NCBI RefSeq assembly: GCF_019429335.1 | Contig: NZ_JAHYJB010000015.1 | Location: 1-35,177 of the forward strand | Length of the DNA stretch: 35,177 nt | Reading direction: 5' to 3' | Source of the DNA: Sulfurimonas sp. | Lineage (GTDB): Bacteria; Campylobacterota; Campylobacteria; Campylobacterales; Sulfurimonadaceae | Shown here: one piece after another, positions 1 to 35,177 of the stretch | Layout of the letters: each line of letters begins with the position of its first letter | How positions within the stretch are numbered: the first letter of the stretch is position 1 | Translations under genes and position numbers: made by a program | Notes under the pieces: model-generated | Told to the model about the DNA's origin: nothing | The model's database searches: none | Seen by the model: only the letters and a program-made list of their open reading frames with translations

Positions 1-80
1 AGTGGTTATATCTTTGTATTTGATCATCTGAGCATTTATACTTTTTAAATACTCAAATAATGAAACACATTATCTATGTC

Positions 81-117
81 TATAAAAAATAGCTATTGGT
101 TTAAGCTATTCTTTATA
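81..117 (-). terminator. Hairpin with T-run at the mltA stop
   Basis: Arms 81-94 and 104-117 match at 13 of 14 positions around a 9-base loop, and overlap the mltA stop codon. Read on the minus strand, the inner stem (AGCTAT) leads into a run of six T. This fits an intrinsic terminator for mltA, with the last five codons inside the hairpin. No free energy was computed. Confidence 0.5.
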
Positions 118-1205
118 GGATGGTTTTTTGGCATTAATATCCACAACGACAAAGGTGCTTTTAGCTCTCCTGCCACCTCTTTTGCCTCTTCGCCATAACC
201 CATAAATATATCGGCTCTAACGCTCCCCTTGATTGCTCCACCCGTATCTTGTGCCATTGCCAAATGGTTAAAACTTCTCTCTTTTGTGCTTGCGCTCAAA
301 TATAACATGCTCCCAAGAGGGATATATTTTCTATCCACCGCAATTGAGCGTTTTGGTGTCAGAACCACTCCAAGTGAGCCGCTTGCAGGTTTCTCTTTTT
401 GTCTAAAAAAAATCATCGACTTGTTGTAGTTTAACACTTCATCTATTCTTGAGGGGTTTTTATCCAGCCATGCCTTTATGCTCTGAAGCGATATTTCGCT
501 CAAAGGTATCTCGCCGATGTTAACAAGATACTTTCCTATTGAGTTGTACTTATATCCGTTTTGATTGTCATAGCCAATAAAAAGCGTACTGCCATCTTCA
601 AGCGTTACTCTTCCAGAGCCTTGAACCTCTAAAAAGAAAAGATCAATTTTTGAATCCGTATAGCAGATAATCTCTGCATCGAGCTGATTTACAGCAGTAC
701 CCCCTCTGTCACAATAGGGCACAAGTCTGTTTCCGACTATTTTTCCTCTTAGTCTGTAGCTTTTAAGTTCAGGATACTGCTCACCCAAATCAACTACAAT
801 AAGATCTTTTGGTGTTTTATATATAGGATGGATGTATGGCTCTTTTTTTGTAAGAGAGCCTTTTAACTCTGGCTCGTAGTAGCCTGTTAAAAGAGCATCA
901 TCAGCTCCGTTTGGCTGGCTGATTTTATACGGGGCAAAATTTTTTATCAGAAACTCTTTTGCGTCTTTGGCATCTAAAGCTCTCTCGCACAAACTTCCAT
1001 ATATCTCTCTTGTTTTTGCCGTTTTGCAACTACGCGCAAATGACTCCAAAGCAGTTGCATAATCCTCTTGATGCCAGTTTGGAAGTTTGTCAAAATAACT
1101 CTTTTGCAACTGTGTATCGGGCATATTTGAAAAAGTAACATGCGGCTCTTTAGAGCAGCCTAAAAAGAGTAAAATTATGGTTAAAAGTAGTATGCCGTGT
1201 TTCAT
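93..1205 (-). CDS. mltA: Membrane-bound lytic murein transglycosylase A (MltA), lipoprotein
   Basis: MltA cleaves the glycan strands of peptidoglycan between MurNAc and GlcNAc, leaving 1,6-anhydro ends, and acts from the inner face of the outer membrane. The first 17 residues are a lipoprotein signal ending in a lipobox (L-F-L-G-C, Cys17). An MltA domain fills the middle, and the C-terminal 3D domain carries the D-T-G-G-A-I-K-G motif at about residue 320, which contains the family's catalytic Asp. Length (370 aa) is normal. It stands alone, divergent from dnaJ. There is no Shine-Dalgarno before the ATG, and a TATAAT lies only 7 nt upstream, so the mRNA may be leaderless. Identification is firm; the leaderless reading is inference. 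Confidence 0.93.
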   Translation of the reverse strand: MKHGILLLTIILLFLGCSKEPHVTFSNMPDTQLQKSYFDKLPNWHQEDYATALESFARSCKTAKTREIYGSLCERALDAKDAKEFLIKNFAPYKISQPNGADDALLTGYYEPELKGSLTKKEPYIHPIYKTPKDLIVVDLGEQYPELKSYRLRGKIVGNRLVPYCDRGGTAVNQLDAEIICYTDSKIDLFFLEVQGSGRVTLEDGSTLFIGYDNQNGYKYNSIGKYLVNIGEIPLSEISLQSIKAWLDKNPSRIDEVLNYNKSMIFFRQKEKPASGSLGVVLTPKRSIAVDRKYIPLGSMLYLSASTKERSFNHLAMAQDTGGAIKGSVRADIFMGYGEEAKEVAGELKAPLSLWILMPKNHPIKNSLNQ

Positions 1206-1212
1206 GAGGGAG

Positions 1213-1218
1213 ATTATA
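1213..1218 (-). promoter_or_regulatory. -10 box for mltA at leaderless spacing
   Basis: A perfect TATAAT on the minus strand (1218 to 1213) ends 7 nt before the mltA ATG. Counting the hexamer as -12 to -7 puts +1 at about 1206, next to the start codon. No purine-rich ribosome site lies between. Confidence 0.45.
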
Positions 1219-1227
1219 CTTTAGGAG

Positions 1228-1259
1228 ACCTCTAAAAATCCTTAGTTATTTTTAGAGGT
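1228..1259. repeat. Perfect 12-bp inverted repeat between mltA and dnaJ
   Basis: Arms 1228-1239 and 1248-1259 (ACCTCTAAAAAT and its complement) flank an 8-base loop. It sits between the two divergent -10 boxes, about 10 bases behind the mltA -10 and 19 bases ahead of the dnaJ -10. That position suits a shared operator, but the protein is unknown. It is not the CIRCE element of HrcA, whose core is different. Confidence 0.4.
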
Positions 1260-1277
1260 GCATTAAATTTAAAACGA

Positions 1278-1283
1278 TATAAT
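1278..1283 (+). promoter_or_regulatory. -10 box for dnaJ
   Basis: TATAAT follows an A/T-rich stretch with no clear -35, as is usual in this phylum. It predicts +1 near 1290 and a leader of about 29 nt. The AGGA at 1303-1306 is 12 nt from the ATG, a long but usable spacing. Confidence 0.5.
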
Positions 1284-1318
1284 TGCAAAAATTTTAGATG
1301 TTAGGATATTAAAATAGT

Positions 1319-2440
1319 ATGCAAGATTTAAGCTATTACGAAATACTAGAAGTCTCACGAGACGCAAATCAAACAACAATTAAACAAGCATATAGAAAAA
1401 TGGCAAAAACTTACCATCCGGATAAAAATCCTGGTGATAGCGAAGCTGAACAAAAATTTAAGCTATGTAACGAAGCGTATCAATGTCTCAGCGATGAAAA
1501 GCAGAGAAGCATTTACGACCGCTACGGCAAAGAGGGACTTCAAGGCATGGGTGGCAGAGGCGGCTCTTCTGGCGGCTTTGATGATTTGGGCTCTATTTTT
1601 GAAGAGATGTTTAACGGTTTTGGAGGAGGCTCACGCCGCCGCCAAAATCCTGCAGATATGGAGAAATATCCGCTTGATATGAACGTCGACATGTCCATTA
1701 GTTTTAACGAAGCTATTTTCGGATGCGAAAAAGAGGTAGAGTTTAAGTACAAAAACTCTTGCAAAAGCTGCAAGGGCACGGGTGCAAAAGACGCTAAACT
1801 CTCCACATGTAATCAATGCAGAGGTCAGGGTCAAGTGTTTATGAAACAGGGCTTTATGACTTTCTCTCAAACTTGTCCGGTGTGTAATGGCAGCGGCTCA
1901 GCTCCTGCTGCGGCTTGCGGCAGCTGTGATGGCAAAGGGTACCACGAAGAGAGAGGCAACGTAACTATCAAAGTTCCTAAAGGAATAGACAGCGGAAACC
2001 GCCTTAGAGTATCAGGAAAAGGAAATATAGGAAAGCGCGGAACAAGAGGCGATTTATATGTCACTTTTAGTGTTCAGTCGGATAAACATTTTCAGCGTGA
2101 TGGCAATGATGTCTATATCGCAATTCCTGTATTTTTCACACAAGCCGTTGCAGGAGATACACTCACCATCCCTTCATTAACAGGAGAGCTTGAGTTAAAA
2201 CTAGATATCGGCACAAAAGACAAGCAACACTTTGTGTTTAAGGGCGAAGGCATAGACGATGTTCACGGACACGGCAAAGGAAACCTAATAGCTCAGGTAA
2301 ATATTACCTATCCTAAAAAACTGAGCGATGAGCAGCGTGAGCTTCTCTCTAAACTTCAGGAATCTTTTGGAATAGAGTCAAAACCGCATGAGAGCGTTTT
2401 GGACTCAGCGATAGAGAAGATGAAAAACTGGTTTAAATAG
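1319..2440 (+). CDS. dnaJ: Chaperone protein DnaJ (Hsp40)
   Basis: DnaJ delivers unfolded protein to DnaK and stimulates its ATPase through the J domain. All parts of a type I DnaJ are visible: a J domain with the H-P-D motif at residues 33-35, a Gly/Phe-rich linker at about 70-105, four C-x-x-C-x-G-x-G zinc repeats at about 148-213 ([32 protein letters not shown]), and C-terminal substrate-binding domains. Length (373 aa) is normal. It is not next to dnaK or grpE here. A small aldolase-like gene follows 40 nt downstream and is probably co-transcribed. Confidence 0.97.
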
Positions 2441-2480
2441 AGAGCTGTGTTAAAACTAAAACTCAGAATGGAGATACCAA

Positions 2481-3071
2481 ATGAACAAAGATAACCTTAA
2501 AAAGAAACTATCAACTCTGGCACTATCTATGTTTAGAAAAGATTTTTTCGGCATTTTCCACGGCTCTATATCTGCAAAAACAGAATCAAACCGCTTTATC
2601 ATTAACACACAAGAGGCTATTTTCGATGCGCTTGATAGCAACACACTTATAGAACTTTACTACAAAAAAGATTATAGATGGAATCAGGCAAGCATTGATT
2701 CTGACATACATCACAGCATCTACTCTCAAATATCAGATGCAAAATTTATCTGTTTTAGCATGCCTCCGTTTACGACAGCCTATTCACTTGACCACAACAT
2801 TATTACTCCAAAAGATTATTTCGGATATACGGAACTTGGCTCAATAGAGATAGTTGACCCTAAAAATTTTGATGACTGGTATGAGAGAGCAATCAGTGAA
2901 ATTGCCTACTATTTTCAAAGCAGGAAGACGGATATCATGGTTATTAGAGGTTATGGAGTCTACACTTTTAACAGAGACCTCCATGAGATGGCAAAAAAAA
3001 TTGCCATTTTAGAAAAAAGTTGCAGACTGCTTCTGCTTGAGAACACTAAAAACGACTTCTTATTTGATTAA
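2481..3071 (+). CDS. Class II aldolase/adducin-like protein without metal ligands
   Basis: This 196-aa protein keeps the layout of the class II aldolase/adducin fold: an N-terminal G-S-I-S (canonical G-N-x-S), then I-H-H-S-I-Y...D-A, then a segment in the place of H-T-H-P-P, then R-G-Y-G-V in the place of (R)N-H-G-V. The three zinc-binding His are replaced: residues 92-94 read F-S-M, and position 158 is Tyr. It is therefore unlikely to be a metal-dependent aldolase, and may be structural or regulatory like adducin. A GGAGA lies ahead of the ATG. Its stop shares TTAA with the convergent bioA stop. Family assignment is from visual alignment only; function unknown. Confidence 0.68.
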   Translation: MNKDNLKKKLSTLALSMFRKDFFGIFHGSISAKTESNRFIINTQEAIFDALDSNTLIELYYKKDYRWNQASIDSDIHHSIYSQISDAKFICFSMPPFTTAYSLDHNIITPKDYFGYTELGSIEIVDPKNFDDWYERAISEIAYYFQSRKTDIMVIRGYGVYTFNRDLHEMAKKIAILEKSCRLLLLENTKNDFLFD

Positions 3072-4366
3072 GGCAGCAGTTTTATAGCCTCATAAGCAGT
3101 CTCCATCATCTTGTCGCACTCATCTTTTGTAATGATATATGGCGGCATAAAGTAGATTACATGTCCAAGAGGACGCAATAACACTCCGTTATCAAGACCA
3201 TACCGATAAACCCTAAGCCCTACTCTCTCTTCTGGCTCATAACCCTTTAGCTCCACTGCGCAAATCATGCCCGTCTGTCTAACTGAGGCAACATTTTTAA
3301 GCTCTTTAAATTTAGAGAGTTTACTGCCCATATAGTTGGCCGTTTCTCTGTTTTTTTCCATCACGTTGTCTCGCTCGAACAAATCAAGAGTAGCATTTGC
3401 TGCGGCGCATGCAAGAGCATTTCCCGTATAGCTGTGAGAGTGCAAAAATGCCTTATGTTCACCGTAGTCGCAATAAAATCTTAAATAAATATCGTTTGTT
3501 GTTAGCACAACAGAGAGCGGGAGATAGCCACCTGTCAACCCTTTTGAGAGAACAAGAAAATCGGGTGTTATGTTAGCGCTATGACATGCGAACATCTCTC
3601 CTGTTCTTCCAAAACCGACCATAACTTCATCGGCTATCAGATGAATGTCATATCTGTTGCAAATTTCACGCACTAAAACCAAAAACTCTTTATGGTACAT
3701 ATGCATAGAACCTGCGCCTTGAACAAGCGGTTCCAGTATAATGGCGCTTATCTCATTCGACCTCTCCGTGCAGAGCTTCTCAAACTCTGCCGCCGCCTCT
3801 CTTGCCGCTTCCATACTCATATCTTTTGGCACAGGCGTTTGTATGCTCTTAATCAAAAGAGGTTTGTAGGTATCTTTATATAATTTTACGTCTCCAACAC
3901 TAAGAGCGCCTATCGTCTCGCCGTGATACGAGTTTGTAAGTGAAACAAAAATTTTCTTATCTTTGCCACTGTTTTTATGTGCATGATAGCTCATCTTAAG
4001 GGCTACTTCAACGGCGCTTGAACCGTTGTCGGCATAGAAACATCTGCTTAGTCCATCAGGAGAGAGCTTTAGTAGCCTCTCAGAGAGTCTAACAACCTGC
4101 TCATGCGTAAATCCTGCCAAAATAACATGCTCTAAAGTGTCCAACTGCTCTTTGATTTTTTCATTTATATAGCTGTTTGTGTGCCCAAAAAGGTTTACCC
4201 ACCAGCTGCTGATGGCATCTATGTATAAGTTGCCATCAAAATCTTCTAAGTAGGCTCCATGTGCTTTTTTTATAGGGATAAGAGGTAGCGTTTCATGGTC
4301 TTTCATCTGAGTACATGGATGCCACAAAACATCCAAGTCTCTACTCTTCAACTCTATATTATTCAT
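3068..4366 (-). CDS. bioA: Adenosylmethionine-8-amino-7-oxononanoate aminotransferase
   Basis: BioA makes 7,8-diaminopelargonate (DAPA) from 8-amino-7-oxononanoate (KAPA) using S-adenosylmethionine as amino donor, a late step in biotin synthesis. It is a class III PLP aminotransferase. The sequence shows W-H-P-C-T-Q-M at about residues 15-21, S-S-W-W at 53-56, S-Y-H-G-E at 146-150, the Asp of I-A-D-E-V at about 246 and the PLP lysine in L-S-K-G-L at Lys275. The paired tryptophans and the H-P-C-T-Q-M start are typical of BioA rather than other class III enzymes. Length (432 aa) is normal. The ATG overlaps the stop of the upstream 115-aa gene (ATGA), so the two are translationally coupled. No other bio gene is in the window. 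Confidence 0.95.
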   Translation of the reverse strand: MNNIELKSRDLDVLWHPCTQMKDHETLPLIPIKKAHGAYLEDFDGNLYIDAISSWWVNLFGHTNSYINEKIKEQLDTLEHVILAGFTHEQVVRLSERLLKLSPDGLSRCFYADNGSSAVEVALKMSYHAHKNSGKDKKIFVSLTNSYHGETIGALSVGDVKLYKDTYKPLLIKSIQTPVPKDMSMEAAREAAAEFEKLCTERSNEISAIILEPLVQGAGSMHMYHKEFLVLVREICNRYDIHLIADEVMVGFGRTGEMFACHSANITPDFLVLSKGLTGGYLPLSVVLTTNDIYLRFYCDYGEHKAFLHSHSYTGNALACAAANATLDLFERDNVMEKNRETANYMGSKLSKFKELKNVASVRQTGMICAVELKGYEPEERVGLRVYRYGLDNGVLLRPLGHVIYFMPPYIITKDECDKMMETAYEAIKLLP

Positions 4367-4710
4367 ATAGGTGCATTTGCCCTGTACTCATCCGTATAGT
4401 TTAAGTTTGTACATGTAAGAAGACCGTAAAGTTCCATCTCTGCACCGCTTACGTCAAATAATTCATCTCCATCTTTTCCTAAAAATATAAACTTTTCAAA
4501 TTGGTGATTTTCTTTATCGATATATTTTGAGAAAACAACATACATCGCCCCTTTAAGCTCCGGAATTTTAGAACATGCTTCAATGTATTTTTCACACTCT
4601 TTATTAACTCTTTTTATCTCTAAAACATCCGATTGAATCGTATTAAGTAGCACATCAGGTAACTTCGGCAGCTCTTCTTTAATATTTGAATATTTTAAAA
4701 TATCCTTCAT
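4363..4710 (-). CDS. Hypothetical protein coupled to bioA
   Basis: A 115-aa soluble, charged protein with no signal peptide or membrane segment. I do not recognise a family. The N-terminal half is helical and Lys/Glu-rich with two Cys (about residues 39 and 46). The C-terminal half looks like mixed strand and helix (Y-V-V-F-S-K, K-F-I-F-L-G-K-D-G-D). AAGGA lies 7-8 nt before its ATG, and its stop overlaps the bioA start by 4 nt. The coupling to bioA suggests a link to biotin or acyl metabolism, but that rests on position alone. Confidence 0.8.
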   Translation of the reverse strand: MKDILKYSNIKEELPKLPDVLLNTIQSDVLEIKRVNKECEKYIEACSKIPELKGAMYVVFSKYIDKENHQFEKFIFLGKDGDELFDVSGAEMELYGLLTCTNLNYTDEYRANAPI

Positions 4711-4755
4711 GAAAATCCTTCTTGCTATATGTTGGTTGATTTTACAACTTTTTCA

Positions 4756-4783
4756 TTTATACTTATCTTAGTTTTATAACTAA
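4756..4783 (-). promoter_or_regulatory. Putative promoter with palindrome for the bioA operon
   Basis: On the minus strand a TATAAA (4761 to 4756) lies about 45 nt before the start of the 115-aa gene. Just upstream of it is a 16-bp inverted repeat, TTAGTT-TTAT-AACTAA, at 4768-4783, covering the -20 to -35 area. A repressor could act there. It does not resemble the E. coli BirA operator. The remaining bases up to 4897 also hold the start of the opposite operon, with no clear promoter box seen. Confidence 0.35.
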
Positions 4784-4897
4784 AAATGTTTTTCGCAGCT
4801 TTAGCGTGTAACATCTAAAGTATAACTTCTCTTTATCAAGGTTTAATACGAATTTACATAAAATTACAAAAATATCATACACAAGGCTACTAACTCA

Positions 4898-6361
4898 ATG
4901 ATTACATGGATGCAAAAACATAAAAAATATCTAATAATTACCATATGGATTTCTACTATCGCTTTCGTCGGAGCAGGTTTTGTTGGATGGGGTCAATATG
5001 ATTACGGAGAAAAAGCAGGCTCCGTAGCAAAAGTAGGCAGTGTTGATATAAGCATGGGTGAACTTCAAAAAAGCTACTCAAATCTTTATGCTCAATATTC
5101 TCAAATGTTTCAAGGGGAATTTGATGAAGAGAAGGCTAACAGTTTTGGTTTAAAATCTCAAGCACTTCAATATTTAATACAACAGGCACTTGTATTGAAC
5201 CTAGCAAAATCATACGATTTAGAGGTAGATGATACTGAAGTTTTGGCAGAGATAACTGCACAATCACCTTTTCATGTAGATGGCATCTTCAACAAAGAGA
5301 GATATAAAGAGGTTCTTACAAAAAACAATATAAAAATCAAAGAGTATGAAGAGGATGTCAAAAAAGAGCTTTTAATTAGAAAAACTCTCAGCCTTCTGCC
5401 AGCCGATGTAAAAGAGAACGAGTTAAAGATTTTAGATACAGCTATTAGCATCGCCGATAAAATAAACTATAAAGTTTTAGATGCAAACGCAATAAGTGTA
5501 GAGACTCCAGACGAGTTTTTAAAACCTTTTTGGGAGAGCAGAAAAGGTGATTTTATGAGCCAAATCAGCTACGATATAAAGTTTATAAAACAGCCTAGAG
5601 TATCCAAAGATTATGATAATGCAACACTTAACGAGTACTATACCGATAACAAAACAAGTTTCAAAGATGAAGAGGGGAAAATCCTCCCTTTTGATGCCGT
5701 AAAAGAGAGAATAAAAGCGGAACTTGATGCAAAAGAGAGCAAAAAAGAGGCTCTAAAAACATACGTTGCGTATAAAAAAGGCGAGGCGGATGGCGTAGAG
5801 ATACAAGCATCTACTATATCTCCCGCAAACAACCCTTTTGGCATAGACGCTTTTGAAATAATCTCAAAACTAACACTACTTTCTCCTTTTTCAAAGCCGG
5901 TAATGGTAGGCGAAGACTACTACACTTTTGAGCTTGTAAAGGTAAACCAGCCACAGCCGAAAAGCTATGAAGAGGCAAAAAGAGATGTAATCTATTTATA
6001 CACTGACGAGCAGAAAAGAACAAAACTGCTAGATTTGGCAAACAAGTCGTTTGCTACATTTAAAGGAACAACTACCGATTTTATTACAGGAAATGACTCT
6101 AACAAACTAACAGACTTAAGCAAAGACGAAGCCGACGAATTTTTAGCCGAGTTGTTTACATCACAACAAAAAAAAGGGTTTGTTACGTTGGAGAGCGGAA
6201 ATATAGTTATGTACAATGTTTTGGAACAAAAACTGCTTAATAACACTAACACTAATCAGAGCAATCCGATTGTTAGATTGAAGAGTGCTATGTTTAACGA
6301 AGGGTTGATTAAAAACCTGCAAAACAAGTACAAAACAGAGATTTTTATCCAAGGACTATAA
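4898..6361 (+). CDS. PpiD/SurA-type periplasmic foldase, membrane anchored
   Basis: A 487-aa protein of the SurA-N/PpiD group. One N-terminal membrane segment (about residues 12-32) anchors it with the rest in the periplasm, where such proteins help outer-membrane and secreted proteins fold. The SurA-like chaperone domain is clear at about 40-180 (V-A-K-V-G-S-V-D-I-S, A-L-Q-Y-L-I-Q-Q-A-L, S-P-F-H-V-D-G-I-F-N-K-E-R-Y). I do not see the signature of the parvulin isomerase domain that sits in the middle of E. coli PpiD, and the protein is over 100 residues shorter, so it may be a chaperone without isomerase activity. ftsA begins 1 nt after its stop, so the three genes probably form one operon. 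Confidence 0.82.
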   Translation: MITWMQKHKKYLIITIWISTIAFVGAGFVGWGQYDYGEKAGSVAKVGSVDISMGELQKSYSNLYAQYSQMFQGEFDEEKANSFGLKSQALQYLIQQALVLNLAKSYDLEVDDTEVLAEITAQSPFHVDGIFNKERYKEVLTKNNIKIKEYEEDVKKELLIRKTLSLLPADVKENELKILDTAISIADKINYKVLDANAISVETPDEFLKPFWESRKGDFMSQISYDIKFIKQPRVSKDYDNATLNEYYTDNKTSFKDEEGKILPFDAVKERIKAELDAKESKKEALKTYVAYKKGEADGVEIQASTISPANNPFGIDAFEIISKLTLLSPFSKPVMVGEDYYTFELVKVNQPQPKSYEEAKRDVIYLYTDEQKRTKLLDLANKSFATFKGTTTDFITGNDSNKLTDLSKDEADEFLAELFTSQQKKGFVTLESGNIVMYNVLEQKLLNNTNTNQSNPIVRLKSAMFNEGLIKNLQNKYKTEIFIQGL

Positions 6362-6362
6362 G

Positions 6363-7718
6363 TTGAGCAGAACTGTTTTAGCCGTAGATATAGGTTCAAC
6401 AAAAATATGTGCAATTATCGCTGAGATAGCTAACGACAACTCTATATCTATAACAGGTGCAGGAACTTCCAAGGCGCAAGGTCTTAAAAAAGGGAGTATA
6501 ACAAATATAGAACTTGCTTCAAGATCTATAAAAAGCGCTATAAATGACGCAAAAAGAGTCTCCGGAAGTGAAGTTAAAACTGCTATAGTATCTATATCCG
6601 GTGCATATACAAAAAGCTTGAACTCAAGCGGAATAGTAAATATCCAAAACAAAGAGGTAAGTTTTAAAGAGATAGAGAGAGTTATGCAGACATCTCTTTA
6701 TAATGCAAACATACCCAATGAGTACGAGGTATTACATGCGCTTCCGTTTAACTTTAAAGTTGACGATCAGGACTATATTGAAGACCCGCTTGGTATGAAT
6801 GCTTCAAGACTTGAAGTCGACACACATATCATTACAACGCAAAAATCAAACCTAAACAACCTAAAAAAAGCTGTTCGTGGCGCAGGTGTAGAAGTTGAAA
6901 ACATTGTACTAACAGGTTATGCATCATCAATCGCTACGTTAAATGACGATGAAAAAGAGCTTGGCGTAGCACTTATTGATATTGGCGGAAACACAAGCAA
7001 TATCATAATCCACTCAGGAAACTCCATCAGATATAACGACTTTTTAGGAGTAGGTTCAAACCATGTGACAAGCGATTTGTCTATGGCGCTTCACACTCCT
7101 CTAAATATCGCAGACAGCGTAAAAATAAACTACGGTTCACTTCTTTCTCCAAGCAATGACCTGATAGAGCTTCCTATTATCGGGGATGAAAACTCTACCC
7201 ATGAAGTCTCTCTTGAAGTCGTACACAATGTCGTCTATGCAAGAGTTGAAGAGACGTTGATGATTTTGGCCCAGTTTATAGAGAACAGCGGACTAAAAGA
7301 CAAAATAGGAGCCGGAGTTGTACTAACCGGCGGATTTTCTCAAATGGATGGGATAAGAGAGTTGGCGGTTGCGACTTTTGGCTCTGTTCCAGTTCGCCTT
7401 GCAAAACCCAAAGAGATGAACGGCCTCTTTGACAACCTCCGCTCGCCTGAATATTCAAGTGCAATAGGTCTTATACTATATTCAGCATCTGCGTATACTC
7501 TCTATGAGATAGATGTAAACAAAAGAGTAAGGCATTCAAATGAGATGCTGACAGAGCATACAAGTATAAACCTTACTGAAGAACACGATATTCCAACTCC
7601 TCAACTTCGCACAGAGAAAAAAGATGGGATGGCGACTATCAGCCTAAAAAAAGAGAAAAAGAGTGACGAAGCCGGAGCATTTAGCAAATTTTGGAACTGG
7701 GCAACCCAGTTATTTTAA
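6363..7718 (+). CDS. ftsA: Cell division protein FtsA
   Basis: FtsA is the actin-like protein that binds FtsZ filaments to the inner membrane and recruits later division proteins. Visible are the N-terminal nucleotide site (A-V-D-I-G-S-T-K), the SHS2-containing insert typical of FtsA, the second phosphate loop (L-I-D-I-G-G-N-T-S-N) and V-L-T-G-G-F-S near residue 320. The last residues (F-S-K-F-W-N-W-A-T-Q-L-F) form an amphipathic helix fitting the membrane-targeting sequence. The start is TTG at 6363, supported by AAGGA at 6351-6355 with 7 nt spacing. Length is 451 aa. It sits between the foldase and ftsZ with almost no spacing. Confidence 0.95.
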   Translation: MSRTVLAVDIGSTKICAIIAEIANDNSISITGAGTSKAQGLKKGSITNIELASRSIKSAINDAKRVSGSEVKTAIVSISGAYTKSLNSSGIVNIQNKEVSFKEIERVMQTSLYNANIPNEYEVLHALPFNFKVDDQDYIEDPLGMNASRLEVDTHIITTQKSNLNNLKKAVRGAGVEVENIVLTGYASSIATLNDDEKELGVALIDIGGNTSNIIIHSGNSIRYNDFLGVGSNHVTSDLSMALHTPLNIADSVKINYGSLLSPSNDLIELPIIGDENSTHEVSLEVVHNVVYARVEETLMILAQFIENSGLKDKIGAGVVLTGGFSQMDGIRELAVATFGSVPVRLAKPKEMNGLFDNLRSPEYSSAIGLILYSASAYTLYEIDVNKRVRHSNEMLTEHTSINLTEEHDIPTPQLRTEKKDGMATISLKKEKKSDEAGAFSKFWNWATQLF

Positions 7719-7722
7719 GGAG
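7717..7722 (+). promoter_or_regulatory. Shine-Dalgarno that fixes the ftsZ start
   Basis: AAGGAG overlaps the ftsA TAA stop and ends 7 nt before the ATG at 7730. It selects this ATG over an in-frame TTG at 7691, which would lie inside ftsA and add 13 residues unlike any FtsZ N-terminus. Confidence 0.8.
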
Positions 7723-7729
7723 AGAGAGT

Positions 7730-8848
7730 ATGGAACCATTTTTAATAGAAGAAGCATCTAAGATTAGCGGAGCAAGAATTGTGGCAGTCGGTGTTGGCGG
7801 CGGCGGCGGCAACATGATAGGTCATATGATTAAAAACGGTGTCGCAGGCATTGAGATGATTATGATAAACACTGACGCTCAGGCTCTAAAAGATACTGTT
7901 AATGCGACTACAATTCAAATAGGCGTTAAGTTGACAAAAGGTCTTGGCGCTGGTATGAAGCCTGAAATAGGCAAAGAGTCTGCTCTTGAAAACTATGAAG
8001 AGATTAAAGCAGCCCTGCAGGGTGCCGACATAGTATTTATCTCAGCAGGTCTTGGAGGCGGAACAGGTACTGGCGCGGCTCCTGTTGTTGCTAAAATTGC
8101 AAAAGAGGTTGATGCGCTTACAATCTCTATAGTTACAAAGCCGTTTGGATTTGAAGCACCAAAAAGATTAAAACTTGCAACAGCTGGACTTGAAGAACTC
8201 AAAAAAGAGAGTGACTCCATTGTTGTTATTCCAAACGACAAGCTTCTCTCTATAATTGATAGAAAACTTGGTATCAAAGACAGCTTTAAAATTGTTGACA
8301 GCGTTTTAGCACAAGCTGTCAGCGGAACTGCAGGCGTTATTTTATCTAACGGTGACAATGACATTAACCTTGACTTTGCAGACTTAAGAACAGTTATGAG
8401 CCATAAAGGCATGGCGCTTATGGGCGTAGGCGAGCATGAGGGTGAAAATGCAGCTTATGAAGCTATAAAAGCGGCTATAGAATCTCCTCTTCTCGACAAT
8501 GTATCTATAAACGGAGCGATGGGTGTTCTTGTACACTTTAGCATGCATCCAAACTTCCCTATGATAGAGATATCAGACGCTATGGGTGTTGTTCAAGAGA
8601 GCGCGCATGAAGATGCAGATGTAATTTTTGGCACTTCGACAGATGAGTCTCTTCCTGAAAATTATATTAAAATAACTATAATAGCGACGGGGTTTGAAAA
8701 AGATGCAAACTCTCGCTCAAACAACGAGAGTTTTGTCAGCGAAGTTCCATCTCCTGCTAAAATTTTACGTCCAAGACTCGTTGTAGGCGGAGATTTAGAT
8801 AGCTCCCACCTTGATATTCCATCTTATATGAGAATCCAGCAAGACTAA
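7730..8848 (+). CDS. ftsZ: Cell division protein FtsZ
   Basis: FtsZ is the tubulin-like GTPase that forms the division ring. The sequence shows the nucleotide-binding V-G-G-G-G-G-N near the start, the tubulin signature G-G-G-T-G-T-G-A-A-P, N-T-D-A-Q-A-L, and the T7-loop region N-x-D-F-A-D. The conserved C-terminal tail L-D-I-P-S-Y-M-R binds FtsA and other partners. The linker between core and tail is short. From the ATG at 7730 the protein is 372 aa, within the usual range. It directly follows ftsA. No mur genes or ftsQ are nearby, as expected for the reduced division cluster of this phylum. Confidence 0.97.
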   Translation: MEPFLIEEASKISGARIVAVGVGGGGGNMIGHMIKNGVAGIEMIMINTDAQALKDTVNATTIQIGVKLTKGLGAGMKPEIGKESALENYEEIKAALQGADIVFISAGLGGGTGTGAAPVVAKIAKEVDALTISIVTKPFGFEAPKRLKLATAGLEELKKESDSIVVIPNDKLLSIIDRKLGIKDSFKIVDSVLAQAVSGTAGVILSNGDNDINLDFADLRTVMSHKGMALMGVGEHEGENAAYEAIKAAIESPLLDNVSINGAMGVLVHFSMHPNFPMIEISDAMGVVQESAHEDADVIFGTSTDESLPENYIKITIIATGFEKDANSRSNNESFVSEVPSPAKILRPRLVVGGDLDSSHLDIPSYMRIQQD

Positions 8849-8865
8849 AATTCTTCTCTTTTAAT

Positions 8866-8901
8866 ATAGATATCATCAAGCTTGAGTGGGATGATATCTA
8901 T
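8866..8901. terminator. 12-bp perfect hairpin between ftsZ and the convergent fnr-type gene
   Basis: ATAGATATCATC (8866-8877) and its exact complement (8890-8901) flank a 12-base loop. The loop edge holds a competing 10-bp palindrome, TCAAGCTTGA (8876-8885). No long T-run follows on either strand, so it is a weak intrinsic terminator or a 3'-end stabilising hairpin shared by two converging genes. The rest of 8902-8990 shows only a small CCATT-CT-AATGG palindrome. Confidence 0.45.
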
Positions 8902-8990
8902 TAACACTCCATTAACAAAAAATTAACATCTAATTCATACAAACCAAACTCATAGACTCCATTCTAATGGACACATTTTATATTATTGAC

Positions 8991-9620
8991 TTAAAAATAT
9001 TGGGCAAGCGCATCTCTGTCTATATACTTTTTTTTGATATTTATTATTTCACCGTCTTTGAAGAATTTTAAAATTCTAGATAGTGTCTCAGGAGAAACGC
9101 CGAGAATTTCCGCGATTTCTATATTTTTAGTCTCAAAGAAATCGTCCGTATGGTTGTAGATATATTTTGCAACCCTCTCTTTTGAGTCTAAAACAAGATT
9201 TGTTGATATTAGATTTTCAAGATTTTTAATCTTTTTCACCAAAGATGTATGAATGTTAAAGGCTAGATTCGGATTTGAGAAAATAACATCTTTTAGTTTT
9301 TCAAAATCAATCTTTAAAACCTCTACATCACTGTAGGCTTTAGCAGTTGCCGGATATGGCATACCCTCAAAATTTGCGACTTCTCCGATAAGTTCGTTAT
9401 CGTGGAAATATTTTAAAACCACCTCTTTATGACTAGATGACGTCTTGTAGAGCTTTATAATGCCTTTAACCAAGAGATAGAGATATTTTGGTGCATCACC
9501 CTCATAAAATACTATACTCTCTTTTGATATTTTATGCTCAGTTGTAAAATGTTCTATCTTTTTTATCGTATCTTCATCAACATTTTGAAAAAGAACTATA
9601 TTTTTTAAGTGTATTCTCAT
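8991..9620 (-). CDS. Crp/Fnr-family regulator, cysteine-free, FNR-type recognition helix
   Basis: A 209-aa transcription factor with an N-terminal cyclic-nucleotide-type sensor barrel (about 10-120, with G-D-A-P-K-Y-L-Y-L-L-V-K-G), a long dimer helix and a C-terminal winged helix. The recognition helix reads S-P-E-T-L-S-R-I-L, with Glu178, Ser181 and Arg182. This E-x-x-S-R set is what E. coli FNR uses to read TTGAT half sites. There is no cysteine in the protein, so it cannot hold the Fe-S cluster of true FNR. This is typical of Dnr/Nnr-type regulators that respond to nitric oxide through heme, but the ligand here is unknown. It is the last gene of the NosL/ABC block, 50 nt behind the membrane protein, and a perfect TTGAT-N4-ATCAA box precedes that block. 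Confidence 0.9.
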   Translation of the reverse strand: MRIHLKNIVLFQNVDEDTIKKIEHFTTEHKISKESIVFYEGDAPKYLYLLVKGIIKLYKTSSSHKEVVLKYFHDNELIGEVANFEGMPYPATAKAYSDVEVLKIDFEKLKDVIFSNPNLAFNIHTSLVKKIKNLENLISTNLVLDSKERVAKYIYNHTDDFFETKNIEIAEILGVSPETLSRILKFFKDGEIINIKKKYIDRDALAQYF

Positions 9621-9670
9621 GGCTGTTTTTAATACCTCGTCATTAAGTTAAATTTTACCGACTATGCTCT

Positions 9671-10618
9671 CTAGAGCCAAACACCGTTTTTCATATAGTA
9701 TATTACCACAAACAGTGTCACTAATATAGCATAGAATGAATTTATCAGAAGTGAAATCTTGTAGTTTATATCAGACCCATTTACAAAGCCTACAACAAAA
9801 CCATAAAATGTCCCCGTAAAAAGCATACCATATATCAGATAGCCCACATAGTAGTAATCCGCCTGCAAGAAGCAAAAAGGGCAGTGGTGTGATGGAAGCT
9901 CATATATATATGTTCCAAAAAAGAGTATAAGAGCGACTATCGCAACAACAACAAAAGAGATGTTTGAAAGAGCAAAAAGATATCTGTTTTTTAGATAATA
10001 GAACAATGCAATCAAGAGATAATTTCCGTAAAAAAGAGCCAAAAGCGAAGTTGTTGTTATGGAAAAAATAGCAGAAATGGCAGAGTTTGCAGAGCTTGAG
10101 TAGATACTCCCGCAGCAGCTTACCATCTTGTCTATCTCTATATTTGCAAACATAAAGCCCTCTAAAACGACCTCGGTTATAAAGAGAAAAAAAGTGACGA
10201 TAAATAGCCCAAACTTCAGCTTTGTGTAGGGCTGATTTTTATCTTTCATATCTTCTGCGTGAAGTTTTAGCCAAGAGGCAAAAAGATAGAGATTTATGAT
10301 TTTTAAAATTATGAGATATGTTCCGTACTCAGTTGCATCAACAACGCCTGCCACACACATTGCACCTGTTAGAACATTTGAAATCTTATCAAGCGTAAAT
10401 ATAAAAAACAAAAAGAGCGGAATTTTTACCACAAAGATATATTTTATAATAGTTGCCGCCAAAACACTCTGTTTCTCAAGCTGATACTGGGCGTTTGAGG
10501 TGGAGTTTATATCCCACTTTAGGTAAATTTTAACGCTTAATACAAAAGCGATAATTGCAAAAATAGTAAATATTATATTTAAGATTAATATGGCTAAAAC
10601 TTCTGGAGTCAAAATCAT
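9671..10618 (-). CDS. Polytopic membrane protein with cysteine pairs (NosL/ABC block)
   Basis: A 315-aa integral membrane protein with about eight hydrophobic segments. I do not recognise a named family. Notable are G-A-M-C (about residue 87), a vicinal C-C in V-S-C-C-G-S (about 168-169) and H-H-C-P-F-C near residue 247. H-H-C-P-F-C just outside a membrane segment could be a thiol redox or metal site, loosely recalling VKOR/DsbB-type proteins; this is inference. It begins directly at the end of the ABC ATPase gene, so it is part of the same transcript. The start at 10618 is ATG. Confidence 0.8.
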   Translation of the reverse strand: MILTPEVLAILILNIIFTIFAIIAFVLSVKIYLKWDINSTSNAQYQLEKQSVLAATIIKYIFVVKIPLFLFFIFTLDKISNVLTGAMCVAGVVDATEYGTYLIILKIINLYLFASWLKLHAEDMKDKNQPYTKLKFGLFIVTFFLFITEVVLEGFMFANIEIDKMVSCCGSIYSSSANSAISAIFSITTTSLLALFYGNYLLIALFYYLKNRYLFALSNISFVVVAIVALILFFGTYIYELPSHHCPFCFLQADYYYVGYLIYGMLFTGTFYGFVVGFVNGSDINYKISLLINSFYAILVTLFVVIYYMKNGVWL

Positions 10619-11287
10619 CTAAAGCAAAACTCCATGATTTATCTCCAACACTCTGTCAACGATATCAAGGTCAAAAAAGAGAGGGTCATGCGTTGCTACT
10701 ATTATGGTTTTGCCATCACGCTTCAACTCTCTTAACATCTCTATAAAATGCAAAGAGAGCTTCTCATCAAGGTTGGCGGTAGGCTCATCGGCAAGAATGA
10801 TTTTAGGGTTGTTTATATTTGCCCTTGCTATGGCAACTCTCTGCTGCTCTCCGCCTGAGAGATTTTTTACAAGCCCGTAAGCTCTGTGCACTATATGAAA
10901 CTTCTCTAAAACGCTCTCAAGTTTAGCCTCTACCTCTTTTACATGCAGATTTAGTGGCACTAACGGCAAAATGATATTTTCGCTCACACTTAGTGATGGA
11001 ATAAGGTTATATTTTTGAAATATAATGCCTATGTTGTCACGTCTGTAAGCCGATGCAAAACTATCAACAAGTTTTGATACCCTCAGCCCATCTACGACAA
11101 CCTCTCCGCTCGTTGGCTTTGCAAGAGAGGCAATGAGTGAGAGGATAGTGCTCTTTCCGCTTCCGCTTGCTCCCCTTAAAACAATAACTTCTCCATCTTT
11201 AACGGTTAGATTTATATTTTTGAGTGCAGTTACGCTGTTCTCTTTGCTCTCCTCATATATCTTTGTAATATTTTTTAGCTCAATCAT
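10619..11287 (-). CDS. ABC transporter ATP-binding protein, LolD/MacB type
   Basis: A complete 222-aa ATPase of the LolD/MacB/FtsE group. Walker A is G-A-S-G-S-G-K-S-T at residues 39-47, the signature is L-S-G-G-E-Q-Q at about 143-149, and Walker B is I-I-L-A-D-E-P-T near 164, followed by the switch His in A-T-H-D. This group drives type VII 'mechanotransmission' transporters, which move lipoproteins or act on periplasmic partners rather than importing solutes. The start overlaps the permease stop by 4 nt, so they form one unit. The substrate is not readable from sequence. Confidence 0.92.
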   Translation of the reverse strand: MIELKNITKIYEESKENSVTALKNINLTVKDGEVIVLRGASGSGKSTILSLIASLAKPTSGEVVVDGLRVSKLVDSFASAYRRDNIGIIFQKYNLIPSLSVSENIILPLVPLNLHVKEVEAKLESVLEKFHIVHRAYGLVKNLSGGEQQRVAIARANINNPKIILADEPTANLDEKLSLHFIEMLRELKRDGKTIIVATHDPLFFDLDIVDRVLEINHGVLL

Positions 11288-12462
11288 CTCATAACCTCAT
11301 CAGCATCCAAGGTAGCGCCTCTGTAAGATGGAATTATTGTAGCTGCTATGTAGATAGGCACGCTTAAAAAAAAGATGAGAAAGAGTGTTTGAATATCAAA
11401 GACAAAAGGGAGTGCAAACGATGTTTTTAACTGAGAATAGCCGGTAAATATATTTTGAAGAAGCGGGGCTTTTAAAATATAAACAAAAAATAGAGCCAAA
11501 ACAACTCCTGACATGTAAGAGAAAAACGAGATTATAAAACTCTCATAAAATTTCTCTTTTAAAACATCACCCACACTCCAGCCGATAGCTTTAAGAATTC
11601 CGATTTCCCTTCTCTCTTCGCTGCTTAGCCCGCTTAATTTGTCATATATAATTATAAAAAAAGTAAAAAGCGAGACGACAAAGAGTGCTAAGAAAATCCC
11701 GCTCTTATAGTCAAATATATTTTGATAGCTGATTTTTATATCATCTTTTGTAATCACCCTCACATCTGGGTATAAAAGCTTGATTTTTGAAGCAACAGTG
11801 GCTATCTCATCCTCGTTTGCAACTTTTACGACTATATCGGTAGCCATATTTTTTGACATGTTAAAAATCTCTCTCGCATCATCTTTGCTCATAACAATAA
11901 CATCGTTTGACTCAAGCTCACTCTGGGTATCGAAAACTCCGCCGATATCGACTCTCTTTAGAGTTCCGTCATGTTTTATAAAGTTAAAGTACTCTTTGTA
12001 GTAATTTTTATCCATAACACTTTCGACACCCTCGCCAAGCATCATTGTCGGCTTTGAGAAATCAAGCTCTTTTGCAGCGGATGCAAAGCTCTTTTTGTAC
12101 TGCTCTTCAAACTCATCTATGCCGACAAGAGTAAAGTTTACGCCTGCATTTTCAAAGTAGTAGTATCCCCAAACTCTCTCAGTTGCACTGCTGACACCTG
12201 TTATCTCTAAAATCTCATCAACTGAACTTGTCTCTATATCATAGTGGCGGCCGCCTCCGAGCTTTTGAACTATAATCTCAGGCAGTGCGTCAACCGTACT
12301 TTGTAGCTCATGCTTTATGGAGTTAGAGATAAAAAAAACAGATGTCAGCAAAAATATAAGAGTGCTTAAAACAAGAACAACAAAAAGTGTCTTAAATTTT
12401 TGTCTAAATAGGGAGTTTACGGCATGTTCAAAAAGATACATGTTAATTTTAGCGCGCATCAA
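11284..12462 (-). CDS. ABC transporter permease, FtsX/MacB/LolE type
   Basis: A 392-aa permease with the type VII layout: a first membrane helix at about 27-49, a large extracytoplasmic domain (about 50-255, MacB-PCD like), then three more helices near 262-284, 310-335 and 355-380. The cytoplasmic coupling segment R-R-E-I-G-I-L-K-A-I-G-W is the classic FtsX-family motif. It pairs with the ATPase directly downstream. Its gene overlaps the 103-aa gene upstream by 14 nt. Companions (NosL repeats, a redox-like membrane protein, an Fnr-type regulator) suggest a role in assembling or protecting a copper or heme enzyme; this is inference. Confidence 0.9.
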   Translation of the reverse strand: MMRAKINMYLFEHAVNSLFRQKFKTLFVVLVLSTLIFLLTSVFFISNSIKHELQSTVDALPEIIVQKLGGGRHYDIETSSVDEILEITGVSSATERVWGYYYFENAGVNFTLVGIDEFEEQYKKSFASAAKELDFSKPTMMLGEGVESVMDKNYYKEYFNFIKHDGTLKRVDIGGVFDTQSELESNDVIVMSKDDAREIFNMSKNMATDIVVKVANEDEIATVASKIKLLYPDVRVITKDDIKISYQNIFDYKSGIFLALFVVSLFTFFIIIYDKLSGLSSEERREIGILKAIGWSVGDVLKEKFYESFIISFFSYMSGVVLALFFVYILKAPLLQNIFTGYSQLKTSFALPFVFDIQTLFLIFFLSVPIYIAATIIPSYRGATLDADEVMR

Positions 12463-12760
12463 AACTCTTTTTATTTATGATGCCTGAGTGCGAATAGACG
12501 TAGGTAGAGGGAAAATACTCTCTTAGGCTTCCGTCATCCTTATATATGGAAAAAAGGTCACTCACGCTTCTGTGTCTAACATAAGTTGCTTCGGTAGAGA
12601 TTGCCAAATCGCTAAGCCCGACAAGCGAAACAAAACCCCTTTTTGATTCTAACATGTCAGAATCCATGCTCTTTGCCATCTGCAGATATACAACCTCCAG
12701 ACAAAAAGCTCCTACAAGAGCCAAAAATGTAAAAAAAAGAGGCCTGCTTCTTCTACTCAT
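12449..12760 (-). CDS. Small membrane-anchored protein (NosL/ABC block)
   Basis: A 103-aa protein with a basic start (M-S-R-R-S-R-P), one hydrophobic helix at about residues 8-28 and a polar tail that should face the periplasm. It has one Cys, inside the helix. I know no family. It overlaps the NosL-like gene by 8 nt and the permease gene by 14 nt, so its translation is locked to both. That argues for a subunit or adaptor of the same machine. The ATG follows AGAAGAG-like purines within the upstream coding sequence. Confidence 0.72.
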   Translation of the reverse strand: MSRRSRPLFFTFLALVGAFCLEVVYLQMAKSMDSDMLESKRGFVSLVGLSDLAISTEATYVRHRSVSDLFSIYKDDGSLREYFPSTYVYSHSGIINKKSFDAR

Positions 12761-13844
12761 CTAGCTTATAAACCTCTTTTTCTTCTATATCTTCAAACTT
12801 TACTATCTTACGAGCCTTATGGTCCATATAAAAAGTTTTCGCCTCGCTCTCATTTATAAAAGGGATAAGCTCATCTCCCATCGGTCCATAAACATCACTT
12901 CCTATGACATAGTAAGCATTTCTTGCATCTATTGCCTTTTGCGAGTAGTAGTCGGTTACAAGCATCTTAGATATCCCCTCTTTATGCTCAAAATAGTACT
13001 TCATCATATCTTTTACGCCATCAAACGAAAAGTGAGTATCCTGATAAAATATCTGCGCCGCCCATTTTGGATACTTATATACAAACATTCCGCAGATGGG
13101 GCACTTTTCATCTTTGCTTATAGTGATAACATCGCCTATCTTTTTTAAATCACCAAATCTCTTAACTTCCCAAAGATATAAGGAGAGAGACTGAAGCTCA
13201 CCCTCTTTTAGCTCGCCGCAAAAGTTCTTCTCTTTTATGGCAGCTTTTAGCTCATTGATTTGCAGATACGCATTTATATCTATCTCTTTTTTGCATCTTT
13301 TGTCAAATATCTTCTCACCCATCGGATAGACTTGCTTTGTTTTTTTTGCTTGAACAGACTCAATGTCAGAGCCAAGAGACTCCTGCGCCATCACAAGAGC
13401 GGTTTTAAAGTCGACAATCTCTCCGCCGTTTTCAATGCTAAAATCCTCTGCCGACTCTTTTGAAGCAAACGCAAGCTTGCTTATTTTTGACATTGTTCCT
13501 TTTATATCGGAGCCGACAACGTAAAGGGCGCTCTTTGCAGGTATGAGTTTTTGAGTAGCGGCGTCAACGACTTTCACATCCTCTCTCTTTATATCATACT
13601 CCTGCATATCAACCGCCAAGCATCTTATAGAGCAGTATTGTCTCTCATGAGCGTTATTGATTTTTGAGGTGTGAGAAGTTTTATAGTAGACCTCTATGCT
13701 CATGCCGCATACTGGACACCACTCTTTTTGCAGACCCTTTTGAACCAGCTGAGGTTTGATTGTTGCCGATTTTGTAAAACTGTTTGCGCCCAAATTTAAG
13801 GTTCCAAACAAAAGAGAAAAAGAAATAATAATTTTTATAAACAT
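12753..13844 (-). CDS. Tandem NosL-domain periplasmic protein
   Basis: A 363-aa secreted protein with an N-terminal signal peptide (about residues 1-20) and no lipobox, unlike classical NosL. It carries two NosL-type metal-site motifs: W-C-P-V-C-G-M at Cys43/Cys46/Met48, and K-C-P-I-C-G-M at Cys248/Cys251. Each is followed by a matching block (Y-V-V-G-S-D-I-K-G-T-M and Y-V-I-G-S-D-V-Y-G-P-M), so the domain is duplicated. Between them, a region of about 60 residues (G-E-K-I-F-D-K-R-C ... L-S-L-Y-L-W-E-V-K-R) looks like a cytochrome c-type fold without C-x-x-C-H. NosL binds Cu(I) for nitrous oxide reductase, but no nosZ is in the window. It is first in its operon, with AAGGG before the ATG and a long leader. 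Confidence 0.85.
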   Translation of the reverse strand: MFIKIIISFSLLFGTLNLGANSFTKSATIKPQLVQKGLQKEWCPVCGMSIEVYYKTSHTSKINNAHERQYCSIRCLAVDMQEYDIKREDVKVVDAATQKLIPAKSALYVVGSDIKGTMSKISKLAFASKESAEDFSIENGGEIVDFKTALVMAQESLGSDIESVQAKKTKQVYPMGEKIFDKRCKKEIDINAYLQINELKAAIKEKNFCGELKEGELQSLSLYLWEVKRFGDLKKIGDVITISKDEKCPICGMFVYKYPKWAAQIFYQDTHFSFDGVKDMMKYYFEHKEGISKMLVTDYYSQKAIDARNAYYVIGSDVYGPMGDELIPFINESEAKTFYMDHKARKIVKFEDIEEKEVYKLDE

Positions 13845-13942
13845 AAGAGCCCTTGGATAATAATTTTTATTATTTTATCCTAAAGTGTTTGCATGAATGA
13901 TTAATCGCTGAATTTGATGTTTTACTCTGTTTGCACAAAATA

Positions 13943-13974
13943 GTTTGACCTAGGTACCCATCCTAGTCAAACTA
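13943..13974 (-). repeat. Long hairpin in the leader of the NosL/ABC operon
   Basis: AGTTTGACCTAGG (13943-13955) pairs with CCTAGTCAAACT (13963-13974), leaving one bulged base and a 7-base loop. No T-run follows on either strand, so it is not an ordinary terminator. It lies about 100 nt before the NosL-like ATG, inside the predicted transcript, and may be an RNA control element or an operator. The other leader bases (13845-13942 and 13975-14040) show nothing else that I can name. Confidence 0.45.
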
Positions 13975-14047
13975 ATGTCAACCCACTTTCTATTACCCTC
14001 TTTAATACACTTTTTACACTAACCCCCAAAAAGTTGTATTAGCCAAA

Positions 14048-14089
14048 ATCATAGTACATTTAGCAACTCTCACTCTTGATTAATATCAA
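14048..14089 (-). promoter_or_regulatory. Class II FNR-type promoter of the NosL/ABC operon
   Basis: A perfect FNR box, TTGATTAATATCAA, lies at 14076-14089. On the minus strand a TATGAT -10 box (5 of 6 matches) lies at 14053 to 14048, giving +1 at about 14041. The box centre (14082.5) is then exactly at -41.5, the standard site for class II activation by FNR/CRP proteins. The leader would be about 197 nt. The operon's own last gene encodes a regulator with the matching recognition helix. Confidence 0.72.
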
Positions 14090-14122
14090 GCAGTGAAAGA
14101 AGAAATCTTATAAAGAGTCTCC

Positions 14123-14602
14123 CTAGCGAAGTTTTAGAAGCATCAGTCTTCTTATAAAAAGAATAAGAAGAGCCGTTGCAAGAATTTTAAAATCAAGTTC
14201 GCTTGCGAAGTGTATATTTCTAAACGTATCACTCTGTGTTGCTTCTTCGCCCAATCTCTGCATGGATATTATTTTTGGCGAATATACGGCGCTAAACATC
14301 AAAGCTGAAAACAGCGCAGTTGCGGAACTGCCGAATATTATCGCGTCTCTTTGTCCATTTTTATACATAACCATCTCATACACGGCAATAAAAAAAGCCA
14401 AAAAGTATATCCAGTAGCTGAAGCGGTGAAATATCTCACCCATTACTATACCTGCATTGAAGCTATCAAGAGCAGCACTGTTTAAAAGAGTTTCGGTATG
14501 AAAAATTACAGGAGCGGCAATCGCACCTAGAACAACAACGGCACCAAGCGTAGCGGCTAACGTGACAAGATAGGCAAAATCTATAAAAATATTTCTTTTC
14601 AA
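14123..14602 (-). CDS. DUF4149/TMEM205-like membrane protein
   Basis: A 159-aa integral membrane protein with four hydrophobic segments (about 7-30, 58-78, 85-108, 138-155). The A-P-V-I-F pattern after the first helix and R-F-S-Y-W near the second fit the DUF4149 family, whose role is unknown. It is the last gene of an M48 protease-prmC-DUF4149 operon, starting 3 nt after the prmC stop. No cysteine or clear catalytic site is seen. Confidence 0.75.
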   Translation of the reverse strand: MKRNIFIDFAYLVTLAATLGAVVVLGAIAAPVIFHTETLLNSAALDSFNAGIVMGEIFHRFSYWIYFLAFFIAVYEMVMYKNGQRDAIIFGSSATALFSALMFSAVYSPKIISMQRLGEEATQSDTFRNIHFASELDFKILATALLILFIRRLMLLKLR

Positions 14603-14605
14603 AAA

Positions 14606-15436
14606 TTACAACCCTAGTGTAAAGCCCCTGTTAAAACCGCTAAAGTCCTTATAGAACTCTAACTTTTTTAGTTGCTTCTTGTTTAAATAGTTTCGTATTC
14701 TATCTTGTTGGTCATAACCTATCTCACAACTAAAAAAGTTAATATTTCTGATTAAGACTTCATCAAGAAGCTCTTTGATTATCTCGTCGCCCACCTCCCC
14801 GCCAAAGAGTGCATTTTGAGGTTCGTAAGAGAGATTTGACTCAAGTTTAAAGTCATTTGCAATGTATGGAGGATTTGAAACTAGATAATCTACATGTTCG
14901 CTTACGGGCTCTAAAAGCGAGCCGAGTCTAAGCTCGATTCTATCTTGAAGTGAGAATTTTTCTATATTTATTTTTGCTATATTCAAAGCGGCTTCTGAGA
15001 TGTCAACCGCTATTATCTTTGCGTTTGGAAATGTTTTTGCAAGCATTATGGAGATAATACCGCTCCCCACTCCTACCTCTGCAAAAGTTAAATTTCTATT
15101 TTTATCCTCTACATTTTTGATAACTTCATCAATTAATAGTTCAGTCTCAGGGCGCGGAATAAGCGCACCCTCTGAAATGAAGAACTCCTCGCTGTAAAAA
15201 CTTACCTTCTTGGTTATATACTCAAGCGGCTCATTTTTTGCCCTGCGCGCTGCCCACTCAAAAAGCTTTTCGTAATTATCTACATGTAGGTTTTGATTTG
15301 TCAAAAGCCAAAGCTCATCCACGCCCAAATGGTGCATTAAAAGTAGCTGAGCCTCTCTTGGCGCCCTCTCTATGTGAGGATTCAGCGCCAAAGTTATCTC
15401 TTTTAAAATATCTTTTACTAGATATCCGCTTGACAT
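14606..15436 (-). CDS. prmC: Peptide chain release factor N5-glutamine methyltransferase
   Basis: PrmC (HemK) methylates the glutamine of the GGQ motif in release factors RF1 and RF2, which speeds peptide release. The 276-aa protein has the small helical N-terminal domain, the L-I-P-R-P-E-T-E-L hinge at about residues 92-100, the S-adenosylmethionine loop E-V-G-V-G-S-G-I (about 120-127) and the catalytic N-P-P-Y at 188-191. The start ATG lies 19 nt inside the M48 protease gene, so the two are coupled. prfA is not in the window. Confidence 0.95.
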   Translation of the reverse strand: MSSGYLVKDILKEITLALNPHIERAPREAQLLLMHHLGVDELWLLTNQNLHVDNYEKLFEWAARRAKNEPLEYITKKVSFYSEEFFISEGALIPRPETELLIDEVIKNVEDKNRNLTFAEVGVGSGIISIMLAKTFPNAKIIAVDISEAALNIAKINIEKFSLQDRIELRLGSLLEPVSEHVDYLVSNPPYIANDFKLESNLSYEPQNALFGGEVGDEIIKELLDEVLIRNINFFSCEIGYDQQDRIRNYLNKKQLKKLEFYKDFSGFNRGFTLGL

Positions 15437-16674
15437 GCAGCTCCCAAAGCACTTTTATCGATATCGCCTACATCAACGCCAAGCTCTTTTAATCTCTCTA
15501 AAACAGGAGGATGAGTGTAATGAAAAAAGATATAGAGCGGATGTGAGAGCGGAAAACTTCTGTTCTCATTTACCAGTTTTTTAAGAGCGTTTGCAAGCTC
15601 TATCGCTCCGCCAGAGCCGCCGAGCTCACTTCCCGTTCTGTCCGCCGCATATTCGTTTTGTCTGCTCACTATTCCCATAATAGGCATCATCAAAAAGCCG
15701 AGTACCGGCATAAAAAGAAGCAGCAAAATCATAACAAAATACGGCGAGTTTGTAACTCCAAGTTCGTCGTATATAGAGCTAGGCAGATTTCCAAAGACGG
15801 CAAACATCGCAAAAAGCATTCCGCCCACCATCGCTATATTTTTATATATGTCGCCGTGTGCAAAGTGTCCAAGTTCGTGTCCCAAAACAGCTAAAAGCTC
15901 TTTTGCAGTAAGTTTTTCTATCAAAGTGTCAAAAAGAACAACTCTCTTAGCTTTACCAAAACCGCCGAAATATGCGTTTAGTCTTGCATCTCTTTTGCTC
16001 GCATCGCTAACAAATACGCCTGAGCTTACAAAGCCTGTTCTGTCCATCAAATCTTTTATCTGCGCGTCAAGCTCTTCATTTTGAAGAGGAGTAAGTTTGT
16101 CAAAAAACATCGCCCTAAAAGTCGGATATAGCATGTTGATTAAAATAACCACCGCAAAGATAAACACAAAACTCAAGAGCCACCACATCTCAAAAGTTGA
16201 GATTATCGCATAGATGCCCCAAACGACCAGAGAGCCGAAAATTAGAGTCATCACAAATGAGATGAGCGTATCTTTTATCCACTGCTTCATGGTTGATTTG
16301 TTAAAACCGAACTTCTCGTCCAAAACAAATTTTTCATAGTAGCCAAAAGGCAAAGAGATAATCGAGTTTATAATCAAAAAGCTCATAACGACGGCGATGT
16401 TTAAGAGCGCCTCATTTTCAAAATATATGCTATTTTCTAAAAACTTAACTCCAAAACCTATCCAGAGAATAAAAACAATATAGTCAATAAACATACTCGC
16501 TATACTCATCTTCTCTTTTGCAACGCTGTAATTTCCGGCTTTTATAAAATCATTGCTTGAGAGAAGAACAGCTTTGCCATTTTTTGCCACATTTACATAG
16601 CCTATCTGCATAACGCTCGTATATATAGAGATGAGTATAAAAAGAGTATAAATTCCTATTATTGTCATTAACAT
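15418..16674 (-). CDS. M48 (Ste24/CAAX prenyl protease 1-like) membrane metalloprotease
   Basis: A 418-aa zinc protease of the inner membrane. The zinc motif H-E-L-G-H is at residues 266-270, and the third ligand should be the Glu in N-E-Y-A-A-D-R downstream. Several membrane helices precede it (about 1-20, 60-80, 92-110, 138-160, 165-185), with two more between the zinc motif and the C-terminus. The long multi-helix N-terminus resembles Ste24 rather than the shorter HtpX. In bacteria such enzymes take part in membrane protein quality control; the natural substrate is unknown. It leads the prmC operon. AAGG lies 9 nt before the first ATG, and a second ATG two codons later is also possible. 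Confidence 0.92.
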   Translation of the reverse strand: MLMTIIGIYTLFILISIYTSVMQIGYVNVAKNGKAVLLSSNDFIKAGNYSVAKEKMSIASMFIDYIVFILWIGFGVKFLENSIYFENEALLNIAVVMSFLIINSIISLPFGYYEKFVLDEKFGFNKSTMKQWIKDTLISFVMTLIFGSLVVWGIYAIISTFEMWWLLSFVFIFAVVILINMLYPTFRAMFFDKLTPLQNEELDAQIKDLMDRTGFVSSGVFVSDASKRDARLNAYFGGFGKAKRVVLFDTLIEKLTAKELLAVLGHELGHFAHGDIYKNIAMVGGMLFAMFAVFGNLPSSIYDELGVTNSPYFVMILLLLFMPVLGFLMMPIMGIVSRQNEYAADRTGSELGGSGGAIELANALKKLVNENRSFPLSHPLYIFFHYTHPPVLERLKELGVDVGDIDKSALGAACQADI

Positions 16675-16716
16675 GTAACTGCCTTAATTTTTCGCAATTC
16701 TAACATTTTTTTTTGA

Positions 16717-16722
16717 TACAAT
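16717..16722 (+). promoter_or_regulatory. -10 box for the DUF502-patatin operon
   Basis: TACAAT preceded by a run of T, the usual epsilonproteobacterial form with a T-rich upstream zone in place of -35. Predicted +1 is near 16729. AAGGAG (16736-16741) then precedes the GTG start at 16747 by 5 nt. Confidence 0.5.
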
Positions 16723-16746
16723 CTTTAAATACTTTAAGGAGCATAT

Positions 16747-17334
16747 GTGAAAACATTTATAAACGGTCTTAGCCTTATTCTGCCGACTGCCTTAGTTTTA
16801 TATCTGCTTATTTGGATTTTGACGACAACTGAGAATTTTTTTGGCAATCTGATTTTATATCTGCTCCCAAAAGAGTACTACATAACAGGCTTGGGATTTG
16901 CAACAGGCATCGCCATCGTATTTTTTGTAGGCTTGCTTCTAAAACTTTGGATTGTTCAAAAAATAAGAGATTTTTTTGAGTCACTTGTCGATAGAATGCC
17001 TCTCGTAAACACTCTCTACGGTGCAGTAAAAGACTTTTTAAACTTCTTCTCAAACCTCAAAAACAAAGAAAACAATATGGTAGTTCTTGTCGATACACAA
17101 TGGATGGATTCCAAAATAATGGGTTTTATAACTTCTGAAGATCTAAAAAGATTCGATTTTTTAGATATGGAGGAACCTGTCGTTGTCTATTTTCAACTAA
17201 GTTATCAGATAGGCGGATACTCACTTTTTATTCCTAAAAAAAATATAACTCCAATAAATATGAAAACAGACGAGGCTTTAGGATTTATAATGACAGCTGG
17301 AATCTCAAGCAGTAAAAAAAATGAGAACACATGA
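16747..17334 (+). CDS. DUF502 family membrane protein
   Basis: A 195-aa protein with two membrane helices at about residues 5-28 and 48-68, then a cytoplasmic or peripheral domain containing L-V-D-R-M-P-L-V-N-T-L-Y-G-A-V-K-D, the hallmark of DUF502. The family's function is not established. The GTG start is chosen because AAGGAG is well placed; an overlapping ATG two bases earlier reads straight into a stop. The gene overlaps the patatin gene by 4 nt (ATGA), so the products may work together at the membrane. Confidence 0.87.
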   Translation: MKTFINGLSLILPTALVLYLLIWILTTTENFFGNLILYLLPKEYYITGLGFATGIAIVFFVGLLLKLWIVQKIRDFFESLVDRMPLVNTLYGAVKDFLNFFSNLKNKENNMVVLVDTQWMDSKIMGFITSEDLKRFDFLDMEEPVVVYFQLSYQIGGYSLFIPKKNITPINMKTDEALGFIMTAGISSSKKNENT

Positions 17335-18092
17335 ACAAACTCAAAAATAAAACCGTAGCGTTAGCGCTTGGCGGAGGTTCCGTACTGTGTGCAACGCATG
17401 TCGGTGTGCTAAAAGCGCTAGAAGAGTCAAAAGCTGATATAAAAGCCATAGGCGGAACTAGTGCTGGCGGTATCGTTGCAACACTTTATGCTTTTGGAAA
17501 GAGCGCCAAAGAGATAGAAAAAATCATTTTAGAGTTTGAGTGGAAAAATCTCTCATCGCTCACACTCTCAAAATTCGCTCTCCTCTCGAACGACAAAATA
17601 GGAGAGATGATAAAGCATAACATAGGCAATAAAAATATAGAAGATGCACTTATCCCGCTTTGCATGATTGCAACAGATATCACAACTGGAGAGAAGATTC
17701 TTCTAAACAAGGGGAGCGCTGCTGATGCGGTAATGGCCACAACTAGCGTACCTGGGATTTTTGTGCCTGTTGAAATTGACGGCAAGATTTTAGTTGATGG
17801 CGGGATTATAGAAAATATACCTCTTAGTTGCATAAATAGCTACCAAGTGGATTATAAGATAGGTGTTGATTTGGTCACTACGCAGTCTTACAGGAAACCC
17901 AAAAATGTCATAGAGGTTCTCTACAACAGCTTTACCTTTTTGGTAAAAACAAATAAAAAAATCCAGACTAAAGAAGCTGATATTCTCATACAACCTGACC
18001 TCTCCAAATATAACGCGGTAGATTTATCGCAGATGAAGGATCTTGTAAAAATAGGATACGACGAGACAAGGAAAATTATCAGAAATCTATGA
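17331..18092 (+). CDS. Patatin-like phospholipase (RssA-like)
   Basis: A 253-aa lipid acyl hydrolase of the patatin family. The oxyanion loop G-G-G-S is at about 14-17, the nucleophile elbow G-T-S-A-G is at 42-46 (Ser44), and the catalytic Asp is in V-D-G-G (Asp156). No signal peptide is present, so it should be cytoplasmic, as for E. coli RssA, which it matches in length. The substrate is unknown. It is coupled to the DUF502 membrane protein upstream, which may place it at the membrane. Confidence 0.92.
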   Translation: MNKLKNKTVALALGGGSVLCATHVGVLKALEESKADIKAIGGTSAGGIVATLYAFGKSAKEIEKIILEFEWKNLSSLTLSKFALLSNDKIGEMIKHNIGNKNIEDALIPLCMIATDITTGEKILLNKGSAADAVMATTSVPGIFVPVEIDGKILVDGGIIENIPLSCINSYQVDYKIGVDLVTTQSYRKPKNVIEVLYNSFTFLVKTNKKIQTKEADILIQPDLSKYNAVDLSQMKDLVKIGYDETRKIIRNL

Positions 18093-18108
18093 TTTGCTAT
18101 TAATGTGA

Positions 18109-18114
18109 TACAAT
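18109..18114 (+). promoter_or_regulatory. Extended -10 box for the EF-hand gene
   Basis: TACAAT with an upstream TG gives an extended -10 and +1 near 18121. The leader then contains GAGGAG (18132-18137), 7 nt before the ATG at 18145. That supports 18145 over the in-frame ATG at 18130, which has no ribosome site. Confidence 0.5.
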
Positions 18115-18144
18115 ATTTGTAAGACCAAAATGAGGAGTGTTATT

Positions 18145-18462
18145 ATGCAAATGTTGACTAAATATATAAGAGTATCTCTTATAGCAATTGGTTTATTGGC
18201 TACTGTTCCTGTTGTTGCTTCGGCACAAAATGGCGGGCGTGATATGCCTAAATTTGAGAGTTTTGATCTGAATAACGATGGTACTCTCACAGAAGTTGAG
18301 CTCAATGAGGCAAGAGAAAAAAGAGTTCAAGAGCGCAAAGATGATGGCAGAATGTTAAAAAATGTCAAAGAGCACTATGAGTTTTCAAAAATGGACGCAA
18401 ACGGCGACGGAGTTGTAGACAAACAGGAGTTTTTGGACCACCAGACCAGAAGAAGCAGATAA
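18145..18462 (+). CDS. Secreted EF-hand calcium-binding protein
   Basis: A 105-aa protein with an N-terminal signal peptide (hydrophobic about 8-24, likely cut after A-S-A) and two EF-hand loops: D-L-N-N-D-G-T-L-T near residue 43 and D-A-N-G-D-G-V-V-D near 85. Both keep the acidic ligand positions, including the closing Glu, so calcium binding in the periplasm or outside is likely. The stretch between is very basic and charged (R-E-K-R-V-Q-E-R-K-D-D). It is followed by a strong terminator and is probably a single-gene transcript. The role of such small EF-hand proteins is not known. Confidence 0.87.
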   Translation: MQMLTKYIRVSLIAIGLLATVPVVASAQNGGRDMPKFESFDLNNDGTLTEVELNEAREKRVQERKDDGRMLKNVKEHYEFSKMDANGDGVVDKQEFLDHQTRRSR

Positions 18463-18468
18463 AACAAA

Positions 18469-18503
18469 TTTTTTACATGTCATTTTTTTTGACATGTAAA
18501 AAA
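18469..18503. terminator. Bidirectional intrinsic terminator
   Basis: A perfect 14-bp inverted repeat (18469-18482 and 18490-18503, core ACATGTCA) with a loop of seven T. Each arm supplies the T-run for one strand, so it can end transcription of both the EF-hand gene (+) and the Dabb gene (-), which converge here. Confidence 0.85.
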
Positions 18504-18505
18504 CT

Positions 18506-18796
18506 CTACAAAATATAATCAACAACCTTTGATTCCAATGTTACGCTCTTTATTAGCTCTACCACTTTTAAATGCTCTGGATGAACTGCGTAAGCATCCA
18601 AATCCTCTTTGCTTTCAAACGCAGAGTACAAAGAGAGATCAAACGCTCTATCAGAGAGTGTAAAGTTAACACCGACTTCCATTGATTTCAGACTTGGAAT
18701 AAGCTCTGCCAAAGCATTTAGTCTCTTCGCAATCTCTTTAATATTTGCGCTCTTATTTTCATCACGAAATTTAAACATAACTATATGAACAACCAC
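18506..18796 (-). CDS. Dabb (stress-responsive A/B barrel) domain protein
   Basis: A 96-aa dimeric alpha/beta-barrel protein of the Dabb family. It begins M-V-V-H-I-V-M-F-K-F, with the conserved His and a strand typical of the family, has L-S-L-Y-S-A-F-E-S in the middle and Y-A-V-H-P-E-H near residue 72, and fills one whole domain. Family members include small enzymes and stress proteins, so the reaction cannot be called. It is a single gene that ends at the shared terminator. Confidence 0.88.
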   Translation of the reverse strand: MVVHIVMFKFRDENKSANIKEIAKRLNALAELIPSLKSMEVGVNFTLSDRAFDLSLYSAFESKEDLDAYAVHPEHLKVVELIKSVTLESKVVDYIL

Positions 18797-18909
18797 TTTT
18801 TGTCCTTTTTTATAAAATTTTAGCTAAAAAATATGCAAACTACTTTTTAATTCTTAAAAAACAAAGTTTTTCATAGCTTTAGGAGGTTATAGGTACTTTA
18901 GTCCCTGCT

Positions 18910-18953
18910 AATAAAATGAAGTTTCTTTAGAAAACGTACGCGTTCATTTTATT
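18910..18953. repeat. 11-bp inverted repeat in an intergenic gap
   Basis: AATAAAATGAA (18910-18920) and its exact complement (18943-18953) are separated by 22 bases containing CGTACG. It lies between two divergent genes, 34 nt before the small membrane gene. It could be an operator or a leftover repeat. The rest of 18797-18986 holds an AGGAGG at about 18881 with no open frame behind it. Confidence 0.4.
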
Positions 18954-18974
18954 GCGTAACATCAGTAAAAAGTG

Positions 18975-18980
18975 TAAAAT
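18975..18980 (+). promoter_or_regulatory. -10 box at leaderless spacing before the 65-aa gene
   Basis: TAAAAT is followed by 6 bases and then the ATG at 18987. The predicted +1 falls on the A of the start codon. No Shine-Dalgarno is present. Confidence 0.4.
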
Positions 18981-18986
18981 AGCCCA

Positions 18987-19184
18987 ATGAAAAAAATTCT
19001 AAGAGAGCTCTACGGCTCGGGCATACTGTTTTTCTACTTTTTTAAATGGCCTTACTTTTTGATATTTCCATATCTTTACAATAATGGTCTTGATAATAAC
19101 TACTTGTTAAATATTTTATGGTTTTTTACGGCAGGTCTTATTTTCAAAGATTTTTACCACATGTACAAAAACAGCGGCTCTTAA
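18987..19184 (+). CDS. Small hydrophobic membrane protein
   Basis: A 65-aa protein with two hydrophobic segments (about 11-30 and 39-56) rich in Phe, Tyr and Trp, with the basic start M-K-K. I do not recognise a family. The case for a real gene is the balanced membrane topology, a plausible -10 box, and a stop that meets the convergent transporter stop in a shared TTAA. There is no ribosome site, so it would have to be translated from a leaderless mRNA. Confidence 0.55.
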   Translation: MKKILRELYGSGILFFYFFKWPYFLIFPYLYNNGLDNNYLLNILWFFTAGLIFKDFYHMYKNSGS

Positions 19185-20536
19185 AGATAGTATTTCCAAA
19201 AAAACTCCGCAATCATGGCTATTAGAAAAATGCCTGCAAGATTTAGCACTATCCCATACTTTGCCATCTGCGCAACACTTAGAGTTCCGCTGCTCATGGC
19301 TATGGCATTTGGCGGCGTAGCGATTGGGAGCATAAAAGCATAACTCGCACAAACAGTTGCCACCATCATAAACAAAACAGCGTCAATTCCGCTCTGCTGT
19401 GCCACCGCATATATAATGGGAAGCATCACTGAAATAAGTGCCGTGTTTGATGTAATCTCGGTTGTAAAGGTAACAAGCGCCGCAATACCCAGAATAATCA
19501 AAAGAGGCGGAAGGTGAGTCATGGAGACAAGATAAGAAGCAAGCTCGTTTGCAAGACCGCTGACGCTAAAAGCAGTTGCAATCGAAAATCCTGCACCAAA
19601 TAAAAACATAATCCTAAATGGAATTTTTGATTTGTCATCCATCCACTCTAGTATGCCAAAAGGAGGAGCAAAAAGCAGAAGTCCCGCACCAAGCAGTATA
19701 ATGTTTTCATTCAGCCCAAGCCCGTTCCAGTAGGGTTTAAACGGCGCATTAAATAGAAGCAGCAAAACAACTCCGCCGATGAGCAGGAGAACTTTTTTCT
19801 GCTCAAACAAAAGAGCTCTTTTTTCAGACTCAAACGATATCTCTATGCCTTTAACACCGATGCTAAGAAGAGTTCCGACTACAAAAAACATAGTAAAAAC
19901 GAGCGGAGCGACCATTACCATCCACTCCAAAAAAGGAATCGGCTCCATCTGATTGTTCTGCATAAGTCCCAGCATTATAAGATTTGGCGCGGTACCTATC
20001 GGAGTCAAAATTCCGCCGATGCTTGCTCCATAGGCTATAGAGAGCACAAACCTCATCTTAAGCCTGATATCGTCGGTTATAAATAGAGCTATGGGTATAA
20101 GCAAAAGTGTCGTTGTAGTGTTTGAGAGAAGCGAGCTAAGTATGCCAGAGGTAAATATAAGCGAGAATATTATCCCCTTTGGAGTTGATGGAAAAATGGC
20201 AAACATCTTCTGGGTTATCCACTTGTGAAGCTCTGTCTTTTCAACTGCAATGGCAATTAAAAAACCTCCAAAAAACAGAAAAACTATCGGATTTGAGTAG
20301 TTTGCGGTTGTCTGGGCTGTTGAGAGAATAGAAAAAGATGGAAACAAAACGATAGGAAGCAAAGAGACAACGCCAAGCGGCAAGCCCTCATTTGTCCAAA
20401 GAGTTACAAGAAATGCTATAAGCCCAAGAAGAGTTGCTTGTGTCACACTAAAAATAGAGATGGAGATAGTAAAAAAAAGTGCGCCGATTAAAATAGCTAC
20501 CGCTATTTTTTTAAACTGTTCTTTATCTCTGCTCAC
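19181..20536 (-). CDS. DASS/SLC13 family anion transporter
   Basis: A 451-aa sodium- or proton-coupled anion transporter of the divalent anion:Na+ symporter (DASS) family. Two inverted-repeat substrate loops are seen: S-N-T-T-T-T near residue 137 and S-N-T-A near 365. The matching partners G-T-A-P-N (about 180) and A-T-P-P-N (about 405) are present. About eleven membrane helices fit the family. Substrates may be dicarboxylates, sulfate or other anions; the sequence does not decide. The start is GTG at 20536, with AAGGAG 7 nt upstream inside the pentapeptide gene, so it is coupled to the toxin-antitoxin block ahead of it. Confidence 0.9.
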   Translation of the reverse strand: MSRDKEQFKKIAVAILIGALFFTISISIFSVTQATLLGLIAFLVTLWTNEGLPLGVVSLLPIVLFPSFSILSTAQTTANYSNPIVFLFFGGFLIAIAVEKTELHKWITQKMFAIFPSTPKGIIFSLIFTSGILSSLLSNTTTTLLLIPIALFITDDIRLKMRFVLSIAYGASIGGILTPIGTAPNLIMLGLMQNNQMEPIPFLEWMVMVAPLVFTMFFVVGTLLSIGVKGIEISFESEKRALLFEQKKVLLLIGGVVLLLLFNAPFKPYWNGLGLNENIILLGAGLLLFAPPFGILEWMDDKSKIPFRIMFLFGAGFSIATAFSVSGLANELASYLVSMTHLPPLLIILGIAALVTFTTEITSNTALISVMLPIIYAVAQQSGIDAVLFMMVATVCASYAFMLPIATPPNAIAMSSGTLSVAQMAKYGIVLNLAGIFLIAMIAEFFWKYYL

Positions 20537-21922
20537 TTACTTTCTCCTTGTGTTTTGTCTAACTGAGACTATGAATTGGTAGATTAGGTAGGCTATGGTT
20601 ATTTTGAAAAGTAATAGTCCAAAATTGATAGGCTCTTTGCTTGTCATTATGGAGAATGGGTTTATTTTGTCGGTTAAGTAATCTGAATTTATATATGATA
20701 AAAAATAGAATACTAAAAAATTGGCGAGTAACATTATTTTTAATAATGTCGTTTTAGAAAACAGAAACGACATCATAAACAATGCTGATATAAATGCTAA
20801 TACATTATTATGATAAAAAGTTGATATACTCATTGAATAAAATAATGCTATATTTAGTATCCACAATATAGGTAAAACCGAATCTTGAGAGTGATTTGAA
20901 CTTATTGCATGTGCTTTAAATATTAACCAATCAACTATATTTTTACCACTTTTTATATCTTTATCTAACTCTTCTTCCCGCTTTTCCATCTCTAAAGCAT
21001 AAAATCTATTGGCTTCAATGATATTGTTTTGCTGTTCAAAAGAGTTCTTGATAATTCTAGCCGTTTCACGGTTTGCCATATTGGCTGTCATGTCTAAAAA
21101 GTTTGCTTCTTCTTTAAAAATTGAATCTTCAAAATTAACAGTTTTTTTAAAATCAGTTTTTCTAAAAAGAGCTAACTTTGCAAATGTCGTATATTTAAAA
21201 TTTACATTATTATGAAAAGTTGCTTCTGTAAATACAGAAATATCTTCAAATGTTGTTTTTTCAAAATCTACTTCACTGAAATTTGAACCTCTGAAACTTG
21301 CTGAACCATTGACTGTTGAGTTTTTTAAATTTAGCTTTCCAATGTTTTTACAATCTTTAAAAAATAAATGAAATTTGAAAGTTCTATTTATTAAATCTAT
21401 ATCATTTTTATAAAAATGGCATTTGTAAAACTCCATATGATTTTCATAAGGTATGCCTTTATGAAAATGACATTCTTCAAATTTTATTGGTCTGAAAACA
21501 TTGTATTGACTAAAATCTGCAATATCTAAAAAATGGCATTCTATGAACTCTACATTGTTTAATCCAAAAATATTTATTGAACTTTCTTCATTTGTATCTT
21601 CGTAACTACATGTTGAAAAATTACAATAATTATTTTCTTTACAATCCTGAAAAAAAGGAAATATAACACCTTCGTATTTTTTTAGTTCATTTAAAGATAA
21701 TTCAAGTTGATATTCGTCATTTTCTCTTGGAATATAATAATCAATCCCTCGTATGTCTTTTTGTATTTTTTCCCAAAACAATTTTATTTCGTCTGTAGAT
21801 TTTGACCAGTCTTTTTTATTATCTTTAATTTCATACCAATTATCTTTTTCACAATGCAAAATACACTTATCTTCTTGCTCAAAACACTCATTTTTGCAAT
21901 TTTCTACGCTACATGTACTCAT
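20537..21922 (-). CDS. Pentapeptide-repeat membrane protein with N-terminal Cys cluster
   Basis: A 461-aa protein in three parts. Residues 1-24 carry Cys4, Cys9, Cys13, Cys20 and Cys24 with His23 (C-I-L-H-C), a likely small zinc site. The middle (about 105-280) has A/T-x-F-type pentapeptide repeats such as A-T-F-H-N and T-T-F-A-K, which should build a right-handed beta-helix. The C-terminal third (about 345-455) has four hydrophobic segments ending in a basic tail (R-Q-N-T-R-R-K). Codon use is more AT-rich than its neighbours, suggesting transfer. Its ATG follows the RelE-type toxin stop with no gap, and the transporter gene starts at its stop. Function unknown; possibly an immunity or channel-like partner. 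Confidence 0.82.
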   Translation of the reverse strand: MSTCSVENCKNECFEQEDKCILHCEKDNWYEIKDNKKDWSKSTDEIKLFWEKIQKDIRGIDYYIPRENDEYQLELSLNELKKYEGVIFPFFQDCKENNYCNFSTCSYEDTNEESSINIFGLNNVEFIECHFLDIADFSQYNVFRPIKFEECHFHKGIPYENHMEFYKCHFYKNDIDLINRTFKFHLFFKDCKNIGKLNLKNSTVNGSASFRGSNFSEVDFEKTTFEDISVFTEATFHNNVNFKYTTFAKLALFRKTDFKKTVNFEDSIFKEEANFLDMTANMANRETARIIKNSFEQQNNIIEANRFYALEMEKREEELDKDIKSGKNIVDWLIFKAHAISSNHSQDSVLPILWILNIALFYSMSISTFYHNNVLAFISALFMMSFLFSKTTLLKIMLLANFLVFYFLSYINSDYLTDKINPFSIMTSKEPINFGLLLFKITIAYLIYQFIVSVRQNTRRK

Positions 21923-22183
21923 CTAATACACCTCATTCCTATGCCCAACACGGACAACTATGATAATAAGTTCTTCATCTCTAACCTGAAAAACAACTCT
22001 GTATTGGTTTATGCGTAGTCGAAATTTGCCTTTGTATTCGCCTTTTAGTGCTTTTATATTGTTTTTTAAAATGTCGGGATTTGTTACTAAGAGGAGGAGT
22101 TTTTCTTTTATAATTTTTTGAGCTACTATGTCTAACTTGGCGAACTCTTTTTTTGCACTGCTTAAAAAGTTAAGTTCGTACAT
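21923..22183 (-). CDS. RelE/ParE-family toxin
   Basis: An 86-aa toxin of the RelE/ParE superfamily. It begins Y-E-L-N-F-L-S-S-A-K-K-E-F and ends with the typical core: F-R-L-R-I-N-Q-Y-R-V-V-F-Q-V, then I-I-I-V-V-R-V-G-H-R-N-E-V-Y. The conserved basic residues of the C-terminal sheet (R-L-R, Y-R, G-H-R) are present, so it could be an active mRNA interferase, though a ParE-type gyrase inhibitor cannot be excluded. It lies 4 nt after the antitoxin gene and runs straight into the pentapeptide gene. Confidence 0.9.
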   Translation of the reverse strand: MYELNFLSSAKKEFAKLDIVAQKIIKEKLLLLVTNPDILKNNIKALKGEYKGKFRLRINQYRVVFQVRDEELIIIVVRVGHRNEVY

Positions 22184-22187
22184 GTAG

Positions 22188-22415
22188 CTATAAACCTAAC
22201 TCTTTAAAAACTTCACTTGCGGGGATGAGTTTCTCTTTTTTGTTTTCAAGATTTTTAAGTCTTTGGTCTGAGAGTTTTTCGTCAAGTGCATCAAAATACA
22301 TGCTAAGAGCTTTTTCTACTATGTGAGATTTTTTCTCGTTAAGCTCTTCTGAGACGCTGTTTAACTCATCAATAATAAAATCAGAAACAGTAAATGTACT
22401 CCTAATCTTGTGCAT
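22188..22415 (-). CDS. Ribbon-helix-helix antitoxin
   Basis: A 75-aa antitoxin. The N-terminal half (S-T-F-T-V-S-D-F-I-I-D-E-L-N, then S-H-I-V-E-K-A-L-S-M-Y-F) is a ribbon-helix-helix DNA-binding unit. The charged C-terminal tail (S-D-Q-R-L-K-N-L-E-N-K-K-E-K, then V-F-K-E-L-G-L) should wrap the toxin. It is expected to neutralise the RelE-type protein encoded next to it and repress the operon. AGGAG lies 6 nt before the ATG, and a palindrome lies next to the promoter. Confidence 0.87.
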   Translation of the reverse strand: MHKIRSTFTVSDFIIDELNSVSEELNEKKSHIVEKALSMYFDALDEKLSDQRLKNLENKKEKLIPASEVFKELGL

Positions 22416-22421
22416 AATTAA

Positions 22422-22453
22422 CTCCTGTTCATATAATCGTATGAATAATTATA
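22422..22453 (-). promoter_or_regulatory. Toxin-antitoxin promoter, operator and ribosome site
   Basis: On the minus strand a TATAAT (22453 to 22448) is followed by the palindrome TTCATA-N6-TATGAA (22428-22445) and then AGGAG (22426 to 22422). The palindrome covers the predicted transcription start, a usual place for autorepression by ribbon-helix-helix antitoxins. Confidence 0.55.
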
Positions 22454-22485
22454 CATAAAACATTAGTTGGAAAGCAACCTGTTTA

Positions 22486-23376
22486 TTAGTTTGCAAGAAA
22501 ATTACTCAAACTGATATGCGGGTCTAAGCCCTCTAACATACTATAGACCTCTCTTGCTATGGGAAGGTAGAGATCTTTCTCTTGAGCTATTTTATAGAGC
22601 GCATACGTAGTTCCAATCCCCTCTGCGACCTCTCCAAGCTCTCTTACTATCTCTTCTTTAGATTTGCCCGCAGCTATGCCAAGCCCTACGCGGAAATTTC
22701 TGCTCATAGTTGATGATGCTGTTAAAAAAAGGTCCCCTGCTCCGCTAAGCCCAACAAAACTCTCCTCTTTTGCTCCATAAACTTTGCCAAATCTCTGCAT
22801 CTCTACAAGACCTCTGGATATTAGAGATGCTGCCGCATTTTTGCCAAGACCCAATCCCTCGCAAATACCTGCCGCTATAGCTATAACGTTTTTGTATGCT
22901 CCTGCAACCTCGGCACCTGCGACATCGGTAGAAGTGTATGTTTTAATAAATGATGGGAAAAATGAGGCAAATTTCTTGCTTACCTCCTCATTTGTAGAGT
23001 TTACGACAAGTGCAGTCGGGAGAGATTTCATAACCTCTGTCGCAAAAGATGGTCCTGAGAGAAAAGCTATATTTTCATTTGGGACATACTCCTCATAAAT
23101 CTCATTTAAAAACTTACCCGTTGTCGCCTCTATCCCTTTTGCGGCAACCAATATTTTTTGATTGCTATACTTAAAATTCTCTCTCAGCCAAGAAGAAACC
23201 TGCTGTGCTGGAATTGCTATAACAAGGTATTGGAGTTTTAAAATCTCATCCAAAGAGACAAAATTTTTCATATCTCTTGGTGTTCTCGAGGTTATATAGA
23301 CCTCACACTTCTCACTTAGTGCAAAAGCTAAAGCGCTCCCCCATTTACCTGCTCCTATTACGCCAACTTTAGTCAC
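22486..23376 (-). CDS. gpsA: Glycerol-3-phosphate dehydrogenase [NAD(P)+]
   Basis: GpsA reduces dihydroxyacetone phosphate to sn-glycerol 3-phosphate, the backbone of phospholipids. The 296-aa protein has the N-terminal dinucleotide fold (G-V-I-G-A-G-K-W-G-S-A-L, residues 4-15), A-A-K-G-I-E near residue 80, G-P-S-F-A near 108, and the catalytic Lys in G-A-Y-K-N-V near 162. G-L-S-G-A-G-D-L in the C-terminal domain is also typical. Slightly shorter than E. coli GpsA, as is common in this phylum. The start is GTG, overlapping the RCK gene by 8 nt. Confidence 0.95.
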   Translation of the reverse strand: MTKVGVIGAGKWGSALAFALSEKCEVYITSRTPRDMKNFVSLDEILKLQYLVIAIPAQQVSSWLRENFKYSNQKILVAAKGIEATTGKFLNEIYEEYVPNENIAFLSGPSFATEVMKSLPTALVVNSTNEEVSKKFASFFPSFIKTYTSTDVAGAEVAGAYKNVIAIAAGICEGLGLGKNAAASLISRGLVEMQRFGKVYGAKEESFVGLSGAGDLFLTASSTMSRNFRVGLGIAAGKSKEEIVRELGEVAEGIGTTYALYKIAQEKDLYLPIAREVYSMLEGLDPHISLSNFLAN

Positions 23377-24067
23377 ATCCGCCCCCTAATAATTTCTCAA
23401 AATCTACTATATCTTTATCATATCCAACCACGACAAATACATCGCCTGTTTTTATCTGATGATGCTTTGCTTTTGACGAGTATATAAACTCTGCGCTTTT
23501 GTCTTCTCTGACCACCGAGAGCACAATAACTCCGTGCTCCCTGCTCCAATCTATGTCTGATGGATATAGTCCGTCAAAACTCTCAATACTACTTACTCTT
23601 ATTTGAGCTATTTTAAGGTTGCTTTTCTCATATAAAATATTGTGTAAAACTTCTGTTATTATAGGCTTTTCAAGCATCTCTACAATAACATTCGCCGTCG
23701 TCTGCGTAGTAGGCAGTATTGTGGTTGCTCCTGCCAACAAAAGCTTATCAGCACTCTCCTTGTCCTGTGAGAGTGCGACTATTTTTAGATTTTTAAATGT
23801 ATCTCTAAGAGAAATTGTTAAAAATATATTCTCCGCCATATCCTCAAGCATGCAAAAAGCAACACACTCATCTATCTCAACGCTTCTTCTTAGCTCATCC
23901 CAATTTTCGCTTAAATCGAAAGTTTGTATCTCGTATCCATAGCTCTCTTTTTGCGCCATCTCTTCATCTAAAGCGTAAATATATATCTTTTCGTAGTGAA
24001 ATTTTATGTTTTTTTCTATCTCAAACGTATAGTCGTTATACCCAAATATTAAAGCAATTTTTTCCAT
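23369..24067 (-). CDS. Stand-alone RCK (TrkA-type) protein
   Basis: A 232-aa cytoplasmic protein with a divergent Rossmann-like RCK_N part (about 1-130; it starts I-A-L-I-F-G-Y-N-D-Y rather than a clean G-x-G-x-x-G) and a RCK_C part (about 150-228, ending I-K-T-G-D-V-F-V-V-V-G). RCK proteins gate K+ channels or Trk/Ktr transporters by binding nucleotides or ions. It overlaps the end of the K+ channel gene by 1 nt, so it should partner that channel even though the channel has its own RCK domains. The altered glycine loop makes NAD binding doubtful. Confidence 0.82.
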   Translation of the reverse strand: MEKIALIFGYNDYTFEIEKNIKFHYEKIYIYALDEEMAQKESYGYEIQTFDLSENWDELRRSVEIDECVAFCMLEDMAENIFLTISLRDTFKNLKIVALSQDKESADKLLLAGATTILPTTQTTANVIVEMLEKPIITEVLHNILYEKSNLKIAQIRVSSIESFDGLYPSDIDWSREHGVIVLSVVREDKSAEFIYSSKAKHHQIKTGDVFVVVGYDKDIVDFEKLLGGGCD

Positions 24068-25620
24068 TACTGCTTCCTTTTATGGAGGTTGTTTGTAAAC
24101 TCTTTTATAAACTGAGTGTTTCCTATAACCAAAAGATAATCCCCAAGCTCTAAAATTGTACTATCTGGCGGATTGAACATAAACTCATTTTCGCTCTTTT
24201 TATAAATACCAAGCAATACAACTCTATATTTTTTATTCTCAAGCTCGCCGACTGACGTGAAGCTGTCCAAAATCCTCTCACTGACTACAATCTCTTGCAT
24301 GTCCACGCCGTTATAGCTAAAACGCAGAGCATGAATTGCCTCAAACGCCACGGGCTTTCCTACAAACTCTCTAGCAACCATCCCGACTAGCTCTTTTTCA
24401 TAAAAAAGCTCGTTTACACCTGCAAAAACAAGCTTGTTTCTGTTTGCTTTATTTTTTAAAATAGAGAGAATAAACACATCTTTGTTAAAAGAGCGGATTG
24501 TCAGCGTAGTATAGACATTTTCCACATCGCTGTGGCTTAAACAGATAATCGCCTTTACTTGAGCCTCGATATTTATGCGAAGTTTTCTATAACTCTCTAT
24601 GCTTCCAGGGTCATAGTTGAGTGCAAAAAAACCATCTTTTTTTGCCTGCAAAACTTTTTGCAAATTCTCTTCCAAGATGATTACTCTGCTGTTTTGCATA
24701 AGCTTTTTTGCAACCTCTTTGGAGACGCTCTCATAGCCGCAGATAAGATAAAACTCTTTTATGCTTGAAATGTCGTTAATCAGTTTTGTATCTTTTATCT
24801 CATCTAGTTTTTCCGTAAACGCCGTAACAATAAGTGATGTAGTAAATGAGAAAACGGCAATACCAGCTACAATAACAAACATCGCAACAACTCTTCCCGC
24901 TTCAGTTATTGGAGTTATATCGCCGTAACCTACCGTCGATATAGTTACAATCGACCAATACACAGCCTCAAAAAGCGTATTAATAGGAGAAGCGGGGTTA
25001 TTTGCCTCCATGACGTAGATAAGCACGGATGAGACAAAAACAACGATAGAAGCAAAGACCAAAAGCGTGATGAATTCAAACTTTTTTGCAGATATTACCG
25101 ATACAAAAACCTGAATACTTTTTGCGTATCTAAATAGTTTAAAGACGCGAAAAAGTATAAAAAGTCTTAGTAGTCTGAGCTGGTGGAAAAACGGAAGAAT
25201 AGCCAGTAAATCTATGATTGCCTTAAACGAAATAACATATTTTAGTTTAGCATGTAAAATCTTTCGCAAGGCTCTTAAAAACCTAAATTTATCACCAAGC
25301 AGAGCGTCATGCTCGCTCTGTTTTATTATTATCTCAGTAACGCTGCTGCTTACCCAGAATCTCAACATATACTCTATAAAAAATATGACTGATATAACAT
25401 AGTTGTTAAAAAACAAAAACTCATCGTTCACATGCGATTTCACCTCTCTGATGAGGATAAAAACACTTGAGAAAATCAGCGCTATCATAAAGAGGTCAAA
25501 AACCTTTTTATATCGATAGTCGCCGTTTTCTAGCAGGTTATAGAAGAAGTGTTTTGTTTTTGTGTAGTTATTTGATGTGTTTATTTTATATGCGGTGTCT
25601 ATCAGCAGGCGTTTTAGCAA
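24067..25620 (-). CDS. Voltage-gated-type K+ channel with RCK domains
   Basis: A 517-aa channel. Six membrane segments precede the pore: S4 carries regularly spaced charges (Arg149, Arg152, Arg158, Lys161, Arg164), and the selectivity filter is T-V-G-Y-G-D at 229-234. After S6 come a RCK_N domain (about 290-410) and a RCK_C domain (about 430-510, ending L-G-D-Y-L-L-V-I-G-N-T). It should pass K+ through the inner membrane under ligand control. S1-S4 plus RCK in one chain is found in the Kch group. The start is TTG at 25620, with only a weak GGGA upstream, 5 nt after the gatB stop. A second RCK gene follows. Confidence 0.9.
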   Translation of the reverse strand: MLKRLLIDTAYKINTSNNYTKTKHFFYNLLENGDYRYKKVFDLFMIALIFSSVFILIREVKSHVNDEFLFFNNYVISVIFFIEYMLRFWVSSSVTEIIIKQSEHDALLGDKFRFLRALRKILHAKLKYVISFKAIIDLLAILPFFHQLRLLRLFILFRVFKLFRYAKSIQVFVSVISAKKFEFITLLVFASIVVFVSSVLIYVMEANNPASPINTLFEAVYWSIVTISTVGYGDITPITEAGRVVAMFVIVAGIAVFSFTTSLIVTAFTEKLDEIKDTKLINDISSIKEFYLICGYESVSKEVAKKLMQNSRVIILEENLQKVLQAKKDGFFALNYDPGSIESYRKLRINIEAQVKAIICLSHSDVENVYTTLTIRSFNKDVFILSILKNKANRNKLVFAGVNELFYEKELVGMVAREFVGKPVAFEAIHALRFSYNGVDMQEIVVSERILDSFTSVGELENKKYRVVLLGIYKKSENEFMFNPPDSTILELGDYLLVIGNTQFIKEFTNNLHKRKQ

Positions 25621-25625
25621 AACTG

Positions 25626-27050
25626 TTATCCCAGCTTTGCTTTTAAGATGTCATTAACGGTAGCAGGATTTGCACTCCCTTTTGACTCTTTCATAACCTG
25701 ACCTACAAAGAAGCCAAAAAGCTTATCTTTTCCGCTTTTATACTCTGTAACCTTGTCCCCATTTGCATTTATAACAGCATCGCAGATAGCCTCAATCGCA
25801 CCCATGTCACTCACCTGCTTAAGCCCTAGAGTCTCAATAGCGCTATCTACATCGCCGCTTTTTTCCATAAGAAAATCAAGAACCTCTTTGGCAGCTTTTC
25901 CGCTTATCGTACCGTCTTCTATTCTCTTAACCAAAAGTGCGAGTTTTTTAGCATCAACGGGAGAGTTTGAGATATTAACTTCACCCTTAAATCTTCCAAG
26001 AAGCTCTACGGTGAGCCAAGTAAGAGCGTTTTTTGCACTAATACCCTCTTGCATCATGCTCTCAAAGTAGTGAGCCATCTCCACGGCTGAAGTCAATACG
26101 CTTGCGTTGTACTCATTTATCCCGTAATCTTTAACAAAACGAGCCATCTTCTCATCCGGTAGTTCAGGGATTTTGCTAAATTCACTCATCATATCGTCAG
26201 TTATAACGACCTTAAGCAAATCAGGCTCTGGGAAGTAGCGGTAATCTGCCGCCTCCTCTTTTCCGCGCATAGAACGAGTCTCCTGCTTAACTTGGTCAAA
26301 AAGTCTAGTCTCTTGGCAGATATCTCTAGCATAAACGCCATCTTCCCAAGCCTCTATCTGGCGTGCAACTTCAAGCTCTATAGCTCTTTGAATAAATCTA
26401 AAACTGTTTATGTTTTTAATCTCGACGCGAGTGTAGAGCTTTTCATCACCTTTTGGGCGGATAGAGACGTTTACGTCAACACGGAAAGAGCCCTCTTGCA
26501 TGTTCGCATCGCCGATATCTAGGTAGCGAATAATTGAGTGAAGCTTTTTGAGATAAAGCGTAACCTCTTCGGCACTTCTTAAATCAGGCTCGCTTACTAT
26601 CTCTAAAAGCGGTGTTCCTGCACGGTTTAAATCAACTTTTGAGACAGGTCCGTCATGTATGTTTTTTCCCGCATCCGCTTCAATGTGTGCACGGTTTATG
26701 CGAATAATCTTGTGTGAGCCGTCCTCAAAGTCAATACGAAGTTTTCCATGTTCGACAACGGGAGTGTAGAGCTGTGTAATCTGGTAAGCAGATGGACTAT
26801 CAGGATAAAAGTAACTTTTTCTATCAAAATATGATGTCTGGTTTATCTTAGCGCCAACAGCCGTACCAAACATAACAGACTTGTGAAGCACCTCTTTGTT
26901 AAGCACTGGAAGAGCCCCTGGGAGTGCGAGACATGTAGGGCATGTGTTTCTATTTTGTTTGTGGTTAAAGCTCGTAGGACATGAGCAAAAAAGTTTAGTT
27001 TTTGTGTTTAGCTGAACGTGGACTTCAAGTCCGATAACTACTTCAAACAT
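25626..27050 (-). CDS. gatB: Aspartyl/glutamyl-tRNA(Asn/Gln) amidotransferase subunit B
   Basis: GatB, with GatA and GatC, amidates Glu-tRNA(Gln) and Asp-tRNA(Asn). The 474-aa protein shows [12 protein letters not shown] at the start, the zinc-type cysteines in F-C-S-C and N-T-C-P-T-C, the conserved L-P-G-A-L-P-V, Y-F-Y-P-D and [10 protein letters not shown], and the C-terminal tRNA-binding YqeY-like domain. Length is normal. gatA and gatC are not in the window. An ATG start with AAGGA and a TATAAT box upstream indicates its own promoter, perhaps also driving the channel genes downstream. Confidence 0.97.
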
Positions 27051-27055
27051 AGTTT

Positions 27056-27074
27056 TCCTTGATAAAAAATTATA
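27056..27074 (-). promoter_or_regulatory. gatB promoter and ribosome site
   Basis: On the minus strand TATAAT (27074 to 27069) predicts +1 near 27062, and AAGGA (27060 to 27056) ends 5 nt before the gatB ATG. A GCTTT...AAAGC hairpin with one bulge at about 27102-27121 lies behind it and may end the atpB transcript, though it lacks a T-run. Confidence 0.5.
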
Positions 27075-27137
27075 ATATTGTGTTGGATTTTACCCAATTA
27101 TGCTTTTATGTTTCATAAAGCGCAAATAATTGTAGGT

Positions 27138-27401
27138 TTACTTGGTATGTTTAGAGTAGATTTTTTCTAAAAGTTTTGTCTGTTTTTTTGCTTCATAAAG
27201 CTTTTCTCTATTTACGGAGAAGGCATCAAGAGCCAAAATAAGAAAAAATGCTATAACGACAAAGAAAATAGTTATAAAGATAGCGAGTGAAAAGCCTAAA
27301 AAAGAGAAGAGTTTAAAAGTGATAAGAGCACCAAAGATGATAATCGCCCACGATGCTCCAAACAAAAAGCTAATAATTCTGTCGAATTTCTCTTTTTGCA
27401 T
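27138..27401 (-). CDS. Small membrane protein downstream of atpB
   Basis: An 87-aa protein with two long hydrophobic helices (about 10-33 and 37-58) and a lysine-rich C-terminal tail likely in the cytoplasm (E-A-K-K-Q-T-K-L-L-E-K). No family recognised. It begins 12 nt after the atpB stop, so it is co-transcribed. It does not look like AtpI (no matching motif) nor like subunit c (no central carboxylate in the second helix). Role unknown. Confidence 0.72.
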   Translation of the reverse strand: MQKEKFDRIISFLFGASWAIIIFGALITFKLFSFLGFSLAIFITIFFVVIAFFLILALDAFSVNREKLYEAKKQTKLLEKIYSKHTK

Positions 27402-27413
27402 GGTCTTTAGCCG

Positions 27414-28088
27414 TTAGTGTTCGTTAACGGCTATCGCTCCGCCAAGGTAAACATACGTAAGCATCATAAAGATGAATGCTTGCAAGAATGCCATAAATGT
27501 AAGAAGTGCGAATGGAATCATTGGTAATAACCAAGGAGCAAGCATTAAGATTACCATTAAGAACATATCGTCACCCTTAACGTTACCGAAAAGACGGAAG
27601 CTAAGAGATACCAAACGAGAGATGTGAGAAACTATCTCGATTGGGAACATCAACCAGTATAACCACCAAACAGGTCCAAGAAAGTGCTTGAAGTATTTGA
27701 TAACACCTTGACGGCGGATACCTTCATAGTTGTAGTAAACAAATACGGCAAGCGCCAAAGTAAGAGGCATCTCCAAAAATCCGGTTGGAGCCTCAAAGCC
27801 TGGAATGACACCGACTATATTAGCAATACCTACAAACAGTCCGATAGTCGCAACAAGCGGAAGATAACGACGAGCATTCTCTTGACCCATTACATCCGTT
27901 CCCATTTTAAGAACGCCTGAGATGTACGCTTCCATTACGTTTTGAGTTCCGGTTGGAACCATTTTTAAGTTTGACATAGCCATCCTGACAAGCACTAAAG
28001 CGATACCTGCCGAAAGCAGCATGTGCGTCATGTAGATAAAAGTCTTATCGTGAGAAATTAGACCGAAAAATGTAAACAATTCACCCAT
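27414..28088 (-). CDS. atpB: F-type ATP synthase subunit a
   Basis: Subunit a forms the two proton half-channels against the c-ring. The 224-aa protein has about five or six membrane helices and the essential Arg in [10 protein letters not shown] near residue 166. The following helices include the family's [12 protein letters not shown] motif. No other atp gene is in the window; atpB standing apart from the main ATP synthase operon is normal in Campylobacterota. The ATG is preceded by GGGAG at 8 nt. Confidence 0.95.
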
Positions 28089-28120
28089 AGGTGTACTCCC
28101 TGTCTCGTAAAAATTGTGTG

Positions 28121-28126
28121 ATTATA
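28121..28126 (-). promoter_or_regulatory. -10 box for atpB
   Basis: TATAAT on the minus strand predicts +1 near 28114 and a leader of about 26 nt. The upstream area is A/T-rich with a TTTAATTAAA palindrome and no clear -35. Confidence 0.5.
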
Positions 28127-28166
28127 GTAAAGATTTAATTAAACTTTTATAATATCAAAAAATTCT

Positions 28167-29222
28167 CTACCTTTTTTTGCTCTTTTTGTCTCTTTTTACA
28201 TCTTTAGCACTGTAGTTTTTCCCTGCTATGCTCTCTAGAAACACAGTTGCGTAAGACCCTTTTGGCATCGTAAAAGAGATATTTAGCATTGTCTCTTTTT
28301 TAACATATTTGCAGTCAATATCGCTCGGATAAACAAGAGCTTCACGTCTCTGCCCTTTTTCTTGCAAAAACTCATCATCGTACTTTGCTTCTATCTCCGC
28401 CGCATCATATTTGGCGCGAAAAACATCTCTTCCGCAAAGAAGTCCGGTTGGAGTAATCTTCTTTGCCGCGAACTCTTTTGAGGGTATCAGCTTTGGCGTA
28501 GAGAGCTTGCCCTCTTTTGACATGTAAACGTCACCGCTAAGAGGCATAAACTCTAAAGAGCCACTCTCTTTAGTGAGCATTATTCTCTCTCTTAGCCACT
28601 CGTTAAAATAGTAGCTCTGATAAACAGAAATCAAAAAGCTCTTCAGTTTCGCATCTTCGATGAAAAGCTCGCCCTTTATCATCTCTCTAGATTGCTCAAT
28701 ACTGTCTGCATCACGCCCGAATCTTTGGTATCCAAAATAGTTTGGAAGTCCGCTTTTTGCTATTTTTCTGGCAACTTTCTCTATCTTGCCGGCATCCATC
28801 GCATCAAGCTCGTAAAGATTTATGCTAAATCTGTTTCCTGCAAGGTCTCCCATTCTTATGGAGTGAGAGTGCCTTGTGCTGCTTAGTATCTTTATCTGAT
28901 TGTGATGAAACTTCTTAAGCAGAGCCTCATATTTTGTCTCAACCGAGAGGTACTGTGTTGTTGTCGCGTGTTTGTCTTTAAGCCCGGCGTAGCCTATCTT
29001 TTGAGCTGGAATAGCCAAATATTCTGCAAAGATGGCAATCATGTCCCAAGTTGTAAGTTCAACTTTTTGCACTTTTAAAATTAGGTAATTTCCTCTGCCT
29101 AAAAACTCTTCTATCGGTATTTCATCAACTACGAAATCCCTCTCGTTTTGATAAAATTTAAAGTCGATATCCTGCGTGGAGTGGAGATACTCTCTATCCA
29201 GCTCTTTTATAATTGTAGAAAT
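28167..29222 (-). CDS. truD: tRNA pseudouridine(13) synthase TruD
   Basis: TruD converts U13 of tRNA(Glu) to pseudouridine. The catalytic motif G-L-K-D-K-H-A is clear. The first ordinary start codon (GTG at 29072) would cut off conserved N-terminal sequence: upstream, in the same open frame, the code reads F-Y-Q-N-E-R-D-F-V-V-D-E-I-P and G-R-G-N-Y-L-I-L-K-V, which align with E. coli TruD (E-D-F-V-V ... G-E-G-E-H-I-L-V). No ATG, GTG or TTG occurs before the upstream stop. I place the start at an ATT (29222) behind AAAGGAG, giving 351 aa and catalytic Asp83 (Asp80 in E. coli). A CTG at 29201 is the alternative. It overlaps the end of ribF. Confidence 0.88.
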   Translation of the reverse strand: MSTIIKELDREYLHSTQDIDFKFYQNERDFVVDEIPIEEFLGRGNYLILKVQKVELTTWDMIAIFAEYLAIPAQKIGYAGLKDKHATTTQYLSVETKYEALLKKFHHNQIKILSSTRHSHSIRMGDLAGNRFSINLYELDAMDAGKIEKVARKIAKSGLPNYFGYQRFGRDADSIEQSREMIKGELFIEDAKLKSFLISVYQSYYFNEWLRERIMLTKESGSLEFMPLSGDVYMSKEGKLSTPKLIPSKEFAAKKITPTGLLCGRDVFRAKYDAAEIEAKYDDEFLQEKGQRREALVYPSDIDCKYVKKETMLNISFTMPKGSYATVFLESIAGKNYSAKDVKRDKKSKKR

Positions 29223-30028
29223 TTTAGCTCCTTTGAAGCGATTGCTATATCTTTTTTTATAGCTTTTCTTAACTCGTCTAGCGAGTCAAATTTTTTGTTT
29301 TCTCTTATGAAGTTGACAAAACTGATGCGCGCCTTCTCTTTGCATGAGACCTCACCGTCAAGTATATGGCTCTCTAGCGCAAAACTTCCGTCCGTCGTCA
29401 CTCTATACCCCACAAAAGAGACCGATGGATGAAAATGCTCCTCATCGTCTATGCGTGTGAGTGTTGCGTAAACACCCTCTTTTGGCATCAAAAACTCTTT
29501 TGCTTCTAAGTTTATAGTTGCATATAGCTCTTTTTTGCCTATGCCCTGACCTGCAACCACTTTGCCTTTGATAGTGTAATTATGCCCTAAAAAAGCGTTA
29601 GCTCCGTTAATATCTCCGATTTGAAGCTTCGCTCTTATCTTATGAGAGTGAACGGAATCGCCGTGAAGTGAGACCTCATCTATTACGACTACTTCACCCT
29701 CAAAGAGAGTTTTTAGGTCATTAAAGGAGTATTTTCTGTTTTTCCCAAAGTGAAAATCGTACCCGACCACAATTTTCTTCAGTTTTGGAAACTTCTCTTT
29801 TAAAAAAGCTATAAACTCCTCTCCGCTTAAGTGACGGATATCATCAAGTTTAAGATAGAGAAAAGGAAAGTGCGAAAAGTGCTCACGCTCTTTTTTTGGG
29901 GTAAGGTTTGCATAACCAGTCTCTATAACGACGATAGTGCTATTCTCATCCAGTGCTCCAAAAAGCTGCTGATGCCCGACGTGCATACCGTCAAAGCCGC
30001 CTATTGCTATGGATGTGCTGTTTTTCAA
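29207..30028 (-). CDS. ribF: Bifunctional riboflavin kinase/FAD synthetase
   Basis: RibF phosphorylates riboflavin to FMN and adenylylates FMN to FAD. The 273-aa protein has the N-terminal nucleotidyltransferase domain with G-G-F-D-G-M-H-V-G-H (H-x-G-H near residue 17), and F-H-F-G-K-N-R-K-Y near 92. The C-terminal kinase domain shows G-Q-G-I-G-K-K-E-L-Y-A-T-I-N-L near 155-169 and the acidic L-E-S-H-I-L near 218. It is somewhat shorter than E. coli RibF, which is normal here. The start is TTG at 30028 with GAGGA 9-10 nt upstream. truD follows with overlap. Confidence 0.95.
   Translation of the reverse strand: MKNSTSIAIGGFDGMHVGHQQLFGALDENSTIVVIETGYANLTPKKEREHFSHFPFLYLKLDDIRHLSGEEFIAFLKEKFPKLKKIVVGYDFHFGKNRKYSFNDLKTLFEGEVVVIDEVSLHGDSVHSHKIRAKLQIGDINGANAFLGHNYTIKGKVVAGQGIGKKELYATINLEAKEFLMPKEGVYATLTRIDDEEHFHPSVSFVGYRVTTDGSFALESHILDGEVSCKEKARISFVNFIRENKKFDSLDELRKAIKKDIAIASKELKFLQL
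29220..29234 (-). promoter_or_regulatory. Ribosome site ahead of an ATT start (truD)
   Basis: On the minus strand AAAGGAG (29234 to 29228) is followed by 5 bases and ATT (29222 to 29220), in frame with truD. The site lies inside the ribF coding end, so it would couple truD to ribF translation. AUU starts are known for infC and pcnB in E. coli. Confidence 0.5.
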
Positions 30029-30089
30029 ATCTTTTTCCTCTCGATTAAAATAGCTTCTTTTTTTTTATGCAGAATTCTATCAAAAAGGT

Positions 30090-30362
30090 CTATATTTTAT
30101 CATTAAAGGTATTTTGCGTTTTATTTCTATACCACTTTTTAAGCCCGTACAAGCTTATCAATATCCAAAAAAACTCTATGATAAAAGAGGCAAGGTTCCA
30201 GTTGTACAAGAGTGAATAGACAATAAGCAGCGCGCCTAAGAAGTTAAGAAACGAGTACAAAAAGCCTTTTGAGTCTATTTTTTCACTCTGCAACAAAAAA
30301 TATGTTACCAAAACCATTGCTACACCTACGATACCGACGACATCTACTGCGAAACTGTTCAT
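30090..30362 (-). CDS. CBU_0592-type small membrane protein
   Basis: A 90-aa protein with three hydrophobic segments (about 4-24, 34-50, 55-73). The pattern G-I-V-G-V-A-M-V-L-V-T-Y-F-L-L-Q, then F-L-N-F-L-G-A-L-L-I-V-Y-S-L-L, then S-F-I-I-E-F-F-W-I-L-I-S-L-Y-G matches the CBU_0592-like family, whose function is not known. It stands between ribF and the palindromic repeat. Its start is ATG at 30362; AGAAAAT-like purines replace a strong ribosome site. Confidence 0.75.
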   Translation of the reverse strand: MNSFAVDVVGIVGVAMVLVTYFLLQSEKIDSKGFLYSFLNFLGALLIVYSLLYNWNLASFIIEFFWILISLYGLKKWYRNKTQNTFNDKI

Positions 30363-30399
30363 TTATTTTCTCCGTGGTTTGTTTGTTAATTTGTTTTTT

Positions 30400-30484
30400 C
30401 TCGTTCCAATGCTCTAGCGTTGGAATGCATATTGCAGCCATAAAAACTCAAGTATGCATTACCATCGTAGACGATTGTAACGAG
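30400..30484. repeat. REP-like palindrome pair (two hairpins in inverted order)
   Basis: Two 32-base arms (30400-30431 and 30453-30484) are inverted copies, identical at 24 of 32 positions, around a 21-base spacer. Each arm folds on its own: CCAATGC-TCTA-GCGTTGG on the left (7 bp) and ACCATCG-TAGA-CGATTGT on the right (one mismatch). Several differences between arms are paired so that the stem is kept (GC/GC against CG/CG). This is the build of REP/BIME-type elements. Only this copy is in the window. The rest of the gap 30363-30508 shows nothing else. Confidence 0.65.
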
Positions 30485-30508
30485 AATTATTTCTTTTTTT
30501 CATTATCT

Positions 30509-31321
30509 TCAAGTAAATTTTTTTGCGTTTTTGCTTGTCACTACTTTTTTACCTGTTTTGGCTTCAAGTTCAGCTCGTGCGACTTTTGCTACGTTGCCGC
30601 CTTGTTTGGCTACATCTTTGCTCTCTTCAAAGCTTTTAGGATTTATCGCTTCTGAGATGTCTTTGGTAGAAGCTTCCGCCAACATATTTAAAATCAGCTC
30701 CGTATTTGTCATATTATCCCGCAAGTTCTCTTTTTTGAGACCTTTTAAGACTTTGTACTCTTTTGTTGTTTTATCTGCCCAAGTTTTTGTAATAATATCT
30801 GTAAGTGTCGCGAACCCTGTTCCCTCTCGCACTCCTACTCTATTCCACTCATCTGTCAGCTCTTTTCGTATTTCGATGCTTTTTAGCCTTTGATTTATCC
30901 AGTTTTGGCTATATCCGAGTTCCAAATACTGTTTCAATGCTCTATCTATGGTAAGTTCAGGGTCGCTCATCTCCTCAATACGCTCACTTGCCACCTTTGC
31001 CAGCCAAAGCTTAAAAGGCTCTGCTTTTGGTGAGGGGATAGACTGGATAAGCCTAAAAAGCTGCTCAGTATCGGCTACATCCGTTTTATAATATTTCCCA
31101 TCAGGTGATTTCATTTTCAGTTGACTACAATTTGTAGCCAACTCACTTCCCTCAGCTTTTAGTCGTGTTTTTAAAACACTCCAATATTTTCTAGGATTTA
31201 CACTTTCCGTAAGTATCTCTACGACATCAACGACAGAGATATACCATTTCTCTTGCTCTTCATCCCAGAGAGTTCTTACTTTTTTATCTTCAAAAAGTTT
31301 GATAGATTCATGCGGTTTCAT
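30509..31321 (-). CDS. BRO-N/DinD-like DNA-binding protein
   Basis: A 270-aa protein. The N-terminal 110 residues form a BRO-N domain (V-R-T-L-W-D-E-E-Q-E-K-W-Y-I-S-V-V-D-V-V, then Y-W-S-V-L-K-T-R-L), as in phage antirepressors and baculovirus BRO proteins. The C-terminal part (G-G-N-V-A-K-V-A-R-A-E-L-E-A-K-T-G-K-K-V-V) is the tail found in DinD and its relatives. In E. coli DinD is induced by DNA damage and limits RecA filaments; here the role is unproven. It is a single gene with its own -10 box and AAAGG before the ATG. Such genes move often, and a REP-like repeat lies just past its 3' end. Confidence 0.85.
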   Translation of the reverse strand: MKPHESIKLFEDKKVRTLWDEEQEKWYISVVDVVEILTESVNPRKYWSVLKTRLKAEGSELATNCSQLKMKSPDGKYYKTDVADTEQLFRLIQSIPSPKAEPFKLWLAKVASERIEEMSDPELTIDRALKQYLELGYSQNWINQRLKSIEIRKELTDEWNRVGVREGTGFATLTDIITKTWADKTTKEYKVLKGLKKENLRDNMTNTELILNMLAEASTKDISEAINPKSFEESKDVAKQGGNVAKVARAELEAKTGKKVVTSKNAKKFT

Positions 31322-31350
31322 CAGTTTTGCCTTTTATAATCATTTCAAAC

Positions 31351-31356
31351 ATTATA
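31351..31356 (-). promoter_or_regulatory. -10 box for the BRO-N gene
   Basis: TATAAT on the minus strand predicts +1 near 31344 and a leader of about 22 nt. No LexA-type box is evident upstream. Confidence 0.5.
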
Positions 31357-31413
31357 ACTTTTGGGATAAGCCAACTCAAAAAATATTGCAATTTGTTATA
31401 TTTTATCTAAAAT

Positions 31414-34105
<2,692 letters not shown>

Positions 34106-34175
34106 CTAGAACAAGCCATTCGTTTTAAACTTGATTATAGTCAATGATAATAAATATTATAATCAGTAATATACA

Positions 34176-34240
34176 GAGCCACTTTCAAATTCCCAAAAAC
34201 ACCTCTGAATTTAAGGTTCTTGAAAGTTTAAAAAAGGCTC
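34176..34240 (+). repeat. Probable left-end region of the insertion sequence
   Basis: GAGCC-ACTTTCAA (34176-34188) is answered by TTGAAAGT (34220-34227) and, after 8 bases, GGCTC (34236-34240). This paired structure lies 74 nt before the transposase start and may mark the left end of the element, or fold in readthrough RNA to block outside-driven transposase expression. The exact end cannot be fixed because the right end is missing. Confidence 0.35.
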
Positions 34241-34313
34241 ATTAAAGCCGAGTTTTCTGATGTTTTAAGTAAAATTCTTTTGCAAACAACATACCAAAAA
34301 CAAGAGAAACTCA

Positions 34314-35105
34314 GTGACAAAAATTATACCATTCTTATCAAAAATGTGGCTTAAAATTACAAATCTTGAAAACTCACTTTTTCCAGAGTTGCAAGCATCT
34401 TTAGGAGTACTCAGCTCTAAAGAAGAGAAACTTATTAAGATTTTAGATTTTGCAGAAATAGAACAATTTATTCACGATACACATGTAACAAATATCCCAA
34501 AAGACAGAGTCCCGTTTGCTCGAGCTTTTATTGCCAAAAGTGTTTATAATCTTCAAACAACAAGTGATCTTATAGACAGACTCAAAATTGATAGAACACT
34601 CAGAGTTCTTTGTGGATGGAGATATGCAACCGATATTCCAAGCGAATCTACATTTAGCAGGGCATTTAAAGAGTTTAGCGAGATAAATTTAGCTGCAAAG
34701 ACCCATGATAAGTTTATAAGGGAGTATCTCAGTGACACCATCTTTCTTTACAACGCAAGTGATGCCACTAAAATACCGCTACGCCAAAAGCCTCTTAAAG
34801 TTGAAAAAGAAGAGAAGCCTAAAAAGAAAAGAGGCAGACCAAGAAAAGGCGAGAAGAGAGAGCCTCTCAAACCTACAATATTGACACAACAAAAAGATAT
34901 GAAAACCACAGAGGAGATGCTATCTCTTGTGTCAACAGAGTGTGGAGTCGGTATAAAACAGAACTCCAAAGGCAACCGTGAAATATGGATAGGCGGTAAG
35001 CTTCATATCAGTGCAGTAGATGGAGATATACCCATAACAGCCATATACTCAGGTGCATATAACGGTTTATCCGGACACCTCTGTCGGTTTCATTCGGACA
35101 GTTGA
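34314..35105 (+). pseudogene. IS1182/IS5-like DDE transposase, 3' truncated
   Basis: The first 245 or so residues match an IS1182/IS5-type transposase: an N-terminal DUF772-like part (F-A-R-A-F-I-A-K-S-V-Y, then P-S-E-S-T-F-S-R-A-F), a first catalytic Asp probably in N-A-S-D-A-T-K near residue 147, and D-G-D-I-P-I-T-A-I-Y-S-G-A, where the family's second block begins. A basic AT-hook-like stretch (K-K-R-G-R-P-R-K-G) lies at about 171-179. After I-Y-S-G-A the frame turns into unrelated residues and stops at 263 aa, well short of the usual 400 or more, so the rest of the catalytic core is absent. The start is GTG. It is a dead copy unless the remainder lies beyond an inserted element past the window. 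Confidence 0.8.
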
Positions 35106-35153
35106 AGAAGAGATATTTTCTGTGGCGATATTTTAGCATAAGTGTCCGAATGA
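35082..35153. mobile_element. Possible end of a second mobile element inside the transposase
   Basis: Just after the transposase loses its frame, an 11-bp inverted repeat appears: TCATTCGGACA (35090-35100) and TGTCCGAATGA (35143-35153). A TGTC at 35082 could be the tip of an element of the type that begins TGT and carries repeated subterminal sites (IS21-like, for example). The window ends 24 bases later without an open frame, so the identity is open. Confidence 0.4.
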
Positions 35154-35177
35154 TTTTTTATTTCTCTTGGATTTTTT

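Follow-up and report, generated by a model that had tools for sequence, protein, structure and literature searches.

The locus described here raised the question of why a bacterium with no nitrous oxide reductase gene would keep a compact set of genes joining NosL domains to an ABC transporter and a cysteine-bearing membrane protein, and what such a set might do. It lay in a stretch of 35,177 nucleotides (the window), which was contig 53 of a Sulfurimonas-like genome of 2.06 Mb and 99.98% completeness (G000). Five minus-strand genes made up the block: a tandem NosL protein assigned to the periplasm (12753..13844, 363 aa), a 103-aa anchored protein (12449..12760), an FtsX/LolE/MacB-type ABC permease (11284..12462), a LolD/FtsE/MacB-type ABC ATPase (10619..11287) and a 315-aa membrane protein, P315 (9671..10618). 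The first four genes overlapped successively by 8, 14 and 4 nt, the ATPase and P315 genes abutted, and a Crp/Fnr-family regulator (8991..9620, minus strand; Pfam cNMP_binding and HTH_Crp_2) followed after a gap of 50 nt. The permease began with a TTG codon, the very next codon being ATG. Open reading frames and Pfam matches thus confirmed the arrangement that an earlier note had read from the letters; the end that it had placed at 14089 had to be corrected, as that position is non-coding and lies beyond the NosL start, and the block ends at 13844.

The NosL family (PF05573) matched the 363-aa protein twice, with 177 bits against a cut-off of 24. The protein carried a signal peptide without a lipobox, the motifs CPVCGM and C-x3-C in its N-terminal NosL domain, CPICGM in its C-terminal one, and two cysteines in the region between them. 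By domain and CxM motif it is a member of the NosL family, and Cu(I) binding is predicted; published work describes NosL as a chaperone for Cu(I) that bears a CxM motif (PMC6530538). The middle third of the protein also resembled a degenerate cytochrome c domain (GEKIFDKRCK ... LSLYLWEVK) in which the haem motif was absent. A second NosL protein of the window genome (C57:66200-66565; L003/L116), with a counterpart in G126, consisted of one N-terminal-type domain with a lipobox, and its gene was divergent from that of a TlpA-like thioredoxin and from the operon of a large molybdopterin oxidoreductase. In the loci read, NosL-type genes usually lay upstream of the block and often downstream as well. 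The 103-aa protein was predicted to have a single membrane anchor at its N terminus, followed by a short tail in the periplasm, and no Pfam or NCBIfam family matched it above cut-off; a small protein stood upstream of the permease in 73 loci. The regulator, whose gene adjoined the block in many Sulfurimonas, contained no cysteines.

The transporter pair was assigned by family and by fold. The permease matched the Pfam family FtsX (PF02687) with 49 bits against a cut-off of 25.5, and the ATPase matched ABC_tran with 125 bits against 25, its Walker A, LSGGEQQR signature and ADEP motifs being intact. The AlphaFold model of the permease (pLDDT 82.6) aligned with LolE (Z 23.1 over 368 residues), HrtB (19.3) and MacB (17.1), and also with FtsX. 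On this model the permease is of the type VII ABC fold, with LolE as the nearest structure, and the pairing of a permease having a large periplasmic domain with a LolD/FtsE-type ATPase places the two in the type VII class; with one permease gene, the protein presumably forms a homodimer. LolCDE, MacB, HrtBA and FtsEX share this permease fold and ATPase class. The block differs from these systems in having a single permease gene and in its partners, which are NosL and P315 rather than LolA, MacA/TolC or EnvC, and both proteins missed the NCBIfam equivalog cut-offs, the permease that for LolC/E (51.5 against 362.45 bits) and the ATPase that for LolD (192.5 against 307.75 bits). Type VII systems turn the energy of ATP into mechanical force (PMC11491553).

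The distribution of the block was determined among 150 Campylobacterota genomes from 39 genera, a sample pseudo-replicated by many concisus-like genomes, which yielded 110 P315 sequences and their loci. Strong permease matches and P315 occurred in an identical set of 47 genomes with zero exceptions, indicating that the block is not a chance arrangement, and the ATPase gene lay between the two in nearly all loci read. The best 80 matches in a scan of genome contigs all belonged to Campylobacterota or unclassified bacteria. Of the 40 genomes with nosZ, 32 were among the 47 with the block and 8 among the 103 without it (Fisher 4e-14); at the genus level, all 10 nosZ genera fell within the 16 block genera (p 1.3e-5, genera not being independent of one another). 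The genes travel together, and the block co-occurs with nosZ. The 8 nosZ genomes without the block indicated that some species do not need it for NosZ. Close homologues of the copper-haem sulfite reductase MccA (>1200 bits) were present in 22 genomes, every one of which carried the block, and 11 of the 47 block genomes, that of the window included, had neither nosZ nor a close MccA, so these two enzymes do not explain all of its use. A distant MccA-like branch (ca. 600 bits and 50% identity; genera g13, g16 and g18) occurred without the block, which suggests that not every MccA-like cytochrome needs it.

Gene neighbourhoods tied the block to both enzymes. Nos-linked loci accounted for 26 of the 110. 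In L127 and L128, the order ran nosZ-B-D-G-C1-C2-H-F-L-Y, a NosL-like gene, the small protein, permease, ATPase, P315, a second NosL-like gene and a Crp/Fnr gene, and in L201, L213, L214 and L218 the block was similarly placed within the nos operon. Many Sulfurimonas carried it at the locus of the window (ste24, prmC, DUF4149, block, Crp), where it faced a complete nos cluster (e.g., L147, L148, L149, L162, L174 and L177). The nos operons abutting or enclosing the block in relatives were complete and of clade II. It had been noted that no nosZ, nosD, nosF or nosY stood beside the block, and this holds in the window; nos genes do adjoin it in close relatives, and the independence from nos drawn from that observation was not sustained, as the same block at the same locus faces or sits inside the nos clusters of near relatives.

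Genomes resembling Campylobacter concisus and some resembling Sulfurospirillum, both named by gene content, had a paralogous copy of the block after the genes of the mcc cluster, which encode an MccA-like cytochrome, a PPIase, a ferredoxin, an NrfD-like protein, CcsA and a Sel1 protein. Besides NosL domains, permease, ATPase and P315, this copy included a small anchored protein and a NosL-like tail protein. These mcc-linked copies formed one clade in the P315 tree (support 100/100), separate from the window block, whose genome has no MccA. At L130 (G056), an mcc-type block kept ccsA and mccD, the mccC-like frame was short, and the genome gave no MccA match; perhaps this is another block that outlasted its enzyme. 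In L105 and L107, from two genomes that have the block but no nosZ, a NosL-like gene came next after the block, and then the gene for a TauE/SafE-like membrane protein bearing the motif HCxGMCG, possibly another copper or redox partner. The block might also have proved to be the end of a known nos operon, and this was half so: it is nos-associated, yet it also accompanies MccA and outlasts nosZ. Part of the system, which had been thought undescribed, was published in 2016: a "five-gene insertion", left unexplained, places an ABC permease and an ATPase between nosL and nosY in the nos clusters of Sulfurospirillum cavolei (PMC4794192). Matched by gene order only, that insertion has the position and order seen in L201 and L214; the report gave no function, mcc link, P315 motifs or nos-less copies (PMC4794192), and no functional study of the block was found in the openly readable literature.

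The placement of the block in or beside the nos and mcc clusters, the type VII fold and the joint travel of its genes supported a role with copper enzymes, and the earlier proposal that the block handles copper or assembles metalloenzymes in the envelope was borne out to that extent by the co-occurrence with NosZ and MccA. We therefore favor, with a probability of about 0.55, the reading that the block is an envelope machine providing periplasmic respiratory copper enzymes with Cu(I) or helping to build their copper sites. Under this reading, the NosL tandem would carry Cu(I) in the periplasm, the permease and ATPase would convert ATP hydrolysis in the cytoplasm into motion of periplasmic domains, the 103-aa protein would act as a docking part, and P315 would hold Cu(I) at the membrane in a periplasm-facing cluster of Met, Cys and His or, alternatively, would exchange electrons or thiols to keep the chaperone and its metal reduced. 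In relatives the block would serve NosZ, and the separate paralogous copy would serve MccA. Copper as the cargo, the direction of transfer and the part played by P315 are all inferred here. The known NosDFY-NosL system likewise combines NosL-type Cu(I) chaperone domains with an ABC transporter at the assembly of a periplasmic copper site, NosFY and NosD being needed for CuZ formation (PMC7558416), and it often shares an operon with the block in relatives. The block differs from NosDFY in that its permease is of type VII rather than NosY, it includes no NosD, and it adds P315 and the 103-aa protein; it coexists with NosDFY where nosZ is present and is found without nosZ in the window genome. 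As an ABC machine additional to NosDFY in 32 of the 40 sampled nosZ genomes and in all with close MccA, it offers a concrete target for gene deletion. The Campylobacter P19/FetM iron-uptake locus also brings together a metal-binding periplasmic protein, an FtsX-type ABC transporter and a Cys-containing membrane protein, with a different metal and different protein families.

The P315 model (pLDDT 85.7) had eight long helices, and the motifs of the protein were GAMC (C88), CC (C168-C169) and H-x-C-P-[FY]-C (H244-x-C246-P-F-C249). The C-C and H-H-C-P-F-C signatures noticed previously were thus present, and GAMC, CC and HxCP[FY]C were kept in 110 of 110 P315 sequences, giving five invariant cysteines; loop charges in the model suggest that all of these motifs face the periplasm. 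No Pfam or NCBIfam family matched P315 above cut-off, its profile found no match among PDB sequences, a plasmid search with P315 gave none either, and Foldseek and VIA comparisons with the PDB returned only generic helical bundles with no informative fold. The block also defines an unannotated membrane protein family.

The same cysteines could indicate that P315 is a DsbB/VKOR-like membrane oxidoreductase that, together with the ABC pair, maintains the proper redox state of the NosL cysteines or of copper and haem proteins during their assembly, copper itself being moved by others. DsbB and VKOR proteins carry CPxC at the start of a helix together with other periplasmic cysteines, an arrangement that P315 would share, and the mcc clusters, where CcsA adjoins, also require haem attachment. 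One of 30 P315 members gave a weak VKOR match (E 0.0018), but the other 29 and ten distant members gave none, no fold matched, the conserved C88 is unpaired, and the NosL domains, always present, point to copper. We regard such a thiol system as unlikely.

Neither nosZ, nosD (TIGR04247) nor mccA was matched in G000. In the P315 tree, the window fell in a set of four rows (98/92) with L148, which is nos-linked, with L142, and with L143, whose genome has nosZ. In L148/L232, 13,837 bp separated the regulator stop from the ftsZ stop, holding the nos cluster, a 310-aa membrane protein, a second Crp gene, a 142-aa gene and a 374-aa multihaem cytochrome; in the window, the same two stops were 142 bp apart (8849-8990). 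Within this interval lay a triple TTAACA direct repeat of 11-bp period (8901..8928, plus strand), which together with its flank up to CATACAAACC matched L142 exactly and differed from L232 by one base; beyond CATACAAACC the relatives ran on to TATACT and the window did not. By comparison with relatives, the repeat is a promoter-box relic marking the junction of a lost segment of ca. 13.8 kb. As a nosZ promoter it was rejected, since in relatives it stands before a DUF302-like gene that lies between ftsZ and the nos island. Within this clade, relatives with nosZ have the canonical NosL lipoprotein gene after P315; that gene was absent from the window and from L142, L152, L165 and L187, in whose genomes nosZ found no match. 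The tree would place about four separate nos losses (window, L142, L152, and L165 with L187), the genomes other than that of the window being MAGs of undefined completeness.

Loss on this scale could mean that the block was an accessory of nos alone and now persists as a functionless remnant of the deleted island, as the missing segment, the surviving box and the disappearance of nosZ, nosD and the canonical NosL gene would allow. However, all six genes were intact with their motifs conserved, dN/dS between the window and L142 lay at 0.08-0.15 in the five block genes and at 0.03 in the regulator (part of this divergence being older than the losses), the block was likewise kept in the nosZ-less L142, L152 and L165/L187, and 11 of the 47 block genomes had neither enzyme. 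We consider a functionless remnant improbable. To judge from the coding sequences, the block is kept under purifying selection after nos loss, like that of about three other Sulfurimonas lineages without nosZ, and an accessory nos- and mcc-linked type VII ABC/NosL module, kept after nos loss, is the best reading of the locus.

In the window genome, the retained block would serve another copper user or else be a recent leftover. The cbb3 oxidase was the only copper enzyme found in G000, and searches for multicopper oxidases and plastocyanin/azurin-type families returned none there; the target would thus be cbb3, something unrecognised or nothing any more. That cbb3 is the target left over is guesswork; to our knowledge, this oxidase is near universal in Campylobacterota, block-less genomes included. 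Retention without nos genes suggests a general machine for copper supply or copper-site assembly. A bolder version, in which P315 and the type VII pair are a new ATP-driven assembly machine apart from NosDFY, serving chemically unlike copper enzymes (NosZ, MccA and, in cells without nosZ, one or more others), and P315 founds a new family of membrane copper/thiol proteins, is held only tentatively, as possible with the odds against it. A dedicated LolCDE-like extractor of neighbouring NosL lipoproteins is very improbable: LolE is the nearest permease fold and many tail NosL proteins bear a lipobox, but the window block encodes no lipoprotein (a lipobox is missing from the NosL tandem, and the 103-aa protein is membrane-anchored), the tail NosL proteins of the mcc and other copies are membrane-anchored with no lipobox, the LolC/E and LolD cut-offs were missed, and P315 would be left unexplained.

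Upstream sequences gave some indication of how the block is regulated. The box TTAACAC-N4-TTAACAC, with up to two mismatches, preceded the NosL tandem gene in 28 of 56 relatives (e.g., L196, L199, L206 and L221), compared with 20 of 472 promoters elsewhere, a count that included several promoters of the block's divergent partner. Such a box was missing upstream of the NosL gene in the window and in most Sulfurimonas copies that adjoin a Crp gene. The missing box where the Crp gene adjoins hints, at the level of sequence, at a regulator swap in the Sulfurimonas copies. In Wolinella, nos is controlled by Nss-type Crp/Fnr regulators (PMC6682613). The same box, whose 11-bp period resembles that of OmpR/PhoB-type boxes, also occurred upstream of nosZ in L127 and L195, and an OmpR-like gene adjoined nosZ in L127 and L131.
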